From assembly GCF_017968885.1 (NCBI RefSeq), contig NZ_CP072913.1, forward strand, positions 6,612,501 to 6,676,500: 64,000 nt of DNA, given 5' to 3'. A program made the translations under genes and the position numbers. Below the pieces are notes generated by a model. It was not told the origin of the DNA. It saw nothing but the letters and a program-made list of their open reading frames with translations, and did not search any database. The stretch comes from Pseudomonas sp. Tri1 (GTDB lineage Bacteria; Pseudomonadota; Gammaproteobacteria; Pseudomonadales; Pseudomonadaceae). Shown one piece after another: positions 1 to 64,000 of this stretch (the first letter of the stretch is position 1; each line of letters begins with the position of its first letter).

Positions 1-54
1 TACAACAGACCAATAGCCTGCCTAGGATGCTCGCATTCGCCAAGGAAAATCGTC

Positions 55-696
55 ATGTACAACCCTAAAGCCTTTGCCGTCGAAGACCTGCCCCAACTGC
101 AACAGATGATGGGTGACTGCCGCCTGGCCGTATTGATCACTCATGGTGAACACGGCTTGCAAGCCAGTCACTTGCCGCTGTTGCTGGACACGCAACAGGG
201 CCCCAACGGCAGCCTTTACGGGCACATGGCTCGGGCCAATCCCCAGTGGCGCGACCTGGAAGCCGGCGCCGAAGCCTTGGTGATCTTCGCCGGGGCCGAC
301 GCCTACGTCAGCCCAAGTTTCTACCCTAGCAAGGCCGAACACGGCAAAGTCGTACCGACCTGGAACTACCAGGCCGTACACGCCTACGGCACCGCCGAGG
401 TGTTCAGCGATCCTGAGCGCCTGCGCAACCTGGTCGGCGCCCTCACCGACCGCCACGAAAGCGGCCGCGCCTTGCCCTGGAGCATCGACGATGCTCCGGC
501 CGAGTACATCGACAGCATGCTCAGGGCCATCGTTGGCTTCGCCCTGCCCATCCAGCGCTTGGAAGGCAAACGCAAGCTCAGCCAGAACCGCAGCCTGGTG
601 GATGCCGCCGGGGTACGCAACGGGCTCGCCGCCAGCCCTGATCCGCAAGACCAGGCGCTTGCGTGCCTGATGCCTGAACAATCGTCGAAGGAGTGA
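55..696 (+). CDS. paiB: PaiB-type FMN-binding regulator/flavin protein
   Basis: The 213-residue protein has the split-barrel flavin-binding layout of the PaiB family. An SPSFYPSK stretch followed by VVPTWNY (about residues 82-102) is the family signature, and the C-terminal SQNRS is also typical. PaiB of Bacillus is described as a negative regulator of sporulation and protease genes; in Pseudomonas its role is not established. It is first in a run of three same-strand genes with short gaps, followed by two GNAT acetyltransferases. This recalls the paiA (acetyltransferase)-paiB pairing in Bacillus. The family call is firm and the regulatory role is by analogy. Confidence 0.85.
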   Translation: MYNPKAFAVEDLPQLQQMMGDCRLAVLITHGEHGLQASHLPLLLDTQQGPNGSLYGHMARANPQWRDLEAGAEALVIFAGADAYVSPSFYPSKAEHGKVVPTWNYQAVHAYGTAEVFSDPERLRNLVGALTDRHESGRALPWSIDDAPAEYIDSMLRAIVGFALPIQRLEGKRKLSQNRSLVDAAGVRNGLAASPDPQDQALACLMPEQSSKE

Positions 697-698
697 AC

Positions 699-1145
699 AT
701 GAGCCAACCTGAGATCCGCCTCGTCAGCGCAGACGATCACGCCGCCTGGCTGCCGTTGTGGCAAGCCTACCTGCGCTTCTACAACACCGAACTGCCGGAC
801 GCGGTCAGCCAAAGCACCTGGCAACGCTTGCTCGACGACCGCGAGCCGACCCATGCTGCCCTCGCCTGGCACGGCGACACGGCGGTGGGCCTGGTGCATT
901 TCATTTATCACCGATCGAACTGGAGCATTGAAAACTCCTGCTACCTGCAAGACCTGCTGGTAACGGAGCAATGCCGCGGCACTGGCGTCGGTCGCCAACT
1001 TATCGAATTCGTCTACCGCACTGCCAAAGCCGACGGTTGCTGCAAAGTGCACTGGTTGACCCACGAAACCAACGCGACCGCGATCCAGCTCTACGAGCGC
1101 ATCGCCGAACGCCCGGGTTACATTCAATTTCGCAAAGCCCTGTAA
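699..1145 (+). CDS. GNAT family N-acetyltransferase
   Basis: A 148-residue single-domain GNAT protein. The acetyl-CoA binding motif A is visible as RGTGVGR (about residues 92-98), after the beta4-like stretch YLQDLLV, and the late NATAIQLYERI helix is typical of the fold. The start at 699 is preferred over an in-frame GTG at 693 because AAGGAG ends five bases upstream of the ATG. It begins 2 bases after the paiB stop, so the genes are probably co-transcribed. The substrate cannot be read from the sequence. By analogy with PaiA a polyamine or other small amine is possible. Confidence 0.85.
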   Translation: MSQPEIRLVSADDHAAWLPLWQAYLRFYNTELPDAVSQSTWQRLLDDREPTHAALAWHGDTAVGLVHFIYHRSNWSIENSCYLQDLLVTEQCRGTGVGRQLIEFVYRTAKADGCCKVHWLTHETNATAIQLYERIAERPGYIQFRKAL

Positions 1146-1155
1146 GGAGCGCAGC

Positions 1156-1827
1156 ATGTCGACTTCACTCGCCGATTGGAAAGGTGTCCCGGCACCGTCT
1201 ACGCAGTTGATCGAAGGGCGTTTCATACGCCTGGAAAAACTCGATCCGGCGCGTCACGCCGACGGTCTGTGGCAAGCGCTGGAAGGTCCCGGGGCCGACC
1301 CGAAACTCTGGGATTACTTGCCCTACGGGCCCTTCAAGGATCGCGGCGCTTTCGATGCCTGGCTGGAGAATCATGCAGCCAATGTCGACCCGTATTTCTT
1401 TAGCGTGATTGATCGCGCCAACGGCCAGGTGCAGGGCATCCTCAGCCTGATGTCCATCGTGCCGGCCCAGGGCCGCATCGAGATCGGCCACGTGACCTTC
1501 GGCGCACCGATGCAGCGCTCGCCGAAAAGCACCGAGGCAATTTATCTGCTGGCCAAGGAATCTTTCGCCCTGGGTTATCGCCGTCTGGAGTGGAAATGCA
1601 ACAACGCCAATGCCCGCTCCAAATACGCCGCCGAACGGCTGGGCTTCACGTTTGAAGGGGTGTTTCGCCAGCACATGGTGGTCAAGGGGCAGAATCGTGA
1701 CACCGCGTGGTACTCGATGCTGGATTCGGAATGGCCGGCGATCGCCGCGGGCTTCGAGCGCTGGTTGAGTGAAGAGAACCAAAGCGCGGATGGGCAGGTG
1801 CTTGGGTTGGTGGAGTGTCGCTCGTAG
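1156..1827 (+). CDS. GNAT acetyltransferase, RimJ/RimL-like
   Basis: A 223-residue protein of the RimJ/RimL-type acetyltransferase branch. The N-terminal part contains RLEKLDPARHADGLW, and the C-terminal half has the characteristic NANARSKYAAERLGF helix followed by EGVFRQHMVVKG. AAGGAG lies six bases before the ATG. It starts 10 bases after the preceding acetyltransferase and probably closes the paiB transcription unit, since a REP pair follows directly. These proteins acetylate N-terminal amines or small molecules. The specific substrate is unknown. Confidence 0.85.
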   Translation: MSTSLADWKGVPAPSTQLIEGRFIRLEKLDPARHADGLWQALEGPGADPKLWDYLPYGPFKDRGAFDAWLENHAANVDPYFFSVIDRANGQVQGILSLMSIVPAQGRIEIGHVTFGAPMQRSPKSTEAIYLLAKESFALGYRRLEWKCNNANARSKYAAERLGFTFEGVFRQHMVVKGQNRDTAWYSMLDSEWPAIAAGFERWLSEENQSADGQVLGLVECRS

Positions 1828-1848
1828 GTTATCGGTGATTGGTCGTCC

Positions 1849-1947
1849 GCTATCGCGAGCAAGCTCGCTCCCACAGGGGGCCAGGGGCGGCTGCAAGATC
1901 TGCGTTCGCCGCCAACCCCTTGTGGGGCCGGGCTTGCTCGCGATGGC
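1849..1947. repeat. REP pair (REPIN-like)
   Basis: Two REP sequences in inverted orientation. The left copy contains TATCGCGAGCAAGCTCGCTC and is followed by CCACAG; the right copy is a diverged reverse complement around GGGCTTGCTCGCGATGG. They lie in the convergent gap between the acetyltransferase operon and the large minus-strand toxin-like gene, the usual position for Pseudomonas REPINs. They may also act as a transcript end. Confidence 0.85.
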
Positions 1948-1988
1948 TATTGGGCAGGCGACACATTCGTCGCCTGCCAACTGTCCAA

Positions 1989-4900
1989 TCACTCCAATTT
2001 CGGCTTCATCTCACCAAACTGCTTGAGCGAGTCAGGGGTCACGCCCCGCCGTGCGTACTGCCAGGCCCAGCCCGGTATTTGCAGATGACTTTCCAGGTAC
2101 ACGGCAAAATCCAGACGACTATGCCCCAGACGATTGGTTGGGAAGTCAAAGCTGTACAGGTATAGCTGGGCCCGACGTTGGCTGATGGAAAGCAGGTTTT
2201 GAACAATCCGATTCGCACGGGCTTCTTCCGCTCCCAGGCTGTCCCTCAGTGCCAATCCAAAATCCAGTCCAGTACGCAGCGACCCCGGTCGTCCAAGCGC
2301 CTGCCGAATAGTCGCATCGCTAAAGTGCGGCCCAATCAGGTCAAGCCAGATCTGCATGGCGTACTCGGAGGACAGACGCATAAGGTTCCCCAATAAACCC
2401 GGGGTGTTGAACAGGAGGGCCACCCGGACATTGGAAGGCAACTGCCCTGGAGGGCTGAACAGCTTTGCGACGGCAGGCACGTCTATGCTCTCGATGTTCT
2501 TCCGCGCCCCGCCCAGGAACCGCATGAACGCCGTCAGATTATCTTGATGAGTGATGATGCTTTGCAGGTTCCGATCATCGAACACCTGCATCCAGTCGAG
2601 GTCGATGCGCCCCGTACGCTCCAGTTCGCCATAACGGCTGTTTGCATACGCGGCGATGAGTTCAAAGCGCCTGTCGGTGAGCGCCGGATTACGGATCAAC
2701 CTCGCGACTTCACTCACGGGCAACATGCCCCCGAGATTGTGAATGATGACGGGGGATCTCAGGAGAATGTCGACCCGCCGCCGCAGAACAGGGAAGCGCC
2801 CAAGGGCCGTTCTGAGTAAATCAACGGTCCGCTCGACCATGTCGGCATACATGAACTCTTCGAACAGCTCAGCATCGTCATCGACGAACTTGTCCCGATC
2901 ACGCATCAACAACTCTTTTACGTCATCCAGATCATTGCGATCCACTAGATGAGCACCGTCCAGCAACTCTTCAAGCTCAGCCGCGTCCAGATGATCGTGC
3001 AGCGCCTCCTCATGCCTGACATAGCCCAGGCTATTGCGAGGGTGATGACCGAGCAACTGCCGGGCGGTGACCCCATACTCCAGCATGATATGGGCCACGT
3101 CTCTGGAAACCAGCAGGTACTTGTTGTCGAGCAGCCGGAGAATGTTCTGGTCATCGACAGGCCTCAGCAGGATGTCCTCGAACAGTCGCTGCATGGTGAC
3201 TTTTTCCTGCGCGGAAAAAGGGGCGCTGGTGTTCGCCATCAGATTGGCCGGGGACCGGGGCGACACCAGGCGGCCAACTTCCTGCAGGATCTCGGGGGGT
3301 AACTTAGTCCCTGGCGCCTCAGTGATTGCCGTCCGAATAGTCCTTTTTACCTGCAGGTCCAGGTAATCCAAGGTCGGTTGGAACAAGCGATGCGGGTTGG
3401 GCGTGCCGTAAATGATCCGGGTAAGATCGAACACCGCCGAATTGTCCAGGAGATTGACCAGCGACGGCGCACTCTCGAAGAGGGCTTGCTGGATGTCGGA
3501 GACTTGGGGCGCCACATATTGACTCAACTCCGGATGCTGATCGATATGATCGGCTGCCGCATCGCGCAGCCCCTGCATCGTGAACGTCTGCTGAGACCGC
3601 CCTTCATTCAACCCCGCCGCCAAGCCATTGAATAAGCAATCGCCATCGGCATTGATCTCCACCACGCGCTCACCCAAGACCAAACTGTAATGGTCATGAC
3701 TGGTTCGTCTCAAAACGACATCTGTGTCAGCTCTATCCGGATGCTCGGCCACCGGATAAATCGTTTCATGTTGCCCGGGGGTAAAACGCACCGACCAGGC
3801 ACGTTCCGCGGATATTTCATCAATGATCAGCAAGCTGCGGTTTTGTGGCCAGATCGCCAGACGCGTCATGATTGACGGCACCAGGTCCATGATCCGATTG
3901 TTCCAAGTGCCCGGCGTGCGTATCGAATTGGAAACAGCGGAAACCGATAGGGCAGGCTTCTTTGAAGGCCCCGGTTGGGCAGGCGTATCCGCCGGGCGTT
4001 TGCCGCCGCCCCGGCCAAATCCTACGGCGCGCCATTCGCCATTGGACATCCGCGCCACCGTACTTCTCATCACCCCGCTGGAGACGATGTTCACTCCTGA
4101 AACAGGGTCTACCAAGGTGGCTTCGGTTGCGTTCAACCTCGTATGGTCATGCACCCGGAACACGGTGCCATCGGGTTGTCGCACATAGACCGGGCGAGCA
4201 ATAACCCTGCCGGTGGCCATATCGCTGACTGTCGCGCGATAAAAGCCGCGTGCGTCCGCTGTCAGCCCTTGTATCACCGAAGTATCCGAAACGGCATAGG
4301 ATCGGTAGACCGCCGCCTCCAACGGCAGCCCGGTCAGTGCCTCGTCCTGGGTTTGGCGAGCCGTCAGCTTCCAGAAAGAGGATTGACCTCGTGGCGCAAG
4401 CGTCACGTTTCGGACCAGGCGCCAGCCTCCGTGGTTGGCCACGGTGTGCACGAATACCAGGGTTTTCAGGTTCAGCGGGATAGAACCGGTCCTGGATATC
4501 AACAGGCCGGTCTTGATGATGCTCTTGAGCATCTGGAAACCGGGGGCCAGGATCATCGTCGCCAGTTCCAGGGCAATCTCGACCGCCACCTGTCCAAACC
4601 TGCCGAGCGTTTGATAATGGACATCCAGGTTGCTATTGGAGCGGTGATCGGCATGCGCACTGTGGAAATTGACGTGCGCCCGATGAAGGGCCTCAAGCAG
4701 ATCACCGCTGAGCAACGTGCCACGGATCAGCGGGCGGCCGCCTCGCTGCCCCAGGGTACGTTTGATCTCTTCAGGATCGCTTGTGGCAATGCGCGAACGG
4801 AAATACGCCTGCCATTCCTCTCGGGGCAATAACCCTGCCACGCCATCGCTCAGGTCGGCAAACTCATGGAAGTCGTCGCCCTCGGGGCTGTCTGGAAAAT

Positions 4901-7340
4901 AAACGCCAACCGTTCCCTTGATGTCCGGCCCTTCCTGATCGGAAAAGATCAGCGGGCCATCGATGCTGAGCGCATTGCTCATCCTTCCCTGCTGCCCTCC
5001 AGCGCCTACGCTCCCCCCAAGCAGAAGACCATGGACGTGCACACGTCGCCCCAAGACCAAGGGGCGTGCCTGTGCCGTCGGCGAACGCAGGACCGCATCC
5101 AGCCAGAGCGCGAGGCGCTTGCACGGCTTCGGTGGGTTGAAGGCCGTATCGAGCACGGTGCTCTTGAACACTTCATTGCCCCTGAGCGCGGCTTCGTGAC
5201 CTTTGAATTTCATATTGGCCAGATATGCCGCTTGCCAGGCCTTCTTGTAGTCCGGCTTGTTCATCTCCTTGCTGAGCAGGGTTTGGTAGCTTGCTCCGGC
5301 ATCGATGCTCGTCACCATCCGGGCCAGTTCGCGCCCGGTCAACGTGACGAAATAACCGTTGGCCGGGTGCCGGATACGTTGGCCATCCTGATCGGCGACG
5401 TAGACCGCCTGCACTTCGCGCATTGCATTGGGGTACTGAGTCGGACGCAGGTTATCGAGCATCAACTGAGTCAAGCTGGAGATACGGGACTGCCTTGGGC
5501 TGGCACTTTTCCCGAAAGAAAACGTGACCAGGCACTTGTCCGGGTCGGGATCGATGCCGGGGTGCACCGTTTGTTGAAGGTAGTGCTTGACCTTCTGGCG
5601 GGTGAACTGCCACAGCGTCTGGATATCGCGGGCACCCAGTTCATAGGCCGCTTCCAGGACCTGTTTTTCCAAGTTGCGATAGGTCGATTGCTCCGAACCT
5701 GTTGCGCTCTTGTAAAAGTCCGGGCGGTTGTTTTCAACCAGGACTTCCTGACGGACAGTCAGCGGTCCGGTAAGCGACAACATGGGTAAATCCAGCGCAT
5801 CTTCAACATTCAGCGCAAAGGCCGCCAAAGCGACCGTCTCGTTTTGCGGAGCATTCAGATACGTTTCCAGAGCGGTGTCTTGGATCTGCAGCAGATCATC
5901 TGCCGCCACTTCAAAAACATCCCCGGATAATTCAGAGGAAATATCCCGGATCGTGCGTTGCTGCCCGTCGTAGGTAGGGCTTACTTGATTGACCAACGCC
6001 TGGAAAGAATGGAAGCGCTGTATGCCCCCTTCCAGGGAGTAGAGAAACAATGAAGGTTGATCCGTGCGTTTGATCACCATTGCAGCGGGCCATTTCTGCG
6101 CGGTCGTGCTGCCCATATCGAGCATGACGGCGTAGACATGGGGGATGGGGGCTCGCAGCAAGCGGCTTCTGTCCGCCATGCCCGGATGGGTCGTGATGAG
6201 GTCCAACAGGCGATCTTCTTCACCCTGCTGGCTTCGTTCACTTTGGGTCAACGCAATGCCTGAATCCCGATCGGCCTTGTACAGGTCGAAAAGGTGCAGG
6301 AATCGTCGGGACAACAAATGAGCGAGGGCCGCTTCAGCGGTAGACGGGGTTGAGGTCTCGAGCGAGTCGCCCCACTGCTTGTTACGGCGAAAGGCGTTGA
6401 AATCGTCACGGAACTGACGTTTCAGGCTGTCATTGGTTGTGGGTTGGGCGATATAGAAGACCGCCTCCATGGCCGCCAGGATGTTCCTGTCCACCGGGTT
6501 GGCAAATACGCTGTCCGCCTCTTCCAAGGCATCCGGGCGAGTGAAGAATCCCACGCCATCGACCGAGTAAGTGGGCGGTGTGTCCGTCGCCAGACAGCTC
6601 AATAGAACATCGGTAAAACTCTGCGAGGCGATCAATGAACGTCCGCCGACGGAATCGACGCTGAAGTGGTTCACATACCAATGATCCGGATCGATATTCT
6701 CCAGCAGTGCCGGGCGAAATCGGGTCTCGGGGATCTTTATCTTGATCCTGCCGATCAGCAGGCTCTTGAGCACCGAGTCGAACGTGGGCAGGCCGGCGAA
6801 CAAACGCGCCAGTTTCACCTGATTGCTGTCCAGCAGCGCCAACTGCCGGACTTGTTCTTTGCCACGGACACTGAGCAGATTGCCTTGGGCATCCACCTCG
6901 GTGACAACGGGCTGGCCCGTGCCCTGGTAGCCGGGGGCAATGCCCGTTTGCAACTGCTGCAAGATGTCTGGCGAAAGGGCTTTACCGTTGACCCGCAGCG
7001 ACGAGAAGTCCAGGGACATATGGCTTCGATGTGGATAAATCCAGCCCTCACGCGGCGAATGGCCGGAGGGATAGACCCGGCTTTGGTGGGCGATCAAAAA
7101 GCCTTGTGTCACGGCGTCACGCAACGGCACCGATGTGCGCTGACTGATCGCGGCCGACTCTTCGGTTTCGACCTCTTGATAAGTGACCATCACTGGCGCG
7201 TCGCCGACGAGGCCCCACTGGCCCAGCCATTGATCGGCAAAGGCATGCGGCTGAAATCGAAGACCGTTGGATAACAGGGTGAGGGGTTTCAAGGGCGCGA
7301 CAGGAGGCGCGCCATGTTCATGTTCAGAGAAGACAGTCAT
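1989..7340 (-). CDS. Giant dermonecrotic-toxin-type protein with OTU-like protease signature
   Basis: A 1783-residue protein resembling the large DUF6543/dermonecrotic-toxin-domain proteins of Pseudomonas. The N-terminal half has family-like stretches such as DPDHWYVNHF (about residues 215-225) and a second similar unit from about residue 520. A hydrophobic stretch at about 915-947 could be a membrane-insertion helix. After a Pro/Lys-rich linker (1110-1130) comes an OTU-like cysteine protease signature: DHYSLVLG with His1217, then NADGDCLFNGL with Cys1235. In ordinary OTU proteases the His follows the Cys by more than 100 residues, so this order suggests a circularly permuted OTU core. No signal peptide and no VgrG, Rhs or secretion genes are adjacent. 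Deubiquitinase-type activity in a eukaryotic host is an inference. It is monocistronic between a REP pair and a divergent spacer. Confidence 0.8.
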   Translation of the reverse strand: MTVFSEHEHGAPPVAPLKPLTLLSNGLRFQPHAFADQWLGQWGLVGDAPVMVTYQEVETEESAAISQRTSVPLRDAVTQGFLIAHQSRVYPSGHSPREGWIYPHRSHMSLDFSSLRVNGKALSPDILQQLQTGIAPGYQGTGQPVVTEVDAQGNLLSVRGKEQVRQLALLDSNQVKLARLFAGLPTFDSVLKSLLIGRIKIKIPETRFRPALLENIDPDHWYVNHFSVDSVGGRSLIASQSFTDVLLSCLATDTPPTYSVDGVGFFTRPDALEEADSVFANPVDRNILAAMEAVFYIAQPTTNDSLKRQFRDDFNAFRRNKQWGDSLETSTPSTAEAALAHLLSRRFLHLFDLYKADRDSGIALTQSERSQQGEEDRLLDLITTHPGMADRSRLLRAPIPHVYAVMLDMGSTTAQKWPAAMVIKRTDQPSLFLYSLEGGIQRFHSFQALVNQVSPTYDGQQRTIRDISSELSGDVFEVAADDLLQIQDTALETYLNAPQNETVALAAFALNVEDALDLPMLSLTGPLTVRQEVLVENNRPDFYKSATGSEQSTYRNLEKQVLEAAYELGARDIQTLWQFTRQKVKHYLQQTVHPGIDPDPDKCLVTFSFGKSASPRQSRISSLTQLMLDNLRPTQYPNAMREVQAVYVADQDGQRIRHPANGYFVTLTGRELARMVTSIDAGASYQTLLSKEMNKPDYKKAWQAAYLANMKFKGHEAALRGNEVFKSTVLDTAFNPPKPCKRLALWLDAVLRSPTAQARPLVLGRRVHVHGLLLGGSVGAGGQQGRMSNALSIDGPLIFSDQEGPDIKGTVGVYFPDSPEGDDFHEFADLSDGVAGLLPREEWQAYFRSRIATSDPEEIKRTLGQRGGRPLIRGTLLSGDLLEALHRAHVNFHSAHADHRSNSNLDVHYQTLGRFGQVAVEIALELATMILAPGFQMLKSIIKTGLLISRTGSIPLNLKTLVFVHTVANHGGWRLVRNVTLAPRGQSSFWKLTARQTQDEALTGLPLEAAVYRSYAVSDTSVIQGLTADARGFYRATVSDMATGRVIARPVYVRQPDGTVFRVHDHTRLNATEATLVDPVSGVNIVSSGVMRSTVARMSNGEWRAVGFGRGGGKRPADTPAQPGPSKKPALSVSAVSNSIRTPGTWNNRIMDLVPSIMTRLAIWPQNRSLLIIDEISAERAWSVRFTPGQHETIYPVAEHPDRADTDVVLRRTSHDHYSLVLGERVVEINADGDCLFNGLAAGLNEGRSQQTFTMQGLRDAAADHIDQHPELSQYVAPQVSDIQQALFESAPSLVNLLDNSAVFDLTRIIYGTPNPHRLFQPTLDYLDLQVKRTIRTAITEAPGTKLPPEILQEVGRLVSPRSPANLMANTSAPFSAQEKVTMQRLFEDILLRPVDDQNILRLLDNKYLLVSRDVAHIMLEYGVTARQLLGHHPRNSLGYVRHEEALHDHLDAAELEELLDGAHLVDRNDLDDVKELLMRDRDKFVDDDAELFEEFMYADMVERTVDLLRTALGRFPVLRRRVDILLRSPVIIHNLGGMLPVSEVARLIRNPALTDRRFELIAAYANSRYGELERTGRIDLDWMQVFDDRNLQSIITHQDNLTAFMRFLGGARKNIESIDVPAVAKLFSPPGQLPSNVRVALLFNTPGLLGNLMRLSSEYAMQIWLDLIGPHFSDATIRQALGRPGSLRTGLDFGLALRDSLGAEEARANRIVQNLLSISQRRAQLYLYSFDFPTNRLGHSRLDFAVYLESHLQIPGWAWQYARRGVTPDSLKQFGEMKPKLE

Positions 7341-7400
7341 TTAAGTGTCCCGGTTGTGATCAGGGCTGGGACCCTATCGCGCCGTTCGAGCTCAAATGAC

Positions 7401-7412
7401 ATACATATGTAT
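7401..7412. promoter_or_regulatory. 12-bp perfect palindrome upstream of toxin gene
   Basis: ATACATATGTAT is a perfect palindrome 61-72 bases upstream of the toxin start. It could be a regulator-binding site or form part of an AT-rich promoter. No specific regulator can be named. Confidence 0.3.
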
Positions 7413-7475
7413 AGGGGTGGCTAGAGGGCTCGGGGAAAAGCGTAAGCCAATATGTTCTGCAAATATGCAACCTGG

Positions 7476-7511
7476 TTGATCGTTCCCACGCTCCTGCGTG
7501 GGAACGATCAA
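7476..7511. repeat. Long perfect inverted repeat, likely transcript end
   Basis: A 16-base perfect stem (TTGATCGTTCCCACGC and its complement) encloses the loop TCCT. The CGTTCCCACGC..GCGTGGGAACG core is a repeat type common in Pseudomonas intergenic regions. It lies 17 bases after the stop of the minus-strand methyltransferase gene and could end that transcript, although no T-tract follows. Confidence 0.65.
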
Positions 7512-7527
7512 TTACGGCGAGCCAGGT

Positions 7528-8442
7528 TCAGATCAGCTTTTGCGCCAACACCGCAATATGCTCCGGCCCGATCCCGCAGCAGCCACCCAGATGACTGGCC
7601 CCGCGCTTGCGCCAATCCGCCGCCCACTGCAGGTACCCCGGTGGGTCGAGGTCTTCGCGCAGTGGGTCCAGGCCGTCGTTGGCCGTCGCTTCCTTCGGTT
7701 GCGGCGGGAAGGCGTTGGCGTAGGCACCGATGTGGATCTTCACCCCCAGCCGCTCGAAAGTTTCCCGCGCCGCATCGATGGCCGCGCCGATCACTTCTGG
7801 CTGGCTGCAGTTGAACAGCAGCACTTCGACACCCAGCTCGGCCGCGACCGCCGCAGCGTCCGCCACCGGTTCGCCGGAACGCAGGCGTGGCACTTCATCG
7901 GTGTCTTCATCTTTCAGGGTAAACGACAGCCAGAACGGCTTGCCGTCCTTGGGCAGCCCGGCGTGAATCGCCCGCGCTTCGACCGTCGAGCTTTGGGTCT
8001 CGGCCAGCCACAGGTCGATATGGGGCGCCAGGCCGGTCACCAACGGCGTCAGCAGTTCACTGGCGCGGGATGCGTCGAACAGATCGGGCCGATAGGAACC
8101 GAACAACGGTGGCAGCGACCCGGCGACCCGTACCGCTTTGCCTGAAGCTTGCACTGCTCGCTGCGCCAACTCCCCGGCCAGCGCGGCCAGGGCCTGGCCT
8201 TCGGCGGCAAAACGCTCTTCACCGATGTGAAACGGCACTACCGCGTAGCTGTTGCTGGTGATGACATTGGCGCCGCTGGCAATGTAGGCCGCGTGCACCG
8301 CTTCTACCGCCTGGGGCGCTTCGCTCAAGGCCAGGGCCGACCACTCGGGTTGGCGGAACGGCGCGCCACGGCGTTGCAGTTCGCGGCCCATGCCGCCATC
8401 GAGAATGACTGTCGTTGCTGAGCCCATATGCGATTCACTCAT
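7528..8442 (-). CDS. mmuM: Homocysteine S-methyltransferase family protein
   Basis: About 304 residues with the zinc and homocysteine-binding features of this family: LDGGMGREL near the N terminus, TSNSY in the first third, LFNCSQP, and GGCCGIGPEHI near the C terminus, the last two supplying the three zinc-ligand cysteines. These enzymes move a methyl group, often from S-methylmethionine, to homocysteine to form methionine. The gene is divergent from an ABC binding protein and permease across about 100 bases, which suggests that the transported compound is its methyl donor or a relative. The start is uncertain: ATG at 8442 or 8427, or GTG at 8463; none has a strong ribosome binding site. Confidence 0.85.
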   Translation of the reverse strand: MSESHMGSATTVILDGGMGRELQRRGAPFRQPEWSALALSEAPQAVEAVHAAYIASGANVITSNSYAVVPFHIGEERFAAEGQALAALAGELAQRAVQASGKAVRVAGSLPPLFGSYRPDLFDASRASELLTPLVTGLAPHIDLWLAETQSSTVEARAIHAGLPKDGKPFWLSFTLKDEDTDEVPRLRSGEPVADAAAVAAELGVEVLLFNCSQPEVIGAAIDAARETFERLGVKIHIGAYANAFPPQPKEATANDGLDPLREDLDPPGYLQWAADWRKRGASHLGGCCGIGPEHIAVLAQKLI

Positions 8443-8541
8443 AAGCTTATGAAAAATACTCACTACCGGAGTTGTTCTTATAACTATTTAATACGCAGCA
8501 ATCGGTTAACTACAACTTATTTTTCTACCCAGGGACTTCAC

Positions 8542-9363
8542 GTGAAACTACAACCATTGCTGGCCCTGGGCCTGACTCTGCTGGCCGCCTCGTCGCAAGC
8601 CTTCGCCGGCGCCACCCTGGATCGCATCGAACAGAAAAAAGAACTGGTCGGTGTGTTGATGGAAAGCTACCCGCCCTTCTCGTTCCTGAACGATCAGAAC
8701 CAGCTCGACGGTTTTGACGTCGACGTGGCCAAGGCCGTGGCGCAAAAGCTGGGCGTGAAGCTGCGCCTGGAAACCCCTTCCTGGGACGTGATCGCGGCCG
8801 GGCACTGGAGTGGGCGTTATGACATCTGCATCTGCTCCATGACGCCGAGCAAGGCACGCGCCGAAGTGTTCGATTTCCCGGTGCAGTATTACGCCTCGCC
8901 AGCGGTGATCGTGGTCAACGCCAAGGACAACAGCATCCATGGCGCCAAGGACCTGAGCGGCAAGAAAGTCGGCCTCACCAGCGCGTCCAGCTACGAGAGC
9001 TACCTGAACAAGAACCTGGTGATCGAAGGCGCCGAAGACACCCGCTTGAGCTACCCCTTCGAGAACGTGCAGATCGCTCCGTACGACACCGACAACGTGG
9101 CGTTCCAGGACCTCGGCCTGGGCACCGGCGTACGCCTGGACGCGGTGCTGACCAACCTGGTGACCGCGCAGCCGCGCCTGACCGAAGACAAACGCTTCAA
9201 GCTGGCTGGGGAGCCGCTTTATTCCGAACCGAACTCGGTGGCCATCGAGAAAGGCGACGCCCAGTGGGACAGCAAGGTGCGTGAAGTCTTTGCCCAGTTG
9301 AAACAGGACGGCACCTTGAGCAAACTCTCGCAGAAATGGATCGGCGCCGACATCACCCAATGA
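8542..9363 (+). CDS. Amino-acid-type ABC transporter substrate-binding protein
   Basis: 273 residues from a GTG start preceded by AGGGA at a good distance. A clear Sec signal peptide is seen, with a hydrophobic core LLALGLTLLAASS and likely cleavage after SQAFA. The mature protein follows the family 3 solute-binding pattern: LVGVLMESYPPFSF, then LDGFDVDVAKAVAQKLG, and YDICICSMTPSKARAEVFDF. It is periplasmic and would deliver a polar amino acid or related compound to the permease encoded next. The mmuM-like gene opposite suggests a methylated sulfur amino acid such as S-methylmethionine. That assignment is contextual. Confidence 0.85.
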   Translation: MKLQPLLALGLTLLAASSQAFAGATLDRIEQKKELVGVLMESYPPFSFLNDQNQLDGFDVDVAKAVAQKLGVKLRLETPSWDVIAAGHWSGRYDICICSMTPSKARAEVFDFPVQYYASPAVIVVNAKDNSIHGAKDLSGKKVGLTSASSYESYLNKNLVIEGAEDTRLSYPFENVQIAPYDTDNVAFQDLGLGTGVRLDAVLTNLVTAQPRLTEDKRFKLAGEPLYSEPNSVAIEKGDAQWDSKVREVFAQLKQDGTLSKLSQKWIGADITQ

Positions 9364-10196
9364 CCTCTTTTCCGTCCCCTTCTCGGCCACCGCAACCGGT
9401 GGCCGAGTCGCGCCTGCAAAAAATCTTCGGCTTTCGCACCCGGCTGTACCTGACCTGGGCGGCGATGCTGGTGCTGTTCGCGAGTTTTTTCCTGAGCTTC
9501 GACCTGAAGTTCTCCATCATTCTCGACAAACTGCCGAACCTGCTCGGCGTGCACCTGGCACCCAACGGCTTTGTGCAAGGCGCGGTGCTGACGCTGTTTC
9601 TGTGCCTGTGTTCAATCGTCGCTTCGTCATTGCTAGGCTTCATCACCGCCCTGGCGCGGCTGTCCAGCAGCGCGGTGGCGTTCGGCATCGCCAGTTTCTA
9701 CGCGTCGTTCTTTCGCGGCACGCCATTGCTGATCCAGATTTTGCTGATCTACCTGGGCCTGCCACAACTGGGCGTGGTCCCCGGCGCCATCGCCGCCGGG
9801 ATAATCGCCCTGTCGCTGAACTACGGCGCCTACCTGAGCGAAATCTTCCGCGCCGGCATCCTCGGCGTCCCCCACGGCCAGCGCGAAGCCTCACTTGCAC
9901 TGGGCCTGAGCGAAACCGTGATCTTCTGGCGCGTCACCCTGCCCCAGGCCATGCGCACCATCATCCCGCCGACCACCAACCAGTTCATCTCCATGCTCAA
10001 GGACTCCTCCCTGATCTCGGTGATGGGCGTCTGGGAAGTGATGTTCCTGGCGCAATCCTACGGTCGTTCCAGCTATCGCTATATCGAGATGCTGACTACG
10101 GCGGCGATCATCTACTGGTTGATGTCCATTGCGCTGGAGCTGATTCAGGCGCGGATGGAGCGGCATTATGGGAAGGCATATCTCAAGCGCAGCTGA
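9360..10196 (+). CDS. Amino-acid ABC transporter permease
   Basis: 278 residues; the ATG overlaps the upstream stop codon (ATGA), so translation is coupled to the binding protein. It has about five membrane segments and the HisM/GlnP-type permease pattern, with FFRGTPLLIQILLIYLGLPQ and the EAA-loop region EASLALGLSETVIFWRVTLPQ. No ATPase gene follows, so the transporter must use an ATPase encoded elsewhere or share one. The downstream 190 bases hold no convincing gene. Confidence 0.85.
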   Translation: MTSFPSPSRPPQPVAESRLQKIFGFRTRLYLTWAAMLVLFASFFLSFDLKFSIILDKLPNLLGVHLAPNGFVQGAVLTLFLCLCSIVASSLLGFITALARLSSSAVAFGIASFYASFFRGTPLLIQILLIYLGLPQLGVVPGAIAAGIIALSLNYGAYLSEIFRAGILGVPHGQREASLALGLSETVIFWRVTLPQAMRTIIPPTTNQFISMLKDSSLISVMGVWEVMFLAQSYGRSSYRYIEMLTTAAIIYWLMSIALELIQARMERHYGKAYLKRS

Positions 10197-10388
10197 CAGG
10201 ACAGATCCGAAGAAGTTGTAGGGCGAAGCTTCAGGTCGTGGAAGCCAACGCGACGATGCCTGGATCGCAACACGACCAGCCTACAGATTTCATCTGTGGT
10301 GTCTTGCCCAAGGCGTGGCGTTAGCTGGCATCGTGGCCAGGGGTGGAATTTTTAAAGTGCGGACTCCTTTCAAGAGAGCCCGCATTCG

Positions 10389-12725
10389 ATGTCTATTCAA
10401 CACTTTTACCCACCCCAACACCTTGCCCTGGCCGTCGCCTTGGCGCTTGGTTGCGTCGATGTTTCGATGGCTCAGCAACCAGCCGAGATCTCCACAACCG
10501 CCGAGCAACAAGAGCGCCTCAAGGCCTTCTCCGACGCTGCGGACACCAAGCAGCAAAATGCCAACACCTCCCGCAAAGGCGACGCGAAATGGACTGGCAA
10601 AAATGACTTGGTCATCATCAGCGGAAATGGAAAGTTCCCCGGAATCATTGATGGCGGCGGTGGAAAAAACGTTCTGCGACTTGATGCCGCCAAACATCCA
10701 ATATTGGCTGAAACCCGCAACTTCATGGCTTTGCAGGTTGCCAAAGGCGAATGGCAGCACACCGGGAGTTTCGCTGGCTGGGGAGTGATCGAGCCGAACA
10801 CCACGTTGATCAACATTGGCCGAATCGACGGACAACTGGGCGTGCTTGGCAAGCTCGATAACAAGGGAGTGGTGGCCAATCGTGTGACTGTCGAGCCAGG
10901 CGCCCACATGATCAACTCAGGAGTGGCCGGTCATGTGGAAGTGCGTGAGAAAGCCAGCTTCATCGGCAATGGAACAGTGGAATTCTTGAGTGTCGCGGGC
11001 CAGTTGGAAGTCGGCCCCGAAATGGGCGCACCCTCCATTACCAAGGATTTCTCGTTGGCGCAGACTGCCGAGCTGATCTACGGGGTTAATTCAGATGGCG
11101 ATAGCTCCACGATCAACGTTGAAGGCACCGCGTTCCTGAACAACGCGACGCTGACAGTTGCCGGCGTGCCAGGCGAATACATTGAGTCGCGCGAGCACAC
11201 CATCATCCGCGCGCGGACGATCGAAGGAGCGTTCGGCACAGTCTCCAGTAAGCTGGCATTCATGACGGCGACGCTGACCCCCACCGATACGCAAGTCAGA
11301 CTGACTTATGCCCGCAACGATGTCCCACTCAAGGAAGCAGCCACTTCCGATAAAGGGCGAGCATTTGCGGCCAGTATCGAAGAGTCGCAACCGGTCAAAC
11401 CAGCCGAACCCATTGACGTCCCCACCGTCGCACAGGCACCCGCAGCCAACCCAAAAACCGAGGCCCCAACAAACAAGCCGGCTGAACCGCCAGAAATCAC
11501 CAGTGCTGCCTCAAAACCCGTAGGCCATTTGCACGCCGCCAAGCCAGAAGCAAAACCCAACAAAGCCATCAACGCCCTGCTCGGCAGCGATATGACTACC
11601 GCCGCCGACGCCAGCAAAACGAAGGTCGTAGACACCCCACACAAACCCGCCGAGCCACCAGAAACCCCCAGTGCCACATCAAAACCCGTAGGCCAATTGC
11701 AAGCCACCAAGCCAGCCGCGAAGCCTAACAAAGCCATCAACGCCCTGCTCGGCACCACCATGGCGACCGCCGCCGACGCCATCGACCAACTAAGCGGCTA
11801 CAACACGGCGGACCTGGGCAATGCCACCTTGAGCAGCGTCACGCCAATCGGCACCGGCATGCTCTCAGCCATGGGCCAGAAAAACCCGGAGAACGAACAT
11901 ACTGACGGCCAAGTCTGGGTGCAGGCCATCGGCAACAGCGGGCGCATCGGGAAGCAATTGGGCAGCTATGCCCTGAAGCATTCGACCAAAGGTCTGATGC
12001 TGGGGACCGATTGGGCTGTCAGCCCTGATTGGCGTCTGGGGATAATCGGCAGCAAGACCCAGACGCGGCTGGACAGTCACCGCTTCGATGGCCGACTCGA
12101 CAGTTGGCATGTGGGCGCCTACGCCGTGCGCCAGGACGGACCGCTGGCGCTGCGCCTGGGCGCCGTTCACGGCAATCATGACGGCAGTACCAAGCGCCAC
12201 GTGGCCTTCAACGGTTTCAGCGATCGCCTCAAGGGGCGGTACGACGCCAACACGCAGCAGGTCTTTGGGCAAGTCGGCTACAACCTGGACGTCGGGTATT
12301 TCGGGGTCGAGCCTTATCTGCAACTGGGCTATCAACGCTATCAACGTGATCGCTACACAGAGAAAGGTGGCGACGCGGCGCTGCGATTCAACGGCCAAAC
12401 CCAGGACAATTACAACAGCAACGCGGGCCTTCGCCTCGCCCGATCCTTCCCCCTTGACCAAGGTATGCAACTGACGCCCCGCTTGAATCTCGGTTGGAAA
12501 CACTTATACGGCGAGACCCGGGGCACTTCCCGCCAGCGCCTGGCGAGCACAGGCAACACGTATACCGTCGAAGGCGTCGAACTGGACCGTGACAGCCTGC
12601 TCTTTGAAGCAGCGCTGGACCTGGCTGTTTCGTCTCGGCATACGTTGGGGGTGAGCTATAAGGGTGAAACCGGTCAGGACAACCGAAACAGTGCATTGAT
12701 GGGTCAATGGCGAATGATGTTCTGA
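10389..12725 (+). CDS. Autotransporter with beta-helix passenger and outer-membrane barrel
   Basis: 778 residues. A signal peptide (hydrophobic ALAVALALGC, likely cleavage after VSMA) is followed by a passenger region rich in short beta-strand repeats. A Pro/Ala/Lys-rich segment with two 46-residue repeats comes next (about 363-464), then a C-terminal barrel domain from about residue 500. The barrel contains VWVQAIGNSGRIG, LGTDWAVSPDWRLGIIG and alternating aromatic strands, and ends in phenylalanine as expected for BAM recognition. This is the type V secretion layout. No adhesin or enzyme motif was recognised in the passenger. It lies alone between the transporter operon and the convergent pyc genes. 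Confidence 0.85.
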   Translation: MSIQHFYPPQHLALAVALALGCVDVSMAQQPAEISTTAEQQERLKAFSDAADTKQQNANTSRKGDAKWTGKNDLVIISGNGKFPGIIDGGGGKNVLRLDAAKHPILAETRNFMALQVAKGEWQHTGSFAGWGVIEPNTTLINIGRIDGQLGVLGKLDNKGVVANRVTVEPGAHMINSGVAGHVEVREKASFIGNGTVEFLSVAGQLEVGPEMGAPSITKDFSLAQTAELIYGVNSDGDSSTINVEGTAFLNNATLTVAGVPGEYIESREHTIIRARTIEGAFGTVSSKLAFMTATLTPTDTQVRLTYARNDVPLKEAATSDKGRAFAASIEESQPVKPAEPIDVPTVAQAPAANPKTEAPTNKPAEPPEITSAASKPVGHLHAAKPEAKPNKAINALLGSDMTTAADASKTKVVDTPHKPAEPPETPSATSKPVGQLQATKPAAKPNKAINALLGTTMATAADAIDQLSGYNTADLGNATLSSVTPIGTGMLSAMGQKNPENEHTDGQVWVQAIGNSGRIGKQLGSYALKHSTKGLMLGTDWAVSPDWRLGIIGSKTQTRLDSHRFDGRLDSWHVGAYAVRQDGPLALRLGAVHGNHDGSTKRHVAFNGFSDRLKGRYDANTQQVFGQVGYNLDVGYFGVEPYLQLGYQRYQRDRYTEKGGDAALRFNGQTQDNYNSNAGLRLARSFPLDQGMQLTPRLNLGWKHLYGETRGTSRQRLASTGNTYTVEGVELDRDSLLFEAALDLAVSSRHTLGVSYKGETGQDNRNSALMGQWRMMF
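11475..11780 (+). repeat. Tandem in-frame repeat inside autotransporter gene
   Basis: Two copies of a 138-base unit, starting at 11475 and 11643 (168-base period), encode KPAEPPE..SKPVG.L.A.KP.AKPNKAINALLG..M.TAADA. The copies differ at about a dozen residues. The segment joins the passenger to the barrel and could change in copy number by recombination. Confidence 0.8.
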
Positions 12726-12738
12726 GCATTTCGCGGGC

Positions 12739-12766
12739 AAAAAAAAAGGGGAGCACATGCCCCCCC
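12739..12766 (-). terminator. Intrinsic terminator of pyruvate carboxylase operon
   Basis: Read on the minus strand, a G-rich/C-rich stem (GGGGCATGTGCTCCCC) is followed directly by nine T. It sits 32 bases after the pycB stop and between two convergent genes. Confidence 0.8.
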
Positions 12767-12797
12767 GAGGTTAAAAGGTTGTATCGAGGCTGTTAAC

Positions 12798-14606
12798 TCA
12801 GCCTTCGATCTCGATCAGGATCTCGCCCGGATTGACCCGGTCGCCCTTGGCCACATGAATAGCGGTAACCTTACCGGCGATGGCCGCCTGCACTTCGGTT
12901 TCCATCTTCATGGCTTCGGTGATCAGCACCGCTTGGCCGGCCTTGACCACGTCGCCCTCCTTGACCAGCACATCAACGATGTTGCCCGGCATGGTGGTGC
13001 TCACGTGGCCTGGCGCAGTGGCCTGTTTGCGCTTGCTGCTGCCGCCGCTGACAAATTCATTGAGCGGTTCGAACACGACCTCTTCGGGCATGCCGTCGAT
13101 GGACAGGTAGAAGTGACGCTTGCCTTCGGCTTTGACGCCCACACCGGTGATATCGACGCGGTAGGTTTCGCCGTGAACGTCGATGACGAACTCGGTCGGC
13201 ACACCTTCGCCGCCCGCCGAGCTCACACTGCCCGCCTCAGGAATTGGCAACAGCACTTCTGGCGTCAGGGTGCCGGCTTCACGTTCTTCGAGGAACTTGC
13301 GCCCGATGTCCGGGAACATGGCGTAGGTCAGTACGTCTTCTTCGGATTTGGCCAGCGCGCCGATCTCGCCACGCAGCTTGGTCATTTCCGGCTTGAGCAG
13401 GTCGGCCGGACGCACGTCGATCACGTCTTCGCTGCCGATGGCCTGACGACGCAGCTTCTCATTGACCAAACCCGGCGCCTTGCCGTAGCCGCCCTGCAAG
13501 TAGAGTTTCACTTCGTTGGTGATGGTCTTGTAGCGCTCGCCGGCCAACACGTTGAAAAACGCCTGGGTACCGACGATCTGCGAGGTCGGGGTCACCAACG
13601 GAGGGAAGCCGAGGTCTTCGCGCACTCGTGGGATTTCCGCCAGTACTTCATTCATCCGGTTCAGCGCGCCCTGCTCTTTCAACTGGTTGGCCAGGTTGGA
13701 AATCATTCCGCCTGGTACCTGGTTGACTTGGACTCGGGTGTCCACCGCCGTGAACTCGCTTTCGAACTGGTGGTATTTTTTGCGCACGGCGTAGAAGTAC
13801 AGGCCGATTTCCTGCAACAACTCCAGGTCCAGGCCCGTGTCGAACTCACTGCCTTTAAGGGCCGCGACCATCGACTCAGTACCCGGATGGCTAGTGCCCC
13901 AGGCGAAACTGGAGATCGCGGTGTCGATGTGATCGGCACCGTTCTCGATCGCCTTGAGCTGGCACATCGCGGCCAGGCCGGCGGTGTCGTGGGAATGGAT
14001 GAACACCGGCAAGGATTGCTCGGCCTTCAGCGCTTTCACCAGCTCGCCAGTGGCGTACGGGGTCAGCAGGCCGGCCATGTCCTTGATCGCCACCGAGTCG
14101 CAACCCATGGCTTCCATCTGTTTGGCCTGGGCCACGAAGGCTTCAATGGTGTGCACCGGGCTGGTGGTGTAGGCGATGGTGCCCTGGGCGTGCTTGCCGG
14201 CGGCCTTCACCGCCTCGATGGCGACCCGCAGGTTACGCACGTCGTTCATCGCATCGAAAATACGGAACACATCGATGCCGTTGACCGCGGCCTTGGCCAC
14301 GAACGCCCTGACCACGTCATCGCTGTAATGGCGATAACCCAGCAGGTTCTGGCCGCGCAGCAGCATTTGCAGACGGGTGTTAGGCAGCGCCGCGCGCAGT
14401 TGGCGCAGGCGTTCCCACGGGTCTTCCTTCAAGAAGCGCACGCAGGCATCGAACGTCGCGCCGCCCCAGACTTCCAGCGACCAATAACCGACTTTGTCGA
14501 GCTTGTCGCAGATCGGCAGCATGTCTTCGGTGCGCATGCGGGTGGCAAGCAGCGATTGGTGGGCGTCGCGCAGGATTGTGTCGGTAACAAAGATCTTCTT
14601 GGACAT
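12798..14606 (-). CDS. pycB: Pyruvate carboxylase subunit B (oxaloacetate decarboxylase alpha-like)
   Basis: 602 residues. The N-terminal carboxyltransferase TIM barrel starts with VTDTILRDAHQSLLATRMR and includes the metal-site stretch HSHDTAGLA. The middle holds the conserved PYC/OadA domain, and the C terminus is a biotinyl domain with EAMKMET, biotinyl lysine at residue 567. It is often annotated oadA, but no oadB or oadG genes accompany it. The upstream partner is a biotin carboxylase, so the pair forms the two-subunit pyruvate carboxylase known in Pseudomonas, giving oxaloacetate from pyruvate, bicarbonate and ATP. It starts 12 bases after pycA. Confidence 0.93.
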   Translation of the reverse strand: MSKKIFVTDTILRDAHQSLLATRMRTEDMLPICDKLDKVGYWSLEVWGGATFDACVRFLKEDPWERLRQLRAALPNTRLQMLLRGQNLLGYRHYSDDVVRAFVAKAAVNGIDVFRIFDAMNDVRNLRVAIEAVKAAGKHAQGTIAYTTSPVHTIEAFVAQAKQMEAMGCDSVAIKDMAGLLTPYATGELVKALKAEQSLPVFIHSHDTAGLAAMCQLKAIENGADHIDTAISSFAWGTSHPGTESMVAALKGSEFDTGLDLELLQEIGLYFYAVRKKYHQFESEFTAVDTRVQVNQVPGGMISNLANQLKEQGALNRMNEVLAEIPRVREDLGFPPLVTPTSQIVGTQAFFNVLAGERYKTITNEVKLYLQGGYGKAPGLVNEKLRRQAIGSEDVIDVRPADLLKPEMTKLRGEIGALAKSEEDVLTYAMFPDIGRKFLEEREAGTLTPEVLLPIPEAGSVSSAGGEGVPTEFVIDVHGETYRVDITGVGVKAEGKRHFYLSIDGMPEEVVFEPLNEFVSGGSSKRKQATAPGHVSTTMPGNIVDVLVKEGDVVKAGQAVLITEAMKMETEVQAAIAGKVTAIHVAKGDRVNPGEILIEIEG

Positions 14607-14618
14607 GGTGATGGTTCC

Positions 14619-16034
14619 TTACAGGCCTGCGTGGGCGGCAATGGCGGCGGCGATAGCCAGGGCCAGCTCTTCGGGTTTGCGCTTGATCGAGTAGTTGGTC
14701 AGTTCAGGGTGGCTTTCGACGAAGCTGGTATTGAACTGGCCACTGCGGAATTCCGGGTTACGCAGGATTTCCTGGTAATACGCGGCAGTGGTCTTGACCC
14801 CCTGCAGGCGCATGTCGTCCAGGGCTCGCAAGCCACGGTCCATCGCTTCTTCCCAAGTCAACGCCCAGACCACCAGTTTCAGGCACATCGAATCGTAGAA
14901 CGGTGGAATGGTGTAGCCGGTGTAGATCGCCGTATCGGTGCGCACGCCCGGGCCGCCAGGGGCGTAGTAGCGGGTGATCTTGCCGAAGCTGGGCAGGAAG
15001 TTGTTTTTCGGGTCCTCGGCGTTGATCCGAAATTGCAACGCAAAACCACGGTGCAGAATGTCTTCCTGCTTGACCGACAGCGGCAGCCCGGAGGCGATAC
15101 GGATCTGTTCGCGAACAATGTCGATACCGGTGATTTCTTCGGTGATGGTGTGCTCCACCTGCACCCGGGTGTTCATCTCCATGAAGTACACCTCGCCCTC
15201 GGCGAGCAGGAACTCCACGGTGCCGGCGTTCTCGTAGCCCACCGCCTTGGCGGCGCGCACCGACAAATCGCCGATGTAGGCGCGTTGCTCGGGTGTCAGT
15301 TGCGGGCTGGGGGCGATTTCGATCAGCTTCTGGTTGCGCCGCTGGATCGAGCAGTCACGCTCGAACAGATGCACCACGTTGCCGAAGCTGTCCCCGAGGA
15401 TCTGCGCCTCAATGTGCTTGGGATTGACGATGCATTTTTCCAGGAACACTTCCGCCGAACCGAACGCCTTGGTGGCTTCGGAGATGACCCGCGGGAAGGC
15501 CTGTTCGAGTTCTTCACGGCTGTTGCAGCGACGGATACCACGACCACCGCCGCCGGAGGTGGCCTTGAGCATCACCGGATAACCGATGCGGTCGCCTTCG
15601 GTCAGGGCTTCTTCGATGCCCGACACGTTGCCTTCGGTGCCCGGCGTGACCGGCACACCGGCCTTGATCATGCTGCGGCGTGCTTCGGTCTTGTCGCCCA
15701 TGCGGCGAATGACTTCTGCCGACGGGCCAATGAATTTGATTCCGCGTTCGGCACAGATGTCTGCCAGCTCGGCGTTTTCCGAAAGGAAGCCGTAACCGGG
15801 GTGCAATGCATCGCAGCCGGTTTCCACCGCCAGGTTCACCAGCTTTCGCGGGTTGAGATAGCCGGCCAGCGGATCGGCGCCGATGCTGTGGGCCTCGTCC
15901 GCACGCTTGACATGCAGGGCATGGCGGTCAGCGTCGGAATAGACCGCGACCGAGCGAATGCCCATCTCGGCGCACGCGCGCACGATTCGAACGGCAATCT
16001 CACCACGGTTGGCGATCAGGATCTTTGTTATCAA
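14619..16034 (-). CDS. pycA: Pyruvate carboxylase subunit A (biotin carboxylase)
   Basis: 471 residues from a TTG start (ITKILIANRGEIAVRIVRAC follows), preceded by AAGGGA. In-frame sequence upstream of it is not family-like. The ATP-grasp biotin carboxylase fold is shown by LHPGYGFLSEN, KATSGGGGRGIRRC, EMNTRVQVEH and the C-terminal DSMCLKLVVWA region. It carboxylates the biotin on PycB. Such genes are often labelled accC. Here the adjacent pycB and the divergent LysR gene support the pyruvate carboxylase assignment, and the usual accB partner is absent. Confidence 0.92.
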   Translation of the reverse strand: MITKILIANRGEIAVRIVRACAEMGIRSVAVYSDADRHALHVKRADEAHSIGADPLAGYLNPRKLVNLAVETGCDALHPGYGFLSENAELADICAERGIKFIGPSAEVIRRMGDKTEARRSMIKAGVPVTPGTEGNVSGIEEALTEGDRIGYPVMLKATSGGGGRGIRRCNSREELEQAFPRVISEATKAFGSAEVFLEKCIVNPKHIEAQILGDSFGNVVHLFERDCSIQRRNQKLIEIAPSPQLTPEQRAYIGDLSVRAAKAVGYENAGTVEFLLAEGEVYFMEMNTRVQVEHTITEEITGIDIVREQIRIASGLPLSVKQEDILHRGFALQFRINAEDPKNNFLPSFGKITRYYAPGGPGVRTDTAIYTGYTIPPFYDSMCLKLVVWALTWEEAMDRGLRALDDMRLQGVKTTAAYYQEILRNPEFRSGQFNTSFVESHPELTNYSIKRKPEELALAIAAAIAAHAGL

Positions 16035-16168
16035 TTGGAGGTTCCCTTGAGCCGGTGGTACCACGACCTGGTGTCCAGGCCGACGCGTGACCAGATGTAA
16101 CAATTGGTCGCAGCTCCACACTAGTCCTGGCTGGGGATTAACAAAAATGAATAATTATTGGGTCACGC

Positions 16169-16184
16169 ATAAGTAAAGACTTAT
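16169..16184. promoter_or_regulatory. Putative LysR-type operator between pycA and pycR
   Basis: ATAAGTAAAGACTTAT is a perfect 6-4-6 inverted repeat with the T-N11-A shape typical of LysR-type binding sites. It is in the divergent spacer, 38 bases before the regulator start and about 135 bases before pycA. Binding by the adjacent LysR protein is inferred from position. Confidence 0.5.
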
Positions 16185-16221
16185 AGTTGCGCTATCCGTT
16201 TCGCTCCCGAGTGCTTAGAAA

Positions 16222-17184
16222 ATGCGTAAGTCGTTGATGCGTATGACATTGCGTCAATTGCAGATTTTCAACGAGGTGTGTGACCTGAGGTCCTACAGCC
16301 GTGCAGCTGACGAAATGTCTCTCACACAACCGGCCGTTAGCCTACAGATTCGATCCCTTGAAGAGCTGATTGGCCAACCGCTGTTCGAGTATGTCGGCAA
16401 AAAACTCTATATGACCGAAGCCGCCGAAGCGCTGCAACGCGCCAGCCGGGATATCTTCGGGCGCCTGGAAAACCTCGACATGCAGCTCTCGGACATGCAG
16501 GGTTCGCTGCAAGGGCAGCTCAAGCTTGCAGTGGAGTCCAGCGCCAAGTATTTCGTGCCGCACCTGTTCGCTGCGTTCAAGCGCCAGCACCCGGAGGTCA
16601 ACCTCAACCTCACGGTGGTCAATCGCGGGCAGGTCATTCGACGGCTTTCGGACAACCGGGATGACTTGGTCATCATGTCCATGGTGCCTCAGGACATGGG
16701 GCTCGAGTTCCTGCCGTTTCTCAACAATCCGATCGTCGCCGTGGCACCGCCCGACCATCCGCTGTGCCACATGGGCCCACTGCGCCTGCAAGATCTGGAG
16801 CCGTATACGCTGTTGCTGCGCGAGCCTGGCTCAGGCACACGGCTGGCTTGCGAGGAGTATTTCAAGGAGAAACGGGTGCACTTCACCCAGACACTGGAGG
16901 TGGCGTCAGCAGAAGCCCAGCGCGAATGCGTGGTGGCCGGGCTGGGCGTGGCGCTATTGACGCGCCACGCCGTGAGCCGGGAGCTGTCGTCCGGCGCACT
17001 CATCGAGTTGCCGGTGGAGGAACTGCCGCTGTACCGCAGTTGGTGCCTGGTACAGGCCAGGGCGAAACGCTTGTCACCCGTGGCCCACGCCTTCCTGGCG
17101 TTCGTTCGCGGCGAGCGCGCTCAGATCACTGGCCTGGTTGAGCGTTTCGACGGGAAGCCGCCGGTGTTGCCTGCCAATAATTGA
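16222..17184 (+). CDS. pycR: LysR-type regulator of pyruvate carboxylase
   Basis: 320 residues with an N-terminal winged helix (LRQLQIFNEVCDLRSYSRAADEM, then LTQPAVSLQIRSLEE), a linker helix and a LysR substrate-binding domain. It is divergent from pycA, the arrangement known in P. aeruginosa where the regulator is called PycR. The start at 16222 keeps the short MRKSLMRM extension; starts at 16240 or 16246 are possible. Its 3' end overlaps a small minus-strand gene by 59 bases. Confidence 0.85.
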   Translation: MRKSLMRMTLRQLQIFNEVCDLRSYSRAADEMSLTQPAVSLQIRSLEELIGQPLFEYVGKKLYMTEAAEALQRASRDIFGRLENLDMQLSDMQGSLQGQLKLAVESSAKYFVPHLFAAFKRQHPEVNLNLTVVNRGQVIRRLSDNRDDLVIMSMVPQDMGLEFLPFLNNPIVAVAPPDHPLCHMGPLRLQDLEPYTLLLREPGSGTRLACEEYFKEKRVHFTQTLEVASAEAQRECVVAGLGVALLTRHAVSRELSSGALIELPVEELPLYRSWCLVQARAKRLSPVAHAFLAFVRGERAQITGLVERFDGKPPVLPANN

Positions 17185-17335
17185 ATTCTGTCGCATCGGG
17201 AAATTCGCTGATCTCTGCCAGGAGCTGGCGCTGCTCATAGCGGTCTTCGATCGCACGACGGAACGCCATGCGACGCTGGTCTTCTTGCTGACGACGGGTT
17301 TTGACGGCGCTGCGTTCTTCGTAGGACTGGGTCAT
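17126..17335 (-). CDS. Small PA3496-like basic/acidic protein
   Basis: A 69-residue, highly charged protein. KTRRQQEDQRRMAFRRAIEDRYEQRQL resembles the small PA3496 family found across Pseudomonas, whose function is unknown. GGGAG lies seven bases before the ATG. The gene is convergent with pycR and overlaps its 3' end, which is unusual but short. The last 20 residues, which fall in the overlap, are less family-like, so the stop may have shifted. The family call rests on the basic central stretch alone. Confidence 0.6.
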   Translation of the reverse strand: MTQSYEERSAVKTRRQQEDQRRMAFRRAIEDRYEQRQLLAEISEFPDATEFNYWQATPAASRRNAQPGQ

Positions 17336-17475
17336 GTCGAGTCTCCCAAGACGTATACGGGAGCTTTACGATGAAGGCGCGCGATGACCGTTTGGCGGCG
17401 CATGCGTTACAGAACGATGAATTCTCAGATGCCCCCTCGCCGCCAATAATCCCCTGTCCCATTCGTAGCAACCGA

Positions 17476-18342
17476 TCAGTCGTCCAGCGCTTTTACCGAC
17501 TTGGGCGACAGCCGCAGGCTGCGCAGGCTGCGCTTCACGCTCTTGAGATGGTTGACCAGGCTCGGTCCGCGCGCCATGGCGACGCCCATCGCCAATACAT
17601 CGATCACCACCAAGTGGGCGATGCGCGAGGTCAACGGCGTGTAGATCTCAGTGTCTTCATGCACGTCGATGGCCAGGTTCACCGTCGAGAGCTCGGCCAA
17701 TGGGGTCTGGCTTGGGCACAAGGTAATCAGCGAGGCACCGCTTTCGCGAACCAGGTTGGCGGTGATCAGCAGGTCCTTGGAACGCCCCGACTGCGAAATG
17801 CAGATCGCCACATCGGTGGGTTTCAACGTCACCGCCGACATCGCCTGCATATGCGGGTCGGAATAGGCCGCCGCCGTGAGCAGCAACCGGAAAAACTTGT
17901 GCTGGGCATCGGCCGCTACCGCGCCCGAAGCACCAAAGCCATAGAACTCGACACGCTGGGCCTGGGACATGGCGGTGACGGCCTTTTGCAACGCCACCGG
18001 ATCGAGCTTCTCGCGAACTTCCATCAGCGTGTGCAGGGTCGTGTCGAAGATTTTCAGGCTGTAGTCCGCGACCGAGTCGTCCTCATGGATCGCAAACTGG
18101 CCGAAGCTTGCCCCGGCTGCCAGGCTTTGCGCCAACTTGAGCTTCAGGTCCTGGAAACCCGAGCAACCGATGGCCCGGCAGAAACGCACGATGGTCGGTT
18201 CGCTGATGCCGACGCTGTGGGCAAGATCAGCCATGGAGCTGTGCATCACGGCCGCAGGATCAAGCAGTACGTGATCGGCGACTTTCAGCTCCGACTTGCG
18301 CAGCAGGTGGCGTGACTGGGCGATGTGTTGCAACAGGTTCAA
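17476..18342 (-). CDS. HexR-like MurR/RpiR family transcriptional regulator
   Basis: 288 residues. The N-terminal RpiR-type helix-turn-helix includes ADLAHSVGISEPTIVRFCRAIGCSGF, and the C-terminal SIS domain includes VEFYGFGASGAVAADAQHKFFRL and CISQSGRSKDLL. It resembles HexR, the repressor of Entner-Doudoroff genes, but differs enough to be a paralogue and has no zwf, edd or eda beside it in this window. A near-perfect HexR-type palindrome lies 45 bases upstream of its start, so autoregulation is likely. It probably senses a sugar phosphate. Confidence 0.85.
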   Translation of the reverse strand: MNLLQHIAQSRHLLRKSELKVADHVLLDPAAVMHSSMADLAHSVGISEPTIVRFCRAIGCSGFQDLKLKLAQSLAAGASFGQFAIHEDDSVADYSLKIFDTTLHTLMEVREKLDPVALQKAVTAMSQAQRVEFYGFGASGAVAADAQHKFFRLLLTAAAYSDPHMQAMSAVTLKPTDVAICISQSGRSKDLLITANLVRESGASLITLCPSQTPLAELSTVNLAIDVHEDTEIYTPLTSRIAHLVVIDVLAMGVAMARGPSLVNHLKSVKRSLRSLRLSPKSVKALDD

Positions 18343-18386
18343 GGGACTGGACTCTTGTTATTGGCAGCTGCCGGGATGTAGCAAGC

Positions 18387-18403
18387 TTGTAGTTATACTA
18401 CAA
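18387..18403. promoter_or_regulatory. HexR-type operator palindrome
   Basis: TTGTAGTTATACTACAA is a perfect 17-bp palindrome, close to the TGTARTNNNAYTACA-like pattern of HexR-type sites. It is 45-61 bases upstream of the RpiR regulator start and probably overlaps its promoter. Confidence 0.6.
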
Positions 18404-18781
18404 GAATCGGCTCTTTGCCCGCCCCAATACGTAACCGAATCAGCTTGCCACCCCTTGTTTTCGCGGAGAGCGCGCCATGTAGCCATTCGGGCCGGCTGTG
18501 ATGAGGGAGAAAATTTCATTCATCCCTGGACCTGGGACTCCTTCGCCCCTCTTGCTTGCCGAAAGCGGCTGTCAGGTTAGTTAGTTCACGCGGTATAAAA
18601 ACCAAATACGAACTCGCTCTATATACTTTTTCACAGCCACTCACTTTCATGTGCACTTACAACAAGTCGCGCACACATACTCTTTCAAATTCTCAGCACT
18701 TACCTCTTTCCCAAGCGGCAGCGCATACTTATATTAGCGACGCAGGACGCAATTCAACCTCAACTACAGGAGTTACTTAAT
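18404..18781. other. Gene-free spacer of about 380 bases
   Basis: The left part is of ordinary composition. The right half turns AT-rich with many CA and CT steps and holds the leader of the following small gene (GGAG nine bases before its ATG). No convincing ORF, tRNA or terminator was found. A long 5' untranslated region or a small RNA is possible. Confidence 0.4.
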
Positions 18782-19096
18782 ATGACCATTAACACCAAAG
18801 ACTGGACCGCACAAATTGACCGGATGCCCGGCGCAGCCTCCTTCCGCGCCTATGGAACGGTAGAGGTATCGAACGGCGGCATCACACCTAAACTGGTACT
18901 GAGTGAAAAACAGGATAAATCCTTCGATCTGCGCCTGGATCTGGTACTCGAACAAAGTGAAGAAGTTTCGCTACAAGTGATCACGCACAAACATGTCGAG
19001 TATAAAGTTCTCGGTGATTCTAACGTAACCGGCGTCAGCATCTTCTTCGAAGATGAACTCGTTCATCATATTGATGAAATCATCATCACGCATTAA
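18782..19096 (+). CDS. Small hypothetical protein, all-beta character
   Basis: A 104-residue soluble protein with no signal peptide, membrane segment or cysteine. It alternates strand-like stretches (TPKLVLSE, FDLRLDLVLE, VSLQVITHKHVEYKV, TGVSIFFEDELVHHIDEIIITH), suggesting a small beta-sandwich. The base composition is lower in GC than the neighbours. I do not recognise the family. It stands alone after a long AT-rich leader and ends just before a long hairpin, so it is probably its own transcription unit. Confidence 0.75.
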   Translation: MTINTKDWTAQIDRMPGAASFRAYGTVEVSNGGITPKLVLSEKQDKSFDLRLDLVLEQSEEVSLQVITHKHVEYKVLGDSNVTGVSIFFEDELVHHIDEIIITH

Positions 19097-19107
19097 TACA
19101 TAATAAT

Positions 19108-19150
19108 CTTCCCGTCGGAGCGACACCGGGAGTGACACTCCGGCGGGAAG
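19108..19150. terminator. Long hairpin between convergent genes
   Basis: A 13-bp stem (CTTCCCGTCGGAG pairing with CTCCGGCGGGAAG, one G-T pair) encloses a 17-base loop. It fills the space between the small hypothetical gene and the convergent GGDEF-EAL gene. No strong T-run follows on either strand. Confidence 0.6.
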
Positions 19151-19152
19151 CT

Positions 19153-22023
19153 TCATTCCAAGCGCTGCTCTCGCAGCAGTTGGGCCAGCCCCTCGGCCTC
19201 AACCGGCCGGCTGATGAGGTAGCCCTGGACCTCGTCGCAGCGTTCGGCCTTCAGAAACTCAAGCTGCTCCTGGCGCTCGACACCTTCGGCCACTACCTTG
19301 AGCGACAACCCATGGGCCATTGCAATGATCGCCCGGGTAATCGCCGCATCCTCTCCGCCCTCCTCCAAGCCACGAATGAACGCCTGGTCGATCTTCACGT
19401 AATCCACCGGGATGCGCTTGAGGTAACTCAGGGACGAGTAGCCGGTGCCAAAATCGTCGATCGCCAGCTTGACCCCAAGGTCGCGCAGTTGCTGGAACGT
19501 CGCGATGATGTGTTCAACGCTGTCGAGTAGTTGGCTTTCGGTCAGCTCCAACTCCAAGTACCGGGGCTCCAGGCCGGTTTCTTCCAGCACTTGCCGCACG
19601 AGGCTGACCAACTTGCCCTGGCGCAACTGGTGCACCGACAGGTTGACCGACACCCTGATCGGCGCAAGGCCCTGACGCTGCCATTCGCAAGCCTGCCAGC
19701 AGGCTTGGCGCAACACGAACTCGCCAATCGGCCCGATCAGCCCGGTCTCTTCCGCCAGGCCGATGAAGTCCACCGGCGGAACCTGGCCCATGACCGGATG
19801 ATCCCAGCGCACCAACGCCTCGGCGGCGTTCAGGCGGCCCGTTACCAGGCACAACTTGGGTTGGTAGAAGACCTTCAATTGATGCTCTTCAAGGGCCTTG
19901 CGCAGTTGATTCTCCAGCTGCAGGCGCTCCAGCGTGCTGGCCTGGAGGCTGTCGGTATAGAACTGGAAATTGTTGCCGCCCAGATGCTTGGCATGTTGCA
20001 TGGCCATGTTTGCCTGGCTGACCAACGTAGAAATTTCTCGCGCGTTATCGGGCAGCATGCTGATACCGATGGAGGCACTGACCACCAGTTCATGGCCTTC
20101 GATGGTCAGCGGCAAGCGCAGCTTGGCGGACAAACGGGTCGTCACCCGCGCCAGGCTGGAAAGGTTGCCGTAGGCGTCGAACAGCACGGCGAACTCATCG
20201 CCGGACAATCGAGCGATGGTGTCGGCTTCGGGCAGTGCATTGATCAGGCGCCGGGCCATTTTCTGCAACAGCTGATCGGCAATGTCATGGCCGAGGCTGT
20301 CGTTGAGCAATTTGAAGCGATCCAGGTTGATATGCAGCAACGCCAGGCTGCGCCGTCCGCCCTGGCGCACCCGCTGGTGGGCCTCGTGCAGGCGCTCGCG
20401 GAACAGCGAGCGATTGGCCAACCCGGTCAACTCGTCGTAATGGGTGAGGTAGCGCATCCGTTCTTCGGATTCGCGTCGCGCCGACAGATCGGCGAAGAAG
20501 CCTACTATGTGGCTGACATTTCCCCGGCTGTCACGCACCACATTCAGTTGCAGCCACTGTGGATAAAGTTCGCCATTGGCCCGCGCTTCCACCAGCTCAC
20601 CCTGCCAGGTGCCGTGTTGCTTGAGGGCTTGGCGGATGACGGGGTAGTGCCGACGCGCGTCGCGACTGCAGGGCAGGTCCACGACGTTGTGCCCGAGCAT
20701 GTCCTCGATATTGAAACCGGTGACCCGGGTGAACGCCTGATTAGCGGCGAGCAGCACGAAGCCGGGATCGAAAATCACAATGCCTTCGCTGGCGGCCTCG
20801 AATACCGTAGCCGCCAGCTGTTGTTGCTGTTCGAGCTCTTTACTGGTGCTGATGTCTCGCCGGGTGCCGACCATGCGCAATACCCGACCGCTCGCGCTGC
20901 GTTCCACCGCACGTCCACGGTCCTCGATCCACACCCAATGACCGTCGCCGTGGCGCACACGATATTCGATCTGGTAATCCTCGCTGCGGCCTTTGAGGTG
21001 CTCGACAAGTGCACGCTTGAGCGCCGGCAGGTCCTGGGGATGCAGGCGCGGCGTGAGATGGCTGAGCATGGCCGTGACGTACTCAGGCTCCAGGCCGAAC
21101 AATTCCTTGAGTTGGGTGTGATGGACTTCGTCGGTCTGCAGGTTCCAGTCCCACAAACCCAGCTCACTGGCCTTGAGGGCCAGGGCCAGGCGCGCCTCGC
21201 TCTTGCTCAGGGCTTGGCTGGCCGCGTCCAGTTCGAGGCTGCGCTGCGCGACCCGCGCCTCCAGGCCTACCTGGGCCGTCCGCAGTTTCTCCTCGGCGCA
21301 GCGCCGTTGATCGACCTCTCGGGCCAACGCCTCGTTGAGTTGTGCGCTGCGGGTTTGCGCCTGCTGCAAATGCTCGATCAATGCCTGGTTCTGGAACCGG
21401 CGCAATAGGCCATTTTGGATCAAGCGGTTGACTTGCCAGGCCACCACACTCAGCGAGATCAGCACTACCAACCCAAGCCAGCCCCAGCCGTGTTGCTGCT
21501 CATCACCGCCCCAGAAGAGATAGCCGATGGCCGGTAACAGGCACGGCAAGGTAAAGGACAGAAACGCCGGAAGGCTCACGGCATAGGCAACGCTGGCCGA
21601 CAGGGTGGCCGCGCCAATCAGGCCGAACACCCAGGCCTGCTGCTGGAAGCTGTCGGCCGGAACCAGGGCGATGCCAGCCCCGGCCAGCGTCAGGCCGGTC
21701 ATCGCCGAGCCGAGCAAAAACATACGCAACCAGACAGGGTGTGCCTGACGGCTGGGCATCGCCGAATCGAAGGCGGCCACCTGAATCACCCGCAACGCCA
21801 CCAGTGACAGCAACCAGACCAGCCAGACGCTGACCAGGAAATAGCGAGCCGGTTCCCATAACAGGACGGCGCAGACCAGGCCGTTGACCAGCATGAACAG
21901 CGTGGGCAGCAATGAACCCTGGTACAGCAGACGTGTGCGTTCGACCGCCATTTCCATGGCGTACTGCTTGCAGATGACCCGCGGTTCCACACAGGGGCCC
22001 GCCAGATCGGAATTGAGGGTCAT
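19153..22023 (-). CDS. Membrane GGDEF-EAL cyclic-di-GMP protein with PAS domains
   Basis: 956 residues. The N-terminal 210 residues hold seven or eight hydrophobic segments forming a membrane sensor. A coiled coil (about 210-275) and two PAS domains follow (DWNLQTDEVHH..; VFEAASEGIVIFDPG..). The GGDEF domain has RLSGDEF (about 607-611), a one-residue change in the signature, and the EAL domain has intact AAEALVRW (about 733), ELTES, DDFGTGYSSL and VVAEGVER. The EAL half looks catalytically complete, so net phosphodiesterase activity is plausible; the cyclase may be active or regulatory. It matches the P. aeruginosa gene beside uvrD. ATG at 22023 was chosen over GTG at 22029. Confidence 0.92.
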   Translation of the reverse strand: MTLNSDLAGPCVEPRVICKQYAMEMAVERTRLLYQGSLLPTLFMLVNGLVCAVLLWEPARYFLVSVWLVWLLSLVALRVIQVAAFDSAMPSRQAHPVWLRMFLLGSAMTGLTLAGAGIALVPADSFQQQAWVFGLIGAATLSASVAYAVSLPAFLSFTLPCLLPAIGYLFWGGDEQQHGWGWLGLVVLISLSVVAWQVNRLIQNGLLRRFQNQALIEHLQQAQTRSAQLNEALAREVDQRRCAEEKLRTAQVGLEARVAQRSLELDAASQALSKSEARLALALKASELGLWDWNLQTDEVHHTQLKELFGLEPEYVTAMLSHLTPRLHPQDLPALKRALVEHLKGRSEDYQIEYRVRHGDGHWVWIEDRGRAVERSASGRVLRMVGTRRDISTSKELEQQQQLAATVFEAASEGIVIFDPGFVLLAANQAFTRVTGFNIEDMLGHNVVDLPCSRDARRHYPVIRQALKQHGTWQGELVEARANGELYPQWLQLNVVRDSRGNVSHIVGFFADLSARRESEERMRYLTHYDELTGLANRSLFRERLHEAHQRVRQGGRRSLALLHINLDRFKLLNDSLGHDIADQLLQKMARRLINALPEADTIARLSGDEFAVLFDAYGNLSSLARVTTRLSAKLRLPLTIEGHELVVSASIGISMLPDNAREISTLVSQANMAMQHAKHLGGNNFQFYTDSLQASTLERLQLENQLRKALEEHQLKVFYQPKLCLVTGRLNAAEALVRWDHPVMGQVPPVDFIGLAEETGLIGPIGEFVLRQACWQACEWQRQGLAPIRVSVNLSVHQLRQGKLVSLVRQVLEETGLEPRYLELELTESQLLDSVEHIIATFQQLRDLGVKLAIDDFGTGYSSLSYLKRIPVDYVKIDQAFIRGLEEGGEDAAITRAIIAMAHGLSLKVVAEGVERQEQLEFLKAERCDEVQGYLISRPVEAEGLAQLLREQRLE

Positions 22024-22283
22024 AGGCACTGTTCTTGTTCTTATTCAGTAGAGCGTGGAGAACCCGAAACGAGCACCGAGCATACACAAGCCAAACGCCA
22101 TCCCACACTGCCCCAGCTCATAAAAGTGCGGAAAAAGTCGCTATTTTATTGGGCCGCGCGGCCTTCAAGCGAGCCCCGCCAGGGCCTGCAGCCAATGACC
22201 AACCGGTCATCATCAAGCGGTCTTTTATCGGCTGAGGCAAAGCTCGGTTTGCCCGGGGTGACGCCGCACCCTAGAATGCTCCG

Positions 22284-24467
22284 ATGCGCGATGATCTCTC
22301 CCTTCTGCTGAACTCTCTCAACGATGCCCAACGCCAGGCCGTAGCCGCCTCCGTGGGTCGTCAGTTGGTCCTGGCCGGTGCCGGCTCCGGTAAGACCCGA
22401 GTGCTGGTGCACCGTATCGCCTGGTTGATCCAGGTCGAAAACGCCTCGCCCCATTCGATCCTGTCGGTGACCTTCACCAACAAGGCCGCTGCGGAGATGC
22501 GTCATCGCATCGAGCAGTTGATGGGCATCAACCCGGCTGGGATGTGGGTCGGTACCTTCCACGGCCTGGCGCACCGCCTGCTGCGGGCGCACTGGCAGGA
22601 AGCCGGCTTGAGCCAGACCTTCCAGATTCTGGACAGCGACGACCAGCAACGGTTGGTCAAGCGGGTGATCCGCGAGCTGGGCCTGGACGAACAGCGCTGG
22701 CCGGCCCGCCAGGCCCAGTGGTTCATCAATGGCCAGAAAGACGAAGGACTGCGTCCACAACATATCCAAGCCAGTGGCGATCTGTTCCTGGCGACCATGC
22801 GTAGCATCTACGAAGCCTACGAGGCGGCGTGCCAGCGCGCAGGCGTCATCGACTTTTCCGAGCTACTGCTGCGTGCGCTGGATCTGTGGCGCGATCACCC
22901 GGGCCTGCTGGCTCATTATCAGAAGCGCTTCCGGCATGTATTGGTGGACGAATTCCAGGACACCAACGCCGTGCAATACGCCTGGTTGCGCCTGCTGGCC
23001 AAGGGCGGCGACAGCCTGATGGTGGTGGGCGACGACGACCAGTCGATCTACGGCTGGCGCGGCGCCAAGATCGAGAATATTCACCAGTATTCGGCGGACT
23101 TCCCCGACGCAGAAGTCATCCGGCTGGAACAGAACTACCGCTCCACCGCCGGCATCCTCAAGGCCGCCAACGCCTTGATCGCTAACAACACCGGGCGCCT
23201 GGGCAAGGAATTGTGGACCGATGGCGGCGAAGGCGAAGCGATCAACCTCTATGCCGCCTTCAACGAGCACGATGAAGCCCGCTACGTGGTGGAAACCATC
23301 GAAAGCGCGCTGAAAACCGGCCTGGCCCGCAGCGACATTGCCATTCTGTATCGCTCCAACGCCCAGTCGCGGGTGCTGGAAGAAGCCTTGTTGCGCGAAC
23401 GGATCCCGTACCGCATCTATGGCGGCCAGCGCTTCTTCGAACGTGCCGAAATCAAGAACGCCATGGCTTATCTGCGCCTGCTCGAAGGGCGCGGCAACGA
23501 CGCGGCCCTGGAGCGAGTGATCAACGTACCCACTCGGGGCATTGGTGAGAAAACCGTCGAAGCCATTCGCGATCACGCCCGCCACAGCCACGTGTCCATG
23601 TGGGAAGGCATGCGTCAGCTAGTCGCCAACAAAGGCGTGACCGGTCGCGCCGCCGGTGCACTCAAGGCGTTCATGGACCTGATTGAAGACCTGGCCGCCA
23701 AGTGCGGGGAGATGCCGCTGCACTTGATGACCCAGACAGTCATCGAGCAATCCGGCCTGATCGCCTACCACGAAGCGGAAAAGGGCGAGAAAGGCCAGGC
23801 ACGGGTAGAAAACCTTGAGGAACTGGTCAGCGCCGCGCGCAACTTCGAGAACACCGAAGAAGACGCAGATCTGTCACCGCTATCGGCCTTCCTGGGCCAT
23901 GCCTCTCTGGAGGCCGGCGACACCCAGGCCGACGAGCATGAAGACAGCATCCAGCTGATGACCCTGCACAGCGCCAAAGGCCTGGAATTCCCCTACGTGT
24001 TCCTCGTGGGCATGGAGGAAGGCCTGTTTCCTCACAAAATGAGCCTGGAAGAGCCCGGGCGTCTGGAAGAGGAACGCCGCTTGGCCTACGTCGGCATCAC
24101 CCGCGCCATGCAGAATCTGGTGCTGACCTATGCCGAAACCCGACGTTTGTACGGCAGCGAGACCTACAACAAGGTGTCGCGCTTCGTACGCGAAGTACCG
24201 AAGGGCCTGATTCAGGAGGTCCGGCTGTCCAACAGCGTCAGCCGTCCATTCGGCGGCGGCCAGCAACAAAGCACCAGCAGCCTGTTCGGCGGCAGCGATA
24301 TCCCGGAAACCGGCTTCAGTCTCGGCCAGACCGTGCGGCACTCGGTATTTGGCGACGGCGTGATCCTCAATTTCGAAGGCGCCGGGGCCCAGGCCAGGGT
24401 CCAGGTGAACTTCAGCGAAGGCAGCAAGTGGCTGATGCTGGGGTATGCCAAGCTGGAAGCAATCTAG
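22284..24467 (+). CDS. uvrD: DNA helicase II
   Basis: 727 residues, full length for UvrD, a 3'-5' superfamily 1 helicase acting in nucleotide excision repair and mismatch repair. All helicase motifs are visible: LAGAGSGKTRVL (I), DEFQDTN (II), GDDDQSIYGWRGA (III), LEQNYRS (IV), TLHSAKGLEFPYVFLVG (V) and YVGITRAM (VI). The C-terminal Tudor-like tail contains FGDGVILNFEG and is intact. No clear LexA box was seen in the 260-base upstream spacer. Confidence 0.97.
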   Translation: MRDDLSLLLNSLNDAQRQAVAASVGRQLVLAGAGSGKTRVLVHRIAWLIQVENASPHSILSVTFTNKAAAEMRHRIEQLMGINPAGMWVGTFHGLAHRLLRAHWQEAGLSQTFQILDSDDQQRLVKRVIRELGLDEQRWPARQAQWFINGQKDEGLRPQHIQASGDLFLATMRSIYEAYEAACQRAGVIDFSELLLRALDLWRDHPGLLAHYQKRFRHVLVDEFQDTNAVQYAWLRLLAKGGDSLMVVGDDDQSIYGWRGAKIENIHQYSADFPDAEVIRLEQNYRSTAGILKAANALIANNTGRLGKELWTDGGEGEAINLYAAFNEHDEARYVVETIESALKTGLARSDIAILYRSNAQSRVLEEALLRERIPYRIYGGQRFFERAEIKNAMAYLRLLEGRGNDAALERVINVPTRGIGEKTVEAIRDHARHSHVSMWEGMRQLVANKGVTGRAAGALKAFMDLIEDLAAKCGEMPLHLMTQTVIEQSGLIAYHEAEKGEKGQARVENLEELVSAARNFENTEEDADLSPLSAFLGHASLEAGDTQADEHEDSIQLMTLHSAKGLEFPYVFLVGMEEGLFPHKMSLEEPGRLEEERRLAYVGITRAMQNLVLTYAETRRLYGSETYNKVSRFVREVPKGLIQEVRLSNSVSRPFGGGQQQSTSSLFGGSDIPETGFSLGQTVRHSVFGDGVILNFEGAGAQARVQVNFSEGSKWLMLGYAKLEAI

Positions 24468-24484
24468 AGATTTTCGCAGAACCT

Positions 24485-24576
24485 TGTGGGAGCGAGCTTG
24501 CTCGCGATAACGGTGGGTCAGCCAATATTGATGCTGATTGACACGCTGCTATCGCGAGCAAGCTCGCTCCCACAGG
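24485..24576. repeat. REP pair (REPIN)
   Basis: Two nearly identical REPs in inverted orientation (TGTGGGAGCGAGCTTGCTCG at the left end, its complement at the right) with a 40-base spacer. It lies in the 304-base gap after uvrD. The rest of that gap contains no supported gene. Confidence 0.9.
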
Positions 24577-24771
24577 TCGATCGACTCGCCGTATACCTTT
24601 CCGATAGAACTTGTCCCCCTTTCCTACAGCCAAAAGCCAACAAGTCCTCTTGCGCGGCTGAAGCTGAACCTAACCTGTCACGCAAAAGCCCGAAACACTC
24701 TGCCGCTAGCCAGCAACAGTTCAGCTGTGCAACATGGCGCGCGTGCTATCCACAAATGGGAATGCCTTTAT

Positions 24772-25647
24772 ATGAAACGTTTTCTTAGCATCGCCATGGC
24801 GTTGTGCATCGGCCTGACGATGGCCATCGACGCCAATGCCGCCAAGCGCTTTGGCGGTGGTAAAAGCTCGGGCGCGGCCCCGACTCACCAGACCAGCCAG
24901 ATGGCGCCGTCCTCTGCCGCCGGATCCACTGCTGCTACCGCAGGCGCGGCGGGTGCCGCTGGCGCTGCCACCAAGGCCAGCGGTGCTTCGCGCTGGCTCG
25001 GCCCTCTGGCCGGCATCGCCGCCGGTGGCTTGCTCGCGTCCATGTTCATGGGCGACGGCTTCCAGGGCATGCAGATCTTCGACATCCTGATCATGGCGGT
25101 CATCGCCTTCCTGGTCTTCCGCTTCATTGCCGCCCGTCGTCGCAAGCAGCAGGAGCAATTGGCTCCGGCAGGCCACGCGCCTATGCAGCGCGAAGTGTTC
25201 AACCAGCAACCCGCCAGCGCTTCGATCTTCGGTGGTTCGGCAGCGCCTGTGGCCGCCCGTCCGGTGATCAATGCACCGGCCTGGTTCAACGAGCAACGCT
25301 TCATCGAAGCCGCACGCAGCCACTTCATGTCCTTGCAGCAACATTGGGACGCGAACGAGATGGACAAGATCGCCGAGTTCGTGACCCCGCAATTGCTGGA
25401 ATTCCTCAAGCGCGAGCGGGCCGAGCTGGGTGATGGCTTCCAGTCCACCTACATCGACAATCTGCAGGTGCAACTGGACGGTGTCGACGATCGCGCCGAC
25501 AAGACCATCGCCACCCTGACCTTCAGCGGTGTATCGAAGGACTCTCGCTTCGACAAGGGCGAAGCGTTCAGCGAAAGCTGGAACATGGAACGCGCCCAGG
25601 GCGATGACCAGCCTTGGCTGGTGGCCGGTATCCGCCAGAACAGTTGA
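24772..25647 (+). CDS. Tim44-domain membrane protein
   Basis: 291 residues from the ATG at 24772 (GGGAA upstream). A cleavable signal or anchor (FLSIAMALCIGLTMAIDANA) is followed by an Ala/Gly/Ser-rich low-complexity stretch, a second hydrophobic pair (about 85-115, ending at the basic AARRRKQQ), and a C-terminal Tim44-like domain (WFNEQRFIEAARSHFMSLQQHWD onward). Bacterial Tim44-like proteins are membrane-associated with no settled role. A strong terminator follows, so this is a single-gene unit. Confidence 0.85.
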   Translation: MKRFLSIAMALCIGLTMAIDANAAKRFGGGKSSGAAPTHQTSQMAPSSAAGSTAATAGAAGAAGAATKASGASRWLGPLAGIAAGGLLASMFMGDGFQGMQIFDILIMAVIAFLVFRFIAARRRKQQEQLAPAGHAPMQREVFNQQPASASIFGGSAAPVAARPVINAPAWFNEQRFIEAARSHFMSLQQHWDANEMDKIAEFVTPQLLEFLKRERAELGDGFQSTYIDNLQVQLDGVDDRADKTIATLTFSGVSKDSRFDKGEAFSESWNMERAQGDDQPWLVAGIRQNS

Positions 25648-25680
25648 ACCTTTGCACGTTTCGCATGTTGAAATAAAAGA

Positions 25681-25704
25681 ACCCCGGCGCAAGCCGGGGT
25701 TTTC
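25681..25704 (+). terminator. Intrinsic terminator after Tim44-domain gene
   Basis: ACCCCGGC-GCAA-GCCGGGGT is a perfect 8-bp stem with a tetraloop, followed by TTTCT. It is 33 bases after the stop codon. Confidence 0.9.
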
Positions 25705-25714
25705 TATTTCGCGG

Positions 25715-25742
25715 TTGCATCTATAGCGAGCTACTGTATAAA
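25715..25742 (+). promoter_or_regulatory. Candidate sigma70 promoter of SUKH gene
   Basis: TTGCAT and TATAAA are separated by 16 bases and lie about 45 bases before the start of the next gene, directly after the terminator. Confidence 0.45.
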
Positions 25743-25785
25743 CCGCTCCATATAAACCGCGCCATCGAGAAAGAGGATCCCGGAC

Positions 25786-26193
25786 GTGGAAGAAATCATC
25801 GAACAATTGCGTGAAGCCAACGAGCCCGTACCGGTTCCGCTGGAGTTACCTGACGAAGACTTGCTGGTAGAGATCGAAGAGCAGCTGTTCATCGATATCC
25901 CGTTCGTTTTCAGGGAATTTCTGCTGACCGTCAGCGATGTCGTCTATGGCAGCCTGGAGCCGGTCACCGTCACCGATCCACAGTCCCACACCTACCTGCC
26001 GGACGTGGCCGCCAATGCCTGGGATGCCGGTGTCGACCGCAGCCTGATTCCGATCTGCCAGGACGGTGACGATTATTACTGTGTCGAAGAAGACGGCACC
26101 GTGGTGCTGTGGCAGGCCGAAGAGGAATTGATTGCTGAAGAGACCTGGGAGTCGGTTTGGCATTGGGCACGGGACGTCTGGCTGGAAAGCTGA
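25786..26193 (+). CDS. SMI1/KNR4 (SUKH) family protein
   Basis: A 135-residue very acidic protein. IDIPFVFREFLLTVSDVVYGSLEPVTVT, the later LIPICQDGDDYYCVEEDGTVVLWQ and the terminal ESVWHWARDVW are the SUKH pattern. Many SUKH proteins are immunity proteins for polymorphic toxins, but no toxin gene is beside it, and this locus seems to be a stable chromosomal position in Pseudomonas. A housekeeping or orphan immunity role are both open. It converges closely on the antiporter gene (22-base gap). Confidence 0.85.
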   Translation: MEEIIEQLREANEPVPVPLELPDEDLLVEIEEQLFIDIPFVFREFLLTVSDVVYGSLEPVTVTDPQSHTYLPDVAANAWDAGVDRSLIPICQDGDDYYCVEEDGTVVLWQAEEELIAEETWESVWHWARDVWLES

Positions 26194-26215
26194 TCCGCAG
26201 GTGCTCCAACGCCGG

Positions 26216-27979
26216 TCAATGCCCGGACGACTCGTTGTGGTTGTCCAGGGTTTCGAGCAAGGCCACCTGCATCCGCGTATGCAGGCGGATGAACCAGCGC
26301 CAGAGCAACGCCGCGACGGCAATCGCCACCAATGCAATCAACACCAGCAACTTGTTGGTCGGCAGGATACTGGCCGACAAGGCCGCCAATAGCAGGAAAA
26401 TCACCAGCAACGAGAGGATCGGGATCACTTCGGCGATCACTCGACGCACACGCTGAGTGTGGCGGCCTGCCATCTCTGGCTTGACGCTCATTTCTGCCAG
26501 CAACATCGACAGCGCCTTGAGCTTGCGATACGCGGCGATCAGGAACGGTAGCGATAGCAATAACGCCCCGCCCCAGATCAATGCTTTCTGCCAGCTCGGG
26601 TCGCTGATCCACATTTGCAGGTAAGCCGACATCCGTTCGGCAAAAAAACCACCCGAGACAAAAATCGCGATAACCAGTGCGAGGTTGACGCCAACCTGTA
26701 GCAAGATCCGCCTGATCATCGAGGCCACCACCGCTCCTTCCCCATGGGGCTGGATGCTGCGCAGCCATTCGCCATACATCCCCAGCACTCGCGTCAACCG
26801 TTGCGGCATGACCGTCGCCAACTTGACGGACAACGGATCGGCGGCCCGGATCAGGTAAGGCGTGAGCAGCGTGGTCAATACCGAGACAGCGACCGCGACC
26901 GGATAGAGAAAGTCGCTGGTGACCTGCAGGGTCATCCCCAGCGACGCGATGATGAAGGAGAATTCGCCGATCTGCGAAAGTCCCATCCCTACTCGCAGGG
27001 AGGTACGTCCATCGTTGCCGGCAATAAACGCACCGAGGCCACAGGACAGCATCTTGCCGAGCACCACTGCGCCAGTGATCACGGCAATCGGCCAGGCGTA
27101 CTGCAGCAATATCGCGGGATCGAGCATCAGTCCGATCGCCACGAAAAAAATCGCGCTGAACAGGTCGCGCACCGGCTCCACCAGGCGCTCGATTTTCAGC
27201 AACTGCCGGGACTCGGCCATGATCGCACCGATCAGGAACGCCCCGAGAACCATGCTGTATTCCAACTTCACCACCAGCAGGCAGAAGCCGAAACACAGGC
27301 CCAGCACCGTGATCAGCAGCATTTCGTTACTGTCGAATTTCGCCACGTAGGCCAGCAGCCTGGGCACCAGCAGAATGCCAATGACCAGCGCGACGATCAT
27401 GAATAGCGACAACTTGCCAACCGTGGAAAAAACTTCGCCGGAGCTCACGGTACCGCTCACGGCAATACTCGACAGTAAGGCGATGATGCCTATGCCCAGA
27501 ATGTCCTCGACGATCAACACCCCGAAAATCAGCTGTGCGAAGCGCTCGTTTTTCATCTTCAGATCGTTGAGCGCCTTGACGATGATGGTGGTCGAGGAGA
27601 TGGCCAGGATCGCGCCCAGGAACAGCGAGTCCATGGTGTTCCAGTCGAACCAGCGACCGATCTCGTAGCCGATCCAGATCATCAGCACGATCTCGAGGAA
27701 TGCCGCGATAAACGCCGTGGCCCCCACCTTGAACAACTTGCGCAGGCTGAACTCCAGGCCCAGGCAAAACATCAGGAAAATCACCCCGAGCTCGGCCAGT
27801 GTCTTGATCGTATCTTCGTCGTGGATGAAACCGAACGGCGGTGTGTGCGGGCCAATGATGAAGCCGGCCACAATGTAGCCCAGCACAACCGGTTGCTTGA
27901 AACGATGAAAGAGCACGGTTACCAGCCCCGCCGCCATCATGATGATCGCCAGGTCTTGAATGAAACTGATGGCATGCAT
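26216..27979 (-). CDS. Kef-type cation:proton antiporter (CPA2)
   Basis: 587 residues with about 12 hydrophobic segments. LGYIVAGFIIGPHTPPFG, ELGVIFLMFCLGLEFSLRKL, ISSTTIIVKAL, FGVLIVEDILGIGII and GLSQIGEFSFIIA are the CPA2 core motifs, and the Asp of VEDI is the expected ion-binding residue. The C-terminal part has further membrane segments but no RCK/KTN nucleotide-binding domain, unlike KefB, KefC or YbaL. It probably exchanges K+ or Na+ for protons. The start at 27979 has GGGAG upstream; an in-frame start at 28000 lacks one. A structured leader may precede it. Confidence 0.88.
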   Translation of the reverse strand: MHAISFIQDLAIIMMAAGLVTVLFHRFKQPVVLGYIVAGFIIGPHTPPFGFIHDEDTIKTLAELGVIFLMFCLGLEFSLRKLFKVGATAFIAAFLEIVLMIWIGYEIGRWFDWNTMDSLFLGAILAISSTTIIVKALNDLKMKNERFAQLIFGVLIVEDILGIGIIALLSSIAVSGTVSSGEVFSTVGKLSLFMIVALVIGILLVPRLLAYVAKFDSNEMLLITVLGLCFGFCLLVVKLEYSMVLGAFLIGAIMAESRQLLKIERLVEPVRDLFSAIFFVAIGLMLDPAILLQYAWPIAVITGAVVLGKMLSCGLGAFIAGNDGRTSLRVGMGLSQIGEFSFIIASLGMTLQVTSDFLYPVAVAVSVLTTLLTPYLIRAADPLSVKLATVMPQRLTRVLGMYGEWLRSIQPHGEGAVVASMIRRILLQVGVNLALVIAIFVSGGFFAERMSAYLQMWISDPSWQKALIWGGALLLSLPFLIAAYRKLKALSMLLAEMSVKPEMAGRHTQRVRRVIAEVIPILSLLVIFLLLAALSASILPTNKLLVLIALVAIAVAALLWRWFIRLHTRMQVALLETLDNHNESSGH

Positions 27980-28030
27980 GGTTTGGGGCTCCCTGTTCAA
28001 AATGACTCATCGCCGAGCTGGATAAGTCCG

Positions 28031-28101
28031 TTTCCTTTGTAGGAAAAGCCCTCGTAACGGGCTTTTGAAGGGTAACACCGCGACTTCCGACAAAAAGTCG
28101 G
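28031..28101. promoter_or_regulatory. Three successive hairpins in a divergent spacer
   Basis: TTTCCT-ttgt-AGGAAA (28031-28046), AAAAGCCC-tcgtaac-GGGCTTTT (28044-28066) and CCGAC-aaaaa-GTCGG (28087-28101). The first two share three bases and so exclude each other. The arrangement looks like an attenuator in the antiporter leader (minus strand, 50-120 bases before its start) or a bidirectional terminator. It matches no riboswitch I recognise. Confidence 0.4.
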
Positions 28102-28258
28102 TGCAATATATGGAAACAGATCCATCGGGGCGTGACGGCAACCACAGGCGCAGCGTCCCGATATCGGTGGTTTTGAAAACCTGGTGGCCTGTACAAGCCA
28201 CCCCCCAGCACCCGCAGAGGTGCATCCCCGAATTGCTGCCTTGAACCGTGAGTACGTT

Positions 28259-28744
28259 ATGGAACCCGGAAACGCCCAGCTGTCGATGACGGTGTTGATG
28301 ACCCCCGATATGGCCAACTTCTCTGGCAATGTCCATGGCGGCACCTTGCTCAAATACCTCGACGAAGTCGCTTACGCCTGCGCCAGCCGCTACGCCGGGC
28401 GCTACGTGGTGACCTTGTCGGTTGACCAAGTGATCTTCCGTGAGCCGATTCACGTCGGCGAACTGGTGACCTTCCTGGCGTCGGTGAACTACACCGGCAA
28501 CACGTCGATGGAAGTGGGTATCAAAGTCGTGACCGAAAACATTCGCGAACGCTCGGTGCGCCACACCAACAGCTGCTTCTTCACCATGGTCGCGGTGGAC
28601 GATCAGCGTAAACCCGCCACTGTCCCGCCATTGCAACCGCAGAACGGCGAAGCAAAACGCCGTTACGAACAAGCCCAGCAGCGCCGGCAGATTCGCCAGG
28701 AACTGGAAAAGCGTTACCAGGAGATCAAGGCGGACGGGCCTTAA
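28259..28744 (+). CDS. Acyl-CoA thioesterase (hotdog fold)
   Basis: 161 residues with the hotdog thioesterase pattern. MTPDMANFSGNVHGGTLLKYLDEVAY carries the substrate-site stretch, with RVSVDQ-like VTLSVDQVIFREPIHVGELVTF after it. The last 45 residues form a charged helical tail (RRYEQAQQRRQIRQELEKRYQEI). It hydrolyses acyl-CoA to free fatty acid and CoA. The closest family is the YciA/brain acyl-CoA hydrolase type. Sequence upstream in frame to 28184 is not family-like, so ATG 28259 is preferred. Confidence 0.88.
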   Translation: MEPGNAQLSMTVLMTPDMANFSGNVHGGTLLKYLDEVAYACASRYAGRYVVTLSVDQVIFREPIHVGELVTFLASVNYTGNTSMEVGIKVVTENIRERSVRHTNSCFFTMVAVDDQRKPATVPPLQPQNGEAKRRYEQAQQRRQIRQELEKRYQEIKADGP

Positions 28745-28765
28745 CAGATCGACGAAAACCACAAT

Positions 28766-28791
28766 GTGGGGGCGAGCAAGCTCGCTCCCAC
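28766..28791. repeat. Single REP palindrome
   Basis: GTGGGGGCGAGC-AA-GCTCGCTCCCAC forms a near-perfect 12-bp stem between the convergent thioesterase and pdxY genes. It may serve as a transcript end. Confidence 0.8.
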
Positions 28792-28821
28792 TGGGATTTG
28801 CAGCATTTTTCACGGGTGCGA

Positions 28822-29694
28822 TCAAAGGCTGATCGGCACTGCCTCAAACCGCACTCGCGGATGGGCGATCCGGTCCTGGGCGCGGACCAGTTCCAGCTCG
28901 TAGCTGGCGCATGCCTGGGTTTCCAGCAACACTTCATGCACAGCGGCAGCGGCAAACTCGAACGCCATCACCAGACTGTCCCCCAACAATATCCGCGCCA
29001 GGAATAGCCCCGACGTCAGGTCCCCCACGCCCACTGGCTGGCGAGGGAAAGCCAGCAGCGGACGGCGTAGATGCCAGCTACCGTCGGCGGTCACCAGCAG
29101 CATTTCGAAGCTGTCTTCGGGTTTGCCGGGGTAGACCAGATGTTTGACCAGCACCGCCTTCGGTCCGCGAGCCAATAGCGCGCGGGCCATGGCCAGGCAG
29201 TCCAGCAGCGACTGCGCCTTGCGCCCGGAGAAACTGTCCAACTCCAGTTGGTTCGGGCACATGAGGTCCGCCACGGCCGCGGCCTCTTCCAACAGAAACT
29301 CACTCACCTCGGGCGCCACGATACAGCCCTTCTCTGGATGCCCCATGACCGGATCACACAGGTACAGCGCCTTGGGATTAGCGACCTTGATCCGCGCCAC
29401 ACCCGTCAGGATCGCTCGCCCCTGAGCGGCGCTGCCCAGGTAACCGGACAGGACCGCATCGCAATTGCCCAACTCGCCAATCGCCGCGATACCCTCCACC
29501 AATGCCGGTATCTGATGAGGTGCGAGCACCTCCCCGGTCCATTGGCCGTACTGAGTGTGATTGGAAAACTGTACGGTATTGAGCGGCCATACGTTCACCC
29601 CGACCCGCTGCATCGGAAACACTGCAGCGCTGTTGCCAGCGTGACCGAATACCACGTGAGACTGGATGGCAAGCAGATGAGGTGTACGTTTCAT
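28822..29694 (-). CDS. pdxY: Pyridoxal kinase
   Basis: 290 residues of the PfkB-like pyridoxal kinase family. [23 protein letters not shown] at the N terminus, [39 protein letters not shown] and the [17 protein letters not shown] phosphate-binding/catalytic stretch match PdxY. It phosphorylates pyridoxal for PLP salvage. The start at 29694 (MKRTPHLL) fits the family length better than the upstream in-frame start. Confidence 0.95.
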
Positions 29695-29813
29695 GCGGGA
29701 AGTTTCCGTAAAACGATTGAAATTCAAGCCGCGCAGTATGCGACTAAACGCAGCCTGTACGACAGACCGGCGAGACAGTTAAGCTGACCGCAACTTGTTG
29801 GAGCACTTCGTTC

Positions 29814-30236
29814 ATGCTGACCCTTGGAAACATTTTCGTGCTGATGCTGCTGGCTACCGGCGGCGCCTGGCTGTGGCACAACCATGGCCTGCGCGAACGG
29901 GCCCTGGCGAGGGTCATGCAACATTGCGCCAACCTCAAGATCGAGTTGCTGGACGGCAACGTGGCGCTGAAAAAGATCGGGTTCGTGAAAGATGCAAAGG
30001 GACGGCGACGCCTGGCGCGTATCTATAATTTCGAATTTACCGTCACGGGTGAGACCCGCCATTCGGGCACCATTACCCAATTCGGCGCCCACAGTGCGCA
30101 AATCGAGCTGGCGCCTTACCCGATGCCATTCGAAGAGGCACCCCAGGCGCCTATTGAAGCGGTCCAGCCCAGGCCTCGGGCTGAAGTGATCGAGTTGAGT
30201 CAGTGGCGCCAGGAACACAACAAGTGGAAGCCTTGA
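29814..30236 (+). CDS. DUF3301 single-pass membrane protein
   Basis: 140 residues. An N-terminal membrane anchor (LGNIFVLMLLATGGAWLW) is followed by the DUF3301 pattern HNHGLRERAL..VMQHCANLKIELLDGNVAL and RRLARIYNFEFTVTGE. The function is unknown. It is divergent from pdxY, as in other Pseudomonas, and convergent with a COG0523 gene. Confidence 0.85.
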   Translation: MLTLGNIFVLMLLATGGAWLWHNHGLRERALARVMQHCANLKIELLDGNVALKKIGFVKDAKGRRRLARIYNFEFTVTGETRHSGTITQFGAHSAQIELAPYPMPFEEAPQAPIEAVQPRPRAEVIELSQWRQEHNKWKP

Positions 30237-30248
30237 AACAGCGCTGAC

Positions 30249-31214
30249 TCACTCAGACCGACAACTCACCAGACCGGCTTGCAGAACATCGACATCCTGC
30301 GGCTCAGCGAAAATCAGCTCGATCCGTGAGTCTTGTCGCCATTCACTGGGTAGCCACTGCGCAGCGGCGCCGTCCAAGGCATTGGCCGACACCCAGCCAT
30401 CGGTGCTGTGGACAACCATCTTCGCCCGTTTCCAGTCTTGGTCTTGCAGCCATCGAGTCAACGCCACCGTGTCGAAGTGCTGGCTCGGGTGCCAGCGCCA
30501 GCCGACACTCCAGCCACCTTCCTGTTGCTGGTACAGACAGATCGGCAACTTCGGGTCGGTCCAGATAACCTGCATCTGGCCTTTGTCCTCGGGCAGCTTG
30601 AAGTTGTCCACAGCCCCACACCCCCGAGCCGCAACTCCCGGTAGTCGACCGATGGGTAGCGCCGCCTGTTGCGTCCAGTACAGCACAAGCTCGGGCAACT
30701 GCGCAGTGATGCGAGCTCGGTCATCCTCGGTGAGGTTCTCGGATTTGTTCAACACCAGCAGGCCGGCGCTGTCCAAGGCTTGTCGTTGTGCATCGGGCAA
30801 TGGCTTGCCGTCCGCTATCGCCTGGGCATCCAGCACCAGCACGCAAGGCTGCACCGCCAGCACGCCGAGCCACGGCGCTTCGTTCAGTTGTCGTATCAGT
30901 TGCGCTGGATGGCCGAGCCCGGAAGGCTCGATGAGCAGCCGGTGCGGTCGAGCCTTGCGCAGCAAACGAGCAAGGCCGATCTGGAATGGCGCGCCGTTGA
31001 CGCAACACAAACAGCCCCCGGCCACTTCGCCCAGTGCGATACCATCGGCGGCCTGGGTCAGCAACGCGGCATCCAGGCCGATCTGACCGAATTCGTTGAT
31101 CAGCACCGCCCAGCGTTCATTGACCGGGCGCTGTGTCAGCAGGTGCTTGATCAAGCTGGTCTTGCCTGCCCCCAAGGGACCGGCGATGACATGGGTGGGA
31201 ATGTTCTGCAACAT
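30249..31214 (-). CDS. COG0523 (CobW-type) GTPase, probable zinc metallochaperone
   Basis: 321 residues. The G1 loop is GPLGAGKTSL, the metal-binding CxCC motif is GGCLCCVNG, the switch region has IEPSGLGHP, and NKSE is in the position of NKxD. The C-terminal CobW_C domain is present. COG0523 proteins are GTP-dependent metallochaperones, and subfamilies linked to zinc starvation are common in Pseudomonas. Here it sits at the edge of a cluster with ZigA, FolE2 and a metal importer. Only 27 bases separate it from the divergent secreted-protein gene, so its promoter must lie inside that gene. Confidence 0.88.
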   Translation of the reverse strand: MLQNIPTHVIAGPLGAGKTSLIKHLLTQRPVNERWAVLINEFGQIGLDAALLTQAADGIALGEVAGGCLCCVNGAPFQIGLARLLRKARPHRLLIEPSGLGHPAQLIRQLNEAPWLGVLAVQPCVLVLDAQAIADGKPLPDAQRQALDSAGLLVLNKSENLTEDDRARITAQLPELVLYWTQQAALPIGRLPGVAARGCGAVDNFKLPEDKGQMQVIWTDPKLPICLYQQQEGGWSVGWRWHPSQHFDTVALTRWLQDQDWKRAKMVVHSTDGWVSANALDGAAAQWLPSEWRQDSRIELIFAEPQDVDVLQAGLVSCRSE

Positions 31215-31241
31215 AATCGACGGCTTTCGATGGAGGTGAAA

Positions 31242-31595
31242 ATGCGGATGATTGGCTGGTTGTTGCTGGCACTGACTTCGAACCAGGCATTGGCCCAGGC
31301 TTGTGTGGTGCACAGTCAGGCGGAACGACTCGATGTAAAAGTCTGCCAGCAGAACCGCAACATCCCGCAGAAACTGTTCGCCGACGGCTTCTGCCAGCCA
31401 AGCCTCTCCGGGCAAAAAGTCGAGGTGCAGTACGTCGATCAGTGCCCCGGCGGCGCATTTGGCATCTGCAGCAACGCCCAGGTTGCCAATATGCCTTACC
31501 GCCAGGATATTCACTATTACGGTGTGGCCACTGACGCAGCTTACCTCCAACCGTATTGTGAAGGTCAAAGCCAGGGCACCTGGCTCAGACCTTAA
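31242..31595 (+). CDS. Small secreted Cys-rich protein in zinc cluster
   Basis: 117 residues with a signal peptide (MIGWLLLALTSNQALA, cleavage after ALA). The mature part of about 95 residues has six cysteines, enough for three disulfides, spaced over its whole length, and ends in a Tyr/Gly-rich tail. I do not recognise the family. GGAGG lies five bases before the chosen ATG; an ATG six bases later is also possible. It is convergent with the DUF1826 gene, the two stop codons overlapping at TTAA. Its setting suggests a periplasmic or exported role in zinc limitation. Confidence 0.7.
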   Translation: MRMIGWLLLALTSNQALAQACVVHSQAERLDVKVCQQNRNIPQKLFADGFCQPSLSGQKVEVQYVDQCPGGAFGICSNAQVANMPYRQDIHYYGVATDAAYLQPYCEGQSQGTWLRP

Positions 31596-32242
31596 GCCAG
31601 CCAGTCCAGCGTGAGGATCAATCGGCGTTCTCCCGGGCCCAGCTCCGGCGAGCGATGGATCAGGCCGAAACCCTCATTACCGTGCCACTTCTCGCCTTTA
31701 AGCAACGCCACATCACCGCTGCAAAGCTGCTGGATCACGCGCGAATCGCCGGGCTCGGCTTGCGGCTGCGACAGCCCCTGCCGGTCCATGGCGCCTTCCT
31801 TGAGCCACTGACTGCCGGCGCCGATATAAGTGGTGATTAGCCGTACCGGTACATGGTCAACGTGAAAGCGCGGGCACATTGCCTTGTCCAGGGCGCGCAG
31901 ACGCAGGCCGACACGTTTGGCACCCAACAGGCAGGTAAACGCACTGACCAGCCAAGAGACATCGGCGACAAAGCCCTCGTAGCCTTGCAGATCGCTGAAT
32001 CCTGCGGCGAGACCGTGCAGCACTGGCTGAGTGTCTTCCTCCGGCAAGTCGAGCACCAGCGACTCGGCCAATGGTTGCTCCATCGAAAGCACCATGGCCG
32101 CGAAGTCGCTGATATGCGCCGGAAGCTGACGTTGCCAGACCGCCAGGTTGGTGCCGTCCTCCAGAATTTGTGTCAGGACTCGTGGCGTTTCGTCCCGGAC
32201 CTGGCGTACCGGTGCAGCCCTTTTCAGGCTGGGCGCCAACAT
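31592..32242 (-). CDS. DUF1826 protein
   Basis: 216 residues, soluble. A central FHVDHVPVRLITTYIGAGSQWL and a later DVALLKGEKWHGNEGFGLIHRSPEL give several conserved His, Asp and Glu residues, reminiscent of metal- or oxygenase-type jelly-roll sites. The function is unknown. The start overlaps the zigA stop (TGATG), so the two are translationally coupled. DUF1826 genes are known to sit with zinc-starvation COG0523 genes. Confidence 0.85.
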   Translation of the reverse strand: MLAPSLKRAAPVRQVRDETPRVLTQILEDGTNLAVWQRQLPAHISDFAAMVLSMEQPLAESLVLDLPEEDTQPVLHGLAAGFSDLQGYEGFVADVSWLVSAFTCLLGAKRVGLRLRALDKAMCPRFHVDHVPVRLITTYIGAGSQWLKEGAMDRQGLSQPQAEPGDSRVIQQLCSGDVALLKGEKWHGNEGFGLIHRSPELGPGERRLILTLDWLA

Positions 32243-33450
32243 CACGCCGCGACCTCGTCATGCCACGGACCGAACGGATCCGGCAGCAAGCGCCAACTTT
32301 CGACACCCTGAGCCATTTCCGCGTCGGTGAGCAGGCAAGCGTCCAGTTCAACGCTGAGCCGGCTGAAGTCGATGTCTTGTCCGATGAATACCAGTTCCTG
32401 ACGGCAGTCGCCCGTGGCGGGCAGCCAGTTTTTAAGGATGGCGGCGCTACTTTCTTCATCCTGCGGCCATTGGTTTTTCGGCACAAAGCGCCACCAACGC
32501 CCGGCAAATCCGTGACGCATCAAGCCGCCGGCTTGGGACCAACTGCCCGCTTCCTCAGGTTTACTGGCAAGCCAGAAGAAGCCCTTGGAGCGCAGGAGTT
32601 TACCGTTGGTCCACGGACGGTCGATGAAGCTGAAAAAACGCTGGGGATGAAACGGTCGACGTGCCCGATAAGCCGTCGAAGCAATACCGTATTCTTCGGT
32701 CTCGGGCACATGCGCGCCACGCAGCTCCTGTAGCCAGCCGGGTGCTTGAGCGGCACGTTCAAAGTCGAAAAGACCGGTGTCGAGGATGCGCCCCAGGGGA
32801 ACCTGCCCCATGACCATGGGAATGATCTGCGCCTGGGCGTTGAGGCGCTGCAGAATCGCAATCAATTCTTCCCGTTCGTCACGGCTGATCAGGTCGATTT
32901 TGCTGATTAAAATCACGTCGGCGAACTCGATCTGCTCGATCAGTAGGTCAGTAATCGAGCGCTCGTCTTCCTCACCCAAGGTTTCGCCTCGCGACGCAAG
33001 GCTTTCGGCGGCCTGGAAATCGACCAGGAAATTCATCCCATCAACCACCGTCACCATCGTGTCGAGCCGGGCGACATCGGCCAAGCTGCGACCCTCTTCA
33101 TCACGAAATGTGAAGGTTTCCGCCACCGGCAAGGGTTCAGAAATTCCCGTGGATTCGATCAGCAGATAATCGAAGCGCCCTTCTCTGGCGAGCTGGCCGA
33201 CTGCCTCCAGCAAGTCCTCACGCAGTGTGCAGCAGATGCAGCCGTTGCTCATTTCCACCAGCTTTTCTTCGGCGCGGTTCAGGGTTACATCTCGCTGGAC
33301 TTCGCTGCCATCGATGTTGATCTCGCTCATATCGTTAACGATCACGGCAACCCGTAGATTGTCGCGATTACGCAAAATGTAGTTAAGCAGCGTGCTTTTA
33401 CCGGCACCAAGAAATCCAGACAGTACCGTTACGGGAAGGCGATTGGGCAT
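32242..33450 (-). CDS. zigA: ZigA/YciC-type zinc metallochaperone GTPase
   Basis: 402 residues of the COG0523 YciC/ZigA subfamily. [14 protein letters not shown] is the Walker A loop, followed by [13 protein letters not shown], the metal motif [26 protein letters not shown] and ISKIDLIS (NKxD position). The long C-terminal CobW_C domain with [11 protein letters not shown] is present. It probably hydrolyses GTP to load zinc into client enzymes during zinc shortage. A perfect Zur box lies about 100 bases upstream, supporting zinc-dependent repression. The start at 33450 has GAGGAT upstream. Confidence 0.92.
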
Positions 33451-33551
33451 CAGGTATATCCTCATCGGGGGCGGCCGTTGCTGACGCTGTTCACGCGCGT
33501 CATGGCTCGTTTTTCAGGCTTTGGCTGGGTTCAGGGCCTGGCTGATTTTTA

Positions 33552-33566
33552 TGTTATAGTATAACA
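33552..33566. promoter_or_regulatory. Zur box (divergent)
   Basis: TGTTATAGTATAACA is a perfect 15-bp palindrome matching the GTTATANTATAAC Zur consensus. It lies between zigA (minus) and the small secreted-protein gene (plus), 47 bases before the latter, and could control both. Confidence 0.88.
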
Positions 33567-33612
33567 ACTCCATTCAACCAGTCCTGTCACCTCATTGGTC
33601 TGAGAACTATCA

Positions 33613-34014
33613 ATGCGCAACTGTCTGAAACTCGTATTTGCCGCAGGCCCATTGTTGCTGTGGGCATTGAGCGCGTCAGCTCAGAGCCCGCTCTTGGCCA
33701 ACTGCACCCGCAGTGCCAACTTGTTGGCTTGCGTTGACGGACAAGGCAATACCTACAGCGTCGCAACGAGCGGAAACACCCTGTATTTGCGTGGTTTTGA
33801 AGCGTTCAGCCATCGTTATTGGGCACAAACGAACAGTCGTTACGGTCAACTCACCTTTTTCACAGGCTTGGCGTCCGATGGAGAAAGTTGGGTTGGATAC
33901 AGCCGGCGCGTTGGCTGGACGACTATCAACCGCTTCTCCAGTTCAGGCGGCGGTGGTAGTGCCGGCGCGTTTACATGCGGTCGCATGAACGGTTGCCAGG
34001 ATTCTTCGCGCTGA
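33613..34014 (+). CDS. Small secreted protein, probably Zur-regulated
   Basis: 133 residues with a signal peptide (LVFAAGPLLLWALSASAQ). The mature part has four cysteines in two close pairs at its ends (NCTRSANLLAC; CGRMNGC), a middle rich in Tyr, Gly and Ser, and a glycine run. I do not recognise the family. A perfect Zur box stands 47 bases upstream of the start. It is the second short secreted protein in this zinc cluster, and a metal-scavenging or envelope role is possible but unproven. Confidence 0.75.
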   Translation: MRNCLKLVFAAGPLLLWALSASAQSPLLANCTRSANLLACVDGQGNTYSVATSGNTLYLRGFEAFSHRYWAQTNSRYGQLTFFTGLASDGESWVGYSRRVGWTTINRFSSSGGGGSAGAFTCGRMNGCQDSSR

Positions 34015-34030
34015 TGTTTCACGTGGAACA
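34015..34030. promoter_or_regulatory. parS-like site
   Basis: TGTTTCACGTGGAACA matches the ParB site TGTTCCACGTGGAACA at 15 of 16 positions. It directly follows the stop codon of the small secreted-protein gene. Confidence 0.75.
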
Positions 34031-34082
34031 TGGGAGGGAGGAAATGAAACTCTGTTCATAAAAGAGGTATCTTCGAAGCTAC

Positions 34083-34097
34083 TGTTATACTATAACA
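34083..34097. promoter_or_regulatory. Zur box upstream of folE2
   Basis: TGTTATACTATAACA is a perfect 15-bp Zur-type palindrome 31 bases before the folE2 start, in position to repress the folE2 and metal ABC transporter unit when zinc is sufficient. Confidence 0.88.
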
Positions 34098-34127
34098 TTA
34101 AATTCGAACCCACGATGGACCTCTCCC

Positions 34128-35024
34128 ATGAACGCGTTAACGCTGCCAGACGTTGCTACGCAGGCTTCACGCCAAGCCCTACCCCTCGATTGGGTCGGCA
34201 TGTGTGGCATCGCAACACCGGTGTTGATCGACGGTCAGCGTCTGATCGCGACCGCCGACGCAGGTGTCAGCCTCGACGACGGTGAAGCTCGAGGCATCCA
34301 CATGTCACGTTTGTACCTGGCGTTGGAGTTGCTTGACGGCACGCCACTTTGCGCATCGCTGTTGCGTCGCATCCTGCAGCAGTTTCTCGATAGCCATGAG
34401 GGCTTATCTCATAAAGCCTCCCTGAAAATTCACACCGACTTGTTGTTCAAACGCGCGGCATTAATCAGCCCCTTGGCAGGCTGGAAGCGCTATCCAGTGA
34501 GTATCGAAGCGCATCTGAGCAGCACAGTGTTCCACGTGGAACTGAAAATCCAGGTCCCCTATTCTTCTACCTGCCCCTGCTCAGCCGCACTCGCTCGGCA
34601 GTTGATCCAACAGCAATTCGTGGACGATTTCGCTAACAAGACACTCGGGCACGCAGAAATACTGGCCTGGTTGGGTTCAGCAAACGGCATTGTCGCGACG
34701 CCTCATAGTCAACGTAGTACGGCCACTCTGAATCTTCGGTTGAGCGCCGACGTCGACGAATTGCCTCTACTGTCCCTGATCAATGACGCCGAAGCGGCTC
34801 TAGGCACCGCAGTGCAAACCGCAGTCAAGCGCGCCGATGAGCAGGCCTTCGCGCTCGCCAACGGCCAGAATCTGATGTTCTGCGAAGACGCCGCTCGACG
34901 ACTGAGCACGGCCTTGAGAAAGTCGTCCGCCATCGCCGCCCTGGATGTACGCGTCGTCCACGCCGAGAGCCTGCATGCCCATGACGCCGTGGCCCAAAGC
35001 CGTTGGCAGCGGGAGGCATCATGA
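34128..35024 (+). CDS. folE2: GTP cyclohydrolase FolE2 (type IB)
   Basis: 298 residues of the GCYH-IB family, which makes 7,8-dihydroneopterin triphosphate for folate and can use metals other than zinc. Family marks are DWVGMCGIATPV at the N terminus, STCPCSAALARQ with the metal-site cysteine, and TPHSQRSTATLNLRL near the catalytic region. It replaces zinc-dependent FolE when zinc is scarce. A Zur box is directly upstream, and the next gene overlaps its stop (ATGA), so it leads a four-gene operon. A parS-like site lies inside the gene. Confidence 0.95.
   Translation: MNALTLPDVATQASRQALPLDWVGMCGIATPVLIDGQRLIATADAGVSLDDGEARGIHMSRLYLALELLDGTPLCASLLRRILQQFLDSHEGLSHKASLKIHTDLLFKRAALISPLAGWKRYPVSIEAHLSSTVFHVELKIQVPYSSTCPCSAALARQLIQQQFVDDFANKTLGHAEILAWLGSANGIVATPHSQRSTATLNLRLSADVDELPLLSLINDAEAALGTAVQTAVKRADEQAFALANGQNLMFCEDAARRLSTALRKSSAIAALDVRVVHAESLHAHDAVAQSRWQREAS
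34528..34543. promoter_or_regulatory. parS-like site within folE2
   Basis: TGTTCCACGTGGAACT matches the Pseudomonas parS sequence except at the last base. It is within coding sequence, encoding VFHVEL, as many parS sites are. Confidence 0.75.
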
Positions 35025-35689
35025 TCCGTTGCCAAACCTTGCGCTGGGGTGCTCCCGGGCAACCTCTCACGCCACCGCTGAATATGGAGCGGCCAACGGG
35101 CAGCCTGACGGCCATCATCGGCGCCAACGGTTCGGGCAAAAGCAGCCTTCTGAAAGTCCTCGCGGGGCTGCAAAAACCTCTATCCGGCAAAGTTACGCTG
35201 GATGTTCCACGCCGCGGCGGTGTCTCATTCCTGCCGCAGCAGCAACATCTGGATCGGCAATTCCCCATCAGCTTGCAAGAGCTGGTGGCCGCCGGTTCCT
35301 GGGGTAATGGGCACACACCCGCCATGCGCAGGCAGTTGCTCCAGACAGCTCTGGACGACTGGGCGTTGGCGGGTCTGCAACATCGTCCGTTGATGGCGTT
35401 GTCTGGCGGCGAGTTACAGCGCGCCCTGCTCGCTCGCCTGAGCCTGGCCGAAGCGCCGCTGCTGTTGCTCGACGAACCCCACGTCGCACTCGACGAACAA
35501 GGCCAGGCGCTATTGTGGAAACACATCCACGGCTGGCACGCGACGGGCAGAACCGTGGTGGTGGCTTGTCATGACTTGGCAGCGGTGCGCGAGCACATTC
35601 CTCACACGTTGCTGGTCAGCCACGCCGGCTGCGTACTGAGTCGCAGTGTCGACCTGATCGCCGAACAACCTCGCATGCGGGTGGCCTGA
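35021..35689 (+). CDS. Metal ABC transporter ATPase (ZnuC-like)
   Basis: 222 residues. Walker A is GANGSGKSS, the signature is LSGGELQRALLARL, Walker B is LLLLDEPH and the H-loop is VVACHD. The size and the next two genes place it in the metal-type (zinc/manganese) ABC family. ATG overlaps the folE2 stop and GGGAGG lies upstream. With the Zur box before folE2, zinc is the likely substrate of the system. Confidence 0.92.
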   Translation: MIRCQTLRWGAPGQPLTPPLNMERPTGSLTAIIGANGSGKSSLLKVLAGLQKPLSGKVTLDVPRRGGVSFLPQQQHLDRQFPISLQELVAAGSWGNGHTPAMRRQLLQTALDDWALAGLQHRPLMALSGGELQRALLARLSLAEAPLLLLDEPHVALDEQGQALLWKHIHGWHATGRTVVVACHDLAAVREHIPHTLLVSHAGCVLSRSVDLIAEQPRMRVA

Positions 35690-36555
35690 TGCTTGCGGCC
35701 ACCCATCTTTGGCAACCGTTCCAGGAATTCGTGTTCATGCGCCGTGCCTTGCTTGGCGGCCTAGTATTGGCGTGCAGTACAGCCCCGCTGGGGGTGTTTC
35801 TGATTCTTCGACGCATGAGCCTGATCGGCGATGCCGTGGCTCACGGCATTTTGCCCGGTGCAGCCCTGGGTTTCTGGTTCGCCGGATTGAGCCTGCCGGC
35901 CCTGACACTTGGCGGCTTGGGCGCCGGCCTGGGCATGGCCGGGCTGGCGGCGTGGATTACCCGGCGTACCGGTCTGCGGGAAGACGCCAGCCTCGCGGCG
36001 ATTTATCCGATCTCCCTTGCCGCTGGCGTGTTGATCCTCGGCATGGCCGGCAAACGCTTGGATTTGCTTCACCTGTTATTCGGCTCAGCACTGGCGGTCG
36101 ACGGCCCGACACTCACCGGTATGCTTTGGGTTTCCGCGGCCAGCCTGGTGGCCATGGCGCTGATTTACCGACCCCTGTTGCTCGACACCCTGGATCCGCT
36201 GTTCCTGCAAACCGTCAGCCGCTTGGGTCCGTGGGCCCATGGCGTATTTCTGACCCTGGTAGTGTTGAATCTGGTGATCGGCTTCCAGGCCATCGGCGCG
36301 CTGATGGTGGTTGGCCTGATGATGCTCCCCGCCGCCGCTTCGCGGTTCTGGAGCCGGCGCCTGCCGATTCTCATGATGATCGCGGCGCTGCTCGGTTGCC
36401 TATCGGTGTGGCTTGGCCTGTTGTTGTCCTTCTATTTCTCACTGCCCAGCGGACCGGCCATCGTACTGGTAGCCGGGGCGTTGTATCTGTTGTCCGTGGT
36501 GTTCGGTCCGGTGCACGGTTTGCTGCGCCGCCCGCCCTTGCTCACATCCCAATGA
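35689..36555 (+). CDS. Metal ABC transporter permease (ZnuB-like)
   Basis: 288 residues with about eight hydrophobic segments. FLILRRMSLIGDAVAHGILPGAALGF is the signature of ABC-3 type metal permeases, and LVIGFQAIGALMVVGLMMLPAAASRFW is the late conserved segment. It overlaps the ATPase gene by one base (TGATG). It would form the membrane channel for zinc with the ATPase and binding protein of the same operon. Confidence 0.92.
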   Translation: MLAATHLWQPFQEFVFMRRALLGGLVLACSTAPLGVFLILRRMSLIGDAVAHGILPGAALGFWFAGLSLPALTLGGLGAGLGMAGLAAWITRRTGLREDASLAAIYPISLAAGVLILGMAGKRLDLLHLLFGSALAVDGPTLTGMLWVSAASLVAMALIYRPLLLDTLDPLFLQTVSRLGPWAHGVFLTLVVLNLVIGFQAIGALMVVGLMMLPAAASRFWSRRLPILMMIAALLGCLSVWLGLLLSFYFSLPSGPAIVLVAGALYLLSVVFGPVHGLLRRPPLLTSQ

Positions 36556-36566
36556 GGTGTTTCCCG

Positions 36567-37442
36567 ATGCGCGTCCTGTTCGTGCTGTTCAGTCTGATGC
36601 TGTCCATGTCCTTGTCCGCTGCCGAAAAACTCCAGGTGGTGACCAGCTTCAGCATCCTCGCCGACATGACCCGACAGGTCGGCGGCGAGCATATCCAAAT
36701 CACCAACATGGTCGGGCCGGACGCCGATGCGCACACCTATGAACCCACACCGGACGATGCCAAGGCATTGCTCAGCGCAAAACTGATCATCAAGAATGGG
36801 TTGGGTTTCGAGCCGTGGTTGGATCGCCTGGTCACCAGCACCGAAACCGGCGCCCCGGTGATCAGCGCCAGTCGCGGAGTGATTCCTCGTTCGCTGGATG
36901 AAGATGGCGAGACCATTCCCGACCCGCACGCCTGGCACAATCTGGCGAATGCCGAGCTGTATGTCAGCAACATCACCAAGGCGCTGGAAGCGGCGGACCC
37001 AGCTAACAAGGCCGACTACGAACGCAACAGCCAGGCGTATCTGAAGAAGATCTACGCCCTGCTTGCCGAAGCCAAGGCCAAGCTCGGGGGGTTGCCGCCA
37101 GGCAATCGCAAGATCGTGACGTCCCACGATGCGTTCGGTTACCTGGGCCAGGCCTACGGTATCGAGTTCATGGCGCCGCAGGGTCTATCCACTGAACGTG
37201 AGCCTTCGGCCTCAGAGGTCGCGGCGCTGATTACCCAGATTCGCCAGGCGAAAGTCAAAGCGGTGTTCATGGAAAACATCAAGGATGCGCGCCTGCTCAA
37301 GCAGATTGCTGACGAAAGCGGCGCGCACATTGGCGGTACGCTGTACTCCGATGCCCTCGCGGCCAGCGGACCGGCCAGCACCTTCACCGGGCTGTTCGAG
37401 TACAACCTCAACACACTCTACGAGGCATTGAGCCGGCCCTGA
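36567..37442 (+). CDS. Metal ABC transporter substrate-binding protein
   Basis: 291 residues with a signal peptide (MRVLFVLFSLMLSMSLSAAE). It is a cluster A-I metal-binding protein. Candidate metal ligands are the His in DADAHTYEP, the His residues in DPHAWHNL, the His in TSHDAFGYLG and the Asp in LYSDAL. It lacks the long His-rich loop of ZnuA, so it resembles the AztC or second-system type. It is the last gene of the folE2-led operon; a degenerate REP-like stretch follows to about 37560. Confidence 0.9.
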   Translation: MRVLFVLFSLMLSMSLSAAEKLQVVTSFSILADMTRQVGGEHIQITNMVGPDADAHTYEPTPDDAKALLSAKLIIKNGLGFEPWLDRLVTSTETGAPVISASRGVIPRSLDEDGETIPDPHAWHNLANAELYVSNITKALEAADPANKADYERNSQAYLKKIYALLAEAKAKLGGLPPGNRKIVTSHDAFGYLGQAYGIEFMAPQGLSTEREPSASEVAALITQIRQAKVKAVFMENIKDARLLKQIADESGAHIGGTLYSDALAASGPASTFTGLFEYNLNTLYEALSRP

Positions 37443-37574
37443 TCAAGCTGAGCAAGATCGTGGCAAGAGCGCTTGCTCCTGTTGGCGGCGTAGGCAGTCA
37501 TTAACGGGGCCACTTCCCCTGCCCAGCGGAAGCAAGCTCCCTCGCCACAGAGTTCTACGCTTGTGAAAACAGGT

Positions 37575-38096
37575 TCAAGCCCTCGGCTTGACCGTCCCGC
37601 AATCTTGCCCCAGCCACACAGCGCGTGTGTCGAGGCTACCGTTCTGCTGGATACCCGTGGCGTTGAACGTGCCGTTGACCTTGGTGGTGAACTCACGATC
37701 ACTCTGGAATGTCGCGACACCATTGCCCTGGGCTTTCGGGCAACTGAAACGAAACTTCCACTGATTGCCGGTGCGCTCGGTGATCTGCTGCTTGCAACCC
37801 GATTGCGGGTCTTGCAGGGGAATGTCATTGGTTTGCACCTGAGCAGGGGTCAGGCACACGCGAATGCCTTTACCGCCCATGGTGATGCCCTGTTTTTCCA
37901 GCATCGCCCGTTGCTCCGGGGTCATCTGGTTTTGCACTTGGCCCAGGATAAGCTGCAAGTCCGGGAGGTTCTGGTTATCGACCTTCATGTTGCTCGTGGT
38001 CAGTTCCCACAAGCCCGGTTGAAGCATCTGCGCCTGAGCCGCCATCGGAACCGACAAGCCAACCGCCAAGGCCAAACCCAGCAGACGAACATTCAT
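37575..38096 (-). CDS. DUF3617 periplasmic protein
   Basis: 173 residues. A signal peptide (LLGLALAVGLSVPMAAQAQ) is followed by PGLWELTTSNM, the DUF3617 entry stretch. Later come CLTPAQVQ, GCKQQITERTG and FSCPKAQGNG, which place paired cysteines for disulfides. The function is unknown; it is expected in the periplasm. The start at 38096 has GGAG upstream. It is divergent from cls. Confidence 0.85.
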   Translation of the reverse strand: MNVRLLGLALAVGLSVPMAAQAQMLQPGLWELTTSNMKVDNQNLPDLQLILGQVQNQMTPEQRAMLEKQGITMGGKGIRVCLTPAQVQTNDIPLQDPQSGCKQQITERTGNQWKFRFSCPKAQGNGVATFQSDREFTTKVNGTFNATGIQQNGSLDTRAVWLGQDCGTVKPRA

Positions 38097-38238
38097 TGCA
38101 TAAACTCCAAAGGACAAGTGGCCGTTAGACGCCGTCTACAGGCTTCGGTTCAGGCCGGGGACGAGTGAATTAAATAGCGACATTCGCCATGGAACATGGT
38201 CTGTTAAGCATTGAAAATGTCAGGAGCAAGGCTGCCCC

Positions 38239-39678
38239 ATGGATTTTTTTGGCCCACATGTTTTCGGTTACCTGATCGCGCTGCTCCATACCCTGGGATC
38301 CATCGCTGCTGTCCATGCGGTGCTGACGGTGCGCACGGCCCAAGGCTCGATTGCCTGGGCCCTGTCGCTGGTATTCATTCCGTACCTGACGTTGATTCCC
38401 TACCTGGTTTTCGGGCGCAGCACCTTCGATGGTTACATCAAGGCACGACGGCAAGCCAACGAAGAAATGCGTAAGGCGATCTCCGAGTTGAACTGGCGCC
38501 CGTGGGTCGAGGAAGCCCTGGCCGCCCGCGCCTCGCAAGCCTACGCCTCGTTACGGGCCATGCCCAAACTGGGGCGCACACCGTGCCTGGCGAACAATGA
38601 AGTGCGATTGTTGGTCAATGGACACGCCACATTCGAGGCGATTTTCCAAGCCATCGATAGTGCCCGCGAGGCCGTGCTGATTCAGTTTTTCATCATCCAC
38701 GACGACCGTCTTGGCCAACGCCTGCACGCTCTGCTCTTGAAGAAGGCCGCCGAAGGCGTGGCGGTGTATCTGCTTTATGACCGCATCGGCAGCCACTCCC
38801 TGCCCCACCACTATGTTCAGGCACTGCGCGACGGCGGTGTCAACGTGAAAGCCTTCGCCACCCGTAGTGGCTGGCTGAACCGGTTTCAGATCAACTTTCG
38901 AAACCATCGCAAGATCGTGGTGGTGGACGGTGTGGTGGGTTTCGTCGGCGGCCACAACGTGGGTGATGAATACCTGGGAGAGAAGCCGCCGTTGGCGCCA
39001 TGGCGCGACACGCATGTCGAAGTGCGCGGCCCTGTGGTGGGGAGCATGCAAGAGTCGTTTGCCGAAGATTGGTTCTGGGCGGCCCGTTCGTTGCCACCGC
39101 TGATCCTGCCAGACACCTACCCGGACGACGGTGTGCTCTGCCAGTTGCTGGCCAGTGGTCCGGCTGACGCCTACGAAACCTGCTCGCTGTTTTTCGTCGA
39201 GGCCATTCATGCGGCCAGCGAACGAGTCTGGATCACGACGCCCTACTTTATTCCTGACGAAGCGGTATTCGCGGCATTGCGCCTGGCGGTACTGCGCGGG
39301 GTGGATGTGCGCATCCTGCTGCCCTCGCGACCGGATCACAAGGTCGTCTACGCAGCGTCCAGCCTGTATGCGTTTGAAGCGGTGCGGGCCGGAGTGCGGG
39401 TGTTCCGTTATCAACCGGGCTTTCTGCATCAAAAGGTGGTGCTGATTGACCAGGAAATCAGTGCCATCGGCAGTGCGAACCTGGACAATCGGTCGTTCAG
39501 GTTGAATTTCGAAGTGATGCTGCTGACCGTGGATATCCCATTCGCCACCGAGGTGGAGCAAATGCTCGAGCAGGATTTCGCCCTGGCTCAGGAAATCGAC
39601 AAACAGGAAAGCCGGGAGACCCACCGCCTGCAAAAGGTCGGCATGCGGATCGCCCGGCTTATTTCCCCGATACTTTAA
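38239..39678 (+). CDS. cls: Cardiolipin synthase
   Basis: 479 residues, the usual ClsA length. Two N-terminal membrane segments precede the two phospholipase D-type HKD motifs, [17 protein letters not shown] (His about 223) and [22 protein letters not shown] (His about 397). It joins two phosphatidylglycerols to form cardiolipin in the inner membrane. Its stop codon overlaps that of the convergent cfa gene within TTTAA. Confidence 0.95.
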
Positions 39679-40862
39679 GGGGTGTAGATGTCGTCACGGG
39701 TCCAGGGCAAATCATGGCTGCCGTCCGCGTGGGCCTTCACTGCCAGGATCTGGTGCAGATTGATCCAGCCCTTTGCGAACGCGTAGGCGCAGCCGGCCAA
39801 GTACAAGCGCCAGATCCGCAGCGCCTGTTCCGGCACCTCCTTCGCGGCGGCCTCGAGGTTGTCTTCCAAGCGTTCACTCCAGTGATCGAGCGTGCGCGCG
39901 TAGTGCATGCGCAGGCTTTCCACATCGACAATTTCCAGCCCCGCTTCGCTGATCTGCGCGGAAATCATCGACAGGTGCGGCAACTCGCCATTGGGGAATA
40001 CATACTTCTCGATGAACTCGCCGGCGCCACGACCTACTGGACGACCGTCGGTGTGCTTGGCGGTGATGCCGTGGTTCATGACTAACCCACCTTCACGGAC
40101 GGCGCCGAACAGCGTCTTGCAGTACTGCTGCAGATTGGCGTGGCCGACGTGCTCGAACATGCCCACGCTGACCACCTTGTCAAAGCGACCGTCCTGGGGC
40201 AGGTCCCGATAGTCCAGCAACTGCAACTCCACTTGGTCTTCCAGGCCTTCAGCCTTGACCCGCTCCCGGGCCAAAGTCAGCTGCGCTTTGCTCAGGGTAA
40301 TGCCAAAAACCTTGGCACCGAATTCCCGCGCTGCATAACGCGCCAAGCCACCCCAACCGCAGCCAACATCCAGCAGATAGTCGCCGGGCTGCAGACGCAG
40401 CTTGCGACACAAATGGCGGAATTTGGCTTGCTGGGCCTGTTCGAGCGATTCGCTGCCCGTCTCGAAATAGGCGCAGGAATAGGCCATGTCGCTATCGAGC
40501 CACAGCTGATAGAACGCATTGGAAAGGTCGTAGTGATAGGAAATTGCCTTGGCGTCGGTTTCCTTGTCATGAAACGAACGCACCGGCAGGCTATCGGCAT
40601 CGTCCTCAACCAACGCCTGGCTCAATTCATCGCAGACCCGAATCACTTCGTGAATCGAACCTTCAAGTTCGAGTTTGCCTTCTACGAACGCTGTTCCCAA
40701 TGCGTCCAGGCTCGGGTGGGTGAATTGCGCGACCATTTGTGGGTCCTTGACCACGATCGTGACACTGGGATCGGCACCCAGTGTGAATTCATGGCCATCC
40801 CAGAGCCGCAGCCGCAGCGGTAAATGCAGATTCTGTAGGGCCGGTGGAAGTTGCGCGAGCAT
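39675..40862 (-). CDS. cfa: Cyclopropane-fatty-acyl-phospholipid synthase family protein
   Basis: 395 residues. [17 protein letters not shown] and [11 protein letters not shown] lead into the SAM-binding motif [16 protein letters not shown], then [13 protein letters not shown] and [10 protein letters not shown], all typical of Cfa enzymes, which methylate unsaturated acyl chains of membrane lipids. Pseudomonas often carries more than one such gene, so this may be a paralogue rather than the main Cfa. AAGGGGG is upstream of the ATG at 40862; the longer in-frame start at 40907 is less likely. Confidence 0.88.
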
Positions 40863-40921
40863 GAGATATCCCCCTTGTTTCAGACGTCTGAAATGAGGGT
40901 AGACCATTGTAGAAAAATAGC

Positions 40922-40946
40922 AGGCTATCGAATTTATAGCCTTTTT
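40922..40946. terminator. Bidirectional hairpin after P-type ATPase operon
   Basis: AGGCTAT-cgaattt-ATAGCCT is a perfect 7-bp stem. On the plus strand TTTT follows directly; on the minus strand GCTATTTTTC follows. It lies between the end of the ATPase operon and cfa, both on the minus strand, and probably separates them. Confidence 0.6.
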
Positions 40947-41046
40947 CTATTGCTATCCAAAATTCACTCCTTGTGTCGGATAGTCACCGGCAGTGGTACG
41001 CCCTCTCCAACAGCAGACTGCACATGCGACGTGCAGTTCGCCTAGG

Positions 41047-42963
41047 CTATCCAACGACTTCTCTCTCTTGGATTTTCAACAGTGGCTCTTGGAACCGCAG
41101 CAATCGCCCGGCATTACCTAACACTAGCAGAGTGCTCAGATTGTGCAGCAGCGCCGCGATCATCGCGCCCGCTGCACCGAGCCAACCGAACGCGGCGAAA
41201 GCGACGATTGCCAATGTCCAACCCAGGCCGATGATCACATTGACCTGCAGCGTGCGCCTGCATTGGCGGCTGAGCCGGACGCAGGTGCCAAGGCGACGCA
41301 GATCGCTACCGATCAACACGATGTCCGCCGAGGCGAGGGCAATGTCTGCGCCACCCGCCCCCATCGCGACGCCCACCACTCCAGCCTTGAGTGCCAGTGA
41401 ATCGTTGATGCCATCACCCACGACCATAGGCCGGAAGCCGTGGTCGATTTCGGCCATCACACGCTTGAGTTTATCTTCCGGCAAGGCCTGGGCTTGCACA
41501 TCACCGATACCGATATCCTGGGCCAGGGTGTGGGCCACGCTGCGACGGTCACCGGTCAACAGCAGCTGACGGCCAAGGCCCAACTCCCGCAGTTCAGCCA
41601 TGGCAGCCCGCGCTTCCGGCTTGACGCTGTCGGCCAGCAGCAGCCAGGCGAGGAATTGTCCATCCAGGGCCAGCCCGGCAATCGGGCCATCATGGTTGGG
41701 CACCGCTGAAGTTTCGATGCCCAGCAGGGCGAACAACTCCGGCCGTCCCAGGGCCGCCTCGCCCTGCCCGGTCATCGCCACTACCCCCAGGCCCTGGCGC
41801 TCATGGATATCCCTCAGTGGCAGGCAATGCTCCTGTTCCACCAACCCCGCCAGCGCTCGGCTGACCGGATGGCTGCTGGCCGAGCCGAGGCTGGCGGCCA
41901 ACGCCAGTAAAGGCGCGTGATCATCGTAGGCACTTTCGATGGATTGCAGGCGCAGGGAGCCGTACGTCAGAGTGCCGGTCTTGTCGACGACCAACGACGT
42001 CAGGTCCGCCAATTCCTCCAGAAAGGCCGAACTGCGAATCAGAATCCCGTGGCGCGCCGCTACCGCGATCCCGGCAATAGCCGTCGCTGGCGCCGACAAC
42101 ACTAACGCGCAAGGGCACGCCGCCACCAACACCGCCAGCATTGCCTGGGAGTCGTTAGTGACAAACCAGGTCACCGCCGCCAGCAGCAATACCAACACGA
42201 GATAACTGCCAGCGTAGCGTTCCAGCAACCGGGTGATAGGCGGCTTGGAGCGTTCGGCGTTCTGCATCAAGGCAATGACTTTGCCCAGGGTTGACTCATT
42301 GCCGGTGCGCGTCACTTCCAAGCGCAACAACCCATCGAGGTTGATCGCGCCACCAAAGACTTCGATACCGACCACCGCCTCCAGCGGCACCGATTCGCCC
42401 GTGATCGGCGCGGTGTCGAGGCTGGCCTGGCCGGACAACACTCGACCATCGGCCGGCACCCGGTCCCCGGCGCGCACCTCGACCACATCGCCGGGCTGAA
42501 GTGTGCTGTTATCGACTTCGATGATCGAACCATCGGCCTGCACCTTGCGACCTTGGCTACGGGTCAGTTGGCCAAGGGCGTGAATCGCCTCCTGGGAACC
42601 GATGACACTGCGCTCTTCCAACACATGGCCGAAGATCATGATGATCGGCAATAGCGCTGCCGTCAGCAGATCACCCGTGGCCCAGGCGCCAAGCATCGCC
42701 AGGGCAATCAGTTGATCGGTGATCCCGTGCAGGCTCGGATAGCGCAGGCTGTACCAGGCCGAACGCATCACCGGCACCGCCACCAGCAGCGAGGCGCTCC
42801 CCAACAGCAGTTGGCTGACCCCGCTCTGCTGGGGTGACCAACCGCGCCACACCAGGCCCAAGGCGAGTAAACCAAGGGCGAGCATCGCCAAGGTCAGCTG
42901 GCGGGCGGCCGCACGTTGTTCAGTGGAAGACAACATCGGCATCGCGACGGTCTGAGCGCTCAT
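41047..42963 (-). CDS. P1B-type metal-transporting ATPase
   Basis: 638 residues with about eight membrane segments. The TGES-type actuator loop is PITGESVPLE, the metal-site motif is ACPCALVLSAPA (CPC about residue 281), the phosphorylation motif is VVDKTGTLTYGS (Asp about 326), SSHPVSRAL carries the HP dipeptide, and VVGDGINDSLALKAG completes the hinge. There is no N-terminal HMA or Cys-rich domain. Such pumps move Zn/Cd/Co or Cu; which one cannot be fixed here. It overlaps the preceding SPFH gene (ATGA), so it is the last gene of a four-gene operon. Position behind a His-rich SPFH gene and a Zur-like site favours zinc. Confidence 0.9.
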   Translation of the reverse strand: MSAQTVAMPMLSSTEQRAAARQLTLAMLALGLLALGLVWRGWSPQQSGVSQLLLGSASLLVAVPVMRSAWYSLRYPSLHGITDQLIALAMLGAWATGDLLTAALLPIIMIFGHVLEERSVIGSQEAIHALGQLTRSQGRKVQADGSIIEVDNSTLQPGDVVEVRAGDRVPADGRVLSGQASLDTAPITGESVPLEAVVGIEVFGGAINLDGLLRLEVTRTGNESTLGKVIALMQNAERSKPPITRLLERYAGSYLVLVLLLAAVTWFVTNDSQAMLAVLVAACPCALVLSAPATAIAGIAVAARHGILIRSSAFLEELADLTSLVVDKTGTLTYGSLRLQSIESAYDDHAPLLALAASLGSASSHPVSRALAGLVEQEHCLPLRDIHERQGLGVVAMTGQGEAALGRPELFALLGIETSAVPNHDGPIAGLALDGQFLAWLLLADSVKPEARAAMAELRELGLGRQLLLTGDRRSVAHTLAQDIGIGDVQAQALPEDKLKRVMAEIDHGFRPMVVGDGINDSLALKAGVVGVAMGAGGADIALASADIVLIGSDLRRLGTCVRLSRQCRRTLQVNVIIGLGWTLAIVAFAAFGWLGAAGAMIAALLHNLSTLLVLGNAGRLLRFQEPLLKIQEREVVG

Positions 42964-44011
42964 TGTTCGGCTCCCTGAATAATCAGGCGGGAATCGTCTT
43001 TCGGGTCGACCGTCGTCACCGAGCCGGCCTGACGAAGGATAGTGGGCATGCGTTCGCGATAAAGGCGCAACAGCATTTGCGGATCGCTGCTTTGGCTCTT
43101 CGCCAGGCCGAGCACCGTGGCGGTGTCGGCCGACGCCTTGGCGAGCCGTTCACTGGCCTGGGCGTGGGCGACTTGCACGGCGCGATCAGCGTCCTGGCGA
43201 GCGGTCTGGGTCAACTTCTCGGCTTCGGTCCGAGCGTTGGCCACCACTTTGTCAGCCTGCTGGCTGGCCGTCAGCACCGCATTGAAGGCACTCACAGCCG
43301 GCCCTGGCAGACTCGATTGAACGTCAACCCGCACCACTTCAATACCCAACCCCTGCCCTGTCGCGGCAAGCTCGGCCAGCCGTCGGTTAATCCCTTGCAC
43401 CAGATCGCCACGCAAGCGTTCGCGGCGGTCAGCGGCCTGGTTATCGCTGCCCATCAATTCGGGACGGGCCACCAGAATGGTGTCCAGGTCCCGGGCGGCG
43501 GTCAGGGCCACGGCACTGCGAGTCGCCAGTCGATCCAGCGCCGGCAGCACATGTTCGCCCTGTAAAACGAAGGCGTAGGGTTCGGTCACTTTGTAAAACA
43601 GCCGCACATCCAGTTGCACCACACCCGCATCACCGGTCAATAAATAACCGGATCCGGCCAGTGCATCACTCACCGGCGTGGCGAAACTGGCAACACGATC
43701 TGCCTGTAACGCCGCATCGGCGCGCAGCAGGTTTTCCACCCGTCGTTCAAGAACCCGATCCGCCGCCGGCAGCAGGACCACCTGTTCCACGGGGCGGGGC
43801 CAGGCCAGTAGCAGGCCCGCATTCTGGATTCGATCCATGGCCCCAAAGTGCAGTACCACCGCGCGGCTCTGGGGGTCAATCTGCCGCACATTGGAAAAAC
43901 CCAGGCCAACGCCGCCAACACGGTTACCGCGTAAAGCGCTAGAAATGCCAGTCGCCCTGCCTGAATCCACGGGCTGGACAAGCCATTTGTTCCACGTGGA
44001 ACCAAACTCAT
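42960..44011 (-). CDS. SPFH/HflK-HflC-like membrane protein, interrupted by a one-base frameshift
   Basis: The upstream gene overlaps ATG 44011 (ATGA). From there the frame gives MSLVPRGTNGLSS and a membrane segment (LAFLALYAVTVLAALAWVF), then leaves the family at a T5 run (43895-43899) and would stop after 113 residues. In the -1 frame the sequence continues as SNVRQIDPQSRAVVLHFG, a normal SPFH start, and stays open to 42960. One more T would give a continuous protein of about 350 residues ending in a coiled-coil SPFH tail. The apparent ORF from 44051 lacks the membrane anchor and is probably artefactual at its 5' end. The cause could be a mutation, a sequencing error or slippage. Partner genes are two other SPFH genes and the ATPase. 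Confidence 0.8.
43988..44003. promoter_or_regulatory. parS site
   Basis: TGTTCCACGTGGAACC equals the Pseudomonas parS sequence as I recall it. It is inside the first codons (VPRGT) of the frameshifted SPFH gene. ParB would load here to organise the origin region. Confidence 0.85.
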
Positions 44012-45045
44012 GGCTGTGTTCCACCTTTGGGTTCCACGGCAGGCGGCCCATCGACCAACACCCGGAATGGCGCGGCGTCGGTGCGCAGAATCAGCTTTGT
44101 ACCCGGCGAAACAATGGTTCCCAACGTATCCAGCGAACGCAGAAGGTTGTAGAGCTGGGGTGAGCCAGCGTATGCCCTGCCGTAAATGGCAGCCGCCTCC
44201 ACTCGGGACTGCGCCTCAATGTCAGCGGCTTTCACCGTAGCATCGGCCTGTACGATTCGCGCATCACGCTCCGCGGCAGAACGAATTTGCGCCGCTTCAC
44301 GCTTGCCGATTGCCGTGCGCTCGGTGGCGATGGTTTCGCGCTCGGCGCGCATGCGATCCACCGTCGCGGTCAGGGTCACCGAGGGCAAGGTCAGGCGCTC
44401 GATACCGACTTGCAACACACGCACCCCGTAGGTAGTGAGCAACTGTTGATCAATCTGCTGACGCAACTGAGCTTCGAAATCAGCGATGCGTACCTGGCTG
44501 GCATCGGTGTTGACCAGGTTCGCCAAGTCAAAGCTGGCGGCCGTGGTTTCCAGCGCCGAACCGACGAAGGTGCGGATTTGCCGTGCGGCTTCGTCCGGCT
44601 GGTTCTGCACCGCGCGCATGAAACGCTGCACGTTGTCCGGATCGCCCTGGACCTGCCACGCCACGTACGCCTGAACGATGATTCGCAAGCCGTCGCGCGT
44701 GCCGACGTCCTGTAACCCGCTGGAGGTGGTGCGCAATCGCAAGTCCACCGGGATCGCCGCCTCGAACGGCGCCGGCCAGCGCCAGCCCAGGCCCGGTTGC
44801 AGCAGCACCCGTGCCGGATTGCCGAAGCGGGTTATCACGGTGGCCTCCCCCGAGCGCACTTGTACCAGGCTGGCGGCGGCCACGGCGAACGCCACCAGCA
44901 GCGTCGCCCAGCCCATTCGCCGCCAGGGAAACGGACCGGCTTGCTGTGGGTCGCCGTGATGGTGATGATGCCCATGGTGGTGGCCGGCATGACCGTGATC
45001 GTGACCGGCGTGGTCGTGGTGATCGTGTGAAGAAGACGGGCTCAA
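44008..45045 (-). CDS. SPFH/HflC-like protein with His-rich N terminus
   Basis: 345 residues from a TTG start that overlaps the preceding stop (TTGA) with GGAG upstream. Residues 6-31 contain about fifteen histidines with Asp and Gly, a likely cytoplasmic metal-binding tail. One membrane segment (WATLLVAFAVAAASLV) follows, then an SPFH domain: GEATVITRFGNPARVLLQPGLGWRWPAPFE, the middle AYVAWQVQGDPDNVQRFM, and a coiled-coil tail (TERTAIGKREAAQIRSAAERDA). Usual HflC regulates the FtsH protease, but no hflX, hflK or ftsH is near. The His tail suggests zinc or nickel handling together with the operon's metal ATPase. Confidence 0.88.
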   Translation of the reverse strand: MSPSSSHDHHDHAGHDHGHAGHHHGHHHHHGDPQQAGPFPWRRMGWATLLVAFAVAAASLVQVRSGEATVITRFGNPARVLLQPGLGWRWPAPFEAAIPVDLRLRTTSSGLQDVGTRDGLRIIVQAYVAWQVQGDPDNVQRFMRAVQNQPDEAARQIRTFVGSALETTAASFDLANLVNTDASQVRIADFEAQLRQQIDQQLLTTYGVRVLQVGIERLTLPSVTLTATVDRMRAERETIATERTAIGKREAAQIRSAAERDARIVQADATVKAADIEAQSRVEAAAIYGRAYAGSPQLYNLLRSLDTLGTIVSPGTKLILRTDAAPFRVLVDGPPAVEPKGGTQP

Positions 45046-47003
45046 TGGGCAGCTCCTGGCTGGACAGGGTTACGCGGCGACGCGGGGTCTACCGGCAGCG
45101 TGAAGGTTCGTAGGTCAATGGTTGGCGCGTTGCTGCTGCCGCCCAAGCGATGATCGAGAATCAGCAACTTCGCGTTGCCAAGGCCCTGGCTCAATTGGCT
45201 GAAGTATTGCTCCAACAAAAACGCGTGGCCGGCCGTCGCGTAGGCTTTGCGTTCGGCGTTGAAGCGCAAGTCGGCGGCCTCGGCGGTGGCGTTGATTTCC
45301 CGGGCGGAGGCCTGGGCCTGATCATGGGCGATGCTGGCTTGCAGTTGTGCCTGGTTGGTCTGCTCCGCCGCCGCGCCGCGCTCCCGGGCAATCAGTGCCT
45401 GGGCACCGATCTGCGCCGCCTGCACGCCGTGGTAGGCATTGGCCGCACCGGCGGGGGGATGAATCGCCTCGACCACGGTCGCCAGAATTTCCACGCCACT
45501 GTCGAGCGATTGCAAGTCGGCCTGTACGGCGCGACCGATTTCATCGGCCAGGCTGACACGATCCGCGCCCAGCAAACCGTCCAGCGTGCGGGAGGCGAAC
45601 TCATGCACCAGGACGCGGCTGGCAGTACTGCGGATCAGCGAGGGCACATCGGCGCTGTTGTAGGACGCCGCCAGCGCCGCTGCGTCAGTCAGGCCAATGC
45701 GATAAACGAAGCGCACGTCCATGTTCACGACCTGGAAGCTCTGCTGGTCTGCGCGACGGCTGGCGATCACTTGGGACTTGTCGTTCACGTGACTGGCATC
45801 CCATAACCGATTAGCGATCGCCGGGGCCGGCCCCTCGGCCGGATCTGCATCCGTGGGCTGGCGATTATCGCCGACGCTGGTGGCCAGCTCATGGACAACG
45901 CCATTCTCGACGCTCAGCACCCGGCCCAGCGGCCAGGGCAAGCCAACCTGCAAGCCAGGGCCAAACACCTCCACCGGTTTACCGAAGCGCTCATAGATAC
46001 CACGCCCCTGCAGTGGCACTTCATGCACGCCCGTCAGCAACCAACCCACCAGCGCTACCAGCGCCAGCACCGGCAAAAAGGCTCGGCGCATGTAACTGAA
46101 GGCCCAGATCTGCCGCAGGTCGATGCCGAAACGGTTGTGCAATTCATGCTGCAAAGCCAATAACGGCTGTGGCGGCCAGCGCAGTAGATCAGCGATGACA
46201 CTGCGCCCCAACAGGGTCGGCTCCAAGGCATCCCGGCGCGGGTTGAATAACGACAGCAGCGCGCGCAGCAACAGCTCCACCGCCACCAGCCCGGGTAACA
46301 ATCCAATCAGCACCGCCAGGCGCACCGGCCAAACCGAGGTCTCTACCGCGAACAGCAAGCACAAGGCGCCGAGCACCAGCACGATGATCGCCACCCGAGC
46401 CAATTGCGCCAGCGCCGACGCTTCCGGCCACTCCACGGCGGGCTGCTGGGCCAATTGACGTTCGAACACCAGCAACCCAAACGCCAACAACAATGAAAAC
46501 GCTGCACCCACGCTGGCTGAGACGCCGAGGGCGGTGCCAGGCAACTCCAGGTTCCAGACTTGCTCCAGACTCAACAATACCAACACTGACCAACCGGCCA
46601 GCCATAGGGTTGGGGCACCGATCTGCTTTAGCAGGCCGACCCAGCGCGCGCCGATTCGCTCGAGTAGCCGCTCGTACCAACCCAAGTTATCAATAGGCTC
46701 GTCTTCGGGAATGGAGATATCCACAGCCGGCAGCAGCGCCCTGCCCCGCCATTGCGTAACCCACCAGGCCGATTGCAAACCCGCCACCAGCACCAGCAAA
46801 CTTGCACTCTGGCCGATCAACAGCGCCGGCCATAGCGATTGCGGTGAGAACAGTCCGACAAAAAAAGCCAGTACCCAACCCACACACGCCAAGCTACCCA
46901 GCCCAAAAGCGATCCGCTTCAAACGTCGCCCTTGAAACTGTGCCTGCTGAAAGCGCGGCCATTCGGCAACCTGTGCCCCCTCGACATCAAGATCGACTTG
47001 CAT
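45042..47003 (-). CDS. Multi-pass membrane SPFH/HflK-like fusion
   Basis: 653 residues, well above the roughly 400 of HflK. The first 250 residues carry six hydrophobic segments and a further one lies at about 302-327 (AFLPVLALVALVGWLL). An SPFH domain then starts with LQGRGIYERFGKPVEVFGPGLQVGLPWP. It continues with VNMDVRFVYRIGLTDAAAL and an Ala/Gln-rich coiled coil (RERGAAAEQTNQAQLQASIA). It heads an operon of overlapping genes with two more SPFH proteins and a P1B ATPase. A weak Zur-like box lies 72-84 bases upstream of the start. The extra membrane domain is not recognised. Confidence 0.88.
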   Translation of the reverse strand: MQVDLDVEGAQVAEWPRFQQAQFQGRRLKRIAFGLGSLACVGWVLAFFVGLFSPQSLWPALLIGQSASLLVLVAGLQSAWWVTQWRGRALLPAVDISIPEDEPIDNLGWYERLLERIGARWVGLLKQIGAPTLWLAGWSVLVLLSLEQVWNLELPGTALGVSASVGAAFSLLLAFGLLVFERQLAQQPAVEWPEASALAQLARVAIIVLVLGALCLLFAVETSVWPVRLAVLIGLLPGLVAVELLLRALLSLFNPRRDALEPTLLGRSVIADLLRWPPQPLLALQHELHNRFGIDLRQIWAFSYMRRAFLPVLALVALVGWLLTGVHEVPLQGRGIYERFGKPVEVFGPGLQVGLPWPLGRVLSVENGVVHELATSVGDNRQPTDADPAEGPAPAIANRLWDASHVNDKSQVIASRRADQQSFQVVNMDVRFVYRIGLTDAAALAASYNSADVPSLIRSTASRVLVHEFASRTLDGLLGADRVSLADEIGRAVQADLQSLDSGVEILATVVEAIHPPAGAANAYHGVQAAQIGAQALIARERGAAAEQTNQAQLQASIAHDQAQASAREINATAEAADLRFNAERKAYATAGHAFLLEQYFSQLSQGLGNAKLLILDHRLGGSSNAPTIDLRTFTLPVDPASPRNPVQPGAAH

Positions 47004-47074
47004 ACCACCCCAGCGCTCGTGGCGATCAAAATCCGGGGCCGTGGACAGACGCCACCGCCGCTCCGTTATATACC

Positions 47075-47087
47075 GTTACCTTATAAC
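47075..47087. promoter_or_regulatory. Weak Zur-like box upstream of SPFH-ATPase operon
   Basis: GTTACCTTATAAC agrees with GTTATANTATAAC at 10 of the 12 fixed positions. It lies in the divergent spacer between the SPFH operon and lpd. A wider pair, CGTTATA (47064-47070) and TATAACG (47082-47088), flanks it. Both readings are weaker than the two perfect boxes in the zinc cluster. Confidence 0.4.
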
Positions 47088-47224
47088 GATTACTGTGAAA
47101 TTTCCGTTTTGAATTCTTCATGACAAGCCCGGCGCCTGCCCCTTGACTAAAGCCTTGACCGAAATCTTCAGAAACGCTCATATTACGTTCATAATTTTTT
47201 ATCAGCCCAAGCGGGAGAACAGCA

Positions 47225-48625
47225 ATGAGCAACTATGACGTGATCATTCTGGGTGGTGGGCCCGGTGGATATAACGCGGCGATTCGCGCTGGGCAGCTGG
47301 GGCTGAAGGCCGCCTGTGTCGAAGGTCGTGCAACCCTGGGCGGCACTTGCCTGAACGTTGGCTGCATGCCCTCCAAAGCGTTGCTCCATGCCTCGGAATT
47401 ATACGAAGCGGCCATGGGGGCCGAGTTCGCCAACCTCGGCATCGACGTCAAACCCAGCCTCAACCTTGCGCAAATGATGAAACAGAAAGACGAAAGCGTA
47501 GCGGGCCTGACCAAGGGCATCGAGTTTCTCTTTCGCAAGAACAAGGTCGACTGGATCAAAGGTTGGGGCCACATCGACGGGCCGGGGAAAGTGACCGTCA
47601 CCGGCGAGGACGGCGGCAAGACCGAACTGAGCGCCAAGGACATCGTTATTGCCACCGGCTCCGAGCCCACCCCGCTGCCGGGTGTCGAGATTGATAACCG
47701 GCGCATCCTCGACTCCACCGGCGCATTATCCCTGAGTGAAGTGCCCCGGCATCTGGTGGTAATTGGCGCAGGCGTCATCGGCCTGGAGCTGGGTTCGGTC
47801 TGGCGGCGCCTGGGCGCCGAGGTGACGGTAGTGGAATACCTTGATCGCATCTGCCCGGGCGTGGATGGCGAGGCCGGCAAAACCCTGCAGCGAGCCCTGG
47901 GCAAACAGGGCATCCAGTTCAAGCTGAGCTCCAAAGTCACGGGTGCCGTGCCGTCGGCCAGCGGTGTGCAATTGCAGGTCGAACCTGCGGCAGGCGGCGA
48001 AGCGCAGACCCTGGACGCCGATTATGTGCTGGTCGCCATTGGCCGGCGGCCCTATACCCAAGGGCTGGGTCTGGAGAACGTCGGGCTGAGTACCGACAAA
48101 CGCGGCCTGCTCGCCAACCAAGGTCATCGCACCGAAGCGCCCGGCGTTTGGGTGATCGGCGATGTGACGTCCGGGCCGATGCTGGCCCACAAAGCCGAAG
48201 ACGAAGCCATGGCCTGCATCGAACAGATCGCCGGCAAGGCCGCCGAGGTCAACTATGCGCTGATCCCCAGCGTCATCTACACCCGTCCGGAACTGGCCAG
48301 CGTCGGCAAGACCGAAGAACAGCTCAAGGCTGAAGGCCGCGCCTATAAGGTTGGGAAATTTCCGTTCACGGCCAACAGTCGGGCGAAGATCAATCACGAG
48401 ACCGAGGGTTTCGCCAAAGTCCTGGCCGATGAGCGCACCGACGAAATCCTCGGCGTGCACCTGGTCGGCCCCAGCGTCAGCGAAATGATCGGTGAATACT
48501 GCGTGGCCATGGAGTTCAGCGCCTCGGCCGAGGACATCGCCCTCACCTGCCATCCACACCCCACTCGCTCGGAGGCGTTGCGCCAGGCAGCGATGAATGT
48601 GGAGGGGATGGCGACGCAGATGTAG
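47225..48625 (+). CDS. lpd: Dihydrolipoyl dehydrogenase
   Basis: 466 residues, full length. The FAD site is DVIILGGGPGGYNAAIRAGQ, the redox disulfide is GGTCLNVGCMPSKAL, the NAD site is VVIGAGVIGLELGSVWRRLG, and the C-terminal catalytic HPHPTRSE holds the active-site His. It reoxidises lipoyl groups in 2-oxoacid dehydrogenases or glycine cleavage. No E1 or E2 genes are adjacent, so it resembles the stand-alone Lpd3 type of Pseudomonas. A REP pair follows. Confidence 0.95.
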   Translation: MSNYDVIILGGGPGGYNAAIRAGQLGLKAACVEGRATLGGTCLNVGCMPSKALLHASELYEAAMGAEFANLGIDVKPSLNLAQMMKQKDESVAGLTKGIEFLFRKNKVDWIKGWGHIDGPGKVTVTGEDGGKTELSAKDIVIATGSEPTPLPGVEIDNRRILDSTGALSLSEVPRHLVVIGAGVIGLELGSVWRRLGAEVTVVEYLDRICPGVDGEAGKTLQRALGKQGIQFKLSSKVTGAVPSASGVQLQVEPAAGGEAQTLDADYVLVAIGRRPYTQGLGLENVGLSTDKRGLLANQGHRTEAPGVWVIGDVTSGPMLAHKAEDEAMACIEQIAGKAAEVNYALIPSVIYTRPELASVGKTEEQLKAEGRAYKVGKFPFTANSRAKINHETEGFAKVLADERTDEILGVHLVGPSVSEMIGEYCVAMEFSASAEDIALTCHPHPTRSEALRQAAMNVEGMATQM

Positions 48626-48659
48626 AGAGTGCTCTCTATTGGCTAATCACACTTGGCCC

Positions 48660-48750
48660 TGTGGGAGCGAGCTTGCTCGCGAAGACGGCAGCACATCCGA
48701 CATCGATGCAAGCTGACCCTGCGCCATCGCGAGCAAGCTCGCTCCCACAG
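48660..48750. repeat. REP pair (REPIN)
   Basis: Inverted pair of REPs (TGTGGGAGCGAGCTTGCTCG at the left and its complement at the right) between the convergent lpd and TPR-protein genes. Confidence 0.9.
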
Positions 48751-48763
48751 CTACATCTTCAGC

Positions 48764-50914
48764 CTAGTTGGCAGCCACCCGTGCCTTGCGTTGGCGCCGG
48801 CTGATCACCCCCAACACCACCGCGACCACCAGCACCAAACCGCCCACTTGCAGCCAGCCCTTATAAGGTCGCAGCATCGAGCGAATGGGCTCCAGGGCCT
48901 GGGTGACGTAACGTTTGTTGGCGTTGTGGAATTCCGGTTCCTGGCATTGATGGCCGAAATCCCCGGCCCACTCCACGTAGGGGCCATCCTTCACGTACCG
49001 CTGATACAACGCGCTTTGCTCTTCCAGGCTGGAGTTGTAACCGACCGCTTTGCACAGCACGGCCGCAAACGCCTGGCTGGTATGGGGCAGGTTATCGGCC
49101 GCCTGGCTGGCCAGCGCCGTGGCGACAAACCGATAGTGGTAACGCACGTCCGGTTGCGCGGCGCTGGCCTGCTGGCGCTGCACTTCGCCCTCGGCCACCA
49201 GCGGCCCGACCTTCAGTTCAACGGGCTCGAAGCTGTAGCTGCCTCCCAGGCTGGCGTAATCCGGCGCCATCTCGTAGCCGAGCAACTCCATACCCCATTT
49301 ACGCGCCATCCAGGACGCATTGAAATACGCCTCGGCCCGCCGGGTTGGCCACCATTTGGACTCGGCATCCTGGCGCAATTGCCCATAAGCGCGGGCTTTG
49401 TTCTGCAGATCAGCGTTATCGAAATACGCCGGCGCCTCATCGTAGCGCCCTTCCCTGAGCAAGCGGCGACCGAGCAGGTTGCGCAGGCTCGCGGCCACCG
49501 GCAGTGGCACGTAGTTGTCGCGATCCTGTTGGCTCAACGCCGGTGGCGCGGGGACTTGCGTGTCGACGTATTGTTTCAGTTCATCCACCGTCAGCACCCG
49601 CTCGGCAACCAAGGCGGCGTCGTACCAATAGTTGGCCTGGCCGCGATAAAGCTGATCGAACGCTTGCAGGTAATCACCCCGTTGCAGGGCCAGGATCGCG
49701 CTTTCGCCTTCGACCCGGCATTTGGGCTGTACCGACTCGAAGTCCCAATCCGGTGTGCGTCGACTGCCCCAGGACTCCTCTTTGGGAAACGCCTGGGCCG
49801 CTTTGGCGTAAGCCGCCGCCGCAGCGACTTTGTCACCGTCGCGCAGTGCCAGTTTGGCCCGCACCCACCAGGTCAACCCCGTGTCAGGGGCCTTTCCCAC
49901 CAAGGCCTTGGCACTGGTGTAATCGCCATGCTGGTAGCTCACAGCCGCTAAACGGTCGGCATCGTCCAGGTTGCCCTGGGTGTTGGCCTGCAGCAGCTCG
50001 AAGAGTCTTTTCTCACCCGACGGTTCCTCACCGTCCCACCAGCCGACGCGGCTGAGTAAATAGGCGGTCGCCAATCGTTGCACCGCCGAGGTTTTGAGCA
50101 GTTGGCTCAAGCGCTCATCCGGCTGGACGCTCAGGTCGCCCGCCAACTGCAGCAACGAGCTGTAACCGACCTGGGAGCCTAGCAGGGACTGGGTCGCATA
50201 CAGTTTGATGGCACTGTCCCAATCGTCAGCGGTGTAGGCCACCCGGGCTTCTTCGCCGAGGCTGGCAACCCCCAGTTCCAGCGGATCGCTGAAGCCGGCA
50301 ACACTCAGCTCGCGGGCCTGGCGGAACGCTTCCCGAGCCTGCTGCAGCAACGCTGCGGGTTCACCGCTACCGGCTTCGGTGCTCAGGGCAAACAAGGCCC
50401 GGCCCAGGGAATACGCGGCCCAGGTGCTGCGCAGCGGACGTTGATCAGCCGGCAATGCCAGCAACTGTTGGAACGCTTCGGCGGCTCGCTGATGTTCACC
50501 GGCGTTGAAAGCCGCCGCGCCAATCGCGTACAGCTGAAGTTCGGCAGGCAGGTTTGCCGCTTCGCTAGCGACCTGCTCGATATCGGTCAGCGCCCGCAAA
50601 CGCTCCACCACCGCTTGCTGCGGTGGGGTCAGGCCGATCTGTTCGGCCTTGCTGCGTTGTTCGACGTAAGAAGCCATATCGTCATAGCTGTAATCCGGGT
50701 TGCGCGTCGCCTCAGTAGCCGGCTTGAGCCCGGCAATCGCCTGGCCGAGACGGCTGACCTCGAAGCGAAAGCTGCCTTCGGGCAACTCGGCCAGTGATTG
50801 CGCGCGGTTATCCAGCAGGCGCATCGGGAATTCCGGCCCGCAGGCCAGCGCCTGCCCCAGCGGCAGGCTGAGACTTAGACAGAGCAGACGACGAGGCCAC
50901 TTACGGGTAAACAT
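48764..50914 (-). CDS. Exported helical-repeat (TPR-like) protein of unknown function
   Basis: 716 residues from an ATG with a strong AAGGAGG site, chosen over the longer in-frame start at 51064. A signal peptide (LLCLSLSLPLGQALA) precedes a cysteine, but the -3 residue is Ala, so a lipobox is doubtful. The body is Ala/Leu-rich with paired helices (AAEAFQQLLALPADQ; AREAFRQARELSVAG; AAYAKAAQAFP) as in TPR or Sel1 arrays. A C-terminal membrane helix (GLVLVVAVVLGVIS) ends in a basic tail. It overlaps the DUF3142 gene by 14 bases and probably works with it in the envelope. Confidence 0.8.
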   Translation of the reverse strand: MFTRKWPRRLLCLSLSLPLGQALACGPEFPMRLLDNRAQSLAELPEGSFRFEVSRLGQAIAGLKPATEATRNPDYSYDDMASYVEQRSKAEQIGLTPPQQAVVERLRALTDIEQVASEAANLPAELQLYAIGAAAFNAGEHQRAAEAFQQLLALPADQRPLRSTWAAYSLGRALFALSTEAGSGEPAALLQQAREAFRQARELSVAGFSDPLELGVASLGEEARVAYTADDWDSAIKLYATQSLLGSQVGYSSLLQLAGDLSVQPDERLSQLLKTSAVQRLATAYLLSRVGWWDGEEPSGEKRLFELLQANTQGNLDDADRLAAVSYQHGDYTSAKALVGKAPDTGLTWWVRAKLALRDGDKVAAAAAYAKAAQAFPKEESWGSRRTPDWDFESVQPKCRVEGESAILALQRGDYLQAFDQLYRGQANYWYDAALVAERVLTVDELKQYVDTQVPAPPALSQQDRDNYVPLPVAASLRNLLGRRLLREGRYDEAPAYFDNADLQNKARAYGQLRQDAESKWWPTRRAEAYFNASWMARKWGMELLGYEMAPDYASLGGSYSFEPVELKVGPLVAEGEVQRQQASAAQPDVRYHYRFVATALASQAADNLPHTSQAFAAVLCKAVGYNSSLEEQSALYQRYVKDGPYVEWAGDFGHQCQEPEFHNANKRYVTQALEPIRSMLRPYKGWLQVGGLVLVVAVVLGVISRRQRKARVAAN

Positions 50915-52094
50915 TGAAACCTCCTTGGTCAATTTTCGTACAACGCGCCCAGCCAACTGCTCGCTGGGAACCAGCGGCCAGGCGGCCTTCCTGAATGCGG
51001 GTGAAGGTAAGCAGTCCGGGAGTTTGTTGCAACGTGTAACCAGCCAAGGCATCGACGCCGTCACACGCGCCGACAGCCAGCGTCAGGCGCTGGGGCCAGG
51101 GGCTGTCGAGATTGCCCTGATTCACCAGCCGGATATCGTACAAACCGTCCTGCTCCCCCAGCTGCAAAGCCAGCCGACTGTCCAGGCGATCGCCCCGGGC
51201 GACAGCGCCGAGAGTGGTCAGGCTCCAGGCGCGCCGGTCACCCGCCAACGGCAGACGGAACCAGATCAGCCCGGCCAGATGTTTCGGCGGTTCAGCGCGA
51301 AGGTCCGCCGCAAGCCCAGCCACTTGTTGTGGATCGGCCAACAGCTCCCGACGCTCGCCGCCTCGATCGATCGGCACTTCGCTTTCCACCACCGGCACGC
51401 CGCTCTCCTGGGTCAGCAACGCCACGCCATAGGCTGGCAAGGCCAGGTAGAACGGTCGCGTGGTGACGCCGCTCCAGCGTTCAGCCCAGCGCCGGGCCTG
51501 TTTCGGATCGAACAGCCCCTGGCGCGGATCGCTCACCGCGTGAACCTGTAGCACGCTACTGTCTACCGTCGCCAACAGGCCCGGCAACGCGGGGCTGTCG
51601 AGCCAGGCCGGCAGCGCCGTGATGCTCAATCCCAGGGTGGCCGGCAAGGCCTGCCGCAGCCGGGTCAGAAAGGCCCCGTAAGCCGGCAAGCGCGCGTTAC
51701 CGGCATCATGGTCGATCTCCACCCCTAGCGGGACCAAACCCTGGGCTTGCCAGTCACTCAACAGCTGTTGGATCTGCGCGATCACATCGTCCTGGTCCAG
51801 GGATTTGAGCTGACCGTCCAAGCGAATCACTGCAATCAAAGGTCGACCATCGCCCTGGAGCATGGCCGGATCGATCCGCGCGCGGCTCCAGCCAGCCCCG
51901 GGAAAAGCCTGCAGCGCCAACACCCGCAGGCTGGAGAAGTCGCCATGGCTCTGACGCAACGCCGGTTCGTGGGCCGGCGTCCATTGGCGTTGCCAGATAT
52001 AGAGTTGTTGATCGAGGGGCGGGGTCGGGGGTTGTTCACAACCACTCAGAAGCAACGCAATGAGGGCCAGCGATAGCCGGCAACGAAAAGTCAT
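50901..52094 (-). CDS. DUF3142 lipoprotein
   Basis: 397 residues. The signal peptide ends with a clean lipobox (LIALLLSGC), so it is a lipoprotein. The body matches DUF3142: LYIWQRQWTPAHEPAL, VLALQAFPG, GLVPLGVEIDHDAGNARLPAYGAFL and LPAYGVALL, a pattern recalling a glycoside-hydrolase-like barrel with the acidic EIDHDAG motif. The function is unknown. It is first of a two-gene operon with the TPR-like protein. GAGG lies just upstream of the ATG. Confidence 0.82.
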   Translation of the reverse strand: MTFRCRLSLALIALLLSGCEQPPTPPLDQQLYIWQRQWTPAHEPALRQSHGDFSSLRVLALQAFPGAGWSRARIDPAMLQGDGRPLIAVIRLDGQLKSLDQDDVIAQIQQLLSDWQAQGLVPLGVEIDHDAGNARLPAYGAFLTRLRQALPATLGLSITALPAWLDSPALPGLLATVDSSVLQVHAVSDPRQGLFDPKQARRWAERWSGVTTRPFYLALPAYGVALLTQESGVPVVESEVPIDRGGERRELLADPQQVAGLAADLRAEPPKHLAGLIWFRLPLAGDRRAWSLTTLGAVARGDRLDSRLALQLGEQDGLYDIRLVNQGNLDSPWPQRLTLAVGACDGVDALAGYTLQQTPGLLTFTRIQEGRLAAGSQRAVGWARCTKIDQGGFNVYP

Positions 52095-52145
52095 GAAACC
52101 TCACCACCCCGTAAAAGCTTCGCAGATTAACGCTTTGCACATGAC

Positions 52146-52236
52146 TGTGGGAGCGAGCTTGCTCGCGATAGCGGTGTATCAGGCAACACAGCTGCTGCTG
52201 ATCCAAAGCCATCGCGAGCAAGCCCGCTCCCACAGG
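52146..52236. repeat. REP pair (REPIN)
   Basis: Inverted REP pair (TGTGGGAGCGAGCTTGCTCG; right copy with one change, AGCCCGCTCC) between the DUF3142 operon and the GST gene. Confidence 0.9.
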
Positions 52237-52290
52237 GTTGAGAACTTCAGGTTATTCGTCGATGGTCATCGAGACCTCAACGTCATCTTC

Positions 52291-52917
52291 TCAGGCGGAC
52301 TTTTGCAGGCCGACAGCCGTACGCGGCATCCCCACGAACCCTGGCAAGGCTTCGATTCGTGCCAGCCAGGCCCGTACATGAACGTAGTCCTCCAGCGACA
52401 CATTGCCCTCCGGTGCATGGGCGATGTAGCTGTAGCCGGCGACGTCGGCAATAGTCGGAACGTCGCCTGTCAGATAAGCACTGTTGCTCAATTCCTGATC
52501 GATGACTTTCAACAGATTATGGGACCGGGCAATCACGTCTTCGGCGTTGTAAGGTGCGCCGAACACAGTAATCAGTCGCGCCGTGGCCGGCCCCGAATGA
52601 ATCGGCCCGGCCGCCACCGACAACCAGCGCTGCACTCGGGCGGCACCGATCGAGTCGGTGGGCAGCCAGCGACCCTTGCCATATTTTTGCGCCAGGTACA
52701 CCAGGATGGCGTTGGAGTCGGCCAGCACCACGCCGTCATCGTCAATCACCGGTACTTGGCCAAATGCATTGAGGGCAAGGAAATCCGCCTGCTTGTGGGC
52801 ACCTTTGGCCAGATCGACGAAAACTTCCTCGACGGGTAGCTCGAGCAACGACAGCATCAATTGAACACGATGGGAATGGCCAGAAAGCGGGAAGTGGTAG
52901 TGCTTGATAGGGTTCAT
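52291..52917 (-). CDS. Glutathione S-transferase family protein
   Basis: 208 residues. The thioredoxin-like N-terminal domain has [53 protein letters not shown] (cis-Pro and the glutathione-binding DS pair). The C-terminal helical domain includes [16 protein letters not shown] (N-capping box). The start at 52917 has GGAG upstream. It lies downstream of a LysR gene on the same strand, which may control it. Confidence 0.9.
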
Positions 52918-53041
52918 GATCGGCTCCACTGAAATGACGCCATCTGCAGGACAGCGTCGATGGCGTGATCTTCCTCGCAAGCTTGAGACTACAGAATCCC
53001 CGAGGAACGCAATCCATTATTTCAACCAGTGAAACAATGCG

Positions 53042-53944
53042 TCAGCCGCTCAAGGCCGGATGTCCGCGCAATGCGCTGACGGCAAAATCGACAAAACTGC
53101 GCACCCGTGCGGGTGCATTGCGCCCGCCCTGATACACCACATGGATCGGCAAGGGTGGCAGTTCAAAGTCTGCCAGGACGATTTCCAGTTCACCGGCGGC
53201 AATATTGCTCGCGACTTGATAAGACAGGATCCGTGTCATCCCCAAGCCCTGGCACGCGGCGGTGATCGCGGCCTGGTTGGCGGTCACCACTAACCGAGGC
53301 ACAGGTCGGACGGCCAACGGTTGGCCGGCCTCGACGAAGGTCCAGCTTTTGATCTGACCGATGGCCGATGACGCCACTACCGGCATTCGTTCCAGGTCCT
53401 GCGGATGTCGGGGCCGCCCATGGCGCACGAAGAAGTCAGGGGAGCCGCACACCACTCGCCGCACTTCACCGACACGCACGGCGTGCAGGTTGCTGTCCGG
53501 CAACTCGCCGATGCGCACGGCAACGTCGATGCCCTCCTCGATCATGCTGACAGTGCGATCCAACAACAAGGCATTGATGCTGACCTCGGGGTACTGATGC
53601 AGGTAATCAACCAGCGCCGGCGTGACGAACAACTGGCCAAACAGCACTGGCGCGGTAATCGTCAGCTGACCACGAGGCTGGACGTGACTGCCGGCTGCCG
53701 AATCCTCGGCTTCCTGCAACTCGCCGAGGATCCGCCGACAGTCCTCTAGAAAGCGCTGGCCTGCTTCGCTCAGGTACACGTTGCGCGTGGTGCGAATCAG
53801 CAACGGCGTACCGATCCGTTGCTCCAACCCCGCCACGGCTCGCGTGACGCTGGCCGCCGACAGGCCTAGGCGCCGCGCCGCCGCCGAAAAACCCGAATCC
53901 TGGGCCACGGCGACAAAAACCTGCATTTCCTGAAACCTGTCCAT
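53042..53944 (-). CDS. LysR-type transcriptional regulator
   Basis: 300 residues. MDRFQEMQVFVAVAQDSGFSAAARRLGLS.ASVTRAVAGLEQRIG is the CrgA-like LysR helix-turn-helix, and the effector domain is complete. It is on the same strand as, and upstream of, the GST gene (125-base gap). A 17-bp palindrome 55 bases upstream of its start may be its operator. Confidence 0.9.
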   Translation of the reverse strand: MDRFQEMQVFVAVAQDSGFSAAARRLGLSAASVTRAVAGLEQRIGTPLLIRTTRNVYLSEAGQRFLEDCRRILGELQEAEDSAAGSHVQPRGQLTITAPVLFGQLFVTPALVDYLHQYPEVSINALLLDRTVSMIEEGIDVAVRIGELPDSNLHAVRVGEVRRVVCGSPDFFVRHGRPRHPQDLERMPVVASSAIGQIKSWTFVEAGQPLAVRPVPRLVVTANQAAITAACQGLGMTRILSYQVASNIAAGELEIVLADFELPPLPIHVVYQGGRNAPARVRSFVDFAVSALRGHPALSG

Positions 53945-53998
53945 CCGTCCCCCGATGAGAAATCCTGATACAAGTTTTCTACACGGCTCGAAGCCGCG

Positions 53999-54015
53999 CT
54001 ACACGGCCATTGTAG
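53999..54015. promoter_or_regulatory. Palindrome upstream of LysR gene
   Basis: CTACA-CGGCCAT-TGTAG is an inverted repeat 55-71 bases upstream of the LysR start. A second CTACACGGC lies 20 bases nearer the gene. It could be an autoregulatory site. The rest of the gap to 54139 shows nothing clear. Confidence 0.3.
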
Positions 54016-54139
54016 AGACCTGGGCCAGTGAACCACAGCGCCGCGCCGCCGGACACCGGGACATTGACCCGGCCGTTGGCGGCTGCGCTTGGTACCATCC
54101 ATTTTTGTGACAGTTTAATGACTGTAAGACCCGCCCCTC

Positions 54140-54229
54140 TGTGGGAGCGAGCCTACTCGCGATAGCGGTGGCTCCGCCGATAGGATTTGTGCTGATCCGA
54201 CGCTATCGCGAGCAAGCTCGCTCCCACAG
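54140..54229. repeat. REP pair (REPIN)
   Basis: Inverted REP pair with one diverged arm (GAGCCTACTCGCGATAG). An open frame running through it into the next gene (from 54141) is REP sequence, not coding. Confidence 0.9.
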
Positions 54230-54275
54230 AGGTTGCGAGTTGTTTAATGGATTGGCTTCAACTGGAAGACCTGCT

Positions 54276-56489
54276 GTGAAAGTTTTCTCCCGCTATTTAA
54301 CCCATCCCCTCGCTTCCCTTATCACCCTGGTCGGCTGCGTATTGCTGGTCCCAATGGGCCTACGCCTGGCGTTGGGCTGGTCCGACCCACTGGGCTATCT
54401 GTCGGACCTGGGCATCGGTGGGTTACTGATCGCGTTGCTTTACCGTCGCCCCTGGTGGCTGGCTCTGCCGGTATTATTGGCCTGGAGTGCTTTGAGCCTG
54501 GCCAGCATCGAGCTGGTCAGCGCGGTCGGGCGGATGCCCAACCCCTCGGACGTGCATTACCTGATTGACCCGCAGTTCGTTGAAAACTCCACCAGCGGCG
54601 GCTTCGCCCACCCCTGGCTGGCTGCGACTCAATTGGCCGCGCTGGGGTTTTGGCTGCTTGCCCAAGCCGCCAGCCGTACGCGACGAGCGCCACGTTTGCC
54701 TCGCCCCGCCTGGGCATTGCCCGTGGTGCTCTTGCTGAGCCACGGCACGCTGCAATCCTGGCGTCCCAGTGAGGCGGACCAATGGAATGTGTTCAACCTG
54801 CCCCACCAACTCATCACGGCGGGTATCGCCGCCGGGCAGGACCAAGCCCGGCAATGGTTCGACGGCGATGCAATGGAGCCTGCCCCGCCGATGGAGGGGC
54901 TGACCCGCCTGGATCTCGATGGAAATAAACTGCTGGCCGGACCGGGCCGTGCGCGCAACGTCCTGGTCATCGCCCTGGAGGGCATTCCCGGGGCCTACGT
55001 GGGCGCCAACCGCCAGGCCTTGAACAGCCGCTATCAAGAGAACCTGATGCCGCACCTCAGCGCATGGGCCGAGCGTGGCATGAACACCCCCGATTACGTC
55101 CTGCACAGTCACCAAACCATCCGCGGCCTGTACGCGATGCTGTGTGGCGACTACGACAAACTCAACGATGGCACGCCCAAGGGCGTCGAAATGCTCAACC
55201 AGCCCCAGCGCAACCAGGCCTGCCTGCCGGCCCAACTGCGTCAGAACGGCTTTTCCACCCATTTCCTCCAAGGCGCGGGCCTGCGGTTCATGGCCAAGGA
55301 CCGGATCATGCCGCACATCGGCTTCGACACGACCCTGGGCATGGACTGGTTCACCCGACCCGCCTACCTGGAATTTCCCTGGGGCAAGGACGACAAGACC
55401 TTCTTCGAGGGCGCGCTGGACTACGTCGGGCAACTGCAACAGGCGCAAAAGCCCTGGATGCTCACCCTGCTGACCGTGGGCACCCACCAACCGTACTCCG
55501 CGCCGGATGACTACCTGCAACGCTACGACACCGCCAAGCAAGCCGCCGTGGGTTACCTGGACGATGCGCTGGAGAGCTTCCTGGCGGGCCTGGAACGCCA
55601 GGGCATTCTGGAAAACACTCTGGTGGTCATCACCTCGGACGAGTCCCATGGCATCGACGATGTGCGCCTGGCGTCGTCCTGGGGGTTCAATTTGACGCTG
55701 GCGCCGGAGCCATTACCGAGGATCAAGTCAGGGACCTACGGCCATGTCGACCTGACCGCATCGATCCTCGACTACTTCGGTTTCGCGGTGCCCCCGTCAT
55801 TGTCCGGCCGCTCGCTGTTCCGGGACTACTCGACGGGCCGGGAAATCATGTCGTTCACCAATGGCAAGCTGCGCTATCACGACGGCAAAGGTACGTTCAC
55901 CGAGTGCAATTTCCTGCAGAACTGCCGCTATTACTCCAGCCCAGGCTTCATCGCCGACCAAGCCAGCTACGGCGGGCAATACAGCGGCCAGCGAGCCAGG
56001 CTGATCAACGCCCGGGCCACGGCCCTGGACCAGACCCTGCTACGCACGCCCCTGAACCAGCATTACCAGTTTGGCAGCGCCGATAAAATCCCACTGCCAG
56101 CCCAGGTCACCAATGACTGGACCGATAACCTGATCGGCGCTCAATACCTGGAAATGCCCAAGGGCTCACAGACCCGCGTCAGCCTGACCATCCGCGCCGT
56201 GGAGGCAGACCATGCCGCCTATATTTCCCTCAAGGCCAAGGAGTTCGAGCGGGATGTGCCGATGGACCTGCCCACAGACGTGGCGGTAACACCCGGGCAG
56301 CCGCTGGTGATGAACATCCGTTTCGATAACCCGCAACCGCGCAAGGCGTTTTCCTTCCATTTGCTCGGTCATGGGGTGGGCGCCGTCGAGATCAGTGATT
56401 TCAGCGTCGTGACCGAACTGCCGGACCAGACCGACCAACCGGAATACCTGGACGACATGCAGGACGACCGTGAGGCGCAGTCCAGCTGA
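54276..56489 (+). CDS. LTA synthase/sulfatase-type membrane transferase
   Basis: 737 residues from a GTG start with GGAAG upstream. About five N-terminal membrane segments (residues 10-140) precede a periplasmic alkaline-phosphatase-superfamily domain: NVLVIALEGIPGAYVG, HSHQTIRGLYAMLCGD (likely nucleophile Thr), TVGTHQPYSAPDD and VVITSDESHGIDDVRLASSWGF. A C-terminal beta-rich extension follows. Such proteins transfer phosphoglycerol or a similar group from phospholipid to an envelope glycan. The glycan here is unknown; osmoregulated glucans or an O-polysaccharide are options. No biosynthetic genes are adjacent. Confidence 0.85.
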   Translation: MKVFSRYLTHPLASLITLVGCVLLVPMGLRLALGWSDPLGYLSDLGIGGLLIALLYRRPWWLALPVLLAWSALSLASIELVSAVGRMPNPSDVHYLIDPQFVENSTSGGFAHPWLAATQLAALGFWLLAQAASRTRRAPRLPRPAWALPVVLLLSHGTLQSWRPSEADQWNVFNLPHQLITAGIAAGQDQARQWFDGDAMEPAPPMEGLTRLDLDGNKLLAGPGRARNVLVIALEGIPGAYVGANRQALNSRYQENLMPHLSAWAERGMNTPDYVLHSHQTIRGLYAMLCGDYDKLNDGTPKGVEMLNQPQRNQACLPAQLRQNGFSTHFLQGAGLRFMAKDRIMPHIGFDTTLGMDWFTRPAYLEFPWGKDDKTFFEGALDYVGQLQQAQKPWMLTLLTVGTHQPYSAPDDYLQRYDTAKQAAVGYLDDALESFLAGLERQGILENTLVVITSDESHGIDDVRLASSWGFNLTLAPEPLPRIKSGTYGHVDLTASILDYFGFAVPPSLSGRSLFRDYSTGREIMSFTNGKLRYHDGKGTFTECNFLQNCRYYSSPGFIADQASYGGQYSGQRARLINARATALDQTLLRTPLNQHYQFGSADKIPLPAQVTNDWTDNLIGAQYLEMPKGSQTRVSLTIRAVEADHAAYISLKAKEFERDVPMDLPTDVAVTPGQPLVMNIRFDNPQPRKAFSFHLLGHGVGAVEISDFSVVTELPDQTDQPEYLDDMQDDREAQSS

Positions 56490-56536
56490 ACAAAACGATT
56501 CGGCCCGGATGAGGACCACCAACAGGACGCCTGGGG

Positions 56537-57133
56537 CTAATCCAGCAACCGATGCAGCTTGGCGTACTGCAACAGCATGATCGTCTTGCCGTCGCAAATC
56601 TCCCCGCTTTCGATCATGCCCAAGGCCTGGTCGAGGGGCATCTCCAGCACCTCGATCTCCTCGCCCTCGGCTTCCAGCCCGCCACCTTCGTGCTGCTTAT
56701 CCTCGTCAAAGTATTCACCAACGAAAAAATGCACCCGCTCAGTCACCGAGCCCGGGCTCATGAAGGCGTCGAACACCTTGCGCACGTCCTGGATGATATA
56801 GCCGGTTTCCTCCTGGGTTTCCTTGCGGATACAGGTATGCGGGTCGTCGTTGTCCAGCAGGCCGGCGCAGGTTTCGATCAGCAAGTCATCGTGCCCGTTG
56901 ACGAAGGCCGGGAAGCGGAACTGCCGGGTCAACACCACGGTCTGCTTGGCCTTGCTGTACAGCAAGATGGTGGCGCCGTTGCCACGGTCATAGGTCTCGC
57001 GCGTCAGCTCGCGCCATTGGCCGTTGCGGCCGAGGTAGTCATAGGTGGTCTTGCGCAGCACGTACCAGTTGTCTGAGAGGACTTCGACGTTCTTGATGCG
57101 TACGCGATCCTTGATGCTGGTTGCCTGTGTCAT
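56537..57133 (-). CDS. nudK: GDP-mannose pyrophosphatase NudK-type Nudix hydrolase
   Basis: 198 residues. The Nudix box is AGLLDNDDPHTCIRKETQEETGY, with an Asp and a Lys in place of the usual first Glu and Arg, as is common in NudK. RVRIKNVEVLSDNWYVL at the N terminus and FMSPGSVTERVHFFVGEY are family-specific. It cleaves GDP-mannose and related nucleotide sugars. It is convergent with the LTA-synthase-like gene and divergent from the chemoreceptor. Confidence 0.9.
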   Translation of the reverse strand: MTQATSIKDRVRIKNVEVLSDNWYVLRKTTYDYLGRNGQWRELTRETYDRGNGATILLYSKAKQTVVLTRQFRFPAFVNGHDDLLIETCAGLLDNDDPHTCIRKETQEETGYIIQDVRKVFDAFMSPGSVTERVHFFVGEYFDEDKQHEGGGLEAEGEEIEVLEMPLDQALGMIESGEICDGKTIMLLQYAKLHRLLD

Positions 57134-57198
57134 TCACCCGCTCCATTCGGGGCCAGAGGCCCACTTCAAAACCCTATTCACGCTTCTTTGATACTCAC

Positions 57199-57223
57199 AA
57201 AAAAAATCACGATGGCCCATCGT
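57199..57223 (-). terminator. Terminator-like hairpin upstream of nudK
   Basis: On the minus strand the hairpin ACGATG-GGC-CATCGT is followed by GA and then eight T. It lies 66-90 bases upstream of the nudK start, within a divergent spacer with no known upstream gene, so it may be an attenuator or end a small RNA. Confidence 0.5.
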
Positions 57224-57324
57224 CTTTTCTAGTTCGACAAAACCTGTGCGCTCATTAAATCTTCGACCAGCCCTGAGCCTGCGGGGATTCCATAAATAAA
57301 AAAGAGACCAGACGAGAATTCCTC

Positions 57325-59214
57325 ATGGGCATCAATCTGAAATTCGGTCAAAAGATTCTTCTCGGTGCCTGCGTCATCGTGATGGCGGTATTCCTGTCTT
57401 TCTCGTTGTTCAACGACCATCGCCAGCAAGCAAGTACCCGCGAAGCACTGCACAGCAACTTGCAGTCCACGGGCAAGTTGCTCGGCGCGAACCTCGACAG
57501 CTGGCTGGCCGGCCGAATCCTGTTGATCGAAGGTGCCGCCGAAACCGTCGCCGCCAATCCCACGCCAGATACCATCGGTGCCATTCTCTCCCAGGACATC
57601 ATTACAAAGACCTTCATAGCCAGCTATGTCGGCCTTGAAGACAGTCGTTTCTTTATTCATCCCGAGCGGGTGATGCCAGATGGGTATGACGTTCGCCAGC
57701 GTGCCTGGTACAAAGATGCGGCTCGCACCCTTAAACCCGTGCTGACCGAACCCTACATCGGTGCCGGCATCGATTATCTGATCATGACCCAAGCGGCCCC
57801 GATCAAGATCAATGGCAAAGCCGCTGGTGTACTGGGTGCGAGTCTGAGCCTGGAACAACTCGCGAAAATCATCAATGCCGTGGACCTCAACGGCATAGGT
57901 TATGCCTTCCTGATCAGCGACGATGGCAAGATCCTGGTGCACCCGGACAACACACTGGTGACCAAGACTCTCACACAAGCGTTCCCCGAAGGCCCGCCGA
58001 GCATCAACAGCGCCTTGAGTGAAGTGCAGGAAAACGGCCGAACGCGGATCGTCACGTTTACGCCGATCAATGGCCTACCTTCGCTGCACTGGTCCATCGG
58101 ACTTTCAGTGGATAAAGACGAAGCCTACGCCGCACTCCACGAGTTTCGCACTTCGGCGCTGGTCGCCACATTGATCGCCATGCTGGTCACGGTCGGTTTG
58201 CTCGGCCTGTTGATCAACGCCCTGATGCGACCATTACGCAGCATGGGCTCGGCCATGCAATCCATCGCCGATGGCGAAGGCGACCTGACCCAGCGCCTGC
58301 ACAGCTTGTCCCGGGACGAGTTCGGCATGATGGCCGGAGGATTCAACCGCTTCGTCGAACGTATCCAGCAGTCGATCCGAGAAGTCCTGGCGTCCAGTAT
58401 CCAGCTCACCCAATTGGCGGCACAGGTCAGCCAGGCGTCGCATTCATCCCTGAAGAGCTCCGACACGCAAGCAGCCCTGACCCATAACGTCGCCACGGCT
58501 ATCAATGAGCTTGGGGCCGCAGCCCAGGAAATCGCCCGCAGCGCCGCTCATGCATCAAGCCGCGCCTCTGATACCAGGGATCAGACCCAGGAAAGTCAAT
58601 CTGTGGTGCAGCGCAATATCAACGCCATGTCGCAGCTCTCCTCGCAAGTGGTCAATACTCGCCAGGACATCGAAAGCCTGAACGAAAAAACGCTGAAGAT
58701 CGGACGTATTCTCGACGTCATCAAAGGCATCTCCGACCAGACCAACTTGCTGGCCCTCAACGCTGCCATCGAGGCCGCCCGCGCCGGGGATGCCGGACGC
58801 GGTTTTGCGGTGGTCTCGGACGAAGTACGTACGCTCGCCCATCGCACCCAACAATCAGCTCAGGAAATCCACAGCATGATCGAGGAGCTGCAGGCAGGTG
58901 CCGGCAACGCCGTGAGCGCCATGCTCGAAAGCCAGCGTCACAGCGACGACAACGTCAATACCGCCAAGCTCGCGGGCGAGCGACTCAATCGCGTGCTGCT
59001 GGGTATCGGCGAGATCGACGAGATCAACTTGTCCGTGGCCACCGCCACCGAAGAGCAAACCTCAGTGGTGGACAATCTGGATCGCGACATCAGTCACATC
59101 AACAGCCTGAATCAGGAAATGGTCGGCAATCTGCAATCCACCTTGCAGGCCTGCACTGAACTGGAAAACCAGTCACGCCGCCTGCAACAAATGGTCAACA
59201 CCTTCAAAACCTGA
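57325..59214 (+). CDS. Methyl-accepting chemotaxis protein with dCache domain
   Basis: 629 residues. TM1 ([19 protein letters not shown]) and TM2 (about 276-296) flank a periplasmic dCache domain of about 240 residues. That domain includes [12 protein letters not shown], the RxWY part of the amino-acid-binding motif seen in PctA-type receptors. A HAMP domain ([25 protein letters not shown]) and the signalling domain follow, with the hairpin tip [34 protein letters not shown]. There is no C-terminal CheR-binding pentapeptide. An amino acid ligand is likely but not proven. Confidence 0.92.
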
Positions 59215-59221
59215 ACGTCAT

Positions 59222-60058
59222 TCAGAAGCGGGTTGGCGGGACCCGTGGCAATGCTCGTTTGTGGGCCGTTTTGACATAGGCGCGTTCGATGATCTGTCGC
59301 GCCTGAGGCGATACCTTTTCGCCCATCAGATACGCATCGATCTGCGCGTAACTGCATCCATACGCCACTTCATCCAACTTACCAGGTGCCAAGTCTTCCA
59401 AATCAGCGGTTGGAGACTTGTGCACCAGGTACGCAGGCGCGCCCATCGCCTCGGCCAACAACCGCACCTGGGTCTTCGTCAGCCCGGACAGCGGCGCCAG
59501 ATCGCACGCGCCGTCGCCGAATTTGGTGAAGAAGCCCATCACCGCCTCTGCGCTATGATCAGTGCCGACCACCAACCCATTGCTTAAATTGGCAATGGCG
59601 TATTGCGCCAGCATCCGTGCTCGAGCCTTGGCATTGCCCTTGGCGAAGTCGGTAAGTTCGGCCGAAGGCTGCAAGCCGTCGATTGCGATATTGGTCATCA
59701 ACCCGTCGACACAAGCGGCGATGTTGCTGGTGGTGATCAAGTCCGGCCGGATGAAGTCCAGAGCAGCCTGGGCGTCTTGCTCATCGGCCTGGGTCTTGTA
59801 CGGCAATCGGACTGCGATAAAACGCGCCGCGTAATCTTGATTGCGCAGTTGTTCCACCGCCAACTGGCACAGCAGGCCGGCAGTGAGAGAATCGACGCCA
59901 CCACTGATACCGAGTACCAGGGACTGGCAGCCCGACTCGCGCAAAATCTGCTTTATAAACTCAACGCGGCGGGCAATTTCAGTCTCTTCGCCGCCCTGTG
60001 TGAGTTGGCGGTCGACGCCCAGTTCCCGGGCAATGCTCTCTTGCACAAGCGCAGTCAT
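59222..60058 (-). CDS. nadE: NAD+ synthetase, ammonia-dependent
   Basis: 278 residues. The PP-loop is [13 protein letters not shown] (about residues 49-61), with [28 protein letters not shown] and [13 protein letters not shown] as later conserved stretches. There is no glutaminase domain, so ammonia is the nitrogen donor. It amidates deamido-NAD in the last step of the Preiss-Handler route. It starts two bases after the pncB stop with GGGAG upstream, third in the pncA-pncB-nadE operon. Confidence 0.95.
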
Positions 60059-60059
60059 A

Positions 60060-61289
60060 TCAGGCTCCCAGCTGTGGATTGACAAGGGCGACGTTGAAAA
60101 CTTGGGCGGCGTAGCGCAGAAATGAGGCATCTTCACAGACGTTCTTGATCGGGTCGTCGGAGAACTTAACCACCGGCTCACCGTGGACCCGAACCAACTT
60201 CATGACGATGCTCAGCGGTTCGACACCGTCAACATCACAGGCCAGGCTGGTGCCCATGCCAAAACCGAATTTGGCCTTGCCACGAACGTGGCGCAGGATC
60301 GGCAGACATTTTTCGAAATTGAGGCCATCGGAGAACATCAGGTCCTTGGTGCGCGGATCGACGCCCAGTTCCTTGTAACGCCCCAGCACCTTATCTGCCC
60401 AGACGATAGGGTCACCGGAATCCTGGCGCAGGCCGTCATAGAGCTTGGCGAAGTACAGGTCGAAATCCTTGAGGAAGAAGTCGGTGCTGATGCAGTCCGT
60501 AAGGGCGATACCGAGCCGGCCTCGATACTCGTGCACCCAGTTTTCCAGCGCGGCATTCTGGCTCTCGCGTAACCGCCCCAGTTGCTGATGCACCATCAGC
60601 CATTGGTGGGCCATGGTGCCAATCAGTGGCAGATTGAACTCGTAAGCCAAGTGCGCGTTGCTGGTGCCGACAAAGACGCCAGGAAAATCGCTGCGCATGA
60701 CATTTACCACTTCACGCTGGGCTCTGAATGACAGCCGCCGACGGGTGGAGAAGTCGGAAACACGAAACTCGGCGAGTTCCTCACGACTGGCATTTTTTTC
60801 CAGCCATTCGAACTTTTGGTACAGCTTGCGGGTGACGTCGGCCAACTCGACTTCGGGATACTTCTCGCGGTTGCGCAGTTCGCTGACCATTGCCAACACC
60901 GGTTGCTCGAACATGATGCAATGCAACATCGGACCACGGACGCGGATGTGCAGTTGGCCGTCGACTTGCGCAACGTGTATGTAGCGCAGATTGAAGCGAA
61001 ACAGACCGAGAAACTGTTCGAAGTCCGGGGTCAGGTATTCACGGAAACGCTTGTTGAACAGAAACCGCTGCTCCCCTTCGCGCAGCTGCAACCCGGCAAG
61101 CTTTTCCAGTTCGACACGAATGTCCGGGATCAGGTGACCGAGCCGCTCTTTGGAACGCACGATGAACTGGTATTCCACCTCTACATTCGGGTGCTGGTGC
61201 AAGACCGCCTGCATCATGGTGAAGGTGTAGTAGTCGGTATCCAGAAGACTCTGGATGACGCCGTTGCTTGAATCGTATGCACTGTCCAT
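60060..61289 (-). CDS. pncB: Nicotinate phosphoribosyltransferase
   Basis: 409 residues. Family marks are [58 protein letters not shown] and [16 protein letters not shown]. It makes nicotinate mononucleotide from nicotinate, PRPP and ATP. AAGGA lies six bases before the ATG. It is between the pncA-like gene (9-base gap) and nadE in one operon. Confidence 0.96.
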
Positions 61290-61298
61290 GCTTCGTCC

Positions 61299-61946
61299 TT
61301 ATGCGCTTGCCAAGCGGATAGTTTCTTCGCGAGTCGCGGCAACCGAGACCCCCACCTGTTGCAGCTCTTGAATGGCTTGAAGAGCGCCCTCCTCACTGAT
61401 GGCCCGGCAAGCCGGGAGGTGAATGATCACCTTGAAGCCGGCGGCGGCCAGTTGCAGAGCGGTGGTTTTGACGCAGAAATCCAGCGCCAACCCGCCAACA
61501 ATCACCTGCTGCACACCCAGGCCGTTCAGGTACTCGATCACCCCGGTGGAAAGCTTGCCGTGCAGGTCGTGGTAGCAGGCGCCGTAGGGGTGCAAATCCG
61601 GCTCGACACCCTTCCAGACGAAATAATCGTAATCGTAGGGGGTCGGCAGTTGATCCAGCAGGGCAAAACCTTCGGTGCCGGGGACACAGTGGCTGACCCA
61701 AGTGATATCGGCGTGCTCGAGCCCGGTCGGCGAGAACATCTGTGAGTGATCGGCAACCACCCAGGGGGCCAGGGGCGTATGGGCGTCCTTGCTACCGATG
61801 CGAACGCTGGCCAGGGATGCGATGAAATTCAGCTCACCGCCAATCTGGTCGCCGCCCGGCACCGGAAGCTCATCAGGGCATAGCGGTGTAAAGCTCTTTT
61901 GTGCATCGACATCGAAGGAAGCCGTTTTCCGGGTCAGGCTGTTCAT
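61299..61946 (-). CDS. pncA: Nicotinamidase-type cysteine hydrolase
   Basis: 215 residues of the isochorismatase-like fold. ASFDVDAQKSFTPLCPDELPVPGGD holds the catalytic Asp, and GGLALDFCVKTTALQLAAAGF holds the nucleophilic Cys. KDAHTPLAPW is in the position of the metal site, although one usual His is not obvious. As first gene before pncB and nadE it very probably deamidates nicotinamide to nicotinate. GAGGAG precedes the ATG at 61946. A palindromic NrtR-type site is 30 bases upstream. Confidence 0.88.
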   Translation of the reverse strand: MNSLTRKTASFDVDAQKSFTPLCPDELPVPGGDQIGGELNFIASLASVRIGSKDAHTPLAPWVVADHSQMFSPTGLEHADITWVSHCVPGTEGFALLDQLPTPYDYDYFVWKGVEPDLHPYGACYHDLHGKLSTGVIEYLNGLGVQQVIVGGLALDFCVKTTALQLAAAGFKVIIHLPACRAISEEGALQAIQELQQVGVSVAATREETIRLASA

Positions 61947-61975
61947 GCTGGGGTTCTCCTCTTCATGGCTACGAG

Positions 61976-61992
61976 AGTACATAAGGTGTACT
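61976..61992. promoter_or_regulatory. NrtR-type operator 1 (pncA side)
   Basis: AGTACA-TAAGG-TGTACT is a perfect 6-5-6 inverted repeat 30 bases upstream of the pncA-like start. Binding by NrtR, encoded in the divergent operon, is inferred from similarity to site 2 and context. Confidence 0.75.
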
Positions 61993-62094
61993 TTCATAAC
62001 AAGCCATTCGTAGAAAAGATTTTCAACGTCTTACCTGTACCCAATCTGACTCACATGAAAAACCAGATTTTCATCAAAAAGATTTTACTGTTAA

Positions 62095-62111
62095 AGTACA
62101 TGTTATGTACT
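62095..62111. promoter_or_regulatory. NrtR-type operator 2 (nadD side)
   Basis: AGTACAT-GTT-ATGTACT is a perfect 7-3-7 inverted repeat that ends 15 bases before the nadD-like start, so a bound repressor could block initiation. It shares AGTACA/TGTACT arms with operator 1. Confidence 0.75.
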
Positions 62112-62126
62112 AACAGAGGATGAGCC

Positions 62127-62672
62127 ATGTTCGAGATTGCCCTTTATGGCGGCGCCTTCAATCCCCCTCATGCCGGTCACGCCCAGGTGATGATCGAGGC
62201 CTCACGCCAGGCCAGACGCTTGCTGGTGGTCCCAAGCTTGCGGCATCCATACGGCAAGCAAATGGTCGACTATGAAGTTCGCTTGAACTGGCTGGAATCG
62301 ATCGTCGAGAACGTTCAGCCGCTGTGCTGCGCCGAAGTGCGTGCGAGCCGGGTGGAGCAGGTGGTGGCCCGCGGCGTTGAAGGCGCAATCTACAGCTACA
62401 TCCTGCTTGCTCACCTCGCCGACAGCCTGGCCCTGGATGGCAAGCGAATCGCGTTGGTGGTGGGTCAGGATGTCGCGGATCTGCTGCCAACCTTCTATCG
62501 CGGCCAAGAATTGCTGGAGCGTTTTTCCATCCTTTGCGTGGAGGAAAAAATCCATGTGCGTAGCACGGTGGTTCGCGAACGACTGGCTTTGGGCAAGCCG
62601 CTTCCCACCGGCTGGATGGCACCCGGGATGGACCCGTTAAACTATGACCTTTACGCTACCTACGGAAACTGA
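62127..62672 (+). CDS. Nicotinate/nicotinamide-nucleotide adenylyltransferase-like protein
   Basis: 181 residues. ALYGGAFNPPHAGH is the nucleotidyltransferase HxGH motif, and VRSTVVRERLALGKP stands for the ISSTxxR motif. It is smaller than housekeeping NadD and belongs to the accessory type linked to NrtR in Pseudomonas. It probably adenylylates NaMN or NMN. It is the first gene of a two-gene unit with nrtR (1-base gap) and divergent from pncA-pncB-nadE. Confidence 0.85.
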   Translation: MFEIALYGGAFNPPHAGHAQVMIEASRQARRLLVVPSLRHPYGKQMVDYEVRLNWLESIVENVQPLCCAEVRASRVEQVVARGVEGAIYSYILLAHLADSLALDGKRIALVVGQDVADLLPTFYRGQELLERFSILCVEEKIHVRSTVVRERLALGKPLPTGWMAPGMDPLNYDLYATYGN

Positions 62673-62673
62673 C

Positions 62674-63381
62674 ATGCCGACTAGCACAGCCCCCACGCAG
62701 GATTATTTGCACACTATCGACCTCTGTGTGCTGCGCTTCTGCCGGGAGACCCAGGCGCTTGAAATCCTCCTGAATCGACGGGAAGCCGAGCCATTCGCCG
62801 GTCATTGGGCGCTGCCCGGGATTGTGGTCAATGGTGGCGTCGAAGATCTCACGCTGAACGACGCCGTGGAGCGCCTGCGTAATTCAAACAAGGTAGGCAT
62901 GCCGCTGGCCTGGATCGAACAAGTCGGCACCGTCGGCGACGCGTTCCGCGATCCGCGCTGCTGGTCGTCCTCGACGTTCTATCTGGCGATTGTCAGCGAT
63001 GCGGTCCAACTCGCCGAACACCAGGGATTTTTCCCACTCAAGGACGTCGCTGACGCCTCGATCAAACTCCCTTTCGATCACAACAGCCTGGTGGCGGCTG
63101 TCCAGGAGCGGTTGTTGTCCAAGGCCCTCTACAGCAGCCTGCCACTGATGTTCCTGGGCCCGGAGTTCAGTGCGCCGGAAGCGGTGAGCATTTTCTCCGT
63201 GGTGCTCGACCGCCCGGTGCTCAAGACCAGCATGCGCCAGCGGTTGCTGAAGATGACCGAGGCCGGTTACTTGCAGGAAACCGGCCGCAAGAAAAGCGGC
63301 GACGGCGGCCGCCCGCAACGCACGGTGGAAAATCTCAAGCCAGCCCGAGTTTACCTTTTCGATCGTTGTTTTCTGGAGTGA
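62674..63381 (+). CDS. nrtR: Nudix-related transcriptional regulator of NAD metabolism
   Basis: 235 residues. The N-terminal Nudix-like domain (CVLRFCRETQALEILLNRRE, GHWALPGIVVNGGVED) lacks a full Nudix box, as expected for a sensor of ADP-ribose-type ligands rather than an enzyme. The C-terminal winged helix (LKTSMRQRLLKMTEAGYLQETGRKKSGDGGRPQR) is basic and binds DNA. NrtR represses NAD biosynthesis genes. Two 17-bp palindromes between the divergent operons are its probable sites, and the second implies autoregulation. Confidence 0.92.
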   Translation: MPTSTAPTQDYLHTIDLCVLRFCRETQALEILLNRREAEPFAGHWALPGIVVNGGVEDLTLNDAVERLRNSNKVGMPLAWIEQVGTVGDAFRDPRCWSSSTFYLAIVSDAVQLAEHQGFFPLKDVADASIKLPFDHNSLVAAVQERLLSKALYSSLPLMFLGPEFSAPEAVSIFSVVLDRPVLKTSMRQRLLKMTEAGYLQETGRKKSGDGGRPQRTVENLKPARVYLFDRCFLE

Positions 63382-63401
63382 TACTCGGCAAACAGACGCA
63401 G

Positions 63402-63425
63402 GCCCTGGCTGTGCGAGCCCAGGGC
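63402..63425 (+). terminator. GC-rich hairpin after nrtR
   Basis: GCCCTGGCT-gtgcg-AGCCCAGGGC forms a 9-bp stem with one bulged C, 20 bases after the nrtR stop. No T-run follows, so it is a weak or Rho-aided terminator, or part of an element end. Confidence 0.5.
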
Positions 63426-63435
63426 TGATCCTACG

Positions 63436-63561
63436 AAATAAAGTCTGTCGGATCGAGCCCAACAAATACAGGGCCTCGCCGGTGGACAAATCATAAATAA
63501 AGTCTGTCGCAGACCCGATTTTCAACGCTTCGCCGTATGACCTACTAAATAAAGTCTGTCG
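63436..63561 (+). repeat. Three direct copies of a 15-bp repeat
   Basis: AAATAAAGTCTGTCG occurs at 63436-63450, 63495-63509 and 63547-63561, all in the same direction, 59 and 52 bases apart. Copies 1 and 3 are also alike on the left (TGA.CCTAC). The spacers are unrelated. They mark the change from core genome to AT-rich DNA and could be binding sites of a transposase, integrase or regulator. Confidence 0.8.
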
Positions 63562-63823
63562 GAACCGGCGCCGAAGACATCCCAGGACACCAACGATCGC
63601 GCTATTCAACGACGCTTTCAATTGGTGTGCCACAGTACTTACTGGGGACAGCATGACGACCTGCATGATCGACGTTACCGCCTTGACCAACCATTTAGGT
63701 GGTAATGGCCGCTCGTTTGTACTGCGTGTTCTCAAGGGGTTTCATTTGAGCAAATCAGCCACTTGTGTAGAATAATCATATGTAGCTACAATTTGCGAAA
63801 GACAGATCTATAGGGAGATTTAA
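63562..63823. other. Spacer before the AT-rich gene
   Basis: The composition falls from GC-rich to AT-rich across this stretch. A 40-codon ORF (63653-63775, starting MTTCMIDVTALTNHLG) is open but has no ribosome binding site of note and may be a gene remnant. AGGGAG near 63813 serves the next gene. Confidence 0.35.
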
Positions 63824-64000
63824 GTGAGTAAAGAACAAGAAGTTAAAAAAGTTATATCCGACATGCGCTCCTCATACAACTTTGCTCATGCACTAATCCA
63901 AAGAAATAAAATTGATTTAAGCGATCAATACAAAAAAATCAATTATATATATTATCGCATGTTCTGCAGCCATCTTGAGTCGTTTGAAATTTTGATTAAA
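63824..64000 (+). CDS. AT-rich accessory gene, truncated by window end
   Basis: A GTG start at 63824 with AGGGAG upstream opens a frame of 59 codons that runs off the window. It is Lys-, Ile- and Tyr-rich (SKEQEVKKVISDMRSSYNFA; DQYKKINYIYYRMFC), mostly helical, and about one third GC, unlike the rest of the window. I do not recognise it. It is probably horizontally acquired and belongs to an accessory island beyond the window. Confidence 0.6.
   Translation, partial: MSKEQEVKKVISDMRSSYNFAHALIQRNKIDLSDQYKKINYIYYRMFCSHLESFEILIK

Follow-up and report, generated by a model that had tools for sequence, protein, structure and literature searches.

An operon of three SPFH genes and a P1B-type ATPase in Pseudomonas sp. 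Tri1, counterpart of the Pseudomonas aeruginosa hmtA cluster and candidate zinc uptake module

P1B ATPases are nearly all exporters. The P1B-2 pumps (ZntA/CadA) have a Lys in M5 and an Asp in M6, the P1B-1 pumps (CopA) have YN and MxxSS in M5/M6 together with an N-terminal HMA domain, and the combination of SPC and HEGxT is what we take to define the P1B-4 (CoaT-like) subgroup. SPFH assemblies of the HflK/C type are understood mainly as partners of FtsH.

Published work already shows the P. aeruginosa hmtA cluster to be induced when zinc is lost and to be bound by Zur. In a znuA mutant, those genes of PA2434-2439 that are listed were upregulated 5.6-14.4 fold (PMC4542158), zinc depletion raised the levels of proteins of the cluster with mixed statistical significance (PMC11761036), and in EMSA full binding of Zur to the PA2439 promoter occurred only with zinc (PMC8531726). 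The latter study also found hmtA mRNA to be low throughout, added zinc giving no repression. A review excepts hmtA from the Zur-bound promoters (PMC10393844), which conflicts with that EMSA. Reviews, including PMC10393844, describe HmtA as a transporter of copper as well as zinc, with the direction of import taken from overexpression data. According to the available part of PMC13086221, strain PA14 lacking the three SPFH genes showed unaffected growth, reduced biofilm and attenuated virulence in Galleria. PMC11753293, searched for hmtA, Hfl and PA2435/PA2437, gave a single match, in its reference list and not about this locus.

Here we compare with these systems a four-gene array from Pseudomonas sp. 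Tri1, located in a window of 64,000 nucleotides, the whole stretch of DNA analysed. All genes lie on the minus strand: SPFH1 (gene 1, 45042..47003), with an HflK-like SPFH domain and counterpart of PA2439/PaFlo5; SPFH2 (gene 2, 44008..45045), HflC-like, with a TTG start and one transmembrane helix, counterpart of PA2438/PaFlo6; SPFH3 (gene 3, 42960..44011), HflK-like, counterpart of PA2437/PaFlo7; and a P1B-type ATPase (gene 4, 41047..42963), counterpart of HmtA/PA2435, with CPC at 283-285, T583 and H607-N608. The order SPFH-SPFH-SPFH-P1B ATPase on one strand, which we used as a mark of HmtA-cluster orthologues, is thus present. The three SPFH genes and the metal P-type ATPase are packed into a single tight array, a real operon, and the Tri1 operon is the counterpart of PA2439-PA2435, a known locus; the pump itself would be the orthologue of HmtA, as judged by locus and clade.

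What a sequence-only reading had seen in this array is partly confirmed as an observation and partly supported in its interpretation. Gene 4 is a P1B ATPase, as had been proposed, and the HMA profile found no match in it, which bears out the claim that the pump lacks a metal-binding domain of its own. Pfam Band_7/SPFH (PF01145) scored 69.9, 110.5 and 56.3 bits in genes 1-3 against a cut-off of 23.6, so that all three exceed the gathering score and belong to the SPFH/Band_7 superfamily. Gene 1, described as a multi-pass SPFH fusion, indeed shows about six transmembrane stretches ahead of the SPFH anchor helix in a hydropathy scan, an approximate count based on our reading of overlapping peaks; the Pfam search gave no match in this N-terminal part. 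Overlaps of four bases join genes 1/2 and 3/4, as had been claimed for the whole array, whereas the start of gene 3 as called does not fit. A sigma-70 promoter scan returned three sites, none of them on the operon strand.

The third SPFH protein is recognisable by its Band_7/SPFH match, but gene 3 is not confirmed as called (ATG 44051): it is frameshifted at the membrane anchor, and the hydropathy scan found no stretch at the transmembrane threshold in the called open reading frame. The ATG at 44011, which overlaps the gene 2 stop, is out of frame in Tri1, the frame changing near 43895 inside the membrane-anchor helix. In all relatives (93/93) the ATG at the gene 2 stop shares the reading frame of the SPFH domain, and the overlap of genes 2 and 3 amounts to four bases in 92 of the 93, being slightly different in L023; in another relative, L057, SPFH3 terminates early at 220 aa. 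Gene 3 of Tri1 is either a damaged third SPFH gene or an assembly error. Since it is frameshifted, the SPFH triad may not always be required, or may have been lost by Tri1.

Pump and SPFH1 were found in the same 118 of 199 genomes of the genus and in the same 11 of 398 genomes of the phylum, the own genome counted in both; among 72,556 plasmids, the same 10 carry pump, SPFH1 and SPFH2. The class-level sample, where each was found once among 331 (the own genome alone), shows rarity and carries no information on co-occurrence. Order and strand are identical in 106 of 107 loci including Tri1, the exception being L093, whose contig ends after SPFH1. These loci include alpha-, beta- and gammaproteobacterial plasmids (Rhizobium, Paraburkholderia, Burkholderia, Klebsiella), and the four proteins have correlated pairwise distances (Spearman coefficients 0.89-0.97, 25 loci). 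Absence of co-conservation had been set beforehand as a refuting result; pump and SPFH1 were instead always together in the samples. We have not seen this strict co-occurrence of pump and SPFH1, and on plasmids of SPFH2, stated in print.

A putative Zur-type operator upstream of SPFH1, another mark of HmtA-cluster orthologues, is present as well. The box (47075..47087, minus strand), identified from sequence only, matches 11/12 positions of the palindrome GTTATA-N-TATAAC and is located 72 bases upstream of gene 1. At 4-11 kb from the operon lies a zinc-starvation cluster (30249..37442) with a CobW-type GTPase, DUF1826, ZigA, a small unknown, FolE2 and an AztABC-like ABC transporter, the latter with Azt profile scores below cut-off. 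Perfect Zur-type palindromes are found there on the plus strand between zigA and the small unknown gene (33553..33565) and upstream of folE2 (34084..34096). Genome-wide, GTTATANNRTAAC occurs at three places and the reversed-pattern control gave two forward and two reverse matches; rarity of the box is on its own a weak argument, and we therefore rely on its conserved position in relatives. Of 107 upstream regions, 95 have a box with at least 11/12 matches, where 0.9 would be expected. Information content is 1.82 bits per column in the box versus 0.86 and 0.35 in the flanks (99/100 regions), with conservation inside the site inflated by choosing sites by best match and with relatives that are not independent. 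An 11/12 box is absent from twelve of the 107 regions: L144, L108 and ten others (L022, L023, L123, L137-L141, L142 and L143), which are all the Rhizobium-type, Burkholderia, Paraburkholderia, Klebsiella and distant-Pseudomonas copies. In Paraburkholderia, zigA and a zinc ABC transporter stand directly upstream of the cluster. Box and neighbours point to zinc limitation, and probably to import rather than detoxification.

The sequence-only reading had also noted a His-tailed SPFH protein, and SPFH2 does contain 15 His in residues 1-43, in an N-terminal tail (44917..45045, minus strand) that is predicted to be cytosolic. A His-rich, predicted cytosolic tail on either SPFH2 (at least seven His) or the pump (at least five His) occurs in 106/106 loci that have both genes, L093 being left out on account of its contig end. 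The SPFH2 count extends over no more than 45 residues ahead of the first helix and may take in a few residues before the true start. His-tailed pumps are found in at least 8 of 106 loci, counted from the last methionine, by which the tails of L022 and L142 go uncounted though present. Some relatives have a His-rich tail on both SPFH2 and the ATPase, and one plasmid has it on the ATPase instead, from which the idea that the SPFH2 tail may stand in for the missing metal-binding domain gains support. This presence of a tail in all 106 loci, too, we have not seen described in print.

The membrane site of the pump is equally constant. The columns that match the transmembrane Lys and Asp of ZntA, located with the help of the 4umv alignment and of a ZntA-type paralogue in the own genome, contain T in 103/103 and HN in 102/102 members with letters (3 of 106 sequences shorter than 580 aa were left out). 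That paralogue (L174) has K and D in these columns; five of the seven other ATPase matches in the own genome were compared. Alignment with 7qbz places SPC and HEGST against CPC and HNxST in the pump. The pump thus matches neither P1B-2 (T and H instead of K-D) nor P1B-1 (no YN-MxxSS and no HMA match) nor P1B-4 (CPC/HNxST instead of SPC/HEGST). The ATPase of L142, from a genome of the same family, is 82% identical to the Tri1 pump. This invariant signature (CPC, WT, HN), unlike that of ZntA, CopA or cobalt-type pumps, we have likewise not seen in print.

We consider it probable, by a modest measure, that the operon encodes a Zur-controlled uptake module for zinc, possibly also copper, in which an HflK/C-like SPFH assembly is reserved for the importer. 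Zinc shortage would release Zur from its box and the four genes would be expressed as one unit. The pump, as the HmtA counterpart, would be an unusual P1B ATPase that moves metal into the cytoplasm. SPFH1-3 would form a membrane-anchored HflK/HflC-like assembly whose SPFH domains lie in the periplasm. This assembly would probably be a cage or ring that encloses the pump or sits next to it, and not one around FtsH, and the His-rich cytosolic tails of SPFH2, and of the pump in some lineages, may receive or buffer the metal that enters. Co-transcription, direction of transport in the Tri1 species, physical assembly, and topology and function of the tails are what we infer here. More tentatively, and with somewhat less than even confidence, we propose a P-type ATPase with an obligate periplasmic cage or ring of the three HflK/C-like proteins that serves one metal importer instead of FtsH, and with movable cytosolic His arms that receive the metal. 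The pump would then form its own P1B subgroup (CPC / WT / HNxST), its altered transmembrane site going with inward transport. That the array is a dedicated metal-transport module, as first suggested, is well supported by pump and SPFH1 never being apart in the samples, by a Zur-type box retained in Pseudomonas and by induction on zinc loss in P. aeruginosa (PMC4542158). The sequence-only reading had foreseen neither that the locus is already known, nor the likely import under zinc starvation, nor the frameshift in gene 3.

The SPFH triad might instead be a form of HflK/HflC for zinc starvation, which would bind FtsH, a zinc protease, and adjust its activity; it would share a promoter with the pump only because a zinc shortage calls for both. 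HflK and HflC, known FtsH partners (PMC13220708), are by sequence the closest solved relatives of SPFH1 and SPFH2, the two proteins covered by that search; two FtsH-family genes score above cut-off elsewhere in the genome, and PMC11761036 and PMC9431628 point to FtsH for these proteins. We nevertheless regard this as rather unlikely: the samples have no SPFH1 that lacks the pump, the two have moved together between classes, and none of the four annotated plasmid stretches has an annotated FtsH gene. Canonical HflK/HflC were rejected, as the genome's own pair is at C1:622409-623916, with 25-26% identity to SPFH3 and SPFH2, and the operon proteins stay below the equivalog cut-offs (TIGR01933, HflK: SPFH1 52.8 and SPFH3 93.7 versus 159.4; TIGR01932, HflC: SPFH2 92.8 versus 134.4).

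A pump that supplies mainly copper or another metal, zinc control being secondary, would explain the hmtA mRNA without zinc repression, which PMC8531726 put down to copper import; reviews name copper beside zinc, and a PCu(A)C copper chaperone gene stands just upstream of the cluster in Paraburkholderia. Against the conserved Zur-type box in Pseudomonas and the zinc-specific neighbours this seems quite improbable. Least credible is a scaffolded pump that detoxifies zinc, cadmium or cobalt by efflux, even with 491 bits for the cadmium family TIGR01512 (cut-off 313.5) and members labelled cadmium or zinc exporters in some databases. As the main reading we reject it, given the Zur-type box, the nearby zinc-starvation genes and the lack of the K/D pair; that the P. 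aeruginosa counterpart is induced when zinc is lost (PMC4542158) also argues against it.

Because an importer-type pump and three SPFH proteins stay strictly linked even across classes, one system allows two questions to be tested: what role SPFH assemblies have with a non-protease client, and by what means a P1B pump could transport inward. The module reading would also suggest why deletion of PaFlo5-7 gave only slight phenotypes, since the available part of PMC13086221 contains no metal-starvation test. The gene set is known; the need of the pump for scaffold proteins is the question in this soil-bacterium version.

Compared with the FtsH-HflK-HflC complex (PDB 7vhp, 7wi3, 9cz2), the operon set shares SPFH domains, membrane anchors and the mix of HflK-like and HflC-like members, but adds a third SPFH member, extra transmembrane stretches in SPFH1, the His tail of SPFH2 and the company of a P-type ATPase. 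With ZntA/CadA, CopA and CoaT-like ATPases the pump has the P1B core in common (E1-E2 and hydrolase domains, DKTGT), and CPC is found also in P1B-2 and P1B-1 pumps, whereas its membrane site of CPC / WT / HNxST contrasts with K-D, YN-MxxSS and SPC-HEGST, respectively. The hmtA cluster PA2439-PA2434 (PaFlo5-7 and HmtA) has the same gene types in the same order (PMC4542158, Table 2), SPFH1 shares, along nearly its entire length, 56% identity with a protein that carries the label P. aeruginosa, and a Zur-type box is common to both, zinc-loss induction being known in P. aeruginosa. They differ in that the numbering implies PA2436 between SPFH3 and pump where the Tri1 genes overlap directly, and in that the Tri1 pump has no His tail and the Tri1 SPFH3 is frameshifted.

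The array of four genes, which runs from 47003 to 41047 on the minus strand, has the gene order of P. aeruginosa PA2439-PA2435 and is the counterpart of that species' hmtA cluster, in which PA2435 is HmtA; SPFH1 is 56% identical to a database protein labelled P. aeruginosa. The sequence-only reading of three SPFH proteins beside one metal P-type ATPase was borne out by Pfam, with a Band_7/SPFH domain in genes 1, 2 and 3 (SPFH1 to SPFH3) and P1B-type domain content in gene 4 (the pump), as was the pump's lack of an own metal-binding domain, since no HMA domain was matched in gene 4. By hydropathy, SPFH1 has about six transmembrane stretches ahead of its SPFH anchor helix, and SPFH2 has an N-terminal tail with 15 His in its first 43 residues, close to the fifteen or so noted earlier, followed by one helix. 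Because arginines precede this helix, the SPFH2 tail would be cytosolic and its SPFH domain periplasmic, like HflC.

An end to start overlap of all four genes had been described. It holds at four bases each for the gene 1 stop with the gene 2 TTG start and for the gene 3 stop with the gene 4 ATG, but the frame of gene 3 is broken. The frame opened by ATG 44011, which overlaps the gene 2 stop, departs from the SPFH frame near 43895, inside the anchor helix, and the SPFH3 ORF as listed from 44051 did not reach the transmembrane threshold in a hydropathy scan. In every one of 93 relatives the ATG at the gene 2 stop and the SPFH domain share one reading frame, the overlap being 4 bases in 92 and slightly shifted in L023; the SPFH3 of one relative, L057, ends early at 220 residues. 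The break is either a strain mutation or an assembly error. SPFH1 is damaged in another genome, G443, where it is split across two frames (C1:934931-936888).

Of 199 genus genomes, 118 matched both the pump (E up to 1e-105) and SPFH1 (at E values up to 1e-100), and comparison of the two lists showed no genome with just one of them. In the phylum sample the pump and SPFH1 (E < 1e-150) shared the same 11 of 398 genomes; two additional SPFH1 matches near 1e-16 were more distant, and such a pump was absent from the fetched stretch around them. Among 72,556 plasmids, pump and SPFH2 matched an identical set of 10 records and SPFH1 those 10 plus one weak Paracoccus match, and the plasmid copies, found in alpha-, beta- and gammaproteobacteria, are mutually distant. 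The class sample yielded each in 1 of 331 genomes, that of Tri1 itself, which is counted in wherever it is part of a sample; absence counts are not proof, because only first-look candidates were scored. Pairwise distances of the four proteins correlate at 0.89-0.97 (25 loci), a figure that, like those for co-occurrence, is inflated by relatedness.

An SPFH2 tail with at least seven His occurs in 105 of the 106 loci having both genes, the exception being a Klebsiella plasmid on which the His-rich tail (5 His) sits on the pump. At least eight loci have a His-rich pump tail, seven of these with tails on both proteins, and none of the 106 lacks both. The two tails probably lie on the cytosolic side. 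The proposal that the His tail could replace the pump's metal-binding domain agrees with this distribution, but for an importer the role would become that of acceptor; the data fit an SPFH2 tail that serves the pump, as acceptor if it imports. The SPFH2 tails of two loci, L145 and L146, hold Cys and His (HGCSxGCHHxHH), tails elsewhere being mostly near Cys-free.

In the pump itself, CPC is invariant among 103 aligned clade members, all 103 have T at the column of the ZntA (4umv) transmembrane lysine, and H and N occupy the columns of the ZntA aspartate and next residue in 102 of 102 with letters there. This signature places the pump outside P1B-1, P1B-2 and P1B-4. Unlike the pump, the five ATPase paralogues compared from the genome, a single contig of 6.7 Mb, comprise three of copper type, one with a ZntA-type signature and one without CPx. 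Lewinson reportedly described import activity for HmtA in 2009. No sequence rule is known to equate such a signature with import; the altered membrane site may be linked to it. Passages in two reviews describe HmtA's import activity (PMC10393844, PMC8456098).

A Zur-type box, GTTATAAGGTAAC, was identified by sequence match at 47075-47087, 72 bases ahead of gene 1. In 95 of 107 upstream regions a 13-mer agrees with GTTATA-N-TATAAC at 11 or more of the 12 positions, against 0.9 expected from order-1 random sequences; such a 13-mer was missing from the copies of Rhizobium, Burkholderia, Paraburkholderia and Klebsiella and from L022, L023, L142, L143, L144 and L108. An alignable site with at least 10 matches was found in 99 of 100 Pseudomonas-type and similar regions, L108 failing; over the 99, conservation is 1.82 bits per column inside the site and falls to 0.86 and 0.35 on either side. 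A near-palindrome, GATACGTAATAACGTATC, upstream of SPFH1 is common to the Rhizobium-type copies L140, L141 and L144 and is possibly the site of a local regulator. The only two perfect palindromes found in the genome both lie within the window (33553 and 34084), adjoining ZigA (678 bits, cut-off 600) and FolE2, in a zinc-starvation cluster (30249-37442) that also holds a CobW-type GTPase, DUF1826 and an AztABC-like ABC transporter scoring under the Azt cut-offs. Between the palindromes, a 133-aa protein with a signal-like N terminus and no Pfam match (33613-34014) is a possible new zinc-starvation gene. On a Paraburkholderia plasmid, zigA and a zinc ABC transporter are followed by the same four genes.

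Most likely the SPFH proteins would assemble in the manner of HflK/C, either surrounding the pump or lying next to it, with the His-rich tails taking up metal. The main rival makes the SPFH proteins a zinc-starvation FtsH regulator. The genome carries a second FtsH-family gene (C1:2835232-2836968, 733 bits, cut-off 600), the other lying at C1:937021.

For P. aeruginosa, the literature reports PA2434, 2435, 2437, 2438 and 2439 raised 5.6-14.4 fold when znuA is mutated, the Zur site predicted there being weak (E 0.11; PMC4542158), and a PA2439 promoter shifted by Zur, completely only with zinc, while hmtA mRNA was low and without repression after zinc addition (PMC8531726). A review excepts hmtA from the Zur-bound promoters (PMC10393844). 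Cluster proteins were raised on zinc depletion with mixed significance (PMC11761036), and PA2437-2439 mildly by N-acetylcysteine (PMC9431628). The three SPFH genes have been named PaFlo5-7 and called an operon, present in only 2 of 10 other Pseudomonas species, whose deletion had slight effects, namely reduced biofilm and weaker virulence in Galleria (PMC13086221); the main text of that paper mentions neither HmtA nor 'ATPase'. In a genome of the same family, a 150-aa ORF without Pfam match (L142:11142-11594) lies between SPFH3 and pump, at the position of PA2436. Three features were not found stated in the literature passages searched, which mostly leave out subscription papers, and may be in print elsewhere: the strict linkage of pump and SPFH genes from class to class, the invariant membrane site of the pump and the exchangeable His tails. 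The locus and its kind are already known from the hmtA cluster, and the window is its occurrence in another species.
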